Positions 1 to 64,000 of a DNA stretch of 64,000 nucleotides are shown in pieces. The position numbers were made by a program, and so were the translations under genes. Where the stretch lies: assembly GCF_030291075.1 (NCBI RefSeq), contig NZ_CP127407.1:1982001-2046000 (forward strand), read 5' to 3'. How positions within the stretch are numbered: the stretch's first letter is position 1; each line of letters starts with the position of its first letter. The notes below the pieces were generated by a model. The model saw nothing but the letters and a program-made list of their open reading frames with translations. It had not been told where the DNA came from and did not search any database. Source of the stretch: Stenotrophomonas sp. 57. Lineage in GTDB: Bacteria > Pseudomonadota > Gammaproteobacteria > Xanthomonadales > Xanthomonadaceae.

Positions 1-94
1 GGTGGAGGCCTGCTTCAAGGCGTTGGCGCGCGCGCTGCGGCCGGCGTTGGCCCGGCAGGGCACGGCGTTGCCGACCACCAAGGGGGCGCTGTGA
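1..94 (+). CDS. hisB: Imidazoleglycerol-phosphate dehydratase / histidinol-phosphatase, 3' end only
   Basis: Only the last 30 codons are inside the window, read from position 2 to a TGA at 92-94. The visible tail begins [13 protein letters not shown], which matches the C-terminal helix of the dehydratase domain of HisB, just after its metal-binding HHxxE region. The stop overlaps the GTG start of hisH by four bases (GTGA), so translation is probably coupled. The identification rests on this short tail plus the hisHAFI genes that follow in the usual order. Confidence 0.85.
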
Positions 95-693
95 GTGACG
101 TTGCGCTGATCGACGCGGGCGGTGCCAATCTTGGTTCGGTGCGCTATGCGCTTGAACGCCTCGGCGCCAGCGTTCGGCTGGTGCGCGATGCCGATGGGCT
201 GGTTGGCGCGCAGCGGGTGATCCTGCCCGGCGTCGGCGCGGCGGGTCCCGGTATGCAGCGTCTGCACGCGCAGGGCCTGGTCGAGCCGTTGCAACGGCTG
301 GAAGTGCCGCTGATGGGGATCTGCCTCGGCATGCAGCTGCTGTTCGAACGCTCCGAGGAAGCGGGCGTGGAGACACTGGGGCTGATTCCCGGCGTGGTGC
401 GCAAGCTGGTGCCGGCCTGCGGCATCCGCGTGCCGCACATGGGCTGGAACCGGCTGTTGCCGCTGCGCGAATCGCGGCTGCTGCGCGGCGTACCGGAGCG
501 CGCCAGCGCCTATTTCGTGCACAGCTATGCGGCGCCGCTCAATACCCACACCGTCGCAGCCTGCGATCACGGCGGCCTGTTCAGTGCCGTGGTGGAGCAG
601 GGGCGCTACTACGGCGCACAGTTCCACCCCGAGCGCTCCGGCGAGACCGGCTCGCTGATGCTTCGCAATTTCCTCGAGGGCACCGCTGCATGA
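91..693 (+). CDS. hisH: Imidazole glycerol phosphate synthase, glutaminase subunit HisH
   Basis: HisH releases ammonia from glutamine and passes it to HisF, which makes imidazole glycerol phosphate and AICAR in the histidine pathway. The 200-residue product is a class I glutamine amidotransferase of normal length. The nucleophile is Cys78 in MGICLGMQ, and the His-Glu pair lies near the C terminus in QFHPERSG. The GTG start at 91 overlaps the hisB stop, and the hisA ATG at 690 overlaps the hisH stop, as expected in a tightly coupled operon. Confidence 0.97.
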
Positions 694-1424
694 GTTTCAT
701 CGTCTACCCCGCGCTGGATATCCGCGATGGCCGCGTGGTGCGGCTGCGCCAGGGCGACTACGCGCAGGAAACCTCGTATGGCGACGACCCCCTGCCGCGC
801 GCGCAGGCCTTTGCTGCGCAGGGCGCGCAGTGGATGCACCTGGTGGACCTGGATGCCGCACGTGCCGGTGGCTACACGCTGGCGCCGCTGTTGGCATCCA
901 TTCGTGCACAGACCCCGTTGCAGGTTCAGACCGGCGGTGGCGTGCGCGGCCGCGACGACGTGGCGCGCATCCTCGATGGCGGCGCCGCCCGCGTGGTGGT
1001 CGGTTCGCTGGCAGTACGTCGCCCCGACGAAGTGGTCGGCTGGCTGGAGGAGTTCGGTGCCGAGCGCATCACCATTGCGCTGGATGCCCGCCAGGATGCG
1101 CAGGGCCAATGGCAGCTGCCTGTGCACGGCTGGACCGAGAGCGCCGGGGTGACGCTGGACGACCTCGCCCTCCGCTACGCGCGCGCCGGCATGCGCCACC
1201 TGCTGTGCACCGACATCGCCCGTGACGGCATGCTGGCCGGGCCCAACATCAGCCTTTACCAGCACCTGTCGGCACTGCTGCCGGGCGTGGCGGTGCAGGC
1301 TTCTGGCGGCATTCGTGACGTGGCCGATGTTGCCGAAGCGCGAAGTGCGGGCTGCGGCGGTGCGATCCTCGGCAAGGCGCTGCTGGAACAGCGCATGGAC
1401 CTGGCGGAGGCGCTGGCATGTTGA
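690..1424 (+). CDS. hisA: ProFAR isomerase (phosphoribosylformimino-AICAR ribotide isomerase)
   Basis: HisA catalyses the Amadori rearrangement of ProFAR to PRFAR. The 244-residue product is a single (beta/alpha)8 barrel with the expected first Asp in [14 protein letters not shown], the half-barrel GGGVR phosphate loop, the second catalytic Asp in TDIARDGM and the second phosphate loop ASGGIRD. The ATG overlaps the hisH TGA as ATGA. It overlaps hisF by seven bases at its 3' end. Confidence 0.97.
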
Positions 1425-2194
1425 GCCGCCGCATCATTCCCTGCCTGGACGTGCGCGCTGGCCGCGTGGTCAAGGGCGTGCGTTTCCGTGACCATGTCGA
1501 CATGGGCGACATCGCCGAGCTGGCGCAGCGCTACCGCGACCAGGGCGCCGACGAGCTGGTGTTCTATGACATCGGCGCCAGCCCCGAGGCACGTTCGGTG
1601 GACGTGGCCTGGATCGAGCGCATCGCACGGCTGATTGATATCCCGTTCTGCGTGGCCGGTGGCATCGACAGCGTGGAGACCGCCCGGCGCGTGCTGTTTG
1701 CCGGTGCCGACAAGGTGTCGATCAACTCGCCCGCGCTGGGGCGCCCGGAACTGATCACCGAGCTGGCCGACGAGTTCGGCGTACAGTGCGTGGTGGTGGG
1801 CGTCGATTCGGTGCGCGAGCCCGATGGGCAATGGCGGGTGCGCCGCTTCAGCGGTGACCCGGACAAGACCCAGGCAGTGGCGTTGCGTACCCTGGACTGG
1901 ATCGTCGAAGCGCAGCGCCGTGGTGCCGGCGAGATCGTATTGAACTGCATGGACAGCGACGGCGTGCGCCGTGGCTACGATGTCGTGCAGCTGCAGCAGG
2001 CGCGGGCATTGTGCCAGGTGCCGCTGATCGCCTCCGGCGGCGCCGGTGCGATGGAGCACTTCGCCGAAGCCTTCGACCAGGCCGATGTGGATGGCGCGCT
2101 GGCCGCCAGCGTGTTCCACAGCGGCGCCATCGCCATTCCGGAATTGAAGCGCTACCTGCGCGGGCAGCAGATCGAGGTGCGGGATGTCTATTGA
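1418..2194 (+). CDS. hisF: Imidazole glycerol phosphate synthase, cyclase subunit HisF
   Basis: HisF uses ammonia delivered by HisH to convert PRFAR to imidazole glycerol phosphate and AICAR. The 258-residue barrel starts [17 protein letters not shown], containing the catalytic Asp, and has the second catalytic Asp in [14 protein letters not shown]. The two phosphate loops are GGI and SGGAG. Length is normal for the family. Its start lies inside the end of hisA and its stop overlaps the start of hisI, so all five genes look co-translated. Confidence 0.97.
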
Positions 2195-2804
2195 AGTGAA
2201 GCCGTCACTGGATGCGCTGCAGGCGCTGGACTGGAGCAAGGGCGAAGGCCTGCTGCCTGCGGTGGTGCAGGATGCCGATACCCTGCAGGTGCTGATGCTG
2301 GGCTATGTGAGCGCCGAATCGCTGGCGGCGACCCTGGCCATCGGCCACATGACCTTCTTCAGCCGCAGCAAGCAGCGGCTGTGGACCAAGGGCGAGCAGT
2401 CCGGCAACGTGCTGGTGGTGCAGTCGATCAGCGTGGACTGCGATGCCGACACGCTGCTGGTGATGGCGCGCCCGGCCGGGCCGACCTGTCACACCGGTGC
2501 GGAGAGCTGCTTCGATGGCGCGCCGAAGGACTTCCTTGGCGGGCTGGGCCAGCTGGTGGCGATGCGCGAGGCGCAGCGGCCACCGGGCAGCTACACCACC
2601 AGCCTGTTCGAGGGCGGCATCCGCCGCATCGCGCAGAAGGTGGGCGAGGAGGGCGTGGAAACCGCCTTGGCGGCGGTGGCGCAGGATGACGAGGCGCTGC
2701 TCGGCGAGGCTTCGGACCTGCTGTACCACCTGCTGGTGCTGCTGCGCGCGCGCGGGCTGTCGTTGGAGGATGCGCGGGCGGTGCTGGAAAAGCGCCATCG
2801 TTGA
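2184..2804 (+). CDS. hisI: Bifunctional phosphoribosyl-AMP cyclohydrolase / phosphoribosyl-ATP pyrophosphatase
   Basis: This fused enzyme (often called hisIE) performs steps 2 and 3 of histidine synthesis. The N-terminal cyclohydrolase half (about residues 1-115) has the cysteine-rich metal site VDCDADTLL and GPTCHTG. The C-terminal pyrophosphatase half (about 120-206) has the [10 protein letters not shown] helix and the [11 protein letters not shown] segment of the MazG-like fold. It is the last gene of the operon; a GTAG repeat palindrome begins nine bases after the stop and may act as the transcript end. Confidence 0.96.
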
Positions 2805-2812
2805 GGGGTTTG

Positions 2813-2878
2813 TAGAGCCGAGCCCATGCTCGGCTGCTCTGGAGCTTCAAGCCAGCCGAGCACGGGCTCGGCTCTACA
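2813..2878. repeat. SMAG-type palindromic repeat (GTAG...CTAC dimer)
   Basis: The element opens with GTAGAGCCGAGCCCATGCTC, closes with GAGCACGGGCTCGGCTCTAC, and the two arms pair over about 20 bases. This is the dimer form of the GTAG-ended REP described in S. maltophilia. It lies between the his operon and the next gene. Confidence 0.9.
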
Positions 2879-2954
2879 GGGCGCATGCGCCACCGCGTGC
2901 GCGATGTCATCAACGGAATCTACAATAGGCGGTCTTTCTTTACCGGACCGTCCC

Positions 2955-4544
2955 ATGAAACTGCCTGCCGCCTGGCTGTGCTGCCTGTTGCTGACCTCGC
3001 CGGCCTGGGCCGCGGACACCGTGGTCACTGGCAAGGTCTATCTGGAGCGCGACGGCAAGCCGGGCCGCGGTGCCACCGATCCGGGGCTGGCCGGGGTGCA
3101 GGTCTCCAACGGCGAGACCATCGTCAAGACCGCCGCCGATGGCAGCTACAGCCTTCCGGTGCGTGACGGCCAGACCGTGTTCGTGATCAAGCCGGATGCC
3201 TACGCCTTCCTGAAAGCGACCGATGGCCTGCCGTCGTTCTGGCGCCACTACCGCCCGAACGGCTCGCCTGCGCTGAAGTACGGCGGCATCGCCGCGACCA
3301 GCGACGTCACCCGCAACTGGGATTTCGCGCTGCAGCCGGACCGCCATGACAGCCGCCGTGGTTTCCAGATGCTGGTGTTCACCGATTCGCAGACCGCCAG
3401 CCTGAAGGACATCGGCTACTACCAGCAGTCGATCGTGGCGCCGCTGGCCGGCCAGACCAGGGCGCGCCTGGGCACCACGCTGGGCGACATCGTCAACGAC
3501 GATCTCACCCTGTATCCGGCGATCAACAAGGTCACCACCTCGCTGGGCGTGCCGTGGTTCCATGTGCCAGGCAACCACGACCTCGATTTCGACGCAGCCA
3601 GCGACGAGCATTCGCTGGACAGCTGGCGCAACATCTATGGCCCCGATACCTACGCGGTGGAAGAGGGCGGCGCCAGTTTCGTGTTCCTCGATGACGTGGT
3701 GTATGACCCGAAGGCCAGGCCGAAGTACGTTGGTGGCCTGCGCGAAGATCAGTTCGCCTTCCTCGCCAGCTACCTGAAGGGCCTGCACAAGGACCGCCTG
3801 CTGGTGCTGGGCATGCACATCCCGCTGTTCGACGCGGCGCCAGGGCGCGAGACCTTCCGCCATGCCGACCGCCAGCGCCTGTTCGACCTGCTCAAGGACT
3901 TCCGCAACGTGCTGGTGCTCAGTGGCCACAGCCACACCCAGCAGCACGTCTACCACGGCAGAACCGAAGGCTGGAACGGTGACAAGCCGCTGCACGAGTA
4001 CAACGTCGGCGCCAACTGCGGCGCGTTCTGGTCGGGGGTCAAGGATGCCGCCGGCGTGCCGGACAGCACCATGAGTGATGGCACGCCGAAGGGCTATGCG
4101 CTGCTGGATGTCGCCGGCAATGGCAGCTACAGGCTGCAGTACCGTGTGGCAGGCAAGCCGGCCAGCGAGCAGATCGGCCTGCATGCACCGAAAGTGCTGC
4201 GCCAGGGCGCCTATCCGGCGTGGGGCATCTATGCCAACGTCTACATGGGCGAGGATGCCAGCGTGGTCGAGTACCGCGTCGACGGCGGCGCCTGGCAGCC
4301 GATGAAGCAGGTCAGCCAGCCCGATCCACGCCTGATGGTGGAGAACGTGGCCGACGATCTGGCTGGCAGCCTGCGCGGCTACGATCGTTCGCCGGAGGCC
4401 ACCGCATCGCCTCACCTGTGGCGTGGCGCGCTGCCGACGGATCTGGCGGTGGGCAGCCACAAGGTCGAGGTACGCTCCACCCAGCCCGATGGCGCGGTGT
4501 TCACCGCCACCAGCAGCTACAGCCTGCAGACTGCCCAGCCCTGA
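2955..4544 (+). CDS. Secreted calcineurin-like metallophosphoesterase with N- and C-terminal accessory domains
   Basis: The ATG at 2955 gives a 529-residue protein with a clear signal peptide (MKLPAAWLCCLLLTSPAWAA), so it is exported. An Ig-like N-terminal domain (about residues 20-125) precedes the metallophosphoesterase core, whose metal motifs are visible as LVFTDSQ, the GNHD motif in VPGNHDLDFD, and GHSHTQQH. A third beta-rich domain closes the protein. This three-part layout is that of the MetallophosN/Metallophos/MetallophosC family. The first motif reads D-S-Q where D-x-H is usual, so one metal ligand looks substituted. Substrate unknown. A longer open frame from 2826 runs into the upstream repeat and is unlikely. 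Confidence 0.85.
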   Translation: MKLPAAWLCCLLLTSPAWAADTVVTGKVYLERDGKPGRGATDPGLAGVQVSNGETIVKTAADGSYSLPVRDGQTVFVIKPDAYAFLKATDGLPSFWRHYRPNGSPALKYGGIAATSDVTRNWDFALQPDRHDSRRGFQMLVFTDSQTASLKDIGYYQQSIVAPLAGQTRARLGTTLGDIVNDDLTLYPAINKVTTSLGVPWFHVPGNHDLDFDAASDEHSLDSWRNIYGPDTYAVEEGGASFVFLDDVVYDPKARPKYVGGLREDQFAFLASYLKGLHKDRLLVLGMHIPLFDAAPGRETFRHADRQRLFDLLKDFRNVLVLSGHSHTQQHVYHGRTEGWNGDKPLHEYNVGANCGAFWSGVKDAAGVPDSTMSDGTPKGYALLDVAGNGSYRLQYRVAGKPASEQIGLHAPKVLRQGAYPAWGIYANVYMGEDASVVEYRVDGGAWQPMKQVSQPDPRLMVENVADDLAGSLRGYDRSPEATASPHLWRGALPTDLAVGSHKVEVRSTQPDGAVFTATSSYSLQTAQP

Positions 4545-4579
4545 TACGCCGCAAGGCCTCTCCAGCGAAAGGACCCCGC

Positions 4580-4864
4580 ATGGATATCCGCTTCATGGCC
4601 GGCACTACGCCGGTGACCCTCAGCCGCCACTGGTTCACTGGCGCGATGCTGCTGCAGAGCGCCACCGAGAAGGTCTGGGTGCAGCATCCGTGGCATCCGG
4701 GCACGCATTTCTCGTTCTCGCTGGTACAGTCGTGGCTGCGCCACATCGCCGGGCATGAAGTGCTTGTCGAGCGTACCCGGCCGCTGCTGTTCGCCGGTTT
4801 CCGCCCGCAGCGGCTGCGGGTGCTGGTGGATGGTGTGCAGGTGGCCGAACAGGAAGGCATGTAG
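4580..4864 (+). CDS. Hypothetical protein, 94 aa
   Basis: An ATG at 4580, preceded at good spacing by GAAAGGA, opens a 94-residue frame beginning MDIRFMAGTTPVTLSRHW. There is no signal peptide or membrane segment. The sequence is rich in aromatic and histidine residues (WVQHPWHPGTHFSF) and in hydrophobic beta-strand-like stretches. I do not recognise a family. Codon use is like the neighbours. It may be cotranscribed with the phosphoesterase, whose stop is 35 bases upstream, and it ends 84 bases before the glucokinase start. Confidence 0.6.
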   Translation: MDIRFMAGTTPVTLSRHWFTGAMLLQSATEKVWVQHPWHPGTHFSFSLVQSWLRHIAGHEVLVERTRPLLFAGFRPQRLRVLVDGVQVAEQEGM

Positions 4865-4924
4865 GCCAACCTGAACCACTGTCACGCTAGGCAAAGCCGC
4901 CCCGATGCCTGAGAATCGGGGCGA

Positions 4925-4938
4925 TTCAATCGATCCAA
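4925..4938. promoter_or_regulatory. Candidate LacI-family operator upstream of glucokinase
   Basis: The 14-mer TTCAATCGATCCAA, centred on ATCGAT, ends ten bases before the glk start. Its reverse complement shares the 11-mer CTTGGATCGAT with the site at 17957. Only two positions differ from the TTGAATCGATCTAA sites of the GH92/TonB locus. Assignment to the same regulator is inference. Confidence 0.55.
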
Positions 4939-4948
4939 GCAGGCCAGC

Positions 4949-5971
4949 GTGACCATCGCAGCAGCGTCCCCGGTTTCCTCCGACTCCGCCCGCGGCGGTC
5001 TTCCGCGCAGTCTCGTTGTCGCCGATGTCGGCGGCACCTTCGCCCGCCTCGCCCTGGCGGAAACGCAACCCGGCCAGGCGCCGCGGCTGGGCAGCCATCG
5101 CACCTACGCGTGCGCCGAGCATCCCGGCCTGGCGGCGATCCTTGCTGATTTCACCGCAGGCCTCAGCCAGCCAGTGCAGACCGCGGTGGTGGCCATCGCC
5201 GGCCTGCTCGATGGCGATGTGCTGATCAATTCCAACCTGCCGTGGACGGTCTCGCTGTCGGCCACCCGCGCGCAGTCCGGTCTGCATGAGCTGCAGTTGA
5301 TCAATGATTTCGAAGCGGTGGCGCTGGCCATCCCGTACCTGCAGCCGGACACCCTGGTGCCACTGAACGGCGACGCCGATCCGGCGCAGGCGTTCCCGGC
5401 ACTGGTGCTGGGTGCCGGTACCGGCCTGGGCGCCGCGCTGCGTTTCGCTGATGGCGAGCGCCCGGTGCTGGCCAGCGAGATCGGCCATGCTTCCCTTGGC
5501 GCCGGCAACGCGCTTGAACTGCAGGTACTGGGCAAGCTGCTGCAGCGCTGGCCGCATGTGGACAACGAGCGTGTGCTGTCCGGCAGTGGCCTGATGAACC
5601 TGTATCCGTGCCTGTGCGAGCTGCGCGGGTCCACCCCGGTGTGGACCAGCACCGAGGCGCTGATCGGCGCCGCCCGCAGCGGCGAGGATGCGCTGGCCGT
5701 GGAGACGCTGCAGGTGTTCTGTGCCTGGCTGGGCAGCCTGGCGGGCGACGCAGCGATCGCCGTCGGTGCACGTTCGGTGTACCTGGCCGGCGGCATTTCC
5801 GCGCACGTGCAGGATTTCCTGGCCGACGGCCGCTTCCGTGAGCGCTTCCTCAACAAGGGCGTGCTGACCGAAGTGCTGCGCCAGGTGCCGGTGTGGCGCG
5901 TGGAACACGGCCAGCTGGGCGTGCTCGGCGCAGCGGTCTGGCACGCCGCACGGCAGCCCACGCACGACTGA
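4949..5971 (+). CDS. glk: Glucokinase (Glk family)
   Basis: Glk phosphorylates intracellular glucose to glucose-6-phosphate with ATP. The 340-residue product has the phosphate-1 loop VVADVGGTFARLAL, the INDFEAVA segment with the catalytic Asp region, the LGAGTGLGAAL phosphate-2 loop, and an SEIGHASLG segment in place of the E-x-G-H glucose-contact motif. The start is GTG at 4949. Fifty-one bases downstream begins a glycosylasparaginase, and the three genes to 7755 look like one operon. An operator-like palindrome just upstream links it to the glycan regulon. Activity on other hexoses released from glycans cannot be excluded. Confidence 0.93.
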   Translation: MTIAAASPVSSDSARGGLPRSLVVADVGGTFARLALAETQPGQAPRLGSHRTYACAEHPGLAAILADFTAGLSQPVQTAVVAIAGLLDGDVLINSNLPWTVSLSATRAQSGLHELQLINDFEAVALAIPYLQPDTLVPLNGDADPAQAFPALVLGAGTGLGAALRFADGERPVLASEIGHASLGAGNALELQVLGKLLQRWPHVDNERVLSGSGLMNLYPCLCELRGSTPVWTSTEALIGAARSGEDALAVETLQVFCAWLGSLAGDAAIAVGARSVYLAGGISAHVQDFLADGRFRERFLNKGVLTEVLRQVPVWRVEHGQLGVLGAAVWHAARQPTHD

Positions 5972-6022
5972 TCGGCACGGCCGGCATCGGGCCGGCGGTG
6001 CATTGCAGACTGGGAGGGGAAG

Positions 6023-7021
6023 ATGGTGGATCGCAGGCAGTTCCTGCAGGCCGGTGCACTGGCCGCAGGCATGGCGGCTTTGCCGGGCGTGCAGGGACGC
6101 ACGCAGGGTGGGGCCCGGGTGGTCTCCACCTGGGACTTCGGCGTACCGGCCAACCAGGCCGCATGGAACGTGCTGGCGCAGGGTGGCAGCGCGCTGGACG
6201 CGGTGGAAGCGGGCGCACGCTGGGCCGAGAGCGAGCTGTGCAACCCCACCGTCGGCCAGTGCGGCAATCCGGATCGCGACGGCGTGCTGAGCTTGGATGC
6301 CAGCATCATGGATGGCGATGGCCGCTGTGGCGCGGTGGCCGCGCTGGTCGACATCCTGCATCCGGTGTCCGTGGCCCGCAAAGTCATGGAGAACAGCCCG
6401 CATGTACTTCTGGTGGGCGACGGCGCGCAGCAGTTCGCGGTGCAGCAGGGCTTCGAACGCCAGCACCTGCTGACGCCGCAGGCCGAGGCGGCCTGGCGCG
6501 AGTGGCTGAAGACCGAGAAGTACCAGCCGCAGATCAATGCCGAGCGCCGTGGTATTCCCGGCAACAGCGACAACCACGACACCATCGGCATGCTGGCACT
6601 GGATGCCAAGGGCCATCTGGCCGGTGCCTGCACCACCAGTGGCATGGCGTGGAAACTGCACGGTCGCGTTGGCGACAGCCCGATCATCGGTGCCGGCCTC
6701 TACGTCGACAACGACGTCGGTGCAGCCACTGCCTCGGGCGTGGGCGAGGAGATGATCCGCAACGCCGCCTCGTTCCTGGTGGTCGAACTGATGCGCCAGG
6801 GGCGCTCGCCGGCGCAGGCCTGCCGCGAAGCGATCGTCCGCGTGGTGCGCAAGCGCCCGGAAGCGAGCAGAACGTTGCAGGTGTGCTTCCTGGCCATGAA
6901 CAAGCAGGGCGAGGTGGGCGCCTACGCGCTGCATCGCGGTTTCGTCTACGCCGTGTGCGATGCGCAGCGCCAGGATGACCTGCGCGACTCGCCGTCGATC
7001 TACACGAGCACCCAGGCGTGA
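6023..7021 (+). CDS. N4-(beta-N-acetylglucosaminyl)-L-asparaginase (glycosylasparaginase, Ntn hydrolase)
   Basis: Enzymes of this family cut the GlcNAc-Asn bond that joins N-glycans to asparagine. The 332-residue precursor starts MVDRRQFLQAGALAAG, a signal sequence with a twin-arginine-like pair, suggesting export to the periplasm. The autocleavage site is HDTIGM, with Asp186-Thr187; Thr187 would be the new N-terminal nucleophile. This motif separates glycosylasparaginases from plain asparaginases. GNSDNHD precedes the site as in the family. A purine-rich RBS (GGAGGGGAAG) precedes the ATG. The stop overlaps the next start (GTGA). Confidence 0.92.
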   Translation: MVDRRQFLQAGALAAGMAALPGVQGRTQGGARVVSTWDFGVPANQAAWNVLAQGGSALDAVEAGARWAESELCNPTVGQCGNPDRDGVLSLDASIMDGDGRCGAVAALVDILHPVSVARKVMENSPHVLLVGDGAQQFAVQQGFERQHLLTPQAEAAWREWLKTEKYQPQINAERRGIPGNSDNHDTIGMLALDAKGHLAGACTTSGMAWKLHGRVGDSPIIGAGLYVDNDVGAATASGVGEEMIRNAASFLVVELMRQGRSPAQACREAIVRVVRKRPEASRTLQVCFLAMNKQGEVGAYALHRGFVYAVCDAQRQDDLRDSPSIYTSTQA

Positions 7022-7755
7022 GCACGCGCCTGACCCTGGAGATCGCCAGCAACTCGCTGGCCTCGGCGCTGGCCGCGCAGGCCGGCGGCGCCGACCGTAT
7101 CGAACTGTTCGACAACCTGGCCGAGGGCGGCACCACGCCGTCCTTCGCCAGCATCGCGATCGCACGCGAACGCCTGTCGATCCCGCTGTTCGTGCTGGTG
7201 CGGCCGCGCCCGGGCGACTTCCACTACGACGCACTGGAAACCGAACTGATGCTGCGTGACATCGCGCAGTGCCGCGCGCTGGGGTGCGATGGCGTGGTGA
7301 TCGGCGCGATGGATGTGCAAGGCGGTGTTGACGTGGCGTTGTGCCGCGAGCTGGTCCAGGCCGCCGGGCCGTTGCAGGTGACCTTCCATCGCGCGTTCGA
7401 CGCGGCTCGCGATCTGTCGGCGGCGCTGGAGCAGGTGATCGGGCTCGGCTGCCAGCGTGTGCTGACGTCCGGCGGCCAGGTCAGCGCCGAGGCCGGCGCC
7501 GATGTCCTGGCGGGGCTGGTTACCCAGGCCGCCGGACGTATTGCGGTGATGGCAGGTGCCGGGCTGGGTCCGGCCAACATCGCGGCCGTTGCGCGACGGA
7601 CCGGCTGCACCGAACTGCACGCCTCGGCCAAGGGACTGCGGCGCTCGGCCATGCAGTTCCACAACCCGGCCCTGCGCGGGCTGGACCCGGACTGGAGCCA
7701 GACCGCTACCGCCACCGTGGCCTCGCTGCGGCAGGCGCTGGACGGCGCAAGGTAG
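7018..7755 (+). CDS. cutC: CutC family TIM-barrel protein
   Basis: The 245-residue product begins LTLEIASNSLASALAAQAGGADRIELFDNLAEGGTTPS, the hallmark N terminus of CutC, and contains the expected HRAFD and RVLTSGG strands. CutC was first linked to copper tolerance in E. coli, but its biochemical role is unsettled. Here it is translationally coupled (GTGA overlap) to a glycosylasparaginase and follows glucokinase, which suggests a part in glycan or amino-sugar metabolism rather than copper. The copper genes of this window lie 3.5 kb away under a different type of promoter. Confidence 0.9.
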   Translation: MSTRLTLEIASNSLASALAAQAGGADRIELFDNLAEGGTTPSFASIAIARERLSIPLFVLVRPRPGDFHYDALETELMLRDIAQCRALGCDGVVIGAMDVQGGVDVALCRELVQAAGPLQVTFHRAFDAARDLSAALEQVIGLGCQRVLTSGGQVSAEAGADVLAGLVTQAAGRIAVMAGAGLGPANIAAVARRTGCTELHASAKGLRRSAMQFHNPALRGLDPDWSQTATATVASLRQALDGAR

Positions 7756-7767
7756 CCCGCTTCTTGT

Positions 7768-7834
7768 GTAGAGCCGAGCCCACGCTAGGCTGCGCTTCGC
7801 GGCAAACAGCAGCCGAGCGCGGGCTCGGCTCTAC
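7768..7834. repeat. SMAG-type palindromic repeat (GTAG...CTAC dimer)
   Basis: The element runs from GTAGAGCCGAGCCCACGCTA to GCGCGGGCTCGGCTCTAC with pairing arms. It follows the glk-cutC operon by 12 bases and may end its transcript. Confidence 0.9.
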
Positions 7835-8159
7835 AACGACGCGCTGTCGTGCGTACACGCCATCACGGACAGAACCGTTCCGCGCGGGGTTGTCGTGATC
7901 GTGTCATTGACGTGTGCGCCGGTCTCTCAGCGATGTTTCGCAACCCTTTGATTGCTATCGGTACTGGAAGCGAATAGCGGCATGTCGCTGCATGTTGCTG
8001 CGTTGCCGCATGCCGGGTGTGATTCAGCTGTGCTTTAGTTTGGATCGATCCACAGGGGAGGGTGCTGCGTCGGTCCCGAACCGATCCAGGCGCCCGGATC
8101 ACCCGTAGTGCCGCACCACCACCCGTCCATGCGTCCACACTTTCGAAGAGCAACCACCC
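7835..8159. other. Intergenic region upstream of TonB receptor
   Basis: No credible gene is present in these 325 bases. The region holds a perfect ATCGAT-centred palindrome at 8041-8052 and the untranslated leader of the receptor. I could not identify a convincing -35/-10 pair. Confidence 0.6.
8041..8052. promoter_or_regulatory. Candidate LacI-family operator upstream of TonB receptor
   Basis: TGGATCGATCCA is a perfect 12-base palindrome with the same ATCGAT centre as the operator sites of the GH92 locus; extended by flanks it matches TTGGATCGATC as at 17957. It lies 108 bases upstream of the receptor start. Confidence 0.55.
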
Positions 8160-11117
8160 ATGGCTCAGATCGTCCGCAAGCGCCGTCACCTGCTGTCCCA
8201 GGCCCTGGTCCTGGCCCTGCTTCCCCTGGCTGCCAGTGCGCAGGAGGCGGCCAGTTCGTCCACCAAGGATCTCGACGCGGTCACGGTCACCGGCTCGCGC
8301 ATCAAGCGCGCCAGCGTCGAGGGCCCGGCGCCGGTCAACGTAATCAGCGCCGCGCAGATCCAGAAGGAAGGCTTCGTCAGCGTGTACGACGCGCTGAAGA
8401 CCCTCACCGAGGCCACCGGCACCGTCGAGGCGGCCTCGCAATGGGGCTCGCACACGCCCAACGCCAGCGGCCTGAACCTGCGCGGCATGGGCCCGAACCG
8501 CTCGCTGCTGCTGGTCAATGGCCGTCGTGTGGCCGACTACCCGCTGCCGTACGGCGGCGAGACCAACTTCTCCAACTACGGCAACATTCCGGCTGCTGCG
8601 GTGGAACGCATCGAAGTACTGACCGGTGGGGCCTCGGCCATCTATGGCTCGGATGCGATTGCCGGCGTGGTCAACGTCATCCTGAAAACCAATTTCGACG
8701 GCGACGAAGTGCGCGTGCGTGGTGGTACCTCCACCGAGGGCGGGCGCGATACCTGGGACCTGTCCTGGGCCGGCGGCAAGACCGGCGACAACTGGAGCGT
8801 GACCTACGCGCTGCAGTACACCAAGCGCGATCCGTTGTTCGGCCGCGATCGCCCGCAGATGGACGATGCCGATGATGCACCGTATCCGTCCTGGAACATG
8901 GAACAGCGCAAGGTTGGCTTCCGTCCCACCGCCGGCCTGGCGCTGATCGATCCGAGCAACGGCCAGCGCCTGGCGCCACCGGCCGGCACCTGCGAGAAGT
9001 TCGATGGCGAGTACTACACCGCCGATCGATTGGTCTACAACTACGCCGCCAACACCATCACCAACACCGGCCGGCTGTGCGGCATGAGCGCCGACTACGC
9101 CAACTGGCTGCTCACCGGCGGCGCCGAGAACGTGTCCGGCAACCTGTATGCCACCTTTGATTTCAGCAACGACCTGCAGGCTTGGACCAACCTGGCGGTA
9201 TACCGCTCGGAGGCCATCTGGGGCACCAACCCGCCCGGCGTGTCGCTGGTCGATGATGACAACGGCTACTACTGGGATGCCAACCGCAACCGCCCGATCC
9301 TGGGCGCGCGCCAGTTCACTCCGAACGAGGTGGGCGGACTGGATACGCTGCGCAACACCAATCGCGAACTGTCCTGGGACTGGAGCGCCGGCCTGCGCGG
9401 CCGACTCGCTGACCGCTTCGACTGGAGCGCCACGGTGGGGCGGTCGTATTACCGCGTGGAAGAGCGGCAGAACGTGGTGGACAAGCAGAAGTCGTACGAC
9501 TACTTCCTCGGCCCGCGCCTCGGCACCACTGCCGATGGCGAAGCGATCTACGCGTTGAACGAATCGCGCTGGTGGAATCCGCTGACGCCGGACCAGTACT
9601 GGCAGATGGGCACGGTGGCGAAGAACCGTGCGGCGTCGTGGGTCAACCAGGCCTCGGCGGACATCACCGGCGAGCTGTTCCAGGGATGGGCCGGCCCGAT
9701 CTCGTTCGCCGCCGTGGCCGAAGTCGCGCAGCAGGGCTACCACCTCCGTCCGGACCCGCGCGCCGGCATCGACTTCGACCTGCAGAACGTCGATCGCGGC
9801 GGCGGCGAGCGCACCCGCTATTCGGCCGGCGTCGAGTTCAAGATCCCGCTGCTGGAGAGCGTGACCGCCACCGCGGCCGCGCGCTATGACCGCTATGGCA
9901 ACTACAAGGCCGACGACAGCAGCGAAGCGCTGGACATCGGCAGCCAGAAGGAAACCACCTGGAATGTCGGCCTGGAATGGCGCCCCGTGGAATCGCTGCT
10001 GGTGCGCGGCTCGTATGCCACCAGCTTCCACGCGCCGGACATGCACTACCTGCTGGGCCAGCCGAGCAGCTCCGAAGTACAGACCTATGACCGCCTGCGC
10101 TGCATCCAGAGTGGTGCCTACCTGGTCAACAACTGCGGCGTGGGCAACACCGATGTCTGGTACACGTTCGATGTGAACCGCCGTGGCACGCCGCTGCTGC
10201 GCTCGGAAACCGGTGATTCGTGGACCGTCGGGTTCGTCTGGGACGTGCTGCCGAACCTGTCGGTCAGCGCCAACTACTGGGCGATCAAACTGGAAGACAT
10301 GATCGTCGACGTTGGCGCCGACGAGGTGCTGGCCAGCGAAGCGGGCTGCCTGACCGGCAAGAACATGGACGGTACGCCGTGGGCCAATCCGGCCGGCGGC
10401 GAGTACTGTGCCGGCATCCTGGCACGTGTGAACCGCGACAGCAACGGGCGCCTGGTATCGATCGAGCGCGGCCCGTTCAACCTGGCCAGTCGTGAGGTGC
10501 GTGGCATCGACCTGACCGCACGCTATCGCCTGGACACCGCACAGTGGGGCAGCTTCCAGCTGGGCCTGAACTACACCAACCAGATCTCCACCAAGGAACA
10601 GCGCTACGCCAACGACCCGAATCCGGAGCGCCGCGACCGTGACCTGCGCAGCAAGCTGCGCGCGAGCCTGGCCTGGCAGCGCGGCAACTGGAACGCCAAC
10701 GTCTATGCCGACCGCGTCGGCTCGGTGCCGGGCGTGCGCTACCACTGGGGCACCGACCGCCTGGACAACCCCGGCGGCTGCCTGCCGTTCGCCGATGGCT
10801 ACGTGCCCAGTGACAGCCCGTCGCTGAACTGCCTGGAGCCGGCGACGCGTCCGGACGGCTCGCCCAACCCGAACCCGAATGCAGGCCAGCAGACCGCCCG
10901 CTATTTCGGCAGGGTCGGGCCGTTCATCACCTGGAACTTCAACGTGGGCTACCAGGTGACCGAACACGCGAAGGTCAACGTGTACGTCAACAACGCGTTC
11001 AACTCGGCCAGCTGGAACCACAAGGATCCGTACAAGCTGGACTACGACTTCGCCCCGACCCGCCTGCTGGGTGCGGTGGGCCGCGAGTTCGCGCTGGAGT
11101 ATGTGTTCACCTTCTGA
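8160..11117 (+). CDS. TonB-dependent outer-membrane receptor
   Basis: The 985-residue product has a signal peptide ending near ASAQE, a TonB-box-like stretch ([11 protein letters not shown]), a plug domain (about residues 50-165) with the typical [18 protein letters not shown] and [14 protein letters not shown] segments, and a long beta-barrel ending in an aromatic residue (EYVFTF). It would take up a ligand across the outer membrane with energy from TonB. The ligand is not evident from sequence. It has no FecA-like signalling extension. An operator-like palindrome upstream ties it to the sugar regulon; saccharide uptake is inference. Confidence 0.9.
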
Positions 11118-11131
11118 GGCGGGTTTCAGGC

Positions 11132-11158
11132 GGTACGCCGGGCATGGCCCGGCGCTAC
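11132..11158. repeat. SMAG-type REP monomer
   Basis: CGCCGGGCATGGCCCGGCG followed by CTAC is a single palindromic unit ending in the reverse complement of GTAG. It lies just after the TonB receptor stop. Confidence 0.75.
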
Positions 11159-11182
11159 CGGTCGATCCCGGGGCGGCTGGAT

Positions 11183-11213
11183 TTGACCTTCCCACGATGG
11201 AAAGGTTTAGCCT
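11183..11213 (+). promoter_or_regulatory. CueR-type copper-responsive promoter of copA
   Basis: A -35 TTGACC (11183-11188) and a -10 TAGCCT (11208-11213) are separated by 19 bases, the long spacer typical of MerR-family promoters. The spacer carries the imperfect palindrome ACCTTCC...GGAAAGGT (11186-11206), which matches the CueR operator. It lies 35 bases upstream of copA, and cueR is encoded just downstream. Confidence 0.88.
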
Positions 11214-11247
11214 GTCCGCATCCAGAAGGAACCCCGGGAATCCGATC

Positions 11248-13749
<2,502 letters not shown>

Positions 13750-13760
13750 AGGAGATCCGC

Positions 13761-14216
13761 ATGAATATCGGTGACGCTGCCAAGGCCTCCAGCGTGTCGG
13801 CGAAGATGATCCGCTACTACGAACAGATCGGCCTGATTCCTGCGGCCGATAGAACCGAGTCGGGCTACCGGGCTTACTCGCAGGCGGACATCCACCGCCT
13901 GCGTTTCATCCGCCGCGCACGCGATCTCGGCTTCCAGGTGGCCGAAATCACCGACCTGCTGGGCCTGTGGAATGACACTTCGCGGCACAGCGCCGACGTG
14001 AAGCGCCTGGCCGAGCAGCACATCGCCGATCTGGAGCAGCGCATCGAGCACATGCGGCAGATGGCGGACACGCTGAAATCGCTGATCAGCTGCTGCGCGG
14101 GAGATGAGCGCCCGGAGTGCCCAATCCTGCAGCGGCTGGGTGAGGACGATGAGACGCCGGTGACGGTCGATACGGCAAAGACCGGTGCGGTGCGGCGACG
14201 CAGCCAGAAGCAGTGA
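13761..14216 (+). CDS. cueR: Copper-responsive MerR-family regulator CueR
   Basis: CueR binds long-spacer promoters and activates them when it holds Cu(I). The 151-residue product has the MerR winged helix at the N terminus (MNIGDAAKASSVSAKMIRYYEQIGLI), a long dimerisation helix, and the metal loop CCAGDERPECPI with Cys112 and Cys120 at the same positions as in E. coli CueR. An AGGAG RBS precedes the start. It is cotranscribed with copA, and CueR-type operators are present at 11186 and 14530. Confidence 0.95.
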   Translation: MNIGDAAKASSVSAKMIRYYEQIGLIPAADRTESGYRAYSQADIHRLRFIRRARDLGFQVAEITDLLGLWNDTSRHSADVKRLAEQHIADLEQRIEHMRQMADTLKSLISCCAGDERPECPILQRLGEDDETPVTVDTAKTGAVRRRSQKQ

Positions 14217-14236
14217 ATCGATATCGCGTGCACTAG

Positions 14237-14275
14237 AAGGCCCGCCCTGTGACAGTGCACGGGGCGGGCTTCCTT
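14237..14275. terminator. Bidirectional terminator between cueR and copZ
   Basis: AAGGCCCGCCC pairs with GGGCGGGCTT around a short loop containing GACAG, followed by CCTT on the plus strand and preceded by AGAAGG. It sits between two convergent genes, 20 bases after the cueR stop. Confidence 0.7.
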
Positions 14276-14294
14276 GTGGACGCAGGGCAGGGGA

Positions 14295-14489
14295 TCAGAC
14301 GGTACGCGGCGGGAAACCGGCATCGTTCACCGCGGCGAACACCTGTTCCTGCGACGCGGTGGTCTGCACCTTGACCAGGCCGGTCGGCGGGTCGGCAACC
14401 ACGCTGGCGTTCGGATCGATCTGCTGGATCGCGCGGGTCACGCTGCGCGCGCAACCACCGCAGGTCATGCCGTCGACATGGAATTCCAT
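14295..14489 (-). CDS. copZ: Copper chaperone, HMA domain protein CopZ
   Basis: A 64-residue metallochaperone that would carry Cu(I) to CopA. The start MEFHVDGMTC is chosen because AAGGAG lies seven bases upstream; a longer frame from 14531 would cross the promoter. The Cu(I) site is GMTCGGCARS with Cys10 and Cys13. The rest has the ferredoxin-like beta-alpha-beta pattern of the family, ending in AVNDAGFPPRTV. It is convergent with copA-cueR but carries its own CueR-type promoter upstream. Confidence 0.93.
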   Translation of the reverse strand: MEFHVDGMTCGGCARSVTRAIQQIDPNASVVADPPTGLVKVQTTASQEQVFAAVNDAGFPPRTV

Positions 14490-14522
14490 CTGTAGCTCCT
14501 TCGGTGCTCGTGAGGTCGAATC

Positions 14523-14553
14523 AGTGTGCACCTTCCAACGATGGCAGGGTCAA
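14523..14553 (-). promoter_or_regulatory. CueR-type promoter of copZ
   Basis: On the minus strand a -35 TTGACC (14548-14553) and a -10 CACACT (14523-14528) are 19 bases apart. The palindrome at 14530-14550 reads ACCTTCC...GGCAGGGT on the plus strand and matches the copA operator in 17 of 21 positions by eye. It lies 34 bases upstream of copZ. Confidence 0.83.
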
Positions 14554-14674
14554 GCGCCGGGCTGAATGACGACGCACCGGTGAGCACGCACCAACGGGCA
14601 CGCACCAATGAAGACGGCAGCCACCTGTACCAGCGCGGCTGCCGTGGAGGAACGTCCCCACCGGGGCGGTGCGA

Positions 14675-14704
14675 GGGTTGCGCCGGGGAGGGCCCGGGCA
14701 ACCC
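14675..14704. terminator. Stem-loop downstream of the TonB receptor
   Basis: GGGTTGC (14675-14681) pairs with GCAACCC (14698-14704) with an additional GC-rich inner stem. It begins nine bases past the stop of the minus-strand receptor. No strong T run follows, so it is only a likely terminator. Confidence 0.45.
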
Positions 14705-14712
14705 GTAGTGCC

Positions 14713-17700
14713 TTAGAACTTCCAGGTGGCGCCGAAGTACAGCTGGCGGCCTGCGTAGGTGTTGGAGATCAGGCGGGCCTTGGTGTCGTTGCCCAGGTGC
14801 ACGCGCTGCTCGGACTTGGTCGCATTGATCACCGATGCGGTCAGGGTCCAGTCCGGGGTCAGGTTGTAGGCAACATTCAGGTCCAGCTGGTCGTACGGTT
14901 CGGTGTAGACGGTGAGGCCGTTGTTGAGCCCGCCGACCACCTGGCCGCGACGGTTGAACGAAGCGCGCGCCAGGAACTTCTCGTTCTCGTAGAACACCGT
15001 CACGTTGGCCTGGTTCTTGGCGCTGCCGACCAGCGGCGAGGAGCCGATTTCCTGCCCATCAAGCACGATGGATGCCAGGTTGGTGTCGTTGTAGGTGTAG
15101 TTGGCCTGCACGCCAACACCGAAATCGAAGGTGTACTGGCCGTACAGCTCTACGCCCTGCGACACGCCATCGCGACCATTGGCCTGGGTTTCGTAGCGCT
15201 GCACGTTCACGGCTTCACCGCCGATGACCATCGGCGTGTCGCGCACCACCGGCAGGGTGAAGTTGTCCACGTTCTTGCGGAACAGGCCGACACCGGCCAC
15301 CGCACCCGGCTGGAAGTACCACTCCAGGCCGAGGTCGAACTGGGTGGCCTTGAACGGTTCCAGCTGCTTGTTGCTGCCTTGGCCGACCCAGCCTGCGGTC
15401 GAGGCGCCGCCGGCAACGCGGCGGTCATTGACGTACTCGTCGCTGTAGTAGCTCAGTGCGCCCGGTGCCGCGATGTCGGTGTAGCCAGGACGGGCGATGA
15501 CCTTGGAGGCGGCGCCACGCAACACGAGGGTATCGGTGATGTCCCAGGCAATGTTGAAGCTCGGCAGCACGTCGGTGTAGGTGCGGTCCACGCCGATCAG
15601 GCTGTAGGTCTTGCTCTGCGCCAGGTCGTGCGGCAGGCGCACGAAGCCGCTCTCGCAGCTGTAGGTCGGGTAGGCCGCAGCGGTCGGGTCGGTGCACGCC
15701 ATCGGCGCGCCGGAGGCGTTGTCCAGGAAGTAGTCGTTGAACTTCTCGATCGAATCGGAGGACTGCGCGAACTGCTTGGTGCGCACCACGCGCACGCCAA
15801 CATTGCCGCGCACGCGCTCGGTGCGGAAGTTGGCCTGGAAGTAGCCCGAGTAGATCTTCTCGTTGACGTCGTAGACGAAGTCTTCCTCGGTACGGTTGTG
15901 CGAACCGCCGTAGGTCTTGTTCAGGTAATCGATGTAGGCCGGGTAGTTGATGCCCGGGAACACGTTGGCATTGAACCCGCCCGCGATGTTGCTGATCGGA
16001 TTGGACAGGAAGAAGCCGGGCTGCGCGTCGCCAGCGGTCGGATCGCAACCGCTCTGGTAACGGCTGTTGTCATAGTCGGCCGGGTCACGGCCCGGGCACA
16101 CCCAATAGGTGTTGCCGGTATTGCGGTGGACCTTGCCGTCGCGATACTTGGCGCCGAACTGGATCGAGTCCAGCCAGCCGGATTCGAACAACTTGGTGAC
16201 GTCGGCCTGGAAGTAGTTCTGCTTGACCTCGGTGCGCTTCCACGACGAATCGGTCGAGCCGGTGTCGACTTCGGCAATGCCGTTCATCAGCTGCTGCTGC
16301 AGGTCGGGCGAGAAGGTGGCCGAGGGCGTGCCGGTCAGATCCCAGGCGCTGTACAGATTGCCCGACAGATAGTCGTTGCCGACCTTGCGGCGCGGCTTGG
16401 CCGACATGCGGAAGTTCATCGAAGGACCACCTTCGGACCAGGTGCGGCCGCCGGTGAACGAGGCCTTCCACAGCGGGCTGATATCCCAGTCGATGGTCAG
16501 GTCAGCGGTCTGCGACAGCGCCTTTTCCTTGCTGTAGCCACCGGTCAGCTGCGGTGTGGGAACCGTGCAGTCGTCCGGGCCCCAGCCGCCGGGCTGGAGG
16601 CCGGCCGCCTTGGCCTGGTCTTCGCTGCAGTAGTAGGTCTTTCCGGCCAGCTTCTCGAACTGCGCCCCGGTGACAGTGTTGCCGCTGGGGTCGAAGTCCA
16701 GGCCGTTGAGCAGGCGGCCGCCCGCCCAGTTTCCGTCTCCGTTGAAGCGGGCCATGCTCCATTCCGGAATCTTCAGCATGTTCTGGGTGTAGTCACCCTG
16801 CAGCTCGAAGCGGAAGTAGTTGGCCGTCATCGTGACGTTGTCGACCGGCTTGAACTGGAAGGTCAGCTGGCCGCCCTTGCGCTCGCGCTTTTCTTCCTTC
16901 ACGGCGAAGTTGACCGACGTCGGCATGAAGAAGTCGCTGTAGTTGCCGCCGGTCTGGTTGTTGAAGCCGGACCTGCCCCACCAGTAGTGGATGCCGTCCT
17001 GCGCCTGCACGTTGCCATAGGCATCGCGCGCCTTGCCGGCGCCATACCACTGGTAGTCCTCGGTGCTGGCTTCCATGGTGCGGGTGGTGCGCTTCTGCTG
17101 GGTCACGCCGACCAGCACGCCGAAGCGCTCATCCTTGCTGTGCCACGAGTACAACGCCGACGCCTGCGGGTCGATATCGTGGTGGGTATCGGAGGACGTA
17201 CCCTCGAGCGTGACGAAGCCTGAGTTGGATTCCATGTCCAGTGGGCGACGGGTGTGCAGGATCACCGTTCCGCCGATGCCGCCTTCGTCGATGCGTGCTT
17301 CCGGCGACTTGAACAGCTCGGCGCTGGACAGCATGTTCGACGGCAGCAGCGTGTAGTTGAACGAACGGGTGGCCTCGTCGTTGGTTTCCGACGTGGCGAC
17401 GTAGTTGCCGTTCAACTGGGTCAGGGTCAGGTCCGGCGCAAGGCCGCGCACGCTGACACTCTTGCCTTCGCCACCGCTGCGGGTGATGACCACGCCCGGC
17501 ACGCGCTGCAGCGCGTCGGCGACGTTCTTGTCGGGGAACTTGCCGACGTCTTCGGCGGTGATCACCTCGACCACGGCGTTGGCGTCGCGCTTCTGCTCAA
17601 GGCTCTTTTCGATGGCGTAGCGGTAGCCGGTGACCTGGACGCTGTCCAGGTTGGTGGCGTCCTGCGAGCCGGTGGAAGCGGCCTGCTGCGCGGCGGCGCC

Positions 17701-17790
17701 TGCCGGAATGACGGCGGCGACCAGGGCCAGCGCGATGGCCAGTGACAATGCGTCCTGGCCGTGCGTGCGTGTTGAATGCTTCATTCCCAT
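14713..17790 (-). CDS. TonB-dependent receptor, Xanthomonas/Caulobacter type (TIGR01782-like)
   Basis: Starting at MGMKHSTRTH (an in-frame ATG six bases later is equally possible), the 1025-residue protein has a signal peptide ending near GAAAQ, a TonB box (LDSVQVTGYR), the plug motif ITAEDVGKFPDKNVADALQR that marks this receptor subfamily, and a barrel ending GATWKF with a terminal Phe. A GGAGAGAGGGAGAG purine run precedes the start. It is divergent from the GH92 alpha-mannosidase and both promoters carry ATCGAT-centred operators, so import of mannose-containing oligosaccharides is the likely role; the exact ligand is inferred. Confidence 0.9.
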   Translation of the reverse strand: MGMKHSTRTHGQDALSLAIALALVAAVIPAGAAAQQAASTGSQDATNLDSVQVTGYRYAIEKSLEQKRDANAVVEVITAEDVGKFPDKNVADALQRVPGVVITRSGGEGKSVSVRGLAPDLTLTQLNGNYVATSETNDEATRSFNYTLLPSNMLSSAELFKSPEARIDEGGIGGTVILHTRRPLDMESNSGFVTLEGTSSDTHHDIDPQASALYSWHSKDERFGVLVGVTQQKRTTRTMEASTEDYQWYGAGKARDAYGNVQAQDGIHYWWGRSGFNNQTGGNYSDFFMPTSVNFAVKEEKRERKGGQLTFQFKPVDNVTMTANYFRFELQGDYTQNMLKIPEWSMARFNGDGNWAGGRLLNGLDFDPSGNTVTGAQFEKLAGKTYYCSEDQAKAAGLQPGGWGPDDCTVPTPQLTGGYSKEKALSQTADLTIDWDISPLWKASFTGGRTWSEGGPSMNFRMSAKPRRKVGNDYLSGNLYSAWDLTGTPSATFSPDLQQQLMNGIAEVDTGSTDSSWKRTEVKQNYFQADVTKLFESGWLDSIQFGAKYRDGKVHRNTGNTYWVCPGRDPADYDNSRYQSGCDPTAGDAQPGFFLSNPISNIAGGFNANVFPGINYPAYIDYLNKTYGGSHNRTEEDFVYDVNEKIYSGYFQANFRTERVRGNVGVRVVRTKQFAQSSDSIEKFNDYFLDNASGAPMACTDPTAAAYPTYSCESGFVRLPHDLAQSKTYSLIGVDRTYTDVLPSFNIAWDITDTLVLRGAASKVIARPGYTDIAAPGALSYYSDEYVNDRRVAGGASTAGWVGQGSNKQLEPFKATQFDLGLEWYFQPGAVAGVGLFRKNVDNFTLPVVRDTPMVIGGEAVNVQRYETQANGRDGVSQGVELYGQYTFDFGVGVQANYTYNDTNLASIVLDGQEIGSSPLVGSAKNQANVTVFYENEKFLARASFNRRGQVVGGLNNGLTVYTEPYDQLDLNVAYNLTPDWTLTASVINATKSEQRVHLGNDTKARLISNTYAGRQLYFGATWKF

Positions 17791-17835
17791 CTCTCCCTCT
17801 CTCCTGGATTGATCCGGTGACGTGGCACGGACAAC

Positions 17836-17849
17836 TTGAATCGATCTAA
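17836..17849. promoter_or_regulatory. Candidate LacI-family operator, TonB-receptor promoter, proximal
   Basis: TTGAATCGATCTAA, identical to the 14-mer at 18700 in front of the GH92 operon. It lies 46 bases upstream of the receptor start. Confidence 0.72.
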
Positions 17850-17956
17850 TTTGAAGTGACATTGTCGCTTTCGCCATGCAGTGGCAGTAGCACCGTGCGC
17901 GTGGCCTGGTACGTCCTGTTCCTGCTTCCCCAACTCCCGGCCATCGCAACGTCGTC

Positions 17957-17970
17957 TTGGATCGATCTAA
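17957..17970. promoter_or_regulatory. Candidate LacI-family operator, TonB-receptor promoter, distal
   Basis: TTGGATCGATCTAA, one base different from the proximal site and 121 bases away from it. Two sites at this spacing could allow looping by a tetrameric or paired LacI-type dimer; that is inference. Confidence 0.68.
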
Positions 17971-18150
17971 GCGATGGGCGGGCGTTTTGTAGCATGGGTC
18001 GCGCATGGGCGCATGCTGCTGCGCAATATGGTACTGGCGTGGCGAAGTTATGACGGTTTGCTGAAAACAGTGAAATCGTTTTCGTGCGCAGAGGAGGGTG
18101 CGTCGGCAGGCCTGCGCCCTGCACCTGCTTCAAGCCAGGGCGACGTCTAC

Positions 18151-18177
18151 AGCCAAAGCCAAAGCCAAAGCCAAAGC
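18151..18177. repeat. Hexanucleotide tandem repeat (AGCCAA)n
   Basis: About 4.5 units of AGCCAA. In the reverse orientation it is a TTGGCT tract lying 3' of the structured repeat at 18200-18301, in the same place where the copy at 18471-18566 has a TGCTGT/TGTTGC tract (18588-18607). It therefore looks like part of the larger repeat element. Confidence 0.8.
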
Positions 18178-18199
18178 GGCTCTGGGTTGTCTGTGGCTT

Positions 18200-18301
18200 G
18201 GCGGGGCGGTGTCGGATTGCGGGGACGCCGTAAACCCGTCCATGGGGGCTTGGCCGCGGCATCCATGCCGCGGACACCCCGCAATCCGACACCGCCCCAC
18301 C
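18200..18301 (-). repeat. Arm-variable structured repeat, copy 1
   Basis: Read on the minus strand, outer arms of about 24 bases pair with one mismatch and enclose a core with the hairpin CCGCGGCAT-GG-ATGCCGCGG and a second hairpin AAGCCC...GGGTTT, ending GGCGTCCCC. The 5' flank (minus strand) is GGGAAACTGTCGAAG. A GCAGGTGCAGGGCGCAGG stem lies beyond the tandem repeat on the 3' side. Confidence 0.8.
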
Positions 18302-18354
18302 TTCGACAGTTTCCCGGTGACGGTTGGATTGATCCTGGTGCGGCATGGGGTCAT

Positions 18355-18395
18355 GGGGTCAGATCCGTTTTCCGTTGGAAAACGGATCTGACCCC
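18355..18395. repeat. 41-base perfect palindrome, GGGGTC type
   Basis: Arms of 19 bases (GGGGTCAGATCCGTTTTCC) pair perfectly around GTT. A related copy with 18-base arms is at 57775-57812. It sits midway between the two head-to-head structured repeats. Confidence 0.85.
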
Positions 18396-18423
18396 AATTG
18401 ATTTCGCTATCTGACAGAGATTC

Positions 18424-18446
18424 ATCCACGCATGGCGTGGATCTAC
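18424..18446. repeat. GTAG-type REP, GATCCACGC variety
   Basis: ATCCACGCATGGCGTGGAT followed by CTAC; the reverse complement begins GTAGATCCACGCCATGCGTG. An almost identical copy is at 31126-31149, also just upstream of a structured repeat. Confidence 0.8.
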
Positions 18447-18470
18447 AGATCGCGGGAATCTGTCGAAGGC

Positions 18471-18566
18471 GGGGTGGGTCCGGTTGCGGGGGCGTGAGCC
18501 GCATGGATGCGGCGATCGAGCTTACATGGACGTACTTGCAGCGTCCCCCGCAACCGGACCCACCCC
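18471..18566 (+). repeat. Arm-variable structured repeat, copy 2
   Basis: Outer arms of 22 bases (18471-18492 and 18545-18566) pair perfectly. The core holds GCCGCAT-GG-ATGCGGC and a second weaker hairpin GAGC...CTTG, then CAGCGT. The 5' flank is GGGAATCTGTCGAAGG. On the 3' side follow a TGCTGT-rich tract and the stem GCAGGGCGCAGCCCTGC (18623-18639). Confidence 0.85.
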
Positions 18567-18699
18567 GACTCCCCGCAGGAAACCAGCTTCTGCTGTTGCT
18601 GTTGCTCCAGCTTGTAGCAGGTGCAGGGCGCAGCCCTGCCGAACATCCTCATCTCATGCTGCGCCGCAGAATGCATTCGGCTGAACCTGCATGCTCTAC

Positions 18700-18713
18700 T
18701 TGAATCGATCTAA
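18700..18713. promoter_or_regulatory. Candidate LacI-family operator upstream of GH92 operon
   Basis: TTGAATCGATCTAA, identical to the receptor-proximal site at 17836. It lies 127 bases upstream of the GH92 start. Confidence 0.72.
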
Positions 18714-18840
18714 ATCCACGGTCTGGTGGGTCGGGCGTCATTCCAGGGGGAGCTCTCTGCCGATCATGGCAGGGCTCAGCGGAAGCGAGCCGGACGGCCC
18801 CGGCCGTCTGCCTCCGTGTCATCGACTACAGGAACCCGAC

Positions 18841-21306
18841 ATGCGTCCAGTGCCGTCCGCTCCCGCCGTCCCATCGACCTCGCGCCCGCTGGCGCGCCTG
18901 GCCTGCCTGCTGGCGCTTTCGGCCATGCCGATGCTGCTGCAGGCCGCGCCGGCAGCACTGGAGCGTGAGGTCAACACCTTCATCGGCAGCAAGGACGACG
19001 GCAATACCTTCCCGGGCGCGTCGGCGCCGTTCGGCCTGATCCAGGTCAGTCCGATCGGCAGCCACTATTCCGGCTGGCGCTACGACGACGAGAAGATCCG
19101 TGGCTTCGGCCATTCGTTCATTTCCGGCGCCGGTTGCTGGGAGCAGGGTGGGCAGGTGTCGATCCTGCCGGTGACCGGCAGCATCGGTCCGGGCGGTGAT
19201 TTCGATACCGGCAACGCCAAGCAGTTCGATCACAAGGCGTACGCATCGAACTACACCCATGACGGCGAGATCGGCCAGGCCGGCTACTACAAGGTGCGGC
19301 TGACCAGCTATGGCGGCATCGACGCCGAGGCGACCGCGCGCACCCGCGCCGCCGCCGAGCGCTACACCTTCAGCCAGCGCCAGGGCGAAGGCCACGTGCT
19401 GGTCAATGTCGGCCAGGCCAACGAGCGCCATTCGGTGATCGGCAGCGTGGTCGACGTGGTCGGCGACCGCGTGGTGGAAGGCAAGCTGGTCACCAAGAGT
19501 TTCTGTGGCGGCCACCAGTACACCACCTGGTTCCGCATTGAGTTCGACCGCCCGTTCAAGGCGCACGGCACCTGGGGTGAGGGCGGTGGCCTGCCCGGTG
19601 CACGCCACAGCATGGAAGGCGAGCAGAAGCCGAACGGCGCTTGGCTCAGCTTCGATCTGGCCAAGGGCCAGTCGGTGACGGCGGTCAGCGCGATCTCGCA
19701 CGTGGATGCCGAAGGCGCGCGCACCAACCTGCGCGCAGAAGGCATGCAGGGCGGCGCGCTGCTCGGTTTCGACCGCATGCGCACGTTGTCCCAGCAGTCC
19801 TGGCGCGAGCAGCTGGGACGAGTGCGGGTGCAGGGCGGTACCGCCGACGACCGCGCCGTGTTCTACAGCGCGGTCTACCACGCGCTGCTGCAGCCGATGA
19901 CCGGCAACGATGCAGACGGCCGCTACCGCGGCTACGACGATGGCATCCATCGTGCCGACGGCTGGACCTACTACGAGTACTTCTCGCTGTGGGACACCTA
20001 CCGGGCGCAGAACCAGTGGCTGGCACTGACCCGCCCGGACGTGGCGCGTGACATCGGCCGTACCCTGCTGGCGATCGACGAACAGGGCGGCTGGCTGCCG
20101 CGCTGGGGCTATGCCAACTTCGAGACCAACATCATGACCGGCGACCCGGTTACGCCGTTCATGGTCGACCTGTGGCGCTTCGGTGCACTCAAGGGCCGCG
20201 AATCGCAGGCCTGGGATGCGCTGCGCCGCAACGCCTTCGGCACGCCGCCGTTGAACTCGCGCATGGCTGGCCGCTCCGGCAACCCCACCTACCTGGACAA
20301 GGGTTATGTGGTCTACGACCGTGCTTACCCGTCCAAGGGCATGGACGTCGATCCGCACCACGGTGGCTCGGCCACACTGGAATACGCGCTGGCCGACTGC
20401 GCGCTCTCGCAGATGGCCGATGGCCTCGGCCATGCGCAGGATGCGGCGACGCTGCGTGAGCGCGGCCGCAACTGGCGCAAGGTGTGGGACCCGCAGGTGC
20501 GCGATGCCGAGACTGGCTTCACCGGTTTCCCGCGCCCGCGTACCGAGGACGGCCAGTGGTACACCCCGGCCGACGGTCACTACAGCCCGCGTTCGCATCA
20601 CGGCTTCCATGAGGGCACCGCGTGGCAGTACCAGTGGCTGGCGCAGCAGGACGTGCCGGGCCTGGTCGAAGCGATGGATGGCCGGGCGCAGGCCGGCCGC
20701 CGCCTCGATGCCTTCTTTGCGATGGATGCGCTGCAGGCCGACCCGCTCAACGCCGCCCGCAAGGAATGGGTGGTTGGGCCGTACAGTTACTATAACCAGT
20801 TCCGCTACAACCCGAACAACGAGCCGGACCTGCACTCGCCGTGGCTGTACACGCTGATCGGCCAGCCGTGGAAGACCGCCGCCGTGGTGCGCGCTGCGCA
20901 GCAGCTGTTCACCAATGCCCCCAATGGCGTGACCGGCAACGATGACCTCGGCACGATGTCGGCCTGGTACCTGTTCAGCGCCATCGGCGTGTACCCGGCG
21001 GTCCCGGGCAGCGGCCAGTTCCTGCTGCATACTCCGCGCTTCAGCAAGGTGGAAGTGGACCTGGGCAATGGCCGGACCCTGCGCATCGACGCGCCGGGCG
21101 CCGACGGCCGTCGTCTGCAGTACGTGCAGGGTGTGCAGGTCGATGGCCAGGCGCATGCGCCGGTGTGGCTGGACTGGAATCAGCTGCAGCAGGGCCCGCG
21201 CCTGCACTTCGCGCTCGATGCGACGGCGCCGGAGCAGGGCTGGGGCACGGCGGTGAAGGACCTGCCGGTGTCCTGGTGCGCGGCGCCGGGTAGCCAGCTG
21301 CGCTGA
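18841..21306 (+). CDS. GH92 family exo-alpha-mannosidase, secreted
   Basis: GH92 enzymes remove terminal alpha-linked mannose, mostly from N-glycans, using calcium. The ATG at 18841 gives 821 residues with a signal peptide ending near LLQAAPAA. Family signatures are REVNTFIGSKDDGNTFPGAS at the N terminus, YEYFSLWDTYRAQ in the middle, the acid in GFHEGTAWQYQW (Glu591), and the base motif GNDDLGTMSAWYLF (Asp701/702). Length is slightly above the usual 730-780. It heads an operon running to the beta-mannosidase and is preceded by an operator-like palindrome. Linkage preference cannot be read from sequence. Confidence 0.93.
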   Translation: MRPVPSAPAVPSTSRPLARLACLLALSAMPMLLQAAPAALEREVNTFIGSKDDGNTFPGASAPFGLIQVSPIGSHYSGWRYDDEKIRGFGHSFISGAGCWEQGGQVSILPVTGSIGPGGDFDTGNAKQFDHKAYASNYTHDGEIGQAGYYKVRLTSYGGIDAEATARTRAAAERYTFSQRQGEGHVLVNVGQANERHSVIGSVVDVVGDRVVEGKLVTKSFCGGHQYTTWFRIEFDRPFKAHGTWGEGGGLPGARHSMEGEQKPNGAWLSFDLAKGQSVTAVSAISHVDAEGARTNLRAEGMQGGALLGFDRMRTLSQQSWREQLGRVRVQGGTADDRAVFYSAVYHALLQPMTGNDADGRYRGYDDGIHRADGWTYYEYFSLWDTYRAQNQWLALTRPDVARDIGRTLLAIDEQGGWLPRWGYANFETNIMTGDPVTPFMVDLWRFGALKGRESQAWDALRRNAFGTPPLNSRMAGRSGNPTYLDKGYVVYDRAYPSKGMDVDPHHGGSATLEYALADCALSQMADGLGHAQDAATLRERGRNWRKVWDPQVRDAETGFTGFPRPRTEDGQWYTPADGHYSPRSHHGFHEGTAWQYQWLAQQDVPGLVEAMDGRAQAGRRLDAFFAMDALQADPLNAARKEWVVGPYSYYNQFRYNPNNEPDLHSPWLYTLIGQPWKTAAVVRAAQQLFTNAPNGVTGNDDLGTMSAWYLFSAIGVYPAVPGSGQFLLHTPRFSKVEVDLGNGRTLRIDAPGADGRRLQYVQGVQVDGQAHAPVWLDWNQLQQGPRLHFALDATAPEQGWGTAVKDLPVSWCAAPGSQLR

Positions 21307-21314
21307 GCCGGACT

Positions 21315-21344
21315 GTGCCGTTCGGGGTGACCCAGCGAACGGCA
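21315..21344. terminator. Stem-loop between GH92 and lacI-type gene
   Basis: GTGCCGTTCG (21315-21324) and CGAACGGCAC (21335-21344) form a perfect 10-base stem with a 10-base loop. No T run follows, so it may be a partial terminator, a processing site or an mRNA-stabilising hairpin. Confidence 0.5.
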
Positions 21345-21402
21345 CGGCACGACACGGCCCTGATCCATTAGGCTTGAGCCTTCAGCGGAGTCCGGGAAGA
21401 CG

Positions 21403-22452
21403 ATGAACGACAACGGCAGCAGTTCCAGCAAGCGCGCCGGCAAGGCGGTGACGGTGACCGACATCGCGCGTGCCATCGGTGTGTCACGGGCGACCGTGTC
21501 GCTGGTGCTGCGTGGCAGCCCGCTGGTCAATGTCGATACCCGGGCCAAGGTCGAGGCCGAGCTGCGTCGCCAGCGCTATGTATACAACCGTGCGGCAGCC
21601 AACCTGCGCCGGCGCACCTCGTCGAGCATCGCGCTGGTGATCAATGATCTGTCCAACCCGTTCTTCGCCGAATTTGCGTCCGGCGTGGACGAGGCGTTGG
21701 GCGGGCGCGGCTACGTAACATTGCTGGGCAGCACCGGCGAATCTCCCGAGCGGCAGCAGGCGGTGCTGTCAACGCTGATGGAGCACACCCCCGCCGGCTT
21801 GATCCTGTCACCGGCCGAGGGCAGCGACACCGCGCAGCTGCGCCAGGTACTGGGTGCCAACGCCAACGTGCTGCTGTTCAATCGCGAACTGGACGGCGCC
21901 GACTGGGACTTCCTGACCCTGGACAACCAGCACGGTGCCTATCTGGCCACGCGCCACCTGATCGAGCGTGGCCATCGCCAGATCGCTTTCTTCGGTGGTC
22001 ACGCTGCATCGAGCTCGTGCCACCAGCGCCGCGCAGGCTTCCAGCAGGCGCTGGCCGAGGCTGGGTTGTCGTTGCCGCCAGGCTGGATGATCGAGTCGGC
22101 GCCGAACCGCCTGGAAGCCGCGGCGCGTACCGATGAGTTGTTCGCCGACGGCCATCGCCCGAGTGCGGCGGTCTGCTACAACGACACCGTTGCGCTGGGC
22201 CTGATGCTGGGCTTGAATTCACGTGGCATCCGTCCGGGTGGTGATTTTGCCGTTACCGGTTTCGATGACATTTCCGAGGCGGCGGTGGCCGTGCCGCCGT
22301 TGACCACGCTCACCGCCGACCCGCGCGAGCGTGGCCGGCAAGCTGCCGCGCTGCTGCTGCAGCGGCTGGACGAACCGGATGCGCCGCCGCGGCGCACGGT
22401 GGCGCCGGTGCAGTTGCGCATCCGCGAAAGCAGTGCCGCACGACCGAACTGA
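21403..22452 (+). CDS. LacI-family transcriptional regulator of the mannoside locus
   Basis: The 349-residue product has a LacI helix-turn-helix (VTDIARAIGVSRATVSLVLRG) and hinge (YNRAAANLRRRTSSSIALVI), followed by a periplasmic-binding-like effector domain with NDLSNPFF and TGFDDISEA motifs. LacI-type proteins bind palindromes with a central CG, as in the ATCGAT-centred sites at 17836, 17957 and 18700. Its place between the alpha-mannosidase and the sugar permease points to control of this locus by mannose or a mannoside; the effector is inferred. Confidence 0.92.
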   Translation: MNDNGSSSSKRAGKAVTVTDIARAIGVSRATVSLVLRGSPLVNVDTRAKVEAELRRQRYVYNRAAANLRRRTSSSIALVINDLSNPFFAEFASGVDEALGGRGYVTLLGSTGESPERQQAVLSTLMEHTPAGLILSPAEGSDTAQLRQVLGANANVLLFNRELDGADWDFLTLDNQHGAYLATRHLIERGHRQIAFFGGHAASSSCHQRRAGFQQALAEAGLSLPPGWMIESAPNRLEAAARTDELFADGHRPSAAVCYNDTVALGLMLGLNSRGIRPGGDFAVTGFDDISEAAVAVPPLTTLTADPRERGRQAAALLLQRLDEPDAPPRRTVAPVQLRIRESSAARPN

Positions 22453-22512
22453 TTCCTTCCACGTACCCCTTCCACGCAACAACGACCTTCCGCGCATCGA
22501 GGCGCGTACCGC

Positions 22513-23826
22513 ATGCCGATCTCCGCAACGCCCCGTCCATCGGGTTCTTCGGGCAACGCACCTGCCGTCACCAACGGCAAGGCGCTGGCCGTGGTCACCA
22601 CGATCTTCTTCATGTGGGGCTTCCTGACCTGCCTCAATGACATCCTGATCCCGCATTTGAAAGCGGTGTTCGAGCTGAACTACGCCAAGGCGATGCTGGT
22701 GCAGTTCACCTTCTTCGGCACCTATTTCCTGATGTCGCTGCCGGCCGGTCGGCTGGTGGCGGCGCTGGGTTACAAGAAGGGCATCGTGGCCGGCCTGGTG
22801 ATCGCCGGCATCGGCGCGCTGGGCTTCTGGCCGGCGGCGGAACTGCGCGTGTATGGCGCCTTCCTCGGCGCACTGTTCGTGCTGGCCACCGGCATTACCG
22901 TGCTGCAGGTCGCTGCCAATCCTTACGTCGCGTTGCTGGGCCCGGAGCAGACCAGCTCCAGCCGCCTGACCCTGGCGCAGGCGCTGAACTCGCTGGGCAC
23001 GGCCATCGCCCCGATCTTCGGCGGCATGCTGATCCTGTCCAACACGGTCAAGAGCGCTGACGACATCGCGGCGCTGCCGGCCGCCGAGCAGCTGGCCTAC
23101 CGTGCCGCCGAGGCGCAGGCCGTGCAGGGTCCGTACGTGGGCCTGGCCGTGGCGCTGGTGCTGCTGGCGCTGTTCGTGTTCCTGTTCCGCCTGCCGGCGC
23201 TGAGCGACGCCACCGAGCAGGCCGACCAGGGCCACCACCACAGCTACCTGGATGCGCTGCGCAAGCGCCACCTGCTGCTGGGCGTGCTGGGCATCTTCTT
23301 CTACGTCGGCGCCGAAGTGTCAATCGGCAGCTTCCTGGTCAACTACCTGTCGATGCCCAACATCGGTGGCTTCAGCGAACAGGAAGCCACGCACTACGTG
23401 TCGGCCTACTGGACGATGGCGATGATCGGCCGCTTCGCCGGCTCCGCGCTGCTGGCTCGCTTCTCACCGAGCCGACTGCTGGCGATCTTCGCGCTGGTCA
23501 ACGTGGCGCTGCTGGTCACCACCATGCTGAGCTCCGGCAACATCGCGCTGTACTCGGTGGTGGCGATCGGCCTGTTCAATTCCATCATGTTCCCGACCAT
23601 CTTCGCGCTGAGCATCGAGCGCCTGGGCCCGCTGACCAACAAGGGCTCCAGCCTGCTGATCATGGCCATCGTCGGCGGTGCCGTGGTGCCGTACCTGCAG
23701 GGCGTGCTGGCCGACCACATTGGTGTGCAGGCCAGCTTCATCCTGCCGCTGCTGTGCTACGGCTACATCATCTTCTATGGACTGGTCGGCGCACGTACGC
23801 CGGCTTCCGCAACGCAGGGAGGCTGA
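22513..23826 (+). CDS. Sugar MFS transporter (FucP/GluP type)
   Basis: A 437-residue inner-membrane proton symporter of the fucose/glucose-galactose family, with about 12 hydrophobic segments and the family signatures FFMWGFLTCLNDILIPHLK near the N terminus and FNSIMFPTIFALSIERLG in the second half. It lies 60 bases after the regulator and just before a sugar kinase and an epimerase/isomerase-family gene. Mannose is the likely substrate from context. Confidence 0.9.
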   Translation: MPISATPRPSGSSGNAPAVTNGKALAVVTTIFFMWGFLTCLNDILIPHLKAVFELNYAKAMLVQFTFFGTYFLMSLPAGRLVAALGYKKGIVAGLVIAGIGALGFWPAAELRVYGAFLGALFVLATGITVLQVAANPYVALLGPEQTSSSRLTLAQALNSLGTAIAPIFGGMLILSNTVKSADDIAALPAAEQLAYRAAEAQAVQGPYVGLAVALVLLALFVFLFRLPALSDATEQADQGHHHSYLDALRKRHLLLGVLGIFFYVGAEVSIGSFLVNYLSMPNIGGFSEQEATHYVSAYWTMAMIGRFAGSALLARFSPSRLLAIFALVNVALLVTTMLSSGNIALYSVVAIGLFNSIMFPTIFALSIERLGPLTNKGSSLLIMAIVGGAVVPYLQGVLADHIGVQASFILPLLCYGYIIFYGLVGARTPASATQGG

Positions 23827-23833
23827 GTCCGGA

Positions 23834-24829
23834 ATGGGTTCCATCGTTTGCTTCGGCGAAATTTTGATCGATCTACTAGCGCAGCCGGCGGCTTCGGCCG
23901 ACACGCCGCGCGCGTTCCTGCAGTACGCCGGTGGTGCGCCGGCCAATGTTGCAGTGGCGGCAGCGCGCCTCGGTGCGACGACCCAGTTCGTCGGCATGCT
24001 GGGCCGCGACATGTTCGGTGACTTCCTGGCTGACAGCCTGGTCGAACACGGCGTTGGCACGGATTACATCGCGCGTACCGATGCGGCCAAGACCGCGCTG
24101 GCCTTCGTCGCGCTGGATGCCAGCGGCGAGCGCAGCTTCAGTTTCTACCGCCCGCCGGCCGCCGATCTGCTGTTCCGTGACAGTGACTTCCAGGCCGCCT
24201 GCTTCGACAGCGCGCAGTGCTTCCACGTCTGTTCCAACAGCCTGACCGAGCCCTCCATCGCCGAGGCGACCTTCGCCGGCATGGAGCGCGCGCGTGCCGC
24301 CGGTGCGGTGGTCAGCCTCGACCTCAATCTTCGTCCGGCCCTCTGGCCGGCCAACGAGGACCCGACGCCGCGCCTGTGGCAGGCGCTGGAGCGTGCCGAC
24401 CTGGTCAAGCTGTCGCGCGAGGAGCTGGACTACCTGGCGGCACCGCTGGGTGCCGATGGGGAGGCCGTGGTGCTGAAGCGTCTGCTGGCGGCGCAGGCAC
24501 GCTGGGTCATCGTTACCGATGGCGCGGCCACGCTGCACTGGTATACCCGCGGCAACCACGGCACGGTCACCAGCTTCCGCGTGGCCACCGTCGATACCAC
24601 GGCCGCCGGCGATGCCTTCGTCGGTGGCGTGCTGGTCGGCCTGCTGGAGCGGGGCGGGGCCGGTGCAGGTTTCGCCGCGTTCTGCCAGGACCCGGAGGCG
24701 ATCACCGCCACGCTGCGCTTTGGCGCCGCCGTGGGTGCGCTGGCTGTTACCCGCAAGGGCGCGTTCGCCGCGATGCCCTCGCTCGATGAAGTGCAGCAGC
24801 TGCTGCAGGCCCAGGACATTACCGCATGA
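23834..24829 (+). CDS. PfkB-family carbohydrate kinase, probable fructokinase
   Basis: The 331-residue product begins GSIVCFGEILIDLLAQP, has the substrate loop YAGGAPANVAVAAARLG and the ATP/catalytic signature DTTAAGDAFVGGVL with Asp260 as the base. With the adjacent AGE-family isomerase it would convert mannose to fructose-6-phosphate via fructose. The start at 23834, eight bases after the permease stop, is preferred over an upstream frame inside the permease. Near the start the rare codons TTG, CTA and CTA coincide with an operator-like ATCGAT sequence. Its ATGA stop/start overlap couples it to the next gene. Confidence 0.9.
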   Translation: MGSIVCFGEILIDLLAQPAASADTPRAFLQYAGGAPANVAVAAARLGATTQFVGMLGRDMFGDFLADSLVEHGVGTDYIARTDAAKTALAFVALDASGERSFSFYRPPAADLLFRDSDFQAACFDSAQCFHVCSNSLTEPSIAEATFAGMERARAAGAVVSLDLNLRPALWPANEDPTPRLWQALERADLVKLSREELDYLAAPLGADGEAVVLKRLLAAQARWVIVTDGAATLHWYTRGNHGTVTSFRVATVDTTAAGDAFVGGVLVGLLERGGAGAGFAAFCQDPEAITATLRFGAAVGALAVTRKGAFAAMPSLDEVQQLLQAQDITA

Positions 24830-26052
24830 GCCCCTCGCCCGATTTTCGTTCACCCGCGTTCCTGCGTGCGCATATCGCCGACACGATGGCGTTCTACCAC
24901 CCGCGCTGCATCGATCCGAACGGCGGCTTCTTCCACTACTTCCGTGATGACGGCAGCATCTACGACGCCAGCCACCGCCACCTGGTGAGCAGCACGCGCT
25001 TTGTCTTCAACTACGCGATGGCCTACCGCGAGTTCGGCAATGCCGAATACCGCGACGCCGTCGAGCACGGCGTGCGCTACCTGCGCGAGGTGCATCGCAA
25101 TCCGGCCACTGGCGGTTACGCCTGGACCCTGCGCGACGGCAAGGTCGAGGACGACATGAACCACTGCTACGGTGTGGCGTTCGTGCTGCTGGCCTACAGT
25201 TGTGCGCTGAAGGCCGGCCTCGAGCAGGCCCGCGCATGGATGGACGAGACCTGGCAGCTTCTCGAGGCGCGCTTCTGGGAGCCGCAGCACGGCCTGTACA
25301 AGGACGAGGCCGATGGCCAGTGGAACTTCACCGGCTACCGCGGCCAGAACGCCAACATGCACATGTGCGAGGCGATGCTGGCGGCGTTCGAGGCCAGTGG
25401 CGAGCAGCGCTACGTGGAACGCGCGCTGCAACTGGCCGAGAACATGACCCGCCGCCAGGCCGCCAAGGCCGGTGGCCTGGTCTGGGAGCACTACGATTCC
25501 AACTGGGAGATCGACTGGGACTACAACCTGGACGACCCCAAGCACCTGTTCCGCCCATGGGGCTTCCAGCCGGGCCACCAGACCGAGTGGGCCAAGCTGC
25601 TGCTGATCCTGGACCGCCATGTGCAGGCCGACTGGCTGGTGTCGACCGCGCAGCATCTGTTCGATGTGGCCGTGGCCCGCAGCTGGGATGAGTCGCGTGG
25701 CGGCCTCTACTACGGTTTCGCGCCGGAATCGCGCCGCCAGCCGGGCATGGAGGGCGCCCCGATCGGTGGCGACAGCTTCGTCTGCGACGACGACAAGTAC
25801 TTCTGGGTGCAGGCCGAAACGCTGGCTACCGCGGCGCTGATGGCCAAGCGCACTGGTGATGACCGCTACTGGCAGTGGTACGAGCGCATCTGGGCGTACG
25901 CGTGGGAGCACTTCGTCGACCACCAGTACGGCGCCTGGTTCCGCATCCTCGATGCCGACAACCGCAAGTACAGCGACGAGAAGAGCCCGGCTGGCAAGGT
26001 GGATTACCACACCATGGGCGCGTGCTACGAAGTGTTGAACGTGGTGCGTTGA
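24826..26052 (+). CDS. AGE-family sugar isomerase, probable mannose isomerase
   Basis: The 408-residue (alpha/alpha)6-barrel protein belongs to the N-acylglucosamine 2-epimerase family. Features include FHYFRDDGSIYDASHRHLVSS, RGQNANMHMCEAMLAA and WGFQPGHQTEWAKLL, with the conserved His residues that do the proton transfer. Members split into N-acyl epimerases and aldose-ketose isomerases such as mannose isomerase. The coupling to a fructokinase-like gene and position among mannosidases favour D-mannose to D-fructose conversion. GlcNAc/ManNAc epimerase activity is the alternative. Confidence 0.85.
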   Translation: MSPSPDFRSPAFLRAHIADTMAFYHPRCIDPNGGFFHYFRDDGSIYDASHRHLVSSTRFVFNYAMAYREFGNAEYRDAVEHGVRYLREVHRNPATGGYAWTLRDGKVEDDMNHCYGVAFVLLAYSCALKAGLEQARAWMDETWQLLEARFWEPQHGLYKDEADGQWNFTGYRGQNANMHMCEAMLAAFEASGEQRYVERALQLAENMTRRQAAKAGGLVWEHYDSNWEIDWDYNLDDPKHLFRPWGFQPGHQTEWAKLLLILDRHVQADWLVSTAQHLFDVAVARSWDESRGGLYYGFAPESRRQPGMEGAPIGGDSFVCDDDKYFWVQAETLATAALMAKRTGDDRYWQWYERIWAYAWEHFVDHQYGAWFRILDADNRKYSDEKSPAGKVDYHTMGACYEVLNVVR

Positions 26053-26056
26053 GGTT

Positions 26057-26124
26057 GGTACGCCGGGCATGGCCCGGCACTGCCATGAACTGGAATTGCA
26101 GGTAGCGCCGGGCCCTGCCCGGCG
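26057..26124. repeat. Pair of GTAG-type REP units
   Basis: CGCCGGGCATGGCCCGGC lies near 26061, and GTAGCGCCGGGCCCTGCCCG begins at 26102. They are in the 90-base gap between the isomerase and beta-mannosidase genes, so they are probably transcribed within the operon. Confidence 0.75.
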
Positions 26125-26142
26125 GAAAAACAGGAGCATCCC

Positions 26143-28761
26143 GTGCATCGCCTTCCCCTCGTTGTCCGCCTGCTCCTGCTGCTGATCGCAGTCTCCGCGT
26201 TCCCTGCACTGGCGGCCCCGCTGCAGGCGCAGTGGGAATTCCGCATGCTGCCCGGCGACGCGCAGGGTGCGGCCCATCCCGGTCTACAGCAGTGGCGTGC
26301 GGCCCAGGTGCCCGGCAGCGTGCACACCGACCTGCTGGCCCACGCGCTGATCCGCGATCCCTACGTTGGCGCGCCGGAGGCCGAGCTGCAGTGGATCGGC
26401 CTGGCGGACTGGGAGTACCGCGCCCGCTTCGACGTGGATGCCGCGACGCTGGCCAAGCCCAATGCCGAACTGCGCTTCGACGGCCTGGATACCTACGCCG
26501 AGGTCGAGCTCAACGGCAAGCCGCTGCTGCGCGCGGACAACGCACACCGCACATGGCGCGCTCGGGTCGAAGGCCGCCTGCGAGCGAAAGACAATGAACT
26601 GCAGATCGTGTTCCGTTCGCCGATCCGCACGCTGTTGCCGGGCGTGCAGGCAATGCCGCACAAGATCGCCGGCAACTACCCGTCGCCGTATGGCGACGAG
26701 CCGAAGGACGCTATGGTCGGCAACTTCGCACGCAAGCCGGCTTACCACTTCGGCTGGGACTGGGGCCCGCGCTATGTCACCGCCGGCGTCTGGCGCGGTG
26801 TCCACCTGCAGGCCTGGGATACGCATCGATTGACCGATGTGGCCGTGCGCACTGATGCATTGAGCGCCGAGCAGGCGAAGCTGGCGGTGCTGCTGCAGGT
26901 CGAGCAGGGCGCGGCGGCGGGCTCGGCCGTGGTGCAGGTGGATGTGCAGGATCCGCAGGGCCGCAGCGTGGCCCAGGTGCAGCGCACGGTGCTGCTGACG
27001 CCCGGCCAGAACAGCGTCGAGGTTCCGGTTGAACTGGCCGATCCGCAGCGCTGGTGGCCAGTCGGCCACGGCGCGCAGGACCGCTACACGGTGCAGGCCC
27101 GCCTGGACGATGGTGGCACGCCGGAGCTGGCCCGTGAGCAGCGCATCGGCCTGCGCACGGTCGAACTGCGCCGTGAGGAAGACGGCAAGGGCGGGCAGGG
27201 CTTTGCCTTCGTCATCAACGGCGTGCCGATCTTCGCCAAGGGCGCCAACGTCATTCCGTTCGACGCCTTCCCCGCACGTGTCGATGCCGCACGCCTGCGC
27301 CAGGTGCTGGTGGCGGCGCGTGATGCCAACATGAACATGCTGCGCAACTGGGGTGGCGGCTATTACGAGGACGACGCGTTCTTCGACATCGCTGACGAGC
27401 TGGGGCTGCTGGTCTGGCAGGATTTCATGTTCGGCGGTGGCATGCAGCCGGGTTACGATCCGGCGTTCCGCGCCAGCGTGGTCGCCGAGGCGCGCGACAA
27501 CGTGCGCCGGCTGCGCCATCACCCCAGCATCGTGCTGTGGTGTGGCAACAACGAAGAAGAAACCGCCTGGAAGGACTGGGGCCACGGCCGCGACCTGAAG
27601 GCGGCCGATCCGGCGTTCGCGGCGAAGGTCTGGCAGGGTTACGTGGGCCTGTTCGGCAACGATCTGCGCGCGGTGGTGGGCGAGGAAGGGCTTGGCGTGC
27701 CGTACTGGTCCAGTTCGCCCAGCAATGATCTGGACGAGAAGGCCAACGATTCCACCCGCGGCGACAAGCACTACTGGCAGGTGTGGGGCAATCCGGCGCT
27801 GCCGGTGCAGGCCTACCTGCGGGAGACGCCGCGCTTCATGTCCGAGTACGGTCTGCAGGCATGGCCATCGGTGGCCACGGTGGACCAGATCGCCACCCGT
27901 GCCGAACAGCGCATCGACAGCCCGGTGATCCGCGCACACCAGAAGTTCATGGCCGGTGAGGGCAACAGTCGCCTGCTGCACTACATTGAACTTGGCTACG
28001 GCACGCCGAAGGATTTCGAGGACTTCGTCTACCTCAGCCAAGTGATGCAGGCCGATGGCATCGCCCTGGCAGCGTTGCATCACCGCGCCTCGCGGCCGTA
28101 CACGATGGGCTCGCTGTACTGGCAGCTCAACGACGTCTGGCCGGGCGCTTCCTGGTCCAGCGTGGACTATTTTGGCCGCTGGAAGGCACTGCATTTCGCC
28201 GCGCGGCGCTTCTTCGCGCCGGTGACCGTGGCGGCGCTGCGTGACGAGGGCCGCACGCGGGTGCGCCTGATCAATGATGGCGCCGCGCAGGATGCGCGTT
28301 GGCGGCTGCGGGTGATGGACGTGGAGGGCAAGGTGCTGCGCCGCCGTGAGGAAGAGGTCGCATTGGCGGCGGAAGGTGTTACCTCGATCGGTGATTTCCG
28401 CGACGCGGAGCTGCTGGCCGGTGCCGACCCGAGGCGTACGGTGGCGGTGTTCGAGCTGCTGCAGCACGACACGGTGAGTGCGCGGCAGGTGGTCGGATTC
28501 GTCGAAGCCAGGGACCAGGTGCTGCCGCGGCAGAAGCTGAAGGCGACCCTCGCCATCGAAGGCGACCACTATCGTCTGCGGCTGCAGAGCGCGGCCTATG
28601 TACGTGCGGCGTGGATCGACTTCGGTGCACTGGAGGTGCAGGTGGAAGACAACCTGCTGGACCTGCTGCCGGGCGAGACGCGCGACATCGCGGTGCGTGG
28701 CCCGGTGGACCTGACGAACCTGCGCGACGCGCTGAAGGTGAAGACCCTCAACGATCGTTGA
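26143..28761 (+). CDS. GH2 beta-mannosidase, secreted
   Basis: The 872-residue protein would remove the beta-linked mannose of the N-glycan core or of beta-mannans. The GTG start at 26143 has AGGAG six bases upstream and a signal peptide ending near PALAAP. After jelly-roll and Ig-like domains, the barrel carries the acid/base Glu471 in WCGNNEEE and the nucleophile Glu568 in FMSEYGLQAWPS. The HFGWDWGPR and RNWGGGYYE motifs are typical of beta-mannosidases. It is the last gene of the operon. Confidence 0.93.
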   Translation: MHRLPLVVRLLLLLIAVSAFPALAAPLQAQWEFRMLPGDAQGAAHPGLQQWRAAQVPGSVHTDLLAHALIRDPYVGAPEAELQWIGLADWEYRARFDVDAATLAKPNAELRFDGLDTYAEVELNGKPLLRADNAHRTWRARVEGRLRAKDNELQIVFRSPIRTLLPGVQAMPHKIAGNYPSPYGDEPKDAMVGNFARKPAYHFGWDWGPRYVTAGVWRGVHLQAWDTHRLTDVAVRTDALSAEQAKLAVLLQVEQGAAAGSAVVQVDVQDPQGRSVAQVQRTVLLTPGQNSVEVPVELADPQRWWPVGHGAQDRYTVQARLDDGGTPELAREQRIGLRTVELRREEDGKGGQGFAFVINGVPIFAKGANVIPFDAFPARVDAARLRQVLVAARDANMNMLRNWGGGYYEDDAFFDIADELGLLVWQDFMFGGGMQPGYDPAFRASVVAEARDNVRRLRHHPSIVLWCGNNEEETAWKDWGHGRDLKAADPAFAAKVWQGYVGLFGNDLRAVVGEEGLGVPYWSSSPSNDLDEKANDSTRGDKHYWQVWGNPALPVQAYLRETPRFMSEYGLQAWPSVATVDQIATRAEQRIDSPVIRAHQKFMAGEGNSRLLHYIELGYGTPKDFEDFVYLSQVMQADGIALAALHHRASRPYTMGSLYWQLNDVWPGASWSSVDYFGRWKALHFAARRFFAPVTVAALRDEGRTRVRLINDGAAQDARWRLRVMDVEGKVLRRREEEVALAAEGVTSIGDFRDAELLAGADPRRTVAVFELLQHDTVSARQVVGFVEARDQVLPRQKLKATLAIEGDHYRLRLQSAAYVRAAWIDFGALEVQVEDNLLDLLPGETRDIAVRGPVDLTNLRDALKVKTLNDR

Positions 28762-28777
28762 GGGGTATCCCGCTTTG

Positions 28778-28805
28778 GTAGGTGCCAACCAAGGTTGGCA
28801 TCTAC
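28778..28805. repeat. GTAG REP palindrome between convergent operons
   Basis: GTAG, TGCCAACC, GGTTGGCA and CTAC form a near-perfect 28-base palindrome. It lies between the convergent ends of the beta-mannosidase and mtnC and may serve as a bidirectional transcript end. Confidence 0.75.
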
Positions 28806-28813
28806 CCGTCGCT

Positions 28814-29509
28814 TCACAGCTGGATCTGCTGGAAGTTCTCGACCCGCTCATGGCCGTTGGCAGCCTGGCCGGTGCGCGGCAGCGGGTAGTCGTCCAGGCG
28901 GTCGATCAGGCGGGTCTGCAGGCCGGCTTCACGGGCGGCGTCCAGCTCTTCGACCACATCCGACAGGAACAGGATCTCGCCGGCCGGTACGCCGATCGCC
29001 TGCACGATGCGGCGGTAGCTGTCGGCCTCACGCTTGCCGCCGACTTCGGTATCGAACCAGCCCGACACCAGCGGGCTGAGGTCGCCGGCATCGCTGAAGC
29101 CGAAGAACAGCTTCTGCGCCGGCACCGAGCCGGAGGAGTACACGTAGAGCGGCAGGCCCGAGGCGTGCCAGCCCTTCAGCACTGCCGCCACTTCCGGGTA
29201 GAAGTGCGCGGTGTAGTCACCACGGCGGTAACCGGCATCCCAGATCCGGCCCTGCAGGGCCTTCAGCGCAGTGTGCTTGCGGTCCTGGTCGATCCAGCCC
29301 TGCAGCGTTTCGACCACCAGGCTGTCCTGGCAGGCACCCCCGATCTCGGTGGCCACCGCATCCAGCCAGCGGCGCACGTCCGGCTCCTGGCCGTGTTCGG
29401 CGACGAAGCCGGGCAGCGCCTGGCGCGCATAGGGGAACAGCACGTTCTTGACGAACGAGATGCTGCTGGTGGTGCCTTCGATATCGGTCAGGATGACGCG
29501 GGGCTGCAT
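28814..29509 (-). CDS. mtnC: Acireductone synthase (enolase-phosphatase E1)
   Basis: MtnC is a HAD-superfamily enzyme of the methionine salvage pathway that enolises and dephosphorylates 2,3-diketomethylthiopentyl-1-phosphate to acireductone. The 231-residue product has the HAD motif I variant [14 protein letters not shown], motif II YVYSSGS, the conserved Lys in GGKREADSY, and motif [15 protein letters not shown]. It starts three bases after the mtnD stop, in the same operon. Confidence 0.96.
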
Positions 29510-29512
29510 GGA

Positions 29513-30070
29513 TCAGGATGCCTGGGTGGGTACGTAACGGGGGAACTTCTGTGCGATGTCGGTGCCGGTGAAGTGACCGACCCAGCCATCCGGCTCGGTG
29601 AAGAAGCGGATCGCCACGAAGCTGGGTTCATCGCCCATGTCGAACCAATGCGTGGTGCCATCGGGCACGGCGATCAGGTCGTCCTTCACGCACTCGATCT
29701 CGTAGACCTTGTCTTCCACGTGCAGGGTGAACAGGCCGGAGCCGGCGACAAAGAAGCGCACTTCGTCTTCCTTGTGGAAGTGTTCGTCGAGGAACTTCTT
29801 GCGCAGCTCGGCGCGGTTCGGGTTATCCGGGGCGATCGAGGCCACATCCACGCTCTTGAAGCCGCGCTCGGCGACCAGGCGGTCGATGTCGGCGCGGTAG
29901 GCGGCGAACACTTCATCTTGGCTGGCGCCGGGCGCGACCGGGGCAGTGGCCTGCCAGCGTTCGAAGGTGACGCCGATCTGCTTCAGCTCGGCAGCGATGC
30001 GTGCGCCGTCCTGGGTGTCCAGCAGCGGCGATTCGGGGCGGGTGTCGTCGTAGATGCGCAGTCGGCTCAT
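29513..30070 (-). CDS. mtnD: Acireductone dioxygenase
   Basis: MtnD oxidises acireductone to the 2-keto precursor of methionine (iron form) or to an off-pathway product (nickel form). The 185-residue cupin starts [15 protein letters not shown] and has the metal ligands in [13 protein letters not shown] (two His and one Glu) and in GTTHWFDMG (His). Its start is 30070; a longer frame from 30292 lacks family similarity. mtnB lies 92 bases upstream. Confidence 0.95.
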
Positions 30071-30162
30071 GGCGGCAGCTTGAACGTCTCGGGGGGAAGA
30101 CAGGGTAGCAGGGCGGGGGCGGGGCGCAGATTCCGGATCGGCATCTGCACCTGCGCGTGGGT

Positions 30163-30804
30163 TCAGCCGCGCAGCTTGCGCAGTTCCAGCTCGCAGTGGA
30201 ACAGGAACTCGAAGGCCTCCAGGTGACGGCGGGCCTCGGCCATGTCGCGGCCCCAGGCGTACAGCCCGTGGCCATCGATCAGGTAGCCCCACAGGTTCTG
30301 CCGGTCGAGCAGGTCGTCGACCTGGGCCGACAGCACGTCCATGTCCTGGGTGTTGGCGAACACCGGTACGTCCACGGCCATTTCATGGGTGCTGTTGCCG
30401 GCGAAGGCCTTCAGCAGCTCGTAGCCCTCCAGGTGCACATGGCCCTGCGGCGCGTACAGGCGCGAGGCGATGGTCTGCACCGGCGAATGGGTGTGCAGCA
30501 CGCAGCCGATTTCCGGGAAGCGGCGGTACAGCTGGGTGTGCAGCAGGGTTTCGGCGGACGGACGCAGCGGGCGGCCGACGGCCTTGCCGTCGAAGTCCAC
30601 CACCATGATGTCGTCCTCGATCAGGCGGCCCTTGTCCTTGCCGGAGACGGTGATCGCGGCGTGGCGGTCGTCCAGGCGGTGCGAGAAGTTGCTGCTGGTG
30701 GCGGGGGTCCAGCCGGCCTGGGCCAGCTCGCGGACGTTGTCGATCAGCAGCTGGGCCAGTTCGCCCAGGCGGGCGGTGTCGTACGGGAAGGTGGGGGCGT
30801 TCAT
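30163..30804 (-). CDS. mtnB: Methylthioribulose-1-phosphate dehydratase
   Basis: MtnB dehydrates methylthioribulose-1-phosphate in methionine salvage. The 213-residue class II aldolase-fold protein has zinc ligands in HTHSPVQT and a further His near DGHGLYAWG. The ATG at 30804 ([14 protein letters not shown]) is preferred to a TTG nine codons earlier. Gene order mtnB-mtnD-mtnC covers three consecutive chemical steps; mtnA and mtnK or equivalent are not in the window. Confidence 0.94.
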
Positions 30805-30876
30805 GCGGGTGATTTTACTGGATTCGGCCAACGGCTGAGCCCCTCGTGGCGGGTCTCAGAAGCAGATTCCGTGGGT

Positions 30877-30981
30877 TGGCCGGTCGGGTGGGCTGCGCAG
30901 GGGACGCCGTGAACCCGTCCATGGGGCTTGGCCGCGGCATCCATGCCGCGGACACCCCTTCACAGCCCACCCGACCGGCCA
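30877..30981 (-). repeat. Arm-variable structured repeat, copy 3
   Basis: On the minus strand, arms around TGGCCGGTCGGGTGGGCTG pair with each other and enclose the core hairpin CCGCGGCAT-GG-ATGCCGCGG and a CATGGACGGG segment, then GGCGTCCCC. The core is almost identical to copy 1, while the outer arms are unrelated in sequence. The minus-strand 5' flank is GGAAACTGTCC. Confidence 0.8.
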
Positions 30982-31057
30982 TGGACAGTTTCCGTGCGCG
31001 CCAGCCACGGAGTGAAGAAGGAAGAGCGAAAAGCGGGTCGCGGCGCTGCGCTTGCTC

Positions 31058-31082
31058 GCAGCGGAGCATGGCTCCGCTCTAC
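31058..31082. repeat. GTAG-type REP monomer
   Basis: GCAGCGGAGCATGGCTCCGC followed by TCTAC; a single palindromic unit ending in the reverse complement of GTAG. Confidence 0.7.
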
Positions 31083-31125
31083 AGAGGATTCATCGACCAG
31101 AGAAAATTCATTTCCCGGATGAATT

Positions 31126-31149
31126 CATCCACGCATGGCGTGGATCTAC
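31126..31149. repeat. GTAG-type REP, GATCCACGC variety
   Basis: CATCCACGCATGGCGTGGAT followed by CTAC, nearly identical to the copy at 18424-18446. Confidence 0.8.
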
Positions 31150-31200
31150 CGGATACTCCGGGAGACTGTCAGGGGTGGGGAGGCATGGGTTCGCGGGGGT

Positions 31201-31203
31201 GTC
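31201..31203. repeat. 3-bp target-site duplication, left copy
   Basis: GTC directly abuts the left IS terminus; the matching GTC is at 32456-32458 directly after the right terminus. Confidence 0.8.
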
Positions 31204-31241
31204 TGATCTGGCCCCCTGAAAACGGACGCCATGAAGCCGTT

Positions 31242-32102
31242 TCATGCGACAGCCGGGAGCTGCCGGGCGTAGTTGTTAGGCGAGCGATAGCCCAGCGCCG
31301 AGTGTAGCCGGGCTGGATTATAGAAGCCGTGGATGTAAGCAGCGATGGATTGGCTGGCTTGTTCCCTACTGGCGTAAGGCTCGGCAGCCTCTTCTGTCTT
31401 GAGCGTCGCAAAGAAGCTCTCGGCCACCGCGTTGTCCCAGCAATTGCCAGGCCGGCTCATGCTTTGGACCACGTCATGGGACTGCAGCAGCTGGCGAAAC
31501 TGGTTCCCCCAGTACTGCCCACCACGATCTGAATGGAAGATCAGGCCGGGTCGTTGTGGATGCAGAGCCCAAGCATTGGCAAATGCTTTCACCACCAGCT
31601 CTTCAGTCAGGCGCTTGGAAACGCTGTAGCCCAGCACCTGCCGGGTCTGGACGCTGATGACCACGGCCAGATGCAGCCATCCCTGACGGGTGGGGACATA
31701 CGTGATATCCCCGACCCACGCCGTCGGTCCGGTTCCGGGGGCAAATTGCCGATCCAGCAGGTTGGGGGCGAGCTGAGATGAGCCGCCGGAGGACTTGGGT
31801 CGAGATCGGCCTTTGGTCTTGCCCTGGATTCGCTCCTGGGCCATTAGCCGTGCCACGCGCTTGTGGCCGACCGGGTGATTCCTGGCTCGTAAGGCCTCGA
31901 CCAGCCGACGTCGCCCATAACTGCGCTTGCTGGTCACATGAATGGCCCGAAGCTCGGTACGGAGGGCCGAATCGACATCGCACGTTTGGGCACACTGCCG
32001 GCGCAGGTAGTCATGGAATCCAGAGATAGAAACTCCAAGAACCCGACACAACAACCTAGTCGGGTAGTGAGTCCTTTGACTGGCGACGAAGGCGTACCTC
32101 AC
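31242..32102 (-). CDS. IS3-family transposase OrfB (DDE integrase catalytic domain)
   Basis: The 286-residue frame carries the integrase core with the DDE residues in WVGDITYVPT, IFHSDRGGQYW and NAVAESFFATLKTE, preceded by an HTH_21-like region (RHRAIHV-type arginine-rich helix: AIHVTSKRSYGRRRLVEAL). The upstream frame is open back to the A7 run in orfA, so the active product is probably an OrfAB fusion made by -1 frameshift. No disrupting stop is visible. Confidence 0.94.
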   Translation of the reverse strand: MRYAFVASQRTHYPTRLLCRVLGVSISGFHDYLRRQCAQTCDVDSALRTELRAIHVTSKRSYGRRRLVEALRARNHPVGHKRVARLMAQERIQGKTKGRSRPKSSGGSSQLAPNLLDRQFAPGTGPTAWVGDITYVPTRQGWLHLAVVISVQTRQVLGYSVSKRLTEELVVKAFANAWALHPQRPGLIFHSDRGGQYWGNQFRQLLQSHDVVQSMSRPGNCWDNAVAESFFATLKTEEAAEPYASREQASQSIAAYIHGFYNPARLHSALGYRSPNNYARQLPAVA

Positions 32103-32392
32103 TTGGACTCTCTGGCAAAGAACGCCGCCGCTTTTTTTAGGATTTCCCGCTCCATCTTCAGATTGGCGTTCTCGGCCCGAAGGCGGCTGATCTCGCTTTC
32201 CAGATCGGTGGCCGGCCTGCGAGCCTCAGAGGTCAACGACCGGCCAGCACGGACCGCGTCAAGCCAATTTGCCAGCGTCTTGACCGACATCTCTAGCTGA
32301 CGGGCCGCTGCGGCAGGCCCGAGCGACTCGGCCAACTCCACGGCTTGGTGCTTGAACTCATCGGTGTAGCTACGACGGGTGAGACGGGACAT
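32099..32392 (-). CDS. IS3-family transposase OrfA (HTH domain)
   Basis: The 97-residue protein has a helix-turn-helix (YTDEFKHQAVELAESLG...AAARQLEMSVKTLANWL) and a C-terminal leucine-zipper-like coiled coil (DLESEISRLRAENANLKMEREILKKAA). The slippery sequence CTAAAAAAAG encodes LKK near its end. It overlaps orfB by four bases. Confidence 0.94.
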   Translation of the reverse strand: MSRLTRRSYTDEFKHQAVELAESLGPAAAARQLEMSVKTLANWLDAVRAGRSLTSEARRPATDLESEISRLRAENANLKMEREILKKAAAFFARESK

Positions 32393-32600
32393 AAGGGACC
32401 TCCAAGTGCGATCAAAGTATCGCTTCTTGGCGTCCGCTGACGGGGGGCCAGATCAGTCAGCCGCATGGATGCGGCTGCCAAGCCTACAGGGACGTACTTG
32501 CGGCGTCCCCCGCGTACCCATGCCTCCCCGCCAAACCAACACACCCGCTCTTGCCGTTGCTCCGGCGGGTGCAGGGCCGCAGGCCCTGCAAAACAACCCC

Positions 32601-34028
32601 TTACTTGCCCCGCAAACGGCTGTGCCGGAACCCGTAGCAGAAATAGATCACGAAACCGACGAACGTCCAGACCCCCATCAGCATCCAGTTGTGCATCGTC
32701 ATCGCCGACAGCAGCGCCAGGCAGCTCAGCACGCCCAGGCTGCAGATCAGCCAGGCCATCGGCATGCGGAACGGGCGCGGCAGGTCCGGCTGGGTACGGC
32801 GCAGGATCAGCACGCCGGCACACACGGCGGCAAACGCGATCAGCGTGCCCATCGAGGTCAGCTCGCCCAGGATGTCCAGCGGGAACAGCGCCGCCAGCAG
32901 CGCGATGCCGATGCCGGTGATCACGGTGTTGATGTGCGGGGTCCGGTACTTGGGGTGGATCTTGGTGAACACCGGTGGTAGCAGGCCGTCGCGGCCCATG
33001 ATCATGAAGATGCGCGGCTGGCCGATGATCATCACCAGCACCACGGAGGACAGGCCGACCAGCGCGCCGACCTCGACCACCCAGCGCAGCCAACCCAGCT
33101 GCGGATGCGCGGCCACCGCGGTCACTACCGGCTCGTCGGTGCCCAGCAGCTGGAACGGCACCAGGCCGGTCATCACCGCGGCCATCGCGATGTACAGCAC
33201 GGTGCAGACCACCAGTGACAGCATCATGCCGATCGGCATGTCGCGCTGCGGGTTCTTCGATTCCTGCGCCGCCACCGACACTGCCTCGAAGCCGATGTAG
33301 GCGAAGAACACCATCGCCGCGCCGCGCAGCACGCCTTCCATGCCGTACTTGCCGGGGCCTTCGTTGGCCGGGATGAACGGGGTCCAGTTGCTGGTGTCCA
33401 CGTATTTCCAGCCGACCACGATGACCAGCACGATCAGGCCGGTCTTGAGCACGACCATCGTCATGTTCATCGCCGAGGACTTGCTGATGCCGACGTAGCA
33501 CAGCCAGGTCAGCAGCAGCACCAGGGCCGCAGCAGGCAGGTTGGCGATCGCGCCGGTCGGGCGCAGCTGTGCGTCCAGTGGCGCACTGACCAGCGCGGCA
33601 GGGAGATGGATGTCGAACTGGCTGAGCAGACTGAGGAAATAGCCGGTCCAGCTGACCGCGACCGCCGAGGCGGAGACGCCGTATTCAAGCACCAGCATCC
33701 AGCCGATGAACCAGGCCGAGAGCTCGCCGAAGGTGGCATAGGTGTAGGTGTAGGCGCTGCCGGAAACCGGCACCATCGAGGCGAACTCGGCGTAGGCCAG
33801 CGCGCAGAAAGCGCAGCAGATGGCGGCCAGCACGAACGACAGCATGATCGCCGGGCCGGCGTGGTTGGCGGCGGCCTGGCCGGTGATGACGAAGATGCCG
33901 CCGCCGATCACCGCGCCGATGCCCAGGGCGGTCAGGCCCCAGGGGCCGAGGTGGCGGCGCAGGCTCAGGCCGTTGGCGTCTTCATGGGCGGCGTGCGGGT
34001 GCTTGGTGGCCCACAGTTGCTTGAACAT
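32601..34028 (-). CDS. APC-superfamily amino acid permease (cationic amino acid transporter type)
   Basis: The 475-residue inner-membrane protein has about 12 membrane segments. The first carries the substrate-binding GIGAVIGGGIFVITGQAA motif, and VFFAYIGFEAVSVAAQESKNPQRDMPIG is the segment-6 signature of the CAT/YfnA group. The start MFKQLWATKHP is chosen because the open frame upstream enters the terminator of the neighbouring gene. It is closely related to the next permease, so the pair probably arose by tandem duplication. Substrate unknown. Confidence 0.9.
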   Translation of the reverse strand: MFKQLWATKHPHAAHEDANGLSLRRHLGPWGLTALGIGAVIGGGIFVITGQAAANHAGPAIMLSFVLAAICCAFCALAYAEFASMVPVSGSAYTYTYATFGELSAWFIGWMLVLEYGVSASAVAVSWTGYFLSLLSQFDIHLPAALVSAPLDAQLRPTGAIANLPAAALVLLLTWLCYVGISKSSAMNMTMVVLKTGLIVLVIVVGWKYVDTSNWTPFIPANEGPGKYGMEGVLRGAAMVFFAYIGFEAVSVAAQESKNPQRDMPIGMMLSLVVCTVLYIAMAAVMTGLVPFQLLGTDEPVVTAVAAHPQLGWLRWVVEVGALVGLSSVVLVMIIGQPRIFMIMGRDGLLPPVFTKIHPKYRTPHINTVITGIGIALLAALFPLDILGELTSMGTLIAFAAVCAGVLILRRTQPDLPRPFRMPMAWLICSLGVLSCLALLSAMTMHNWMLMGVWTFVGFVIYFCYGFRHSRLRGK

Positions 34029-34070
34029 GTCTGGTGGTCTTGTCGAAGCGCGCCGCAACCGGCGCGCAGG

Positions 34071-34103
34071 GAAAACGGACGGGCCGGCACAAGGCCGGCC
34101 CGT
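34071..34103 (-). terminator. Intrinsic terminator after the upstream permease
   Basis: On the minus strand, ACGGGCCGGCC pairs with GCCGGCCCGT around a five-base loop and is followed by CCGTTTTCC. It begins eight bases after the stop of the gene at 34111 and precedes the start at 34028. Confidence 0.75.
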
Positions 34104-34110
34104 AGGCGGA

Positions 34111-35586
34111 TCAGGGGGACTTGGCCAGCTTGCTGTTGCGGATGCCGTAGCCCAGGTAGATCAGCAGGCCGAGCAGCGTCCAGCCCACGAACAGGTGCCA
34201 GTGCACCACGAACGCCTGCCAGAACAGGAACAGGCAGGTGGCCGCGCCCAGCGGGCAGATGATCCACACCATCGGTACGCGGAACGGGCGATGGATCTCC
34301 GGCTTGGAATAGCGCAGCACGAGCACGCCGATGCAGACCGTGGCGAAGGCCAGCAGGGTGCCCATCGACACCAGTTCACCCAGCACGTTCAGCGGCACCA
34401 GGCCAGCCAGCGCGGCGGCGATCACGCCGACCACGATGGTGGCCACATACGGGGTGCGGAAGCGGGTGTGGACCTTGCCGAAGAACTTCGGCAGCAGGCC
34501 GTCGCGGGAAATGGTGTAGGCGATGCGGGTCTGGCCCATCATCATCACCAGCACCACCGAGGACAGGCCGGCGATGGCGCCGATTTCCACGAACGTCTTC
34601 AGCCAGGACAGGGTCGGGTAGGGTTCCAGTGCGGTGGCCACCGGCTTGTCGGTGCCCAGCAGGTGATACGGCATCATGCCGGTCAGCACCGCGCAGACGA
34701 TGATGTAGACGATGGTGCACACGGCCAGCGAGCCGAGCAGGCCGATCGGCATGTTGCGCTGCGGGTCCTTGGTTTCACCGGCGGCGGTGGAGACCGCATC
34801 GAAACCGATGTAGGCGAAGAACACGATGGTGGCCGCACGGAACACGCCGCTCCAGCCGAACTCACCCGGCACGCCGGTGTTTTCCGGGATGAACGGCTGC
34901 CAGTTGGCCGGGTCGATGTGGGCCGCGCCGATGCCGATGAACAGGCAGATGACAGTGACCTTGATCGCCACGATGATCGCGTTGACGAAGGCCGACTGGG
35001 TCACGCCCACGTACAGCAGGCCGGACACCGCCGCCACGATCAGCACCGCTGGCAGGTTGAACAGCTTGCCGGAGGCGATGAACTCGCTGCCTGTCCAGGC
35101 GATGGGCGCTGCGCTGAGTGCATCCGGGAACGGCATGTGCAGCGTGGTGGTGATGAAGCTGATCAGGTAGGCCGACCAGCCCACCGCGACCGAGGCCGAA
35201 GCGAACAGGTATTCCAGCACCAGGCACCAGCCGATGAACCAGGCCATGCCTTCGCCGAGGGTGGCGTAGGAGTACGAATAGGCGCTGCCGGAGACCGGCA
35301 TCATTGCCGCGAACTCGGCATAGCACAGGCCCGCCAGGGCGCAGGCGAAACCGGCAATCACGAACGACAGCATGACTGCCGGGCCGGCATGGTTGGCCGC
35401 GGCCTGGCCGGTCAGCACGAAGATACCTGCGCCGATCACCGCACCCACGCCAAGCAGGATGAGGTGTTTAGCCGTGAGGGTCCGTTTCAACGTGGCTTCG
35501 CCGTCCAGGCTGCCTTCGATGGGTTCGCCAGCATCGACGTGCCCGGCCGGTTCAACCGGCTTGACCCTCAACAGAGCTTTCAGCAT
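34111..35586 (-). CDS. APC-superfamily amino acid permease (cationic amino acid transporter type)
   Basis: The 491-residue product starts MLKALLRVKPVEPAGH, with TTAGGAAG upstream as RBS. It has the same signatures as its neighbour: GVGAVIGAGIFVLTGQAAANHAGP and VFFAYIGFDAVSTAAGETKDPQRNMPIG. About 12 membrane segments are visible after a roughly 30-residue cytoplasmic N terminus. A terminator separates it from the second permease, so the two may be separately transcribed. Substrate unknown. Confidence 0.9.
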   Translation of the reverse strand: MLKALLRVKPVEPAGHVDAGEPIEGSLDGEATLKRTLTAKHLILLGVGAVIGAGIFVLTGQAAANHAGPAVMLSFVIAGFACALAGLCYAEFAAMMPVSGSAYSYSYATLGEGMAWFIGWCLVLEYLFASASVAVGWSAYLISFITTTLHMPFPDALSAAPIAWTGSEFIASGKLFNLPAVLIVAAVSGLLYVGVTQSAFVNAIIVAIKVTVICLFIGIGAAHIDPANWQPFIPENTGVPGEFGWSGVFRAATIVFFAYIGFDAVSTAAGETKDPQRNMPIGLLGSLAVCTIVYIIVCAVLTGMMPYHLLGTDKPVATALEPYPTLSWLKTFVEIGAIAGLSSVVLVMMMGQTRIAYTISRDGLLPKFFGKVHTRFRTPYVATIVVGVIAAALAGLVPLNVLGELVSMGTLLAFATVCIGVLVLRYSKPEIHRPFRVPMVWIICPLGAATCLFLFWQAFVVHWHLFVGWTLLGLLIYLGYGIRNSKLAKSP

Positions 35587-35764
35587 GCAGTACTTCCTAA
35601 TGATCGGATGGGGTGGACCGCCGATACGTTGCCGGCAACCCTGGAATGGTGAAGGCCGCGCGAACGGCCCGCTGTACCTTAGCCAAAGCTGAAGCCAACG
35701 CACAAGCGCAATCGCAACAATGAACGGCGATAATGAGCAGTCATGTTCCTGATCCCGCCCATTC

Positions 35765-36334
35765 ATGAGCCAGACCGCCGAAACCCTTGCCGTGCTTGAC
35801 GATCGCCTGCGTGGCCTGTTGCGGGACTATGCCCGCCGCGTGCCGGCCCACGACGCACTGGCTGCCGAATTCGGCACATTGCTGGATGATCCGGAAGATG
35901 CGTTCCGGCGCGAACGGCTGGCCGGCCACTTCACTGCCAGCTGCTGGCTGGTCAGTGCCGACGGCCAGCGCCTGCTCCTGACCCACCACCGCAAGCTGCA
36001 GCGCTGGCTGCAGCTGGGCGGCCACGCCGACGGCGACCGCGACCTGGCCCGGGTCGCGCTGAAGGAGGCGGAAGAGGAGTCCGACCTGAGCGGCCTGGTG
36101 CTGGAAGACCCTGCCATCTTCGACATCGACAAGCACTGGATTCCGGAACGCAAGGACGTGCCGGGACACTGGCACTACGACGTGCGTTTCGTGATCCGCG
36201 CGCTCGGTGGCGAGGCCTTCGTGCTCAGCGAGGAATCGCTGGACCTGGCCTGGCGGCCGGTGGACGAGGTCGCGGCCGACCCGGAATCGGACGAATCGAT
36301 GCAGCGCATGGCGCGCCGGTGGTTGGCGCGCTAG
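35765..36334 (+). CDS. Nudix hydrolase
   Basis: The 189-residue protein contains the Nudix box around GGHADGDRDLARVALKEAEEESDL, about residues 85-108. The essential E-E-x-E-E core is present as KEAEEE, but the first Glu of the consensus is replaced by Arg, the Arg of REU by Lys, and the late Gly by Asp. It probably hydrolyses a nucleoside diphosphate derivative; the substrate cannot be inferred. It stands alone between the permeases and serA. Confidence 0.85.
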   Translation: MSQTAETLAVLDDRLRGLLRDYARRVPAHDALAAEFGTLLDDPEDAFRRERLAGHFTASCWLVSADGQRLLLTHHRKLQRWLQLGGHADGDRDLARVALKEAEEESDLSGLVLEDPAIFDIDKHWIPERKDVPGHWHYDVRFVIRALGGEAFVLSEESLDLAWRPVDEVAADPESDESMQRMARRWLAR

Positions 36335-36340
36335 TAACCT

Positions 36341-36406
36341 GCAGAGCCGAGCCGATGCTCGGCTCGATGCCGGCCGGAACCGCAGCCGGGCATGGGCTCG
36401 GCTCTA
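36341..36406. repeat. SMAG-type palindromic repeat (GCAG...CTAC dimer)
   Basis: GCAGAGCCGAGC (a variant of GTAG) begins the element and GGGCTCGGCTCTAC ends it. It lies between the convergent Nudix and serA genes. Confidence 0.85.
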
Positions 36407-36428
36407 CAAGTGCAAGGCGGGGTCCGCG

Positions 36429-37670
36429 TCAATACAGGATGCGCGTGCGCAGCGTGCCCGGAATCGCGGCCAGTTCGTCACGCACGGCGGCGGCCTGTTC
36501 CTCGCTGGCGGTGATGTCGATCACCACGTAACCCACCTTCGGGTCGGTGCGCAGGAACTGGCCATCGATGTTGACGTTGTGCCGCGAGAAGATCTCGTTG
36601 ACCTTGGACAGCACGCCCGGCACGTTCTGGTGGATGTGCAGCAGGCGCAGGCTGTCGGCGTGCTCCGGCAGGGTCACTTCCGGGAAGTTGACCGCCGACA
36701 GGGTGCTGCCGTTGTCGCTGTAGCGCACCAGCTTGGCCGCCACTTCCACACCGATGTTGTCCTGCGCCTCCAGCGTGCTGCCGCCCACGTGCGGGGTCAG
36801 GATCACGTTGTCGTGGCGGGTCAGCGGCGATTCGAAGATATCGCCGTTGCCCTTCGGCTCGACCGGGAACACGTCCAGCGCGGCGCCGCCGACGTGGCCG
36901 CTGGCCAGCGCGGCATCCAGCGCATCGATGTCGACCACGGTGCCGCGTGCGGCATTGATCAGGTGCGCACCCTTGCGCATCCTGGCCAGCTCGGTGCTGC
37001 CGATCATCCACTGCGTGGACGGGGTTTCCGGCACGTGCAGGGTGACGATGTCGGCGCGCGCCAGCAGGTCGTCCAGGCTGGCGGCGGCACGGGCATTGCC
37101 CAGCGCCAGCTTGGTTTCCACGTCGTGGAAGATCACCTGCATGCCCAGCGATTCGGCCAGCACGCCGACCTGGGTGCCGATGTGGCCGTAGCCGATGATG
37201 CCCAGGGTCTTGCCGCGCACCTCATGGCTGCCGCTGGCCGACTTCGACCAGCCGCCGCGATGGCATTCGGCATTCTTCTGCGGAATGCCGCGGGTCAGCA
37301 TGATTGCTTCGGCGATCACCAGCTCGGCCACGCTGCGGGTATTGGAGTAGGGCGCGTTGAACACCGGGATGCCGGCCAGCTCGGCCGCGTCCAGGTCGAC
37401 CTGGTTGGTGCCGATGCAGAAGCAGCCCACCGCGATGAGGCGCTTGGCCTCGGCCAGTACCTCAGCGCTGAGCTGGGTGCGCGAACGGATGCCGACGATG
37501 TGCGCCTCGGCGATGCGCGCCTTCAGTTCGTCCTCGGGCAGCGCCTTGGTGTGCGCTTCGATCTGGCTGTAGCCGGCGGCGCTGAACACCTCCACGGCGG
37601 TCTGGCTGACCCCCTCCAGCAACAGCACGCGGATATCCTGCTTCGGGAACGAGGTCTTCTTCGGCGACAT
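36429..37670 (-). CDS. serA: D-3-phosphoglycerate dehydrogenase
   Basis: SerA oxidises 3-phosphoglycerate in the first step of serine synthesis. The 413-residue product matches E. coli SerA in length. It has the NAD-binding GIIGYGHIGTQVG, the catalytic ARGTVVDIDAL Arg region, the active-site HVGGSTLEAQ His, and a C-terminal ACT domain (LLHIHQNVPGVLSKVNEIF) for serine feedback. The start MSPKKTSFPKQD is at 37670. It is divergent from a D-2-hydroxyglutarate dehydrogenase-like gene, which is functionally meaningful because SerA enzymes also reduce 2-oxoglutarate. Confidence 0.95.
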   Translation of the reverse strand: MSPKKTSFPKQDIRVLLLEGVSQTAVEVFSAAGYSQIEAHTKALPEDELKARIAEAHIVGIRSRTQLSAEVLAEAKRLIAVGCFCIGTNQVDLDAAELAGIPVFNAPYSNTRSVAELVIAEAIMLTRGIPQKNAECHRGGWSKSASGSHEVRGKTLGIIGYGHIGTQVGVLAESLGMQVIFHDVETKLALGNARAAASLDDLLARADIVTLHVPETPSTQWMIGSTELARMRKGAHLINAARGTVVDIDALDAALASGHVGGAALDVFPVEPKGNGDIFESPLTRHDNVILTPHVGGSTLEAQDNIGVEVAAKLVRYSDNGSTLSAVNFPEVTLPEHADSLRLLHIHQNVPGVLSKVNEIFSRHNVNIDGQFLRTDPKVGYVVIDITASEEQAAAVRDELAAIPGTLRTRILY

Positions 37671-37839
37671 GGGGCAACACGGCCAGTGGGACAGGGGCCA
37701 ATCACTATGCCAGATCGCGACGCCCATGGTGCAGTGCGCAATTGGTTGCATCGGTAGCTATCTGCCTGCCTGCGGGGCTGGACGCTGGCGCGTGCCGCTG
37801 GCACGCTTGCCCGTTCTTCACGCCCCGCGCTGGACCGTC

Positions 37840-39228
37840 ATGACCGATTCCCGCATTGCCTCGCTGCAGCAGGCCTGTCCCGGCCTGAAGCTGAAGACCG
37901 ACCCGGCCGACCTGGAGCATTACGGGCGCGACTGGACCCGGCGCTGGACGCCGGCGCCACTGGTGATCGCGTTGCCGGCCACGGTCGAGGAAGTACAGGC
38001 GGTGATGCGCTGGAGTGCCGAGCATGGCGTGGCGGTGGTGCCGTCCGGCGGCCGTACCGGCCTGTCCGGTGGCGCAGTGGCGGCCAACGGCGAGCTGGTG
38101 CTCAGCCTGGAACGGATGAACAAGGCGCTGGCCTACGATGCGGTCGATCGCACGCTGGTGGTGCAGGCCGGGATGCCGCTGGAAGCCGTGCACAACGCTG
38201 CGCTGGACCACGGTCTGATCTACCCGGTCGATTTCGCCGCGCGCGGTTCCTGCTCGATCGGCGGCAACATCGCCACCAATGCCGGTGGCATCCGGGTGAT
38301 CCGCTACGGCAACACCCGTGAATGGATCGCCGGCCTGAAGGTGGTCACCGCCAGCGGCGAGTTGCTGGAGCTCAACAAGGGCCTGATCAAGAACTCCAGC
38401 GGCTATGACTTCCGCCAGCTGCTGATTGGTTCGGAAGGCACGTTGGGCGTGATCGTCGAGGCGACGGTGAAGCTGACCGATCCGCCGCCGGCCAGCAACG
38501 TGATGCTGCTGGCACTGCCCAGCTTCGAAGTGCTGATGCAGGTGTTCGCCGCGTTCCGCGCGCGCCTGCAGCTGCAGGCCTTCGAGTTCTTCACCGACCG
38601 GGCGCTGGAGCATGTGCTTGCCCATGGCGCGCAGGCGCCGTTCGACGAAGTGCATCCGTACTACGTGGTGACCGAATTCGCCGCCAATGACGAGGCCCAG
38701 GAGGCGGCGGCGATGGCGGCCTTCGAGGACTGCATGGGCAATGGCTGGGTCAGCGACGGGGTGATCAGTGCCAGCGATGCCCAGGCCGCCCAGCTCTGGC
38801 GCCTGCGCGAAGGCATCACCGAATCGCTGGCGCGCTACAAACCCTACAAGAACGACGTCTCGGTACGGATCTCGGCGATGCCGGCGTTCCTGGCCGAAAC
38901 CCAGGCACTGATCGGGCAGGCCTACCCGCACTTCGATGTGGTGTGGTTCGGCCATATCGGCGACGGCAACCTGCACATCAACGTGCTCAAGCCGGATGAC
39001 ACCAGCGACGCCGATTTCGTGGCGCAGTGCGAGCAGGTGACCAAGCTGCTGGCGCAGGTGCTGGCGCGCTTCGATGGCAGCATTTCGGCTGAACACGGCA
39101 TCGGCCTGGTCAAGAAGGGCTACCTGGGCAGCACCCGCGGCCCAGCCGAGATCGCCCTGATGAAGGCAGTCAAACATGCGTTCGATCCCCAAGCGCGGCT
39201 GAATCCCGGCAAGCTGTTCGACGTCTGA
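37840..39228 (+). CDS. FAD-binding oxidoreductase, probable D-2-hydroxyglutarate dehydrogenase
   Basis: The 462-residue protein has an FAD-binding PCMH domain (VVPSGGRTGLSGGAV, GSCSIGGNIATNAGG, IGSEGTLGVI) and a C-terminal FAD oxidase domain with FGHIGDGNLHINV and SAEHGIGLVKKGYLG. This set is shared by D-lactate and D-2-hydroxyglutarate dehydrogenases. Position next to serA favours D-2-hydroxyglutarate, because in Pseudomonas stutzeri this enzyme was shown to recycle the D-2-hydroxyglutarate made by SerA. D-lactate or glycolate oxidation remains possible. Confidence 0.85.
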   Translation: MTDSRIASLQQACPGLKLKTDPADLEHYGRDWTRRWTPAPLVIALPATVEEVQAVMRWSAEHGVAVVPSGGRTGLSGGAVAANGELVLSLERMNKALAYDAVDRTLVVQAGMPLEAVHNAALDHGLIYPVDFAARGSCSIGGNIATNAGGIRVIRYGNTREWIAGLKVVTASGELLELNKGLIKNSSGYDFRQLLIGSEGTLGVIVEATVKLTDPPPASNVMLLALPSFEVLMQVFAAFRARLQLQAFEFFTDRALEHVLAHGAQAPFDEVHPYYVVTEFAANDEAQEAAAMAAFEDCMGNGWVSDGVISASDAQAAQLWRLREGITESLARYKPYKNDVSVRISAMPAFLAETQALIGQAYPHFDVVWFGHIGDGNLHINVLKPDDTSDADFVAQCEQVTKLLAQVLARFDGSISAEHGIGLVKKGYLGSTRGPAEIALMKAVKHAFDPQARLNPGKLFDV

Positions 39229-39290
39229 GCCGGGAAATTCCTTCACGCACCCGCTACGCTCCCCGCATCCCAACAACCGGCTTCGAACCG

Positions 39291-39590
39291 ATGACCCGTC
39301 CGCTTCTGCTGCTTGCCCTGCTGTCCCTGCCGCTGGCCGGCTTCGCTTCCAGCTTTGCCGGGACCTCGGCCGGTTCGGCCACCGGTGCATCTTCCGGCTC
39401 CTCGGGCAGCAGCTCGGGTGATGACAAGGTGGTGCTTGCCGCACGCGACGATGCCGCCGCATTCGTTGCCAGCGACGGCCAGATCCGGGGCGCGCGCCTG
39501 CAGGCCGCGCTGGTCCACCTGCGCGAGCAGAGCACCGCCGCACAGCAGCAGAGCGATCTGGAACTGGCCCGCGCGCTGCTGGCGCGTTGA
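39291..39590 (+). CDS. DUF2388-type small secreted protein
   Basis: The 99-residue product has a signal peptide ending near GFASS, a Ser/Gly-rich linker, then KVVLAARDDAAAFVASDGQIRGARLQAAL, the conserved block of DUF2388 proteins known mainly from Pseudomonas. Function unknown. It is ten bases upstream of the DUF4105 gene, a neighbour relation that I recall from pseudomonads as well. Confidence 0.75.
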   Translation: MTRPLLLLALLSLPLAGFASSFAGTSAGSATGASSGSSGSSSGDDKVVLAARDDAAAFVASDGQIRGARLQAALVHLREQSTAAQQQSDLELARALLAR

Positions 39591-39600
39591 TCCAGGCGGC

Positions 39601-41454
39601 ATGACCTCTGCGTCATCGCTTTCTGTAGCGCCGAGCCATGCTCGGCTGGGCGCCAGGCGCCGATGGGTGGTTACAGCAGCCACGCATGGCGTGGCTCTAC
39701 TGCTGACCGCTCACGTCGCGCACGCAGCTGATCGCCTGGAGCTCGATCCGTCCGGTCTCGATCCGGCACAGCGGCGGCTCGCCAGCCAGGCCCTGGCCGA
39801 CGTGCAGGCGCTGTTGCCCGATGGCCTGCTGCGCGCATTGCCGGCACAGGTCCAGGTGGCCTGGCGCGATGATCTTCCTGCCCACGTGCATGGCCGTGCC
39901 TTCGCCGGTGGCATCGCGCTGCGCGGCGATCTGCTGGACGACAGTGCGCCCGGCGCCCGCCGTGCGCGGCGCAGCGCCCTGGTGCACGAGCTGACCCACA
40001 TTGCCGACCGTGGCGGCGCAAACTGGTCGCGCAGCGCACGCTGGCGCGACCTCGCGGGCTGGCAACGCAAGCCCTGGCATCTGGGCCGTGGCGGTAACGA
40101 GTTCCGTGACCGCAGTCCCGATGCCTACGAGCTCGAAGGCCCGGCCGAATACCTGGCGGTGAACGCCGAGCATTTCGTGCTCGACGGCGAGTTCGCCTGC
40201 CGGCGTCCGGCATTGGCGCAGTGGTACCAGGCGCATTTCGGAACACCGCCGTCGCTGCCACAGCCGCAGTGCTCCACGACGCTGCCCTTGCTGCAGGCCG
40301 AATCGGAGGAGGGCGCTGCATCGCTGCTGCAGCTCGACCCGGCGCACGTCTACGCGGTGGACTACCTGTTCGCCGAAGGCAGTGCGCAGCCGATGAGTCG
40401 CTGGGGCCACAGCATGCTGCGGCTGGTGATCTGCAAGCCGGGTCGCCCCCTGGGCCCGGATTGCCGGCTTGATCTCGAGTACCACCGCGTGCTGTCGTTC
40501 CGCGCGTTCGTCGGTGACGTGCAGATTTCCAACTGGCGTGGACTGACCGGCGGCTATCCCTCGCGGCTGTTCGTGCTGCCGCTGCAGCAGGTGGTGGACG
40601 AGTACACCAAGGTCGAGCTGCGCGGGCTGCAGTCGTTGCCGCTGCAGCTGGACCGCAGCGAAATCCCCAGCCTGCTCGAGCGCATCGCGCAGGTGCACTG
40701 GAGCTATGACGGGCGCTACTACTTCATCAGCAACAACTGCGCCGTGGAAACGGCCAAGCTGCTGCAGGCGGGCGTTCCGCGGCTGGGCGAGGCCGGGTTG
40801 GCCCAGCTGAGCCCGCGTGGCCTGAAGCGGCGACTGATGCGGCTGGACGTGCTCGACGAGCAGGTGCTGGCCGACCGCAGCGCAGCGCAGGCACAGGGGT
40901 ATTACTTTGCTTCGGCGCGCGACCACTACCAGCAGCTGTTCGCAGTGGCAGCGGGGCAGCTGGCCTTGCCCGCCCGTGATGTGCGTGCCTGGTTGCAGCT
41001 GCCTGCACAGCAACGGGCACCGTGGCTGCTGAAAGGCGACCTGCGCGCCAGTGCCGGTCTGCTGTTGCTGGAACAGGCTGCACAGCGGCGCGCCGAGCTG
41101 CGCGCGCGTGACGTGCTCAAGCGGCAGCTGCTGGCTGCACCGGACAGTGCGGAAACCCGCAGCCTGCGCGGGCTGCTGGAGCAGAGCGGGCAGTGGTTGC
41201 GGCCGGGGACGCTGCTGCAGGACAGAGGCTATGGGTTGCCGCTGGGCGACGAGCAGGCCCTGCTGTCCGAGGCGGTGGCCACTGCCAGTGCGCAGGCCGT
41301 ACCGGCCTGGCAGGCGTTGCGCGTGCAGCTGCGGCAGCAGCTGCCGGCCAGGCAGCGCGACGAGATGGATGCGATCGATGCCAACCTGGCCGAAGTCGGT
41401 GTGCATCTGCGCGAGCAGGCAGCGGCGCCGGCTACTGGCGCGGCAGCTCGATGA
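39601..41454 (+). CDS. Secreted DUF4105-domain protein (Lnb N-terminal-like) with a metalloprotease-like N-terminal region
   Basis: From ATG 39601 the 617-residue protein has a signal sequence whose hydrophobic part (HGVALLLTAHVAHA) is encoded by a SMAG repeat pair. The N-terminal part contains ALVHELTHIADRGG, an HExxH-type zinc motif. The middle (about 240-450) is DUF4105 with WGHSMLRLV and YYFISNNCAVETAKLL, the His and Cys expected of a papain-like fold. The tail is helical. The true start is uncertain because the repeat covers the first 30 codons. It overlaps the 3' end of the convergent sensor kinase gene by 23 bases. Confidence 0.75.
   Translation: MTSASSLSVAPSHARLGARRRWVVTAATHGVALLLTAHVAHAADRLELDPSGLDPAQRRLASQALADVQALLPDGLLRALPAQVQVAWRDDLPAHVHGRAFAGGIALRGDLLDDSAPGARRARRSALVHELTHIADRGGANWSRSARWRDLAGWQRKPWHLGRGGNEFRDRSPDAYELEGPAEYLAVNAEHFVLDGEFACRRPALAQWYQAHFGTPPSLPQPQCSTTLPLLQAESEEGAASLLQLDPAHVYAVDYLFAEGSAQPMSRWGHSMLRLVICKPGRPLGPDCRLDLEYHRVLSFRAFVGDVQISNWRGLTGGYPSRLFVLPLQQVVDEYTKVELRGLQSLPLQLDRSEIPSLLERIAQVHWSYDGRYYFISNNCAVETAKLLQAGVPRLGEAGLAQLSPRGLKRRLMRLDVLDEQVLADRSAAQAQGYYFASARDHYQQLFAVAAGQLALPARDVRAWLQLPAQQRAPWLLKGDLRASAGLLLLEQAAQRRAELRARDVLKRQLLAAPDSAETRSLRGLLEQSGQWLRPGTLLQDRGYGLPLGDEQALLSEAVATASAQAVPAWQALRVQLRQQLPARQRDEMDAIDANLAEVGVHLREQAAAPATGAAAR
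39625..39700. repeat. SMAG dimer lying inside the 5' end of a coding region
   Basis: GTAGCGCCGAGCCATGCTCG opens the element and CCACGCATGGCGTGG plus CTCTAC closes it, the same GTAG...CTAC layout as the intergenic dimers. It lies within codons 9-34 of the gene starting at 39601. Confidence 0.8.
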
Positions 41455-42508
41455 CGAAGCGGCTGCCGCCGGCGCTGCCGGGCGTGCAGTAAACGCGGCC
41501 GCCATGTGCATCGGCGATGGCCTTGACCACCGCCAGGCCCAGTCCGCTGCCGCCGCCCTGGCGCGAGCGCGAGCCATCGGCGCGCATGAACGGAGTGAAG
41601 ATGTCGGTGTGAAGTTCCGGGTCGATGCCCGGACCTTCGTCTTCGATTGCCACCTGCACGTGTCCGGGCGTGTCATGCACGGCAATCCTCACCTTGCCCG
41701 GGCTGGCGTAGCGGCGCGCGTTCTCCAGCAGTGCCAGCAGGGCCTGGCGGAGTCGGGTCGGGTCGCAGTGCGCGGCGTGTTCCTCGCGGCTGGTTTCCAG
41801 TTCCAGCACGAAGCCGGCGGCGCGGAACTGCGGATCGACCAGGGTCATCACCGAATGCACTTCGGCCACCACATCGGTGCGCGCGCGCCGTACATCCAGC
41901 CTGGCGTTGTCGGACAGGCTCAGCACTCGCAGGTCCTCGATCAGGCGTGACAGGCCTTCGACCTGGGCCAGCAGGCTGCGGAACTGCGTTTCGTCGGGCT
42001 GGAATACCCCTTCCGCCAGGCCCTGCAGGCGACCGCGCAGGATCGTCACCGGTGTCCGCAGTTCATGGGCGATGGCCGCATGCCACATCGCACGCTCGCT
42101 CTCCATGTGCTGCAGGCGGCGCGCCATTGCATTGAAGTCCTCGACCAGGGTCGCGACCTCGCCCGGAGAATTCTCCTCGACGCTGGCGCGTGCGCCCAGG
42201 TCGCCGCCAGCAAGCGCACGCACGCTGTCCACCAGTGAATTCAAGGGTGACAGGATGCGATGGGCGAGACGGAACGAGGCGGCGATGGCCAGCGCCAGGC
42301 CGGTCAGGATCACCCCGACCATCCAGGCCAGCTCCGGCCCGGTCGGCAGCCAGCCTTCCGGCTCCTCGGTGCTGCCGGGGAAGAACTCGACCAGTACCGC
42401 ATACAGCAGCCAGGACGACAGGATCATCATCACGATGACGCCGATCACCATCAGCGACATCGAGACGATGATGTGGCGGCTGAGCCCGGAGCGGCGCAGG
42501 CGGCCCAT
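41432..42508 (-). CDS. smeSy: Sensor histidine kinase of the SmeYZ efflux system (SmeSy-type)
   Basis: The 358-residue kinase has two membrane segments (about 13-40 and 60-82) flanking a short periplasmic loop, a HAMP linker, the phospho-acceptor His in WHAAIAHELRTPVTIL, and the ATP-binding N, G1 and G2 boxes (LLENARRYA, DEGPGIDP, GGGSGLGLAVV). Its start overlaps the response-regulator stop by one base. The regulator-kinase pair divergent from a two-gene RND pump is the arrangement described for SmeSyRy-SmeYZ in S. maltophilia. Confidence 0.88.
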   Translation of the reverse strand: MGRLRRSGLSRHIIVSMSLMVIGVIVMMILSSWLLYAVLVEFFPGSTEEPEGWLPTGPELAWMVGVILTGLALAIAASFRLAHRILSPLNSLVDSVRALAGGDLGARASVEENSPGEVATLVEDFNAMARRLQHMESERAMWHAAIAHELRTPVTILRGRLQGLAEGVFQPDETQFRSLLAQVEGLSRLIEDLRVLSLSDNARLDVRRARTDVVAEVHSVMTLVDPQFRAAGFVLELETSREEHAAHCDPTRLRQALLALLENARRYASPGKVRIAVHDTPGHVQVAIEDEGPGIDPELHTDIFTPFMRADGSRSRQGGGSGLGLAVVKAIADAHGGRVYCTPGSAGGSRFVIELPRQ

Positions 42509-43224
42509 CAGCGGTCGGCCATCAACCGGTAGCCGACGCCGCGCACGCTGGCCGGCACATTGACCATGCCCACATCGTCCAGCTTGCGGCGCAGCTTGCT
42601 GACATGGCTGTCGACGGTGCGCTCAAGTGCTTCGCTTTCCGGAAGGCATTCGTGCATCAGCTCGCTGCGGCTGAAGATGCGCGACGGTGCCAGCGCCATG
42701 CAGTGCAGCAGCTTGAACTCGGTGAGGGTAAGCAGCACCTCGTGGCTGTAACCCTCGCCTTCCACGTGCACGGCATGGGTGGCCGAGTCGATCAGCAGCG
42801 GACCGACGCGCAGCGCGCTGGGGGCATCCACGCGCGAGGCGCGCAGCGTGCGCCGCAGCACTGCTCGCACGCGTGCCGCCACCTCGGCCGGATTGAATGG
42901 CTTGACCACGTAGTCGTCGGCGCCCATCCGCAGTGCGGTCAGCTTGTCCAGGTCCTGGTCCAGCGCGGTCAGCATGATCACCGGCGTTTCGCCGCGCTGG
43001 CGCAGCTGGGTCAGCACGCTCCAGCCGTCCAGCCGCGGCAGCTGCACATCCAGCAGGACCAGGTCGGGGCGGGCGCTGCGGTGCAGGTCCAGTGCGCTGT
43101 GGCCATCGGCGGCACGCAGGGTCCGTAGTCCTTCGCGCTCCAGATAGGCAGTGAGAATATCGGCGATCTCGGCCTCATCCTCGACGATCAGGACGAGGGC
43201 GGCGAGGGCAGGGGAGGCATGCAT
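42508..43224 (-). CDS. smeRy: OmpR-family response regulator of the SmeYZ efflux system (SmeRy-type)
   Basis: The 238-residue product (from MHASPALAALVLIVEDE) has a receiver domain with the acceptor Asp in VLLDVQLP, conserved TAL and Lys of YVVKPF, and a C-terminal winged helix ending SVRGVGYRLMADR. An alternative ATG at 43257 has a better-looking GGAG ribosome site and would add 11 residues. It is divergent from smeY, with about 100 bases of shared control region. Confidence 0.88.
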   Translation of the reverse strand: MHASPALAALVLIVEDEAEIADILTAYLEREGLRTLRAADGHSALDLHRSARPDLVLLDVQLPRLDGWSVLTQLRQRGETPVIMLTALDQDLDKLTALRMGADDYVVKPFNPAEVAARVRAVLRRTLRASRVDAPSALRVGPLLIDSATHAVHVEGEGYSHEVLLTLTEFKLLHCMALAPSRIFSRSELMHECLPESEALERTVDSHVSKLRRKLDDVGMVNVPASVRGVGYRLMADR

Positions 43225-43353
43225 GCAGGGGCGGGGCCTTAAGGTGCTTGCCTCCATCGTATCTCCACAGTTCCTCCATCGAAACCCCATCATCACCACG
43301 CACACTGCGCGCTTCAGAACCTATCCGCCGCCTGCGCGGCATTGTGCACAGCA

Positions 43354-44499
43354 ATGAGAACCTTCAGGACGCCGGTCGCGTTGATCGCGGCCCTTACCCT
43401 GGCCATGACGGCCTGTTCCTCCCCCGAAGCCACCCCGGACGCGGCACCGCGCGTCAGCGTGGTCACTGTCGGTCCGCAGGTGGTGCAGCGCGACGACGAA
43501 CTGCCCGGCCGCGTCGCCGCCGTTCGCACCGCACAGATCCGTGCGCAGGTCGGCGGCATCGTGCAGCGCCGCCTGTTCGATCAGGGTGCCGAAGTGAGCG
43601 CCGGCCAGGCCCTGTTCCAGATCGATCCGGCCGCGTTCCGTGCCGATGTCGATTCAGCGCTGGCCTCCCTGCAGCGCAGTGAGGCCGCGTTGCGCCGCAG
43701 CCGCGTGCAGGCGCAGCGCCTGCATGCACTGGCCGCCGTGCAGGCGGTCAGCCAGCAGCATCGCGACGATGCCAGTGCCGAGTACGAACAGGCCCGTGCG
43801 GCAGTGAACGAGGCGCGCGCGATCCTGGCACGACGCCAGCTCGACCTGCGCTATGCAACGGTCAGTGCACCGATTGCCGGACGCATCGACCAGGCGCTGG
43901 TGACCGAAGGCGCGCTGGTCGGTGTCGCCGACGCCGAACCGATGGCAGTGGTGCAGCAGATCGACCAGGTCTACGTGGACGTGCGGCAGCCGGCGGCACA
44001 GCTGGAGTCGCTGCAGCGCAGTGCCGGCGGCGGCGAGCTGCCGGTGACGATCATCGGTGCAGCTGGCAAGCCGCTGTCCGAGCGCGGCCAGCTGCTGTTT
44101 TCCGGCATCAATGTCGATGCGCGCACCGGTGACGTGATCCTCCGCATCCTTGTCGACAACCCGCAACGCCAGCTGTTGCCCGGCATGTACGTCCGCGCGA
44201 AAGTGCCGCGCGGTGCCCCCGCGAGCGCACTGACCGTGCCGCAGCAGGCCGTGCTGCGCAGTGCCGGCGGCCAGGCGTATGCCTGGGTGATCGGCGCCGA
44301 CGGCAAGGCGGTGATCCGCACGCTGGAGGTCGATGGCAGCGTCAATCGCCAGTGGCTGGTGCGCACGGGCCTGAAGGCCGGCGAGAAGGTGGTGGTCGAG
44401 GGCCAGGAACGCCTGCAGGAAGGCGCGGTGGTCGATGCGCGGGACTGGCAGATGCCGGTCGCCAGTGCCGGTGCAGTGCAGGCCGGCAGCAAGGGCTGA
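43354..44499 (+). CDS. smeY: RND efflux periplasmic adaptor lipoprotein SmeY
   Basis: The 381-residue membrane-fusion protein has a lipoprotein signal (LTLAMTACSS, lipid on the Cys), a biotinyl-lipoyl half motif (IRAQVGGIVQRRLFDQGAEVSAGQALFQID), an alpha-hairpin for contact with an outer-membrane channel, and a beta-barrel domain. The ATG at 43354 is preferred to a TTG four codons earlier. The transporter smeZ follows after 36 bases. SmeYZ in S. maltophilia is tied to aminoglycoside and trimethoprim-sulfamethoxazole resistance. Confidence 0.9.
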   Translation: MRTFRTPVALIAALTLAMTACSSPEATPDAAPRVSVVTVGPQVVQRDDELPGRVAAVRTAQIRAQVGGIVQRRLFDQGAEVSAGQALFQIDPAAFRADVDSALASLQRSEAALRRSRVQAQRLHALAAVQAVSQQHRDDASAEYEQARAAVNEARAILARRQLDLRYATVSAPIAGRIDQALVTEGALVGVADAEPMAVVQQIDQVYVDVRQPAAQLESLQRSAGGGELPVTIIGAAGKPLSERGQLLFSGINVDARTGDVILRILVDNPQRQLLPGMYVRAKVPRGAPASALTVPQQAVLRSAGGQAYAWVIGADGKAVIRTLEVDGSVNRQWLVRTGLKAGEKVVVEGQERLQEGAVVDARDWQMPVASAGAVQAGSKG

Positions 44500-44535
44500 G
44501 CCTTCTCCGGGTCGGTCTCTCCAGGGAAATCCAAC

Positions 44536-47500
44536 ATGGCACGTTTCTTCATCGATCGCCCGGTGTTCGCCTGGGTGCTGGCGATCTTCATCATTCTGGC
44601 CGGCGTGCTGGCGATCCCGCGCCTGGCGGTGGAGCGCTACCCGGCGGTTGCCCCGCCCAGCGTCAGCATCTACGCCAGCTACCCGGGCGCCAGCCCACAG
44701 ACGCTGAACGATGCGGTGGTCGGCCTGATCGAGCGCGAGCTGTCCAGCGTCAAGCACCTGCTGTACTTCGAATCGTCGGTGGACACCTCCGGCGAAGCCT
44801 CCATCACCGCAACCTTCAAGCCCGGCACCGATCCGGAACTGGCACAGGTGGACGTGCAGAACCGGATCAAGGCGATCGAACCGCGCCTGCCGCGCAGCGT
44901 GCGCCAGAACGGCCTGTTCGTGGAGGCCGCCGATTCCGGCTTCCTGATGCTGGTCGGCCTGCGTTCGCCGGATGCCAGCGTCAGTGAGGCGGCGCTGGGT
45001 GACTTCATGGCGCGCAACATCATCGAGGAGCTGCGCCGTATCGATGGCGTCGGGCGGGTGCAGCTGTTCGGTGCCGAGCAGGCGATGCGGGTGTGGCTGG
45101 ACCCGACCCGGTTGACGGGCTATGGCCTGACCATGGGCGATGTGGCGGTCGCCATCGAGCAGCAGAACCTGGAGATCTCGCCGGGACGCATCGGCGATTC
45201 GCCCGGCGTGCCGGGCCAGCGCATCACCGTGCCACTCAGCGCCGACGGTCAGCTGTCCACGCCGGAACAGTTCGCCGCCATCGTGCTGCGTGCCGGCGCC
45301 GATGGGTCGCGGGTGCTGCTGGGCGATGTCGCCCGCGTCGAGCTGGGCGCACAGAGTTATGCCTGGGGCACCCGCGAGGACGGCCATCCGGCCACTGCCG
45401 CCGGCGTGCAGCTACGCCCTGGCGCGAATGCGGTGCGGACCGCATCTGCCGTGCGCGAGCGCATGGCCGAACTGGCACCGCTGCTGCCGCGCGGCGTGGA
45501 GGCGAGCATTCCGTTCGACACCGCCCCCTTCGTGAAGATCTCGATCCAGAAGGTGGTGCAGACGCTGCTGGAAGCGATGCTGCTGGTGTTCGCGGTGATG
45601 TACCTGTTCCTGCAGAACTGGCGCTACACGCTGATTCCCGCGCTGGTCGCGCCGATCGCGTTGCTGGGTACCTTTGCGGTGATGCTGGCGCTGGGCTTCT
45701 CGATCAACGTGCTGACCATGTTCGGCATGGTGCTGGCGATCGGCATCATCGTTGACGATGCCATCGTGGTGGTCGAAGGCGTGGAGCGGATCATGGCCGA
45801 GGAACGCCTGCCACCCCGCGAGGCCACCATCAAAGCGATGCGCGAGCTGACCGGTGCGGTGATCGGCATCACCCTGGTGCTGACCGCGGTCTTCATTCCG
45901 ATGGCATTCGCCAGCGGTTCGGTGGGCGCGATCTACCGCCAGTTCACCGTGGCGATGGCGGTGTCGATCCTGTTCTCGGCGCTGCTGGCATTGAGCCTGA
46001 CCCCGGCACTGTGCGCGACCCTGCTGCGCGCGAACACCGAGGGCCATCACGGTCGTGGCGGGCTGTTCGGTGCCTTCAACCGGAGCTTCGAGAACATGAC
46101 CGGGCGCTACCAGCGTGGTGTGGCGTCGGTGCTGCAGCGGAGCGGGAGGGTGATGGGCGTGTTCGCCGCGCTGGTGGCGGCACTGCTGCTGGGCCTGCAC
46201 TGGCTGCCGGGCGCGTTCCTGCCGGAAGAGGACCAGGGTTACTTCATGACCTCGATCCAGTTGCCGGCCGAAGCCACCGCCGAACGCACGCTGGCGGTGG
46301 TCGAAGCTTACGAACGTCATGTGGCCTCACGCCCGGGCATCGGTTCCAACCAGGCGATCCTGGGCTACAGCTTCTCCGGTTCGGGGCCGAGCGCAGCGCT
46401 GACCTACACCATGCTGAAAGACTGGGGCGAGCGCGCCGGCGCCACCGCGGCCGGAGAGGTCGAGGCCGCGCAGAAGGCGATGGCCACGATTGCCGAAGGC
46501 GAGGTGATGAGCGTGATGCCGCCGGCCATCGACAGCCTGGGGCGTTCCTCCGGCTTTTCGCTGGCGCTTCAGGCGCGTACCGGCCAGAGCCAGGCCGAAC
46601 TGCGCGCGGCACTGCAGCAGCTGCTGAAACTGGCCGAGGCCAGCCCGCTGCTGTCGGAGGTGCATGCCGATGGCCTGCCGGCCGGTACCAGCGTGCGGCT
46701 GGACATCGACCGGGCCAAGGCCGAGGCGATGGGCGTGGGTTTCGAGCACATCAGCAGCACGTTGTCGGCGGCGATGGGTTCGCAGTACGTCAACGACTTC
46801 CCCAACAAGGGCCGGTTGCAGCAGGTGATCCTGCAGGCCGATGCGCCACACCGGATGGAGCTGGAGGACGTGCTGAAGCTGTATGTGCGCAACAGCGAAG
46901 GCGGGATGGTGGCACTGTCCGAACTGGTGACGCCGCACTGGACCGAAGCGCCGCTGCAGCTGCAGCGCTACCTCGGCTTTCCAGCGCTGAACCTGTCCGG
47001 CGCACCGGCCTCCGGCGTGTCGACCGGCCAGGCCATGGCGGAGATGGAGCGGTTGGCGCAGAAGCTGCCGTCCGGATTTGCCCTGCAGTGGACCAGCCAG
47101 TCGCTGCAGGAGCGCGAGTCGGGCGCGCAGGCGCCGTGGCTGCTGCTGCTGTCGATGCTGGTGGTGTTCCTGGTGCTTGCCGCGCTGTACGAGAGCTGGT
47201 CGATTCCGCTGGCGGTGATGCTGGTGGTGCCGTTGGGCCTGCTCGGCGCGGTGGCTGCGGTGCTGTTGCGCGGCATGCCCAACGACGTGTTCTTCAAGGT
47301 CGGCATGATCACCGTGATCGGGCTGTCGGCGAAGAACGCGATCCTCATCGTCGAATTCGCGCGCCAACTGCAGCAGCAGGGGCGCGGCCTGGTCGAAGCG
47401 GCACGGGAGGCGGCGCGGCTGCGCCTGCGGCCGATCGTGATGACCTCGCTGGCGTTCGCGCTGGGCGTGGTGCCGTTGATGCTGGCGCAGGGCGCGTCGA

Positions 47501-47685
47501 AGGAAACCCAGCAGGCGATCGGAACCGGGGTGTTCGGCGGCATGGTCAGTGCGACCGTGCTGGCCGTGTTCTTCGTGCCGGTCTTCTATGTAGTGGTGCA
47601 GGGCGCGCGGCAGTGGATCGCGCAGCGCCTGCGCAGGCGCCGGCCGATGCCGGAAGGAACCGTGGATGGAACGGAACATCGTTGA
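44536..47685 (+). CDS. smeZ: RND multidrug efflux transporter SmeZ
   Basis: The 1049-residue inner-membrane pump has the HAE1 RND layout: 12 membrane segments and two large periplasmic loops. Visible are MARFFIDRPVFAWVLAIFI at the start, the proton-relay Asp residues in GIIVDDAIVVVE, and GLSAKNAILIVEFA in the second half. Length is that of AcrB/MexB. No outer-membrane channel gene follows, as known for SmeYZ, so it must borrow one from elsewhere, such as a TolC-like protein. Its 3' end overlaps the next gene by 20 bases. Confidence 0.92.
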   Translation: MARFFIDRPVFAWVLAIFIILAGVLAIPRLAVERYPAVAPPSVSIYASYPGASPQTLNDAVVGLIERELSSVKHLLYFESSVDTSGEASITATFKPGTDPELAQVDVQNRIKAIEPRLPRSVRQNGLFVEAADSGFLMLVGLRSPDASVSEAALGDFMARNIIEELRRIDGVGRVQLFGAEQAMRVWLDPTRLTGYGLTMGDVAVAIEQQNLEISPGRIGDSPGVPGQRITVPLSADGQLSTPEQFAAIVLRAGADGSRVLLGDVARVELGAQSYAWGTREDGHPATAAGVQLRPGANAVRTASAVRERMAELAPLLPRGVEASIPFDTAPFVKISIQKVVQTLLEAMLLVFAVMYLFLQNWRYTLIPALVAPIALLGTFAVMLALGFSINVLTMFGMVLAIGIIVDDAIVVVEGVERIMAEERLPPREATIKAMRELTGAVIGITLVLTAVFIPMAFASGSVGAIYRQFTVAMAVSILFSALLALSLTPALCATLLRANTEGHHGRGGLFGAFNRSFENMTGRYQRGVASVLQRSGRVMGVFAALVAALLLGLHWLPGAFLPEEDQGYFMTSIQLPAEATAERTLAVVEAYERHVASRPGIGSNQAILGYSFSGSGPSAALTYTMLKDWGERAGATAAGEVEAAQKAMATIAEGEVMSVMPPAIDSLGRSSGFSLALQARTGQSQAELRAALQQLLKLAEASPLLSEVHADGLPAGTSVRLDIDRAKAEAMGVGFEHISSTLSAAMGSQYVNDFPNKGRLQQVILQADAPHRMELEDVLKLYVRNSEGGMVALSELVTPHWTEAPLQLQRYLGFPALNLSGAPASGVSTGQAMAEMERLAQKLPSGFALQWTSQSLQERESGAQAPWLLLLSMLVVFLVLAALYESWSIPLAVMLVVPLGLLGAVAAVLLRGMPNDVFFKVGMITVIGLSAKNAILIVEFARQLQQQGRGLVEAAREAARLRLRPIVMTSLAFALGVVPLMLAQGASKETQQAIGTGVFGGMVSATVLAVFFVPVFYVVVQGARQWIAQRLRRRRPMPEGTVDGTEHR

Positions 47686-48058
47686 AGATCTGCATGAGCA
47701 ACAGTTGATGGCGCTGGAGCAGCGCCTGTGCGCTGCGCTGCTGGAAAATGACCACGATGCGTTGGCCGCGCTGGTATCGCCGGCCTTGTTCATGATGGAC
47801 GGGCAGGGTGGACGCATGCTCGATCTGCCATGGCTGGGCGACTGGCTGGCCGGGAAAGTGCAGGTGAGGAGCCTGCAGACGTGCGCAGTGGAAACGCTGC
47901 TGTGCGGGCGTCTGGCATTGCTGTCCAGCGACGTGCGTTTGTCGCTGCGCGGGCAGGGCCAGGAGCGCGAACTGGAACTGCGCCTGCTGCGCGTATGGAC
48001 CCGCAGTTCCGGCGACAGTGGCGCACAGCTGCTGTCGATGGCGGTGCTGGCCGCGTGA
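47666..48058 (+). CDS. SnoaL/DUF4440-like small protein
   Basis: The 130-residue protein begins MERNIVEDLHEQQLMALEQRLCAALLENDHDALAALVSPA and has the cone-like alpha+beta pattern of the NTF2 superfamily with D-rich turns (MMDGQGG) and a C-terminal LRLLRVWTRS strand. No signal peptide. The exact role is unknown. It overlaps the end of smeZ, so it is probably cotranscribed with the pump, although a later in-frame start is possible. Confidence 0.65.
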   Translation: MERNIVEDLHEQQLMALEQRLCAALLENDHDALAALVSPALFMMDGQGGRMLDLPWLGDWLAGKVQVRSLQTCAVETLLCGRLALLSSDVRLSLRGQGQERELELRLLRVWTRSSGDSGAQLLSMAVLAA

Positions 48059-48141
48059 GCGCGGTCAGGCCCCTTTCAGGCCCCGCTCACCGGCAGGTGG
48101 TAGGGTCGATGACCTTAGTAGTGTCGACAAGGAGTCGAGCC

Positions 48142-48828
48142 ATGCGTGCAGTTCCCAGTCTGTTGACAGCCTCGCTCGGGTTTGTCCTGGCCGCGTGCCA
48201 ACCCGCCCAGCCGCCTGTTGCGGGTGGCAATGACACCTCGCCGCCCACACCGCAACCGGAAGCCAGCACTGGCAGCGCAACCGCGTTCCAGTGCGGTGAC
48301 CTGAGCGTGCGCGCGACCTTCAACGGCGAGGACGCGGCTACGGTGGTGATCGGCGATCACACGTTCGCGATGACCTCCGAACGTGTCGCTTCGGGTGCGA
48401 AATACGCTGATGGCAAGGGCAACAGCTTCTGGACCAAGGGCAGCGATGATGGCCTGCTCAGCCTGAAGGGCGAGGCGGACCGCGAGTGCCACGCGGTGGA
48501 TGCCACTGAAGGTGATGGGAGTGCGGGCACTGCTGCGTTCCGTGCCTCCGGTAACGAGCCGGGCTGGCTGGCGGTCGTCGATGGAGACGCGCCGGGCCTG
48601 CAGGTGGAAGTCGACTATGGCGAGCGCCGCTTCGACGTGGCCAAGCCCACCGAAGGTGCCGATGGCTGGAGTGGCAAGGCGTCCGATGGCACCGACGTCA
48701 AGCTCAGCTTCCAGCGCACTACCTGCCAGGATGACATGAGCGGTGAAGCCTTCGAGGCCAAGGCGATGCTGACCGTGGGCACACGCCAGTACCATGGCTG
48801 TGGCAACTTCGGCGCGAAGCAGCCGTAA
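48142..48828 (+). CDS. MliC-domain lipoprotein with COG3650-like C-terminal domain
   Basis: The 228-residue protein has AAGGAG seven bases upstream, a lipoprotein signal (GFVLAACQP) and a Pro/Ser-rich linker. The MliC domain (about 48-112) shows FQCGDLSVRATF and FWTKGSDDGLLSLKG; MliC proteins inhibit C-type lysozyme. The second domain (about 125-225) has SGNEPGWLAVV, CQDDMSGEAFEAKA and YHGCG, as in COG3650 proteins. A role in cell-wall protection is plausible from the first domain. Confidence 0.8.
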   Translation: MRAVPSLLTASLGFVLAACQPAQPPVAGGNDTSPPTPQPEASTGSATAFQCGDLSVRATFNGEDAATVVIGDHTFAMTSERVASGAKYADGKGNSFWTKGSDDGLLSLKGEADRECHAVDATEGDGSAGTAAFRASGNEPGWLAVVDGDAPGLQVEVDYGERRFDVAKPTEGADGWSGKASDGTDVKLSFQRTTCQDDMSGEAFEAKAMLTVGTRQYHGCGNFGAKQP

Positions 48829-48835
48829 GTTACCT

Positions 48836-48906
48836 GTAGAGCCGAGCCCACGCTCGGCTGCAGTACCTGTCCAACCCACAGCAGCCGAGCGTGGGCTCGG
48901 CTCTAC
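48836..48906. repeat. SMAG-type palindromic repeat (GTAG...CTAC dimer)
   Basis: GTAGAGCCGAGCCCACGCTC and GAGCGTGGGCTCGGCTCTAC pair over 20 bases. It lies between the convergent MliC and EfpL genes. Confidence 0.9.
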
Positions 48907-48990
48907 ACATCCGCTGCCACCGATGATCCGTCCGCTGCCGGCGGCGAACACGCCGCAGGCAGGGACAGGCAGGCGATCAGCGCAAGGCGC

Positions 48991-49557
48991 TTAGTCGGCG
49001 CGGCCAGCGAATTCGCCGGTGGCGGTGTTCACCAGCACGCGTTCGCCGTTGACAATGTACTCCGGCACCATGATCTCGATGCCGGTGTTGAGCTTGGCCG
49101 GCTTCGGGCGCTTGGTGGCGGTGCCACCCTTCAGTTCCGGCGGGGTCTCGATCACTTCCAGCACCACCGAGGCCGGCAGCTGGATCGCCACCGGCTGCTC
49201 GTCGATGACCTGCACGTAGATGCCGGTCAGGCCGTCGGTGATGTAGCCCGCGTCGTCGCCGATCACGTCCGCGTCCAGGGTGTAGGGGGTGTAGTCCTCG
49301 TCATCGAGGAACACGAACGCGTCGCCGTCCTTGTACGAATAGGTGGACTGGCGGCGCAGCAGTTCGACCTCGACCAGGTTGTCGTCGGCATCGAAGCTGG
49401 CGTCGAGCTTGTTGCCGCCCGGCACGCTGTACATGATGAAGCGGAAGCGGACGTTGCCGCCGCGACCCTGCGGCGAGCTGCGCTCGATGTCGCGGATCTG
49501 GTACACGCCGTTGTTGTACTCGACGACGTTGCCCTTCTTGATGTCGTTGGCTTTCAT
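48991..49557 (-). CDS. yeiP: Elongation factor P-like protein EfpL (YeiP)
   Basis: EF-P relatives help ribosomes through difficult peptide bonds such as polyproline. The 188-residue protein has the three beta-barrel domains of EF-P and the SPQGRGGN loop, in which Arg32 sits at the tip where true EF-P has a modified Lys. This Arg, the [15 protein letters not shown] segment and the C-terminal GRAD mark the EfpL/YeiP branch. It stands alone on the minus strand. Confidence 0.92.
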
Positions 49558-49606
49558 GATGATCTAGGTCGTTGGGGGAGGGCGCCGTCCCGGCGCCCGG
49601 GGGGAA

Positions 49607-50377
49607 TCACTTCGGAGCGAGGCGGGTAGCGCCGTCCAGGCGGATGGTCTCGCCGTTGAGGTAGGTGTTGCCGAGGATGAAGCCGACCAGGCTGGCGAAG
49701 TCTTCCGGCTTGCCCAGGCGCGACGGGAACGGGATCGAGGCGGCCAGCGACTGCTGTACGGACTCGGGCATGCCGTCGACCATGGGCGTCCAGAACACGC
49801 CGGGCGCAATCGTATTGACGCGGATGCCGAAGCGCGACAGTTCGCGCGCCATCGGCAGCGTCATCGAGACCACGCCGCCCTTGCTGGCGGCATACGCGGC
49901 TTGGCCGATCTGGCCTTCATAGGCGGCGATGCTTGCGGTGTTGATGATCACGCCGCGCTCGCCGTCGGTGCCGGCTTCGTTGTGCTGCATGCAATTGGCT
50001 GCGGCCTTGGCGACGTTGAAGCTGCCGATCAGGTTGACCATCACCGTGCCCTGGAAACCGGCCAGCGGCATCGGGCCTTCTTTGCCCAGCACGCGACCGG
50101 CGCCGAGGATGCCGGCGCAGTTCATCGCCACGTTGAGGCCGCCGAGGAAATCGTGGGCCTGGTCGATGGCCGCGATTACCGCCGCCTCATCGCTGACGTT
50201 GACGTTGAAGTAGCGGGCCTTGTCGTCGCCCAGTCCGGCGACGGCGGCAGCGCCCTTGTCGTCGTTGAGGTCGAACAGGGCCACCTTGCCGCCCTGGGCG
50301 ACGAGGTGCCGGGCCACAGCCAGGCCGAGGCCGGAGACGCCGCCAGTGATCACGGCACGTACGGAAGACAGCTGCAT
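49607..50377 (-). CDS. SDR-family 3-hydroxyacyl-CoA dehydrogenase
   Basis: The 256-residue product has the SDR cofactor motif TGGVSGLGLAVA, the NCAGI segment, catalytic Ser and Tyr-Lys in NTASIAAYEGQIGQAAYAASKG, and the APGVFWTPM loop. These agree with bacterial relatives of 17-beta-HSD10, which oxidise branched-chain 3-hydroxyacyl-CoA. It follows the HMG-CoA lyase gene after 100 bases containing a strong hairpin. An acyl-CoA role is inferred from context. Confidence 0.85.
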   Translation of the reverse strand: MQLSSVRAVITGGVSGLGLAVARHLVAQGGKVALFDLNDDKGAAAVAGLGDDKARYFNVNVSDEAAVIAAIDQAHDFLGGLNVAMNCAGILGAGRVLGKEGPMPLAGFQGTVMVNLIGSFNVAKAAANCMQHNEAGTDGERGVIINTASIAAYEGQIGQAAYAASKGGVVSMTLPMARELSRFGIRVNTIAPGVFWTPMVDGMPESVQQSLAASIPFPSRLGKPEDFASLVGFILGNTYLNGETIRLDGATRLAPK

Positions 50378-50442
50378 TGAACGGTCCTGCAGGTTCGAGA
50401 ACCGCCGATTCTAACGGAAGCCGGGACCGTCGCCATTGTGCA

Positions 50443-50469
50443 CTGCGCCGCCCGGCAAGGGCGGCGCAG
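50443..50469. terminator. GC-rich stem-loop between HMG-CoA lyase and SDR genes
   Basis: CTGCGCCGCC (50443-50452) and GGCGGCGCAG (50460-50469) form a perfect 10-base stem with a 7-base loop, nine bases after the HMG-CoA lyase stop on the minus strand. It lacks a T run and may only attenuate. Confidence 0.5.
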
Positions 50470-50477
50470 CGCCGCCA

Positions 50478-51374
50478 TCAACCGGCGGCGGCCAGCGCCT
50501 GGCCGGTGCGGCTGGCAGTCGCGCGGCCGAGCAGGCCGGCCAGCCAGCGCCCGGTCTCGGCCAGGGCCGGCAGGTCCACGCCGCTGTCCAGGCCCAGGCC
50601 CTGCAGCAGGTAGACCACGTCTTCGCTGGCGACGTTGCCGCTGGCGCCCTTCGCATACGGGCAGCCACCGGCGCCCGACACCGCGCTGTCGACCACGCGC
50701 ACGCCTTCTTCCAGGCAGGTGGCGATGTTGGCGATGGCCTGGCCGTAGGTGTCGTGGAAGTGCACGGCCAGTGCCGACATCGGAATCTCGGCCGCCACTG
50801 CCTGCAGCATCGCCCGCGCCTTGCGCGGGGTGCCGACGCCGATGGTGTCGCCCAGCGAGATTTCGTAACAGCCCATGTGGTGCAGGGCGCGCGCCACGCG
50901 CACCACGTCGGCCAGCGGCACATCGCCCTGGTAGGGGCAGCCGAGCACGGTGGACACGTAGCCGCGCACGCGCACGCCATCGGCGGCGGCACGGCGCAGG
51001 ATCGGTTCGAACCGCGCCAGCGATTCATCGATGCCGGCATTGGTGTTGGTGCGATTGAACGCTTCGGAGGCCGCGGTGAACACCGCCACTTCTTCCACGC
51101 CCACCGCACGGGCACGGTCGTAGCCCTGTTCGTTCGGCACCAGCACCGGGTAGTGGATGCCGGGTCGGCGCTGGATGCCGGCATAGACCTCGGCGGCATC
51201 GGCCAGCTGCGGGATCCACTTCGGGCTGACGAAACTGGTCGCCTCGATGCTGCTCAGGCCGGTGCCGGACAGGCGGTTGATCAGTTCGATCTTGTCGGAG
51301 GTGGACACCGACTGCTTCTCGTTCTGGAGGCCGTCACGCGGGCCGACCTCGACGATGCGGACGTAGTCGCTCAT
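50478..51374 (-). CDS. Hydroxymethylglutaryl-CoA lyase
   Basis: This enzyme splits HMG-CoA to acetoacetate and acetyl-CoA, the final step of leucine breakdown (LiuE/MvaB). The 298-residue barrel begins YVRIVEVGPRDGLQNEKQSV, with the metal ligand Asp and general-base Arg. It contains HFHDTYGQA metal-binding His residues and the C-terminal catalytic-Cys segment AGGCPYAKGASGN. The start at 51374 overlaps the upstream gene by four bases. Genes for isovaleryl-CoA dehydrogenase and methylcrotonyl-CoA carboxylase are not in the window. Confidence 0.94.
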   Translation of the reverse strand: MSDYVRIVEVGPRDGLQNEKQSVSTSDKIELINRLSGTGLSSIEATSFVSPKWIPQLADAAEVYAGIQRRPGIHYPVLVPNEQGYDRARAVGVEEVAVFTAASEAFNRTNTNAGIDESLARFEPILRRAAADGVRVRGYVSTVLGCPYQGDVPLADVVRVARALHHMGCYEISLGDTIGVGTPRKARAMLQAVAAEIPMSALAVHFHDTYGQAIANIATCLEEGVRVVDSAVSGAGGCPYAKGASGNVASEDVVYLLQGLGLDSGVDLPALAETGRWLAGLLGRATASRTGQALAAAG

Positions 51375-51772
51375 GCGGTTGCCCCATTGGCAGGGCGGTG
51401 GCAGACCGCCTCGATGTTGTTGCCGTCCGGGTCGAGCACGAAGGCGGCGTAGTAGTCCGGGTGGTACCACGGTCGCAGGCCCGGGGCGCCGTTGTCGCGG
51501 CCGCCGGCGGCGAGCGCGGCGGCATGGAAGGCATCCACCTGCGCACGGCTGGTGCAGGCGAAGGCCACATGCACCCCGTGGCTGGCGGTGCCGCCATTGC
51601 CGAGCCAGAAGAACGGCTTGGCGTTGCTGCCGAAGCCGATGTGGTCGTGGTCGCCGGTCTGTTCGGCAGTCACTTCCATCACCACGCCGATCTGCAGCGG
51701 CGCCAGCGCCTGCAGGAAGAAGGTCTTGCTGCGCGCCAGGTCGGCGCTGGTCAAACCAAGATGATCGAGCAT
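51371..51772 (-). CDS. VOC/glyoxalase-superfamily protein
   Basis: The 133-residue protein shows the paired beta-alpha-beta-beta-beta units of the VOC fold: MLDHLGLTSADLARSKTFF at the start and DYYAAFVLDPDGNNIEAVCH at the end, with metal-ligand candidates His4, His68 region and the terminal Glu. Substrate unknown. It lies between the enoyl-CoA hydratase and the HMG-CoA lyase with a 4-base overlap downstream, so it is part of the leucine operon. Confidence 0.85.
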   Translation of the reverse strand: MLDHLGLTSADLARSKTFFLQALAPLQIGVVMEVTAEQTGDHDHIGFGSNAKPFFWLGNGGTASHGVHVAFACTSRAQVDAFHAAALAAGGRDNGAPGLRPWYHPDYYAAFVLDPDGNNIEAVCHRPANGATA

Positions 51773-51774
51773 GT

Positions 51775-52563
51775 TCAGGCTTCCGTGACCCAGTGCGGTG
51801 CGCGCTTGTCGAGGAAGGCGCCCAGGCCTTCCTGCCCCTCGGCGGACACCCGCAGGCGCGCGATCAGGGCAGCATTGTCCCGATCCAGCGCGTCGCGGTC
51901 ATGGCTGTCGCGGACCTGCCGCACCAGCTGCTTGGCGGTGGACGAGGCGATCGGGCCGGCCTTGTCGAGCAGGGCGAGCTGGCGTTCCAGCGCTTCGTCC
52001 AGGCGTTCGGGCTCGACCAGCTGGTGGACCAGGCCGATGCGCAGCGCGGTATCGGCGTCGAAGTGCTCGCCGGTGGCGAACCAGCGGCGGGCCTGGCGCG
52101 GGCCGATGGCCTCGATCACGTAGGGCGAGATGACCGCCGGCAGCAGGCCGAGGCGGCTTTCGGTCAGGCCGAAGCGGGCCGAGGTACTGGCAATGGCGAT
52201 GTCGCAGCAGGCGACCAGGCCGACGCCGCCACCGAAGGCCGCGCCGTGGACCCGGGCCAGGGTCGGCTTGGGCAGCTCGTCCAGGGTGCGCATCAACCGT
52301 GCCAGGGCCAGCGAGTCCTCGCGGTTGTCGGCCTCGCTGGCTGCAGCCATGCCGCGCATCCATTGCATGTCGGCACCGGCCGAGAAGGAGGCGCCATGGC
52401 CGGCCAGTACCACCGCGCGCACCGAATCTTCGCGGCCGGCGGCCTCAAGCGCGGCGGTGAGGCGGGCGATCAGGCCGGCGTCAAAGGCGTTGTGCAGCTC
52501 CGGCCGGTTCAGCCAGAGGGTGAGGACGGCGCCACGGCGCTCGATCTGCAAAGCATCGTTCAT
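51775..52563 (-). CDS. Enoyl-CoA hydratase family protein, probable methylglutaconyl-CoA hydratase
   Basis: The 262-residue crotonase has the oxyanion-hole segments SFSAGADMQWMRGM and HGAAFGGGVGLVACCDIAIAS, and the catalytic Glu in FGLTESRLGLLPAVISPYV. The LPAVISPYV stretch and the gene's position directly upstream of HMG-CoA lyase favour methylglutaconyl-CoA hydratase (LiuC), which makes HMG-CoA. A palindrome 17 bases upstream of the start may be its operator. Confidence 0.88.
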   Translation of the reverse strand: MNDALQIERRGAVLTLWLNRPELHNAFDAGLIARLTAALEAAGREDSVRAVVLAGHGASFSAGADMQWMRGMAAASEADNREDSLALARLMRTLDELPKPTLARVHGAAFGGGVGLVACCDIAIASTSARFGLTESRLGLLPAVISPYVIEAIGPRQARRWFATGEHFDADTALRIGLVHQLVEPERLDEALERQLALLDKAGPIASSTAKQLVRQVRDSHDRDALDRDNAALIARLRVSAEGQEGLGAFLDKRAPHWVTEA

Positions 52564-52579
52564 GGGATTCCAGGGTCAC

Positions 52580-52595
52580 TCCATACCTGTATGGA
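52580..52595. promoter_or_regulatory. Candidate operator of the leucine-catabolism operon
   Basis: TCCATACCTGTATGGA has perfect 7-base arms around CT and lies between the liuC-type start (52563) and feoA (52683). Its closeness to the minus-strand gene suggests it controls that operon. The regulator is unknown. Confidence 0.5.
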
Positions 52596-52682
52596 TCATA
52601 GCGGGCCATTGGTCATGGGCCATGACGCGACGCGGGAATGTTAGAATCGAGAACCATTTACATCCAGCAGAGAACACGCTAG

Positions 52683-52933
52683 ATGACGCTGTCCGAACTG
52701 CCGCTGCACACCTCGGCCGTGGTCGAGTCCGTGCAGGACCTGCATGCCAACGATGCCATCGCCCGTCGCCTGCGCGAGCTGGGTTTCGTGAAGGGCGAGG
52801 AAGTGCGCCTGGTGGCCAAGGGCCCGGTCGGTGGGGAGCCGCTGCTGGTGCAGGTCGGGTTCACCCGGTTCGCACTGCGGATCACTGAAGCCAAGCGCGT
52901 TGTTGTCGACGCCGCCAGCCAGGAGCGACGTGC

Positions 52934-52937
<4 letters not shown>
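52683..52937 (+). CDS. feoA: Ferrous iron transport protein A
   Basis: FeoA is a small SH3-like cytoplasmic partner of the FeoB iron pump. The 84-residue product has TSAVVESVQDLHANDAIARRLRELGFVKGEEV and the FALRITEAKRVVV strand typical of the family. feoB begins at 52934, overlapping the feoA stop by four bases. The upstream sequence contains a TAGAAT and an A/T-rich GAGAACCATTTAC stretch which might include a Fur site, but I could not confirm a convincing Fur box. Confidence 0.93.
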
Positions 52938-54798
<1,861 letters not shown>

Positions 54799-54799
<1 letters not shown>

Positions 54800-55053
54800 T
54801 GGATAGCGGCCTGCTGATCCAGTACCTGATCATCGCGGTGGCCGTGCTGGTCAGTGCCTGGGTGGTGCTGAAGAAGCAGTTCCCGGGCACCGTGCGCACG
54901 CTGCGCGGGGTGCTGGCCTTGGCGCTGTTGAAGCCGGGCCGTGCCGCGTGGCTGCAGGCGCTGGGGCGGAAGATCGCGCCGCCGGCCAGCGGCGGTGCTG
55001 GTGCCTGTGGCGGTTGCGACAGCTGCGGGCCGACTCCGCCGAAGCAGCACTGA
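54799..55053 (+). CDS. Small membrane-anchored Cys-rich protein of the feo operon
   Basis: The 84-residue product has one N-terminal membrane segment (LLIQYLIIAVAVLVSAWVVL) and a C-terminal tail GACGGCDSCGPTPPKQH with three closely spaced cysteines. This resembles the FeoB-associated Cys-rich proteins found at the end of feo operons (DUF6587-like). It may help iron or redox handling at the FeoB exit; that is inference. Its ATG overlaps the feoB stop. Confidence 0.75.
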
Positions 55054-55097
55054 CGCTGCTTTTCCTGCCCCGGTGGATGCCAACCTTCGTCCTGTGG

Positions 55098-55153
55098 GTG
55101 CGAACCTTGGTTCGCACACCCATGAGATCCATCCGCGCATGGCACGGATCTAG
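55098..55153. repeat. Degenerate REP pair that overlaps a stop codon
   Basis: GTGCGAACC-TT-GGTTCGCAC (55098-55117) is a perfect stem, and 25 bases around ATCCATCCGCGCATGG and CACGGATCTAG form a GTAG-type unit. The TAG stop of the minus-strand quinone reductase (55150-55152) lies inside the second unit. Confidence 0.65.
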
Positions 55154-55731
55154 CCGGCCCGTGAACCCAGCTCCGCCGCCCGCGCGAGCCAGCGGGTACG
55201 TCGTGCCGGGGTGCTGCTGCGTACCGCGCCAAGCCGGCTGACCCGCACCGGGCGGATGCCGCAGAACTCCAGGATGGTGGCGCGGATCTGGGTGATGCCC
55301 GGATCGCGATAGATCCAGCGGTAATACCAGGGCGGCGTATCCAGCGTGGTGATCACTCGTGCACTGCGCCCGGCCAGCAGCCGATCCCACCACACCGAAT
55401 CGCGCCGGTAGCGGAAGGCGTACCCCGGCAGCAGCACACGATCGAAGAAGCCCTTCAGCAGGGCCGGCATCCCGCCCCACCAGGTGGGATAGACCAGCAC
55501 CAGATGGTTGCAGGCTTCGATCGCATCGGTGGCGTCCAGTAGATCGGCTTCCAGCGGCTGGATCTGGCGGTAACCGTGGCGCAGCACCGGGTCGAATTCA
55601 AGGTCGCCCAATGCGATCAGGCGCACCCGGTGGCCGGCGTTCTCGGCGGCCGTGGCATAGCGCTGGGCGATCGCGCCGCACAGGCTGTCGCGGTCGGGGT
55701 GGCCGAGCAGGATCAGGATGGAACGGGACAC
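55150..55731 (-). CDS. NAD(P)H-dependent quinone oxidoreductase, flavodoxin-like fold
   Basis: The 193-residue protein begins (GTG start) SRSILILLGHPDRDSLCGAIAQRYATAAENAGH, the FMN-binding N terminus of the NQO1/MdaB-type family, and has HLVLVYPTWWGGMPALLKGFFDRVLLPGYAF as the flavin/quinone site. A GAGG ribosome site lies five bases before the GTG. A MerR-type promoter is placed directly upstream, overlapping the end of the merR gene. Two-electron reduction of quinones or electrophiles is the likely role. Confidence 0.88.
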   Translation of the reverse strand: MSRSILILLGHPDRDSLCGAIAQRYATAAENAGHRVRLIALGDLEFDPVLRHGYRQIQPLEADLLDATDAIEACNHLVLVYPTWWGGMPALLKGFFDRVLLPGYAFRYRRDSVWWDRLLAGRSARVITTLDTPPWYYRWIYRDPGITQIRATILEFCGIRPVRVSRLGAVRSSTPARRTRWLARAAELGSRAG

Positions 55732-55759
55732 GGCAACCTCGGGCAATGGAAAGCACGCG

Positions 55760-55790
55760 AGGTTGCGGTCTGCCCCAGGGGCAGAGTCAA
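55760..55790 (-). promoter_or_regulatory. MerR-type promoter of the quinone reductase gene
   Basis: On the minus strand, -35 TTGACT (55785-55790) and -10 CAACCT (55760-55765) are 19 bases apart, and the spacer holds the perfect palindrome TCTGCCCCAGGGGCAGA (55769-55785). The long spacer with a centred dyad is the MerR-family signature. The -35 overlaps the stop of the merR gene at 55787. Confidence 0.82.
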
Positions 55791-56182
55791 GCCGGGGTGC
55801 TGCAGCCGTTGGGGTCCAGTACGCAGTCACCGCGGCCGGCCTGCAGCCATTGCTGCAGTTCGTCGCGGACCTGTTGCAGGGCGCGGTCAACCTGCTCCAG
55901 TCGCGCGCGCTCGCTGGCAATGCGGCGGTGCTGCTGTTCCAGCAAGCCGAGCACCGCTGGCCAGTCGAGTTGCCCGTCATGGCCCTGCAGGCGCGAAATT
56001 GCAGCGAGCGTGATGCCCAGCGCCAATGCCTGGCGGATCAGCTGGACCCACGCGACGTCCTGTTCGCTGTAGTCGCGATAGCGGTTCAGGCGCGGCACCG
56101 GAGTCAGCAGCCCGCGTGCCTCATACAGGCGGATGGCCTTGGCGCTGGCGCCGGTCAGCCGGCTGACCTCGGAAATACGCAT
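55787..56182 (-). CDS. MerR-family transcriptional regulator
   Basis: The 131-residue protein has the MerR DNA-binding domain (MRISEVSRLTGASAKAIRLYEARGLLTPVPR), a long dimerisation helix and a C-terminal CVLDPNGC with two cysteines six residues apart. That spacing is near but not equal to the copper/zinc loops of CueR or ZntR, so metal, thiol or electrophile sensing is open. It lies between an SDR gene (four-base gap) and a quinone reductase whose promoter has a MerR-type operator, its likely target. Confidence 0.88.
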   Translation of the reverse strand: MRISEVSRLTGASAKAIRLYEARGLLTPVPRLNRYRDYSEQDVAWVQLIRQALALGITLAAISRLQGHDGQLDWPAVLGLLEQQHRRIASERARLEQVDRALQQVRDELQQWLQAGRGDCVLDPNGCSTPA

Positions 56183-56186
56183 CGGC

Positions 56187-56948
56187 TCAGTCCCGCACCA
56201 GTCCGCCGTCGACCACCAGGTTCTGGCCGGTCACCGCGCGTGACCACGGGCTGGCGAAGAACAGCGCGGCATCGGCGAACTCGGCCGGGGTGGTGACGCT
56301 GCGCAGCGGGGTGTTGGCGGCGATGTAGTCGAACACCGCTTCGGGCGTGGCGGAACTGGCATCGGTGGTGCGCAGCAGGCCGCCGGACAGCATGTTTACC
56401 GTGATGCCATGCGGGCCCAGGTCGCCGGCCAGGGTGCGGGTCAGCGACAGCAGTGCGGCCTTGGCGGCGGTGTAGTCGTGGTAGGGCACCACCGGGTTCT
56501 GGAACAGGTTGGTGCCGATGTTGATGACGCGGCCGAAGCGGCGGGCCTGCATCCCGGGCAGGGTGGCCTGCACGGTGTTCAGCGCGCCGCGCACGCTGCC
56601 CTCGAACTGCGCCTGGAACGCCGGCCAGCCGATATCGGCGGCGCCGTCGCGGGCGTCACCATTGAATGAGAACGCAGCGAGTGCATTGTTGACCACCGTG
56701 GTGACACCCTGGCCGAAGTGGGCCAGTGCCTGTTGCAGCATCGCATCGACCTGCCTGCGGTCGGTGATGTCGGCCGGCAGCGCGATCGCCTGTCCGCCCA
56801 GCTCGCTGGCCAGTGCGCGCGCGGCGCTCTCGCTGCGATGGTAGTTGACGATGACGCGCGCGCCTTGCCCGGCGAAGGCGCGAGCGATGTGCTGGCCAAG
56901 CCCGCGCCCGGCACCGGTGACCAGCACCAGTTGTTCACTGATCTGCAT
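56187..56948 (-). CDS. SDR-family oxidoreductase (FabG-like)
   Basis: The 253-residue protein has the cofactor motif VTGAGRGLGQHIA, an NNAL segment in place of the usual NNAG, catalytic Tyr-Lys in YHDYTAAKAALLSL with INIGTNL in place of the usual SSxS strand, and a C-terminal GQNLVVDGGL. The catalytic Ser position reads Gly/Thr, so the active site is unusual. Its substrate is unknown. It heads a three-gene minus-strand group with merR and the quinone reductase. Confidence 0.85.
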   Translation of the reverse strand: MQISEQLVLVTGAGRGLGQHIARAFAGQGARVIVNYHRSESAARALASELGGQAIALPADITDRRQVDAMLQQALAHFGQGVTTVVNNALAAFSFNGDARDGAADIGWPAFQAQFEGSVRGALNTVQATLPGMQARRFGRVINIGTNLFQNPVVPYHDYTAAKAALLSLTRTLAGDLGPHGITVNMLSGGLLRTTDASSATPEAVFDYIAANTPLRSVTTPAEFADAALFFASPWSRAVTGQNLVVDGGLVRD

Positions 56949-57037
56949 GAGGGGCTGCCATCCATTGCACGAAAGGGCATGCAGCGTAGCAGCGATGGCG
57001 CTTGCCGGAGCGGCCGTGCTGCCGCTAGCCTGCAGGC

Positions 57038-57769
57038 ATGAACCAGACTCCCCTGCGATTGCTCATTCACGGTGCCTCCGGGCGCATGGGTCAGGCCCTG
57101 CTGCGGCTGGCCGCCGAACATCCCGAAACCCTGCAGATCGTGGCTGCCGTGACGGGTCGTGCGCCGGCCCAGCGCGTGGTCGATGGCGTACCGTTCTTCG
57201 CTGCCAGTGAGCTGCCCGGTGCGCCGCCATTCGACGTGGCGATCGACTTCAGCCTGCCGGAAGGTTTCGACCCGATGCTGGCGCTGTGCGTGGAGCGAGG
57301 CGCGGGCCTGGTCTCGGGCACGACCGGGATCTCCAGCGCGCAGCGCCAATCGCTGGAGGCGGCGGCGGCGAAGATCCCGCTGGTCTGGGCCTCGAATTTC
57401 AGCCTGGGCGTGGCGGTGCTGGACGAACTGGTCGAGCGCGCGGCGCAGGCGTTGGCCGGCTGGGACTGCGACATTGTCGAATCGCACCATACCCAGAAGA
57501 AGGATGCGCCTTCGGGCACCGCGCTGACCCTGGGGGCTGCCGCGCAGCGGGGCGGGGCGGAGCCGCACTATGCCAGCCTGCGTGCCGGTGACATCGTCGG
57601 TGAGCATCTGGTCCAGTTCACCGGGCTGGGCGAGCGCATCGAACTGGTGCACCGGGCCACCAACCGTGACATCTTCGCCCGCGGCGCGCTGTTTGCCGCC
57701 CGCCAGCTGCAGGGCCGGGCCCCGGGCAGCTACCGGGTACGGGATCTGCTGGACGGTCCGCGGGGCTGA
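57038..57769 (+). CDS. dapB: 4-hydroxy-tetrahydrodipicolinate reductase
   Basis: DapB makes tetrahydrodipicolinate for lysine and peptidoglycan synthesis. The 243-residue product has the nucleotide loop IHGASGRMGQALL, the SGTTGIS segment, and the catalytic motif VESHHTQKKDAPSGTAL with two His and the Lys. It is slightly shorter than the E. coli enzyme (273), with a truncated loop in the N-terminal domain. A 38-base palindrome follows its stop. Confidence 0.94.
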   Translation: MNQTPLRLLIHGASGRMGQALLRLAAEHPETLQIVAAVTGRAPAQRVVDGVPFFAASELPGAPPFDVAIDFSLPEGFDPMLALCVERGAGLVSGTTGISSAQRQSLEAAAAKIPLVWASNFSLGVAVLDELVERAAQALAGWDCDIVESHHTQKKDAPSGTALTLGAAAQRGGAEPHYASLRAGDIVGEHLVQFTGLGERIELVHRATNRDIFARGALFAARQLQGRAPGSYRVRDLLDGPRG

Positions 57770-57774
57770 TACCC

Positions 57775-57812
57775 GGGGTCGGATCCCTTTCCAGCGGAAA
57801 GGGCTCTGACCC
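57775..57812. terminator. GGGGTC-type palindrome after dapB, possible terminator
   Basis: GGGGTCGGATCCCTTTCC and GGAAAGGGCTCTGACCCC pair with two mismatches around AGC. It is related to the 41-base palindrome at 18355-18395. It begins five bases after the dapB stop and lacks a T run. Confidence 0.6.
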
Positions 57813-57865
57813 CGACCGGATTGAAATGAATACGCAATCGCCTGTTCATGAAGCGCGATAACCGC

Positions 57866-57894
57866 TGGCGCGAGCGCACCGGCAGCGCTACAAT
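57866..57894 (+). promoter_or_regulatory. Candidate promoter of the carAB operon
   Basis: A good -10, TACAAT (57889-57894), has a weak -35 candidate TGGCGC (57866-57871) 17 bases upstream. It lies 128 bases before the carA start. The -35 is poor, so the call rests mainly on the -10. Confidence 0.4.
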
Positions 57895-58021
57895 TCGCAC
57901 TCGCCGAATCACGAAAGCCGGACCGGTCCCAGACCGTACGTCCGCGCTTTTTTGCAACCGGATTTCCGTGAAGCGCAGGCGTGACTTCGGCAGCCCCCTC
58001 GGTAGCCAAAGTGAGATTCCC

Positions 58022-59149
58022 GTGACCCAAGCCGCAATCCTCGTCCTCGAAGACGGCACCGTATTCGAGGGCGAATCCGTAGGCGCGCCCGGCCTGTCCG
58101 TCGGTGAGGTGGTGTTCAACACCGCCATGACCGGCTATCAGGAAGTGTTGACCGATCCGTCCTACGCCCGGCAGATGGTCACGCTGACCTATCCGCATAT
58201 CGGCAACACCGGCATGACCGACCAGGACAATGAAGCGTCCAAGGTGTGGTCGGCCGGCCTGATCGTGCGCGATGTGCCGCGCCGCCCCAGCAACTGGCGC
58301 AGCCAGGTTTCGCTGCAGGACTGGCTGATCCAGCGTGGCGTGGTCGCCATCGCCGGCATCGACACCCGCAAGCTGACCCGCATCCTGCGCGAGAAGGGCG
58401 CGCAGAACGGCGCGCTGATGGCCGGCGACATCGACGTGGAAAAGGCACTGGAAGCCGCCCGCAAGTTCCCGGGGCTGAAGGGCATGGATCTGGCCAAGGT
58501 CGTCACTACCGAGAAGACCTACACCTGGACCGAGGGCCAGCTGGACCTGGATGCCAATGCCTTCGTCAGCGTGCCGGCCAAGTACAAGGTCGTGGCCTAC
58601 GATTTCGGTGTGAAGACCAACATCCTGCGCATGCTGGCCGAGCGCGGCTGCGAAGTGACTGTGGTGCCGGCCCAGACCCCGGCCGCCGAAGTGCTGGCAC
58701 TGAAGCCGGACGGCGTGTTCCTCTCCAACGGCCCGGGTGACCCGGAACCGTGCGACTACGCCATCGAAGCGATCAAGACCTTCATCGACGTGAAGATCCC
58801 GACCTTCGGCATCTGCCTGGGCCACCAGCTGCTGGGCCTGGCCTCGGGTGCGAAGACCATGAAGATGGGCCACGGCCACCACGGTGCCAACCACCCAGTG
58901 CAGGACCTGGACAACGGCCGGGTGATGATCACCTCGCAGAACCACGGCTTCGCCATCGATGAAGCGACCCTGCCGGCCACCCTGCGCGTGACCCACCGTT
59001 CGCTGTTCGACGGCACCAACCAGGGCGTTGCCCGCACCGACGTGCCCGCGTTCTCGTTCCAGGGCCACCCGGAAGCGTCGCCGGGCCCGACCGATGTCGG
59101 CCCGCTGTTCGACCGTTTCGTGGCGCTGATGGAGCAGGCCAAGGCGTGA
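58022..59149 (+). CDS. carA: Carbamoyl-phosphate synthase small subunit
   Basis: CarA is the glutaminase subunit that feeds ammonia to CarB for arginine and pyrimidine synthesis. The GTG at 58022 gives 375 residues ([17 protein letters not shown]), the usual length. The amidotransferase half has the nucleophile Cys in [13 protein letters not shown] and the His-Glu pair in [11 protein letters not shown]. The open frame continues 58 codons upstream without a stop, but that leader lacks family features. Confidence 0.95.
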
Positions 59150-59298
59150 TCAGTACGCCGCCGGCCTGCCGGTGGCGTCGCAATGGACCGTAAACCCCGC
59201 ATCGCTGCTGCCCCCGGCGCGGCGCTGCGGATCAAGATTCCTGATCGACAGCGTGCGATCACTCCCCCTTGTCACGCTGTACTGACTTAGAGAAGAAA

Positions 59299-62537
<3,239 letters not shown>

Positions 62538-62541
<4 letters not shown>

Positions 62542-63014
62542 GAGCCCCTATCACGATGAAGGGCGCGCAGAAGCTGCGCGACGAACTGGATCACCTGAAG
62601 TCGGTCAAGCGCCCGAAGGTGATCGCCGCCATCGCCGAAGCGCGTGAGCATGGCGACCTGAAGGAGAACGCCGAGTACCACGCCGCGCGCGAGGAACAAG
62701 GCTTCATCGAAGGCCGCATCAAGCAGCTGGAAGGCGAGCTGTCGCACGCCGAGATCATCGACGTGAGCAAGCTCAATGCCGGCTCCAAGGTGGTGTTCGG
62801 CGCCAGCGTGACCCTGGCCGACGTGGAAACCGACGAAGAGAAGAAGTACCAGATCGTCGGTGACCTGGAAGCGGACATCAAGCTGGGCCTGATCGCGATT
62901 TCCTCGCCGGTGGCGCGCGCCATGATCGGCAAGCTGGAAGGTGACTCGATCGTGATCGATGCTCCGGCCGGCCAGCGCGAGTACGAGATCGTCAGCGTCA
63001 GCTACGTGGACTGA
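62538..63014 (+). CDS. greA: Transcription elongation factor GreA
   Basis: GreA rescues backtracked RNA polymerase by stimulating transcript cleavage. The 158-residue product has an N-terminal coiled coil with the acidic tip in [21 protein letters not shown] and a C-terminal FKBP-like domain ([37 protein letters not shown]). The ATG overlaps the carB stop (ATGA), so it is translated with the carAB operon, an order usual in Xanthomonadaceae. Confidence 0.95.
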
Positions 63015-63018
63015 CCAC

Positions 63019-63936
63019 GTGGCGACGGCGACCCTGCTGTTGCCTGCACGCAGCCGCTTTGCCGCGGCTGCGTTGCCGGACGATGTGGCGCGTGCGCTCG
63101 GCCGTGCCACCACGGTGCAGGTCGCACCGGGCGAGCGCGCACAACTGACGCGCCATTTCACGGTGGCCGCGCCGCACTGGCCGGTGGCCGCGTTGACCCG
63201 CCAGCGTGACGTCGGTGATGCCGCCGGCGCCAGCTGGCTGCGTGCCGATCCAGCCTGCATGGTGCCGGACATGCACGGGGCGCGGATGATGGCCTACGGC
63301 GAAACGCTGCGGCCGACCCTGGCCGACAGCCTGGCGTTGCTGCCGGTGCTGCAGCCGTTGTTCGCCGATGCCGGATTCGTGCTCGACGCACCTGACCCCT
63401 CGCGTTGGTACCTGCGGCTTCCTATCGACTTGGCCCTGCCGGATTTCGACAGCCCGGACGAGGTGCTGGGCGATGACCTGTTCTCGCACCTGCCGGAAGG
63501 CGAGGGCGGCCGCCGCTGGCGGGCGCTGATGACAGAGGCGCAGGTACTGCTGCACAACCATTCCTGGAACCAGCAACGTGCCGCGCAGGGACAGCAGCCG
63601 ATCAATTCGCTGTGGTTCTGGGGCGGTGGCGTGATGCCGGTGTCGGTCAGCACCCCACACGCGCAGGTGCGCAGCCGCGATGCCCTGCTGCAGGGCCTGG
63701 CCCTGGCGGCTGGCGTCGCCGTGGATGGCGAGCAGGCGGTGGATGCGCTGGTCGATCTGCGCCAGCTGCGCTCTTTGCAGCAGCTCGGCAATGATGCGAT
63801 CCGGCCGCTGCTGGCGGCGCTCAAGCGTGGCGAGCTGCAGCGGCTGGTGCTCGATTTCGAGGACGGCCTGCAGTTCCAGCTGGACCGCGGCCAGCGTTGG
63901 CAGTTCTGGAAAAAGCCCCGTCAGCTTCACGACTGA
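63019..63936 (+). CDS. Conserved hypothetical protein (COG4255-like)
   Basis: Four bases after greA, a GTG at 63019 opens a 305-residue frame starting VATATLLLPARSRFAAAAL. Conserved-looking blocks are WLRADPACMVPDMHGARMMAYG, WYLRLP and LLHNHSWNQQRAAQGQQPINSLWFWGGG. Relatives in Xanthomonadaceae are often labelled phosphoglycerate mutase, but I see no phosphatase or mutase active-site motif. There is no signal peptide. It is apparently the last gene of the carA-carB-greA transcript. Function unknown. Confidence 0.75.
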   Translation: MATATLLLPARSRFAAAALPDDVARALGRATTVQVAPGERAQLTRHFTVAAPHWPVAALTRQRDVGDAAGASWLRADPACMVPDMHGARMMAYGETLRPTLADSLALLPVLQPLFADAGFVLDAPDPSRWYLRLPIDLALPDFDSPDEVLGDDLFSHLPEGEGGRRWRALMTEAQVLLHNHSWNQQRAAQGQQPINSLWFWGGGVMPVSVSTPHAQVRSRDALLQGLALAAGVAVDGEQAVDALVDLRQLRSLQQLGNDAIRPLLAALKRGELQRLVLDFEDGLQFQLDRGQRWQFWKKPRQLHD

Positions 63937-63957
63937 GCATGCGGGACGATCCGGCAG

Positions 63958-63983
63958 GTAGAGTCGACTGTTAGTCGACTAAC
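63958..63983. repeat. GTAG-type REP at the window end
   Basis: GTAG followed by AGTCGACT-GTT-AGTCGACT forms a perfect 8-base stem. It lies 21 bases after the last gene. Confidence 0.75.
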
Positions 63984-64000
63984 GCGCAACGCGCGGGGTT

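Follow-up and report, generated by a model that had tools for sequence, protein, structure and literature searches.

The analysed window, a stretch of 64,000 nucleotides from Stenotrophomonas sp. 57, holds four copies of a structured repeat, located where an earlier note on this DNA had placed them. Bit scores below refer to R1, a covariance model built from 39 copies (35 from this genome and 4 from others). Copy 1 (18200..18301, minus strand; 110.4 bits) and copy 2 (18467..18570, plus strand; 107.8 bits) form a paired unit, site 1. Copy 3 (30877..30981, minus strand) scores 101.5 bits, and copy 4 is severed by an IS3-like insertion sequence (31204..32455, minus strand) with rve integrase-core and HTH_21 domains, whose transposase ORF spans 31242-32102 on the minus strand. 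The left part of copy 4 (31174..31203, plus strand) comprises the 5' arm and the start of the junction; the right part (32456..32532, plus strand), just preceded by a repeated GTC, contains hairpin 1, hairpin 2 and the 3' arm, and gives an R1 match of 42.4 bits (genome positions 2014438-2014533).

The arms of each copy are highly complementary: 96% in copy 1 (18277-18301 with 18200-18224) and copy 2 (18467-18492 with 18545-18570), 93% in copy 3 (30877-30903 with 30955-30981), and 92% in copy 4, where 31174-31199 and 32507-32532 pair across the insertion sequence. In copy 1, hairpin 1 lies at about 18254-18273 and hairpin 2 at about 18227-18249, both on the minus strand, with the loop GGA at 18262-18264 and 18239-18241, respectively; in copy 2 the loop GGA are found at 18505-18507 and 18528-18530. 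The paired unit is bordered by outer inverted repeats. The left one (18103..18159), which contains a GCAGGCCTGCGCCCTGC-type palindrome, is 81% complementary to the right one (18586..18642), made of a TGTTGC tract and a GCAGGGCGCAGCCCTGC palindrome, features that recur downstream of many other copies. Between copies 1 and 2, outside the element itself, lies a TIR-type palindrome, GGGGTCAGATCC...GGATCTGACCCC (18354..18396), akin to palindromes found around a PF01797 gene of strain D457 (L198).

The element folds as a three-way junction, in which a basal stem of about 26 bp, free in sequence, is combined with two hairpins. Its core is as first described, with a GG-loop hairpin that varies between copies by compensating changes, a second hairpin at CATGGACG and a closing strand GCGTCCCC. 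RNA folding of three window copies against shuffled sequences gave z-scores of -9.2, -8.5 and -7.4. Of the pair cells, 96.8% do pair, and 431 cells are doubly changed versus 133 in shuffles. A further alignment of 38 rows was also counted for covariation, including one row that is a true copy read in antisense and another that is a weak match. Every helix covaries, short hairpins included, in agreement with the selection on a three-way-junction structure suggested earlier.

Of 228 distinct copies, 196 carry the CANGGANG loop on both hairpins (100/111 in this genome and 96/117 in others, the copies behind R1 included), and in 189 of these 196 the GGA-to-GGA distance is 20 nt. Eleven of the 111 own copies are without one exact CANGGANG site, and some have truly lost a GGA; among the 38 aligned rows, 32 have both exact sites, 4 have one and 2 have none. 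In the 39-row alignment the N position is free, and the A, the GGA and the closing C-G are conserved. The loop of hairpin 1 reads AUGGAU in 38 rows and ACGGAU in the remaining one, and that of hairpin 2 reads ANGGA, the next base being C or T in most rows; its N is T in 21 rows, G in 11, C in 4 and A in 3. Across the class, the two ANGGA loops and their fixed spacing persist while the stems get replaced. The CsrA/RsmA-type nature of both loops had been missed in the earlier note.

Mispairs in the basal stem are biased by strand. Counted on the GGA strand, G.U exceeds A.C by 77:12 in this genome, 121:10 in other genomes and 53:7 outside the family, and by 63:8 under mismatch-neutral scoring; therefore it is that single strand which appears to be kept folded. 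A single-stranded DNA phase or strand-biased mutation are alternative sources of such a bias. The same test could be used on other palindromic repeats, separating RNA palindromes from strand-neutral DNA ones.

The window copies belong to a large family: instead of the four copies first noticed, the genome holds more than 100. R1 has 133 matches at E<=0.01 among 150 candidates scored, some of them weak and at least one lying antisense to a copy already counted; when up to 3 mismatches are allowed, the core pattern finds 120 matches, versus 12 for a reversed-pattern control. In each of two Xanthomonas genomes R1 finds at least 150 matches. Under stricter filters, and with at most 26 and 10 matches recorded per genome, respectively, the element is patchily present in 74 of 90 genomes of a genus sample, and R1 matches 73 of 369 genomes of a class sample. 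The covariance search proposed earlier did return many copies with variable, pairing arms. Under similarly strict filters (at most 9 matches per genome), all 33 positives in a phylum sample of 398 genomes, whose share of other classes is not given, are from the same class or nearer, and the distribution described here is meant for the class.

The arms do pair within each copy, but to call them completely different, as was done at first, goes too far: at 85% identity, 101 copies with well-scored arms fall into 47 clusters (23, 11, 10, 6, 5, 3, 2 and 2 members, and 39 singletons). The shared flanks were correctly recognised, with a CTGTC-like motif close to the 5' arm in 88 of 100 copies examined, and with hexamer tracts and palindromes like GCAGGGCGCAGCCCTGC downstream of many. 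In this genome, the left copy of orthologous site 1 departs from most relatives in its arm and hairpin 1 jointly, which, from the sequences compared, looks like the replacement of a whole module. The idea of a cleanly empty site that reveals a duplicated target was dropped: in L134 the unit is absent from site 1, but about 40 other bases stand instead and no target duplication is readable.

We propose, with a probability of about 60%, that the copies are structured RNA elements, each offering two binding hairpins to one CsrA/RsmA dimer, and that they serve as a distributed RsmA sink or transcript mark. In both hairpins ANGGA lies in a loop directly on a stem, as expected of a CsrA/RsmA-binding RNA. 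The high-affinity site of RsmE is described as an ANGGAX hexaloop on a stem (PMC4005645), the Rsm motif as 5'CANGGANG3' (PMC6849547), and CsrA dimers are reported to bridge sites separated by 10-63 nt, with an optimum above 18 (PMC7652899). We count the loop consensus, free N and 20-nt spacing of the element as support because they agree with such sites. On the other hand, SELEX-selected CsrA hairpins have mostly <=4 base pairs (PMC7652899), whereas hairpin 1 of the element is long and usually GC-rich. Among good-quality class genomes, a CsrA gene is found in 60 of 61 that bear the element versus 220 of 253 others (P=0.006, kinship ignored). A CsrA match is absent in 5 of all 73 element-bearing genomes, four of them less than 90% complete and one (G352) 98% complete.

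A rather unlikely alternative is that the element acts at the DNA level only, as a mobile repeat of the REP, MITE or TIR type, with a single-stranded hairpin recognised by a transposase, loops that are protein contacts and no role as RNA. Its high copy number, intergenic scatter and patchy presence within the genus would suit such a repeat, as would the module exchange, the mobile-type palindromic neighbours and the orientation of close pairs, inverted in 30 of 30; a single-stranded DNA intermediate could likewise yield G.T over A.C. However, no element was found within about 1.5 kb on each side of PF01797 tyrosine transposase loci, be it the 3 of this genome or the 25 of 8 relatives, and the loop consensus, free N and 20-nt spacing fit CsrA, which those of a transposase need not.

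Still less probable is a role at gene 3' ends in both directions, as a terminator, an mRNA stabiliser or an RNase III site, in which the loops are incidental. By gene setting, 31 of 76 sites are convergent, 32 co-directional and only 3 divergent, with 8 sites inside ORFs that may be spurious and 2 missing a neighbour; the count relies on a simple GC3-based ORF chooser and on 106 of 121 core-like matches. This distribution and the long, stable basal stem would be those of a 3'-end structure, but window site 1 sits between divergent genes, the flanks examined show no constant U-tract after the element, and such a function gives no role to two fixed-spacing ANGGA loops kept class-wide as stems change. 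Finally, the palindrome could be neutral, its complementarity being maintained as one arm converts the other by template switching or gene conversion. This reading, already disfavoured and in our view highly improbable, would account for the whole-module replacement at site 1 and for arm families common to several copies, but neither for the strand-biased mispairs (198 G.U versus 22 A.C over own and other sets) nor for the covariation of short hairpins. The arm-copying process raised in the earlier note is supported in part: the change at site 1 looks like one of a whole module, and strand-neutral copying leaves the surplus of G.U relative to A.C unaccounted for.

If the copies are indeed CsrA/RsmA-binding RNAs, transcripts of the ANGGA strand would come from read-through beyond the ends of genes, or from a promoter situated between the two members of a pair. 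The RNA would fold into the three-way junction, its long basal stem being free in sequence provided it pairs, and the two ANGGAN hexaloops, closed by C-G and 20 nt apart, would engage one CsrA dimer. Jointly, the more than 100 dispersed copies would soak up RsmA or tag their carrier transcripts for RsmA control; a scattered repeat, instead of one small-RNA gene, may thus absorb or steer the regulator. In a divergent pair, the copy first reached by read-through is antisense, and a transcript from either side would read one copy in sense; the unlike arms inside a pair would prevent the two copies from pairing together. Single copies have no sense-strand preference relative to co-directional neighbours (7 sense, 9 antisense). 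Spread and exchange of the copies, frequently in divergent pairs that sit in intergenic mosaics rich in REPs, presumably occur through a mobility or gene-conversion process.

More tentatively, it is conceivable that a distributed RsmA sponge exists in Xanthomonadaceae and in many further Gammaproteobacteria, in the form of an intergenic repeat that amplifies and undergoes gene conversion, and whose cargo, an RNA three-way junction, binds a single CsrA dimer. How strong Csr/Rsm control is would then depend in part on how many copies such a repeat family has and on their read-through, and the repeat may itself persist by engaging the host's global regulator. With two consensus CsrA sites in each of more than 100 copies, here below Rfam cut-offs, the reservoir of sites would be large if bound, and intergenic repeats would be linked with post-transcriptional control.

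Like GTAG REPs (SMAG) and the S. maltophilia TIRYT repeats (PMC3733652), the element is an intergenic palindrome, frequently found in inverted pairs and for the most part downstream of genes. Unlike them, it is about 100 nt long with three helices, no GTAG foot and no copy next to a PF01797 gene. An identity with GTAG REPs, which are palindromes of 20-40 bp bearing an unpaired GTAG at one terminus, was rejected, in line with the earlier note. The repeats of the K279a 1152 TIR are described as self-complementary and mostly near each other (PMC3733652); a RAYT/TIRYT transposon TIR was rejected as well, the D457 tyrosine transposase loci, which probably correspond to the 1152 and 4509 genes, bearing palindromes of other sequence (GGGGTCAGATCC... 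and others) and no element. In permissive Rfam scans, miRNA and Ysr224 matches fell far under their cut-offs. An integron attC-like site was considered as well and is probably not what the element represents.

The closest named family is TwoAYGGAY RNA (RF01731), a table entry in PMC2864571 for which CsrA binding was proposed earlier (PMC4333381); the earlier note knew no named family of such design, but this one has it. Both combine a basal stem with two hairpins, arranged in identical order around an AG and ending in loops of the AYGGAY type, although the element follows this only in outline, its second loop being broader and accepting any base at the Y position. In its hairpin 2 the upper stem is short and a UUNAC bulge lies on one side, whereas the Rfam consensus stem is longer. 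Tandem G-A pairs are reported in one TwoAYGGAY stem (PMC4333381); a possibly corresponding place, the base of hairpin 1, is GA/GA in 14 of 39 rows and mostly Watson-Crick in the others. Copy 1 matches the full-length RF01731 model at 41.8 bits (gathering cut-off 43), none of 9 matches in this genome passes, and no copy appears in Rfam gathering scans of the window and of 37 further loci; a distant copy (L261) reaches 44.0 bits in a permissive scan and is absent from the gathering-mode listing. With strict filters on both, and at most 7 matches recorded per genome for RF01731, this family passes in 15 of the same 369 class genomes, in several as multiple copies, versus the 73 matched by R1.

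CsrB/CsrC, RsmX/Y/Z and RsmU also present GGA-bearing hairpins and bind CsrA/RsmA (PMC7652899, PMC7694677). For Xanthomonas genomes, PMC7694677 reports no significant CsrB, CsrC or RsmV/W/X/Y/Z homologue, and introduces RsmU as a new RsmA-sequestering sRNA. Those small RNAs come from one or few loci with several sites each, whereas the element has only two sites in each of its more than 100 copies.

The repeat is a high-copy, class-wide three-way junction, the fold of which is kept on one strand. All four window copies were found with complementary arms, as the earlier note had described, and RNA folding of three of them gave z = -7.4 to -9.2 against shuffles. A protein encoded at window 24826-26049 shares 98% identity with relatives in named strains of the Stenotrophomonas maltophilia group, which points to Stenotrophomonas as the most likely genus. 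Across the source genome (4.44 Mb, single contig), the core pattern with up to three mismatches had 120 matches, versus 12 for its reversed control. Within 75 stretches taken around listed genome places of the core, well-scored complementary arms accompany 101 of 121 core-like matches. We aligned 39 diverse copies (35 from the source genome and two each from Stenotrophomonas sp. ISL-67 and Xanthomonas sp. LMG 31884), leaving out those with insertions or odd ends. The covariance-model search proposed in the earlier note, run with a model built from this alignment, returned many matches: 133 in the source genome (E ≤ 0.01) and, in 81 stretches of it, 111 at E ≤ 1e-10.

In the alignment, the basal stem spans about 26 bp and is free in sequence. 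At its base, hairpin 1 has GA/GA in 14 of 39 rows and Watson-Crick pairs in most others; hairpin 2 has lower and upper stems of 3 bp each, with a 5-nt bulge on the 3' side, its upper stem being CCC/GGG (17), TAC/GTA (16), TCC/GGA (5) or TAA/GTA (1). Pairing holds in 96.8% of 1623 cells, versus 67.8% after shuffling and 39.6-45.6% with slid partners. Both sides have changed at 37 of the 42 pairs, with 431 doubly changed cells versus 133 in shuffles, and the ISL-67 copies carry the unchanged loop on AT-rich hairpin-1 stems.

Matches to the model occur in 84 of 150 relatives, the source genome counted: 74 of the 90 genus members and 10 of the 60 genomes from elsewhere in the order. There are at least 150 each in X. 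hortorum and Xanthomonas sp. LMG 31884, 64 in X. phaseoli, 34 in Stenotrophomonas sp. ISL-67, and 3 to 46 per genome in ten genomes from other families of the order. An even sample of the class gave matches (E ≤ 1e-3) in 73 of its 369 genomes, belonging to 65 of 271 genera. In 34 stretches of other genomes that we compared, stems are replaced throughout and 97.0% of cells pair (58.7% shuffled), while 32 of 38 aligned rows keep both exact CANGGANG sites; since swapped stems still pair and both sites are mostly kept, the model is not just picking up long palindromes. Three stretches from distant genomes (L265, L269, L270) have more inverted repeats outside the basal stem, possibly the ends of a larger mobile unit.

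A palindrome maintained purely at the level of double-stranded DNA, or through copying of one arm from the other, should show similar numbers of G·T and A·C mispairs per strand, because reading the opposite strand swaps the two. On the strand showing both GGA loops, basal stems of the 111 source-genome matches contain 77 G·U, 12 A·C and 77 other mispairs; the figures are 121, 10 and 63 for 117 distinct matches in other loci (122 less 5 repeats), and 53, 7 and 33 for 60 distinct copies outside the bacterial family. When all mismatches were scored equally, 95 copies gave 63 G·U and 8 A·C (47 and 7 distinct events). Core stems are short and their mispairs too few to inform (3 G·U vs 6 A·C in the source genome, 9 vs 8 elsewhere). 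The G·U excess in the basal stem marks this strand as the one whose fold is kept, and its plain reading would be strand-specific upkeep of an RNA. A single-stranded DNA phase could also lie behind the bias, as could strand-biased mutation.

The element carries two loops of CsrA consensus, spaced at bridging distance. The hairpin 1 loop is AUGGAU in 38 of 39 aligned copies and ACGGAU in one, always on a C-G closing pair. That of hairpin 2 is A-N-GGA in all 39 (N = T 21, G 11, C 4, A 3), followed by C (26), T (11), A (1) or G (1), with C-G closing in 38. Both CANGGANG sites are present in 100 of the 111 source-genome matches and one in 11; among the 117 elsewhere, both occur in 96, a single one in 20 and neither in 1. 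Copies without both include true GGA losses, GGAs kept in different surroundings, insertions and ends cut by a contig end. The GGA-to-GGA distance is 20 nt in 189 of 196 copies with both sites. Passages of PMC4005645 describe the high-affinity RsmE consensus as an ANGGAX hexaloop that sits directly on a stem, and one in PMC6849547 names 5'CANGGANG3' as an Rsm motif. According to parts of PMC7652899, CsrA dimers bridge sites 10-63 nt apart, best >18, and SELEX hairpins mostly have ≤4 base pairs, which makes hairpin 2 a better fit than the longer hairpin 1. As for variants, an insertion of ~75 bases starting GGGTGAGGGCGCTTTGCTTGCGAAGC sits in the hairpin 2 loop at L124:3262-3447 and L131:16125-16304, and short forms lacking hairpin 1, reading ...GGGGGTCACTTCA(T/G)GGACGG... 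or GGAGGTCGCTTCAGGGACGG, lie at genome 2662374, 3360046 and 81225.

The source genome has one PF02599 (CsrA) match. Among good-quality class genomes (≥90% complete, ≤5% contaminated), CsrA occurs in 60 of the 61 that carry the element and in 220 of the 253 that lack it (P=0.006). The full set of 369 gives 68 of 73 and 245 of 296, respectively (P=0.03); the overlap between genome lists was counted by eye. This co-occurrence agrees with a CsrA reading, weakly, because CsrA is common and the statistics ignore kinship.

By simple ORF calls, the copies form 76 sites: 46 singles and 30 pairs (two copies <700 nt apart). All 30 pairs are divergent, minus copy left and plus copy right, with cores 253-409 nt apart. 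Neighbouring genes are convergent at 31 sites, co-directional at 32 and divergent at 3, among them window site 1 (copies 1 and 2); 8 sites lie inside called ORFs and 2 have one neighbour missing. Single copies beside co-directional genes had no strand preference (7 sense, 9 antisense). Arms within pairs are less alike than on random re-pairing (0.58 vs 0.64, P=0.004), with no significant shortfall of near-identical-arm pairs (1 vs 3.0 expected, P=0.15). At the orthologous site 1, most relatives with the left copy differ in arm type and hairpin 1, changed jointly; one stretch (L127) has the source-genome type. We propose that the element would be transcribed and its RNA bind one CsrA/RsmA dimer, acting either as a sink spread over many loci or as a transcript tag. 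A divergent pair would offer one sense copy to a transcript from either side, and unlike arms may let copies avoid pairing with each other.

Hexamer tandem tracts (TTGCTG, TTGACG, TTGGCT types) follow many copies 3', e.g. at window 18590-18606, in the same place and of different type from copy to copy. The 15-mer CTTGAATCGATCTAA flanks the paired unit of site 1 (window 17835-17849 and 18699-18713), upstream of both divergent genes, and looks like a shared operator.

Some copies of the repeat carry insertions themselves. An IS3-like element (window 31204-32455) interrupts copy 4, with GTC repeated on both sides. In stretches picked for the repeat, so that insertion sites elsewhere would escape, such elements occupy the identical spot, the basal stem/hairpin 1 boundary, in four copies, copy 4 among them (genome 776792-778031, 2013204-2014443, 2885644-2886883 and 3214367-3215606) and as a remnant near 658186; three of the four have the same 3 bases (GTC/GAC) on both sides. 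At seven places (genome ~263046, L046; ~491610, L051; ~778368, L058; ~802030, L059; ~896345, L062; ~1848645, L076; ~3646527, L103), hairpin 1 is replaced or interrupted by a short, hairpin-rich sequence with the end ...GCGCAGGACAGCGCACACGAGCAAGC, which may be another small mobile element targeting the repeat. A palindrome family, GGGGTCAGATCC[variable]GGATCTGACCCC, with a variable yet paired inner stem, occurs at window 18354-18396 and near a PF01797 tyrosine transposase gene of strain D457 (L198 1295-1335, 2073-2113, 2200-2240, 2327-2367 and 2454-2494). None of the tyrosine transposase genes examined in the source genome and relatives is flanked by element copies.

The titles and abstract openings searched, with few subscription papers and no supplements, held no account of this repeat in Stenotrophomonas or Xanthomonas. 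Rfam in gathering mode found no family in the window, and in 37 further loci it did not report any copy of the element. In permissive mode, TwoAYGGAY (RF01731) aligned with the whole length of copy 1 at 41.8 bits (cut-off 43) and with a distant copy (L261) at 44.0 bits. PMC2864571 lists that family for human gut, gammaproteobacteria and Clostridiales, and PMC4333381 proposes it as CsrA-binding. Of the 369 class genomes sampled above, 15 contain RF01731 matches that pass its cut-off, and 73 match our model. Because source-genome copies miss the RF01731 cut-off, we regard the element as a TwoAYGGAY-like relative rather than a member.
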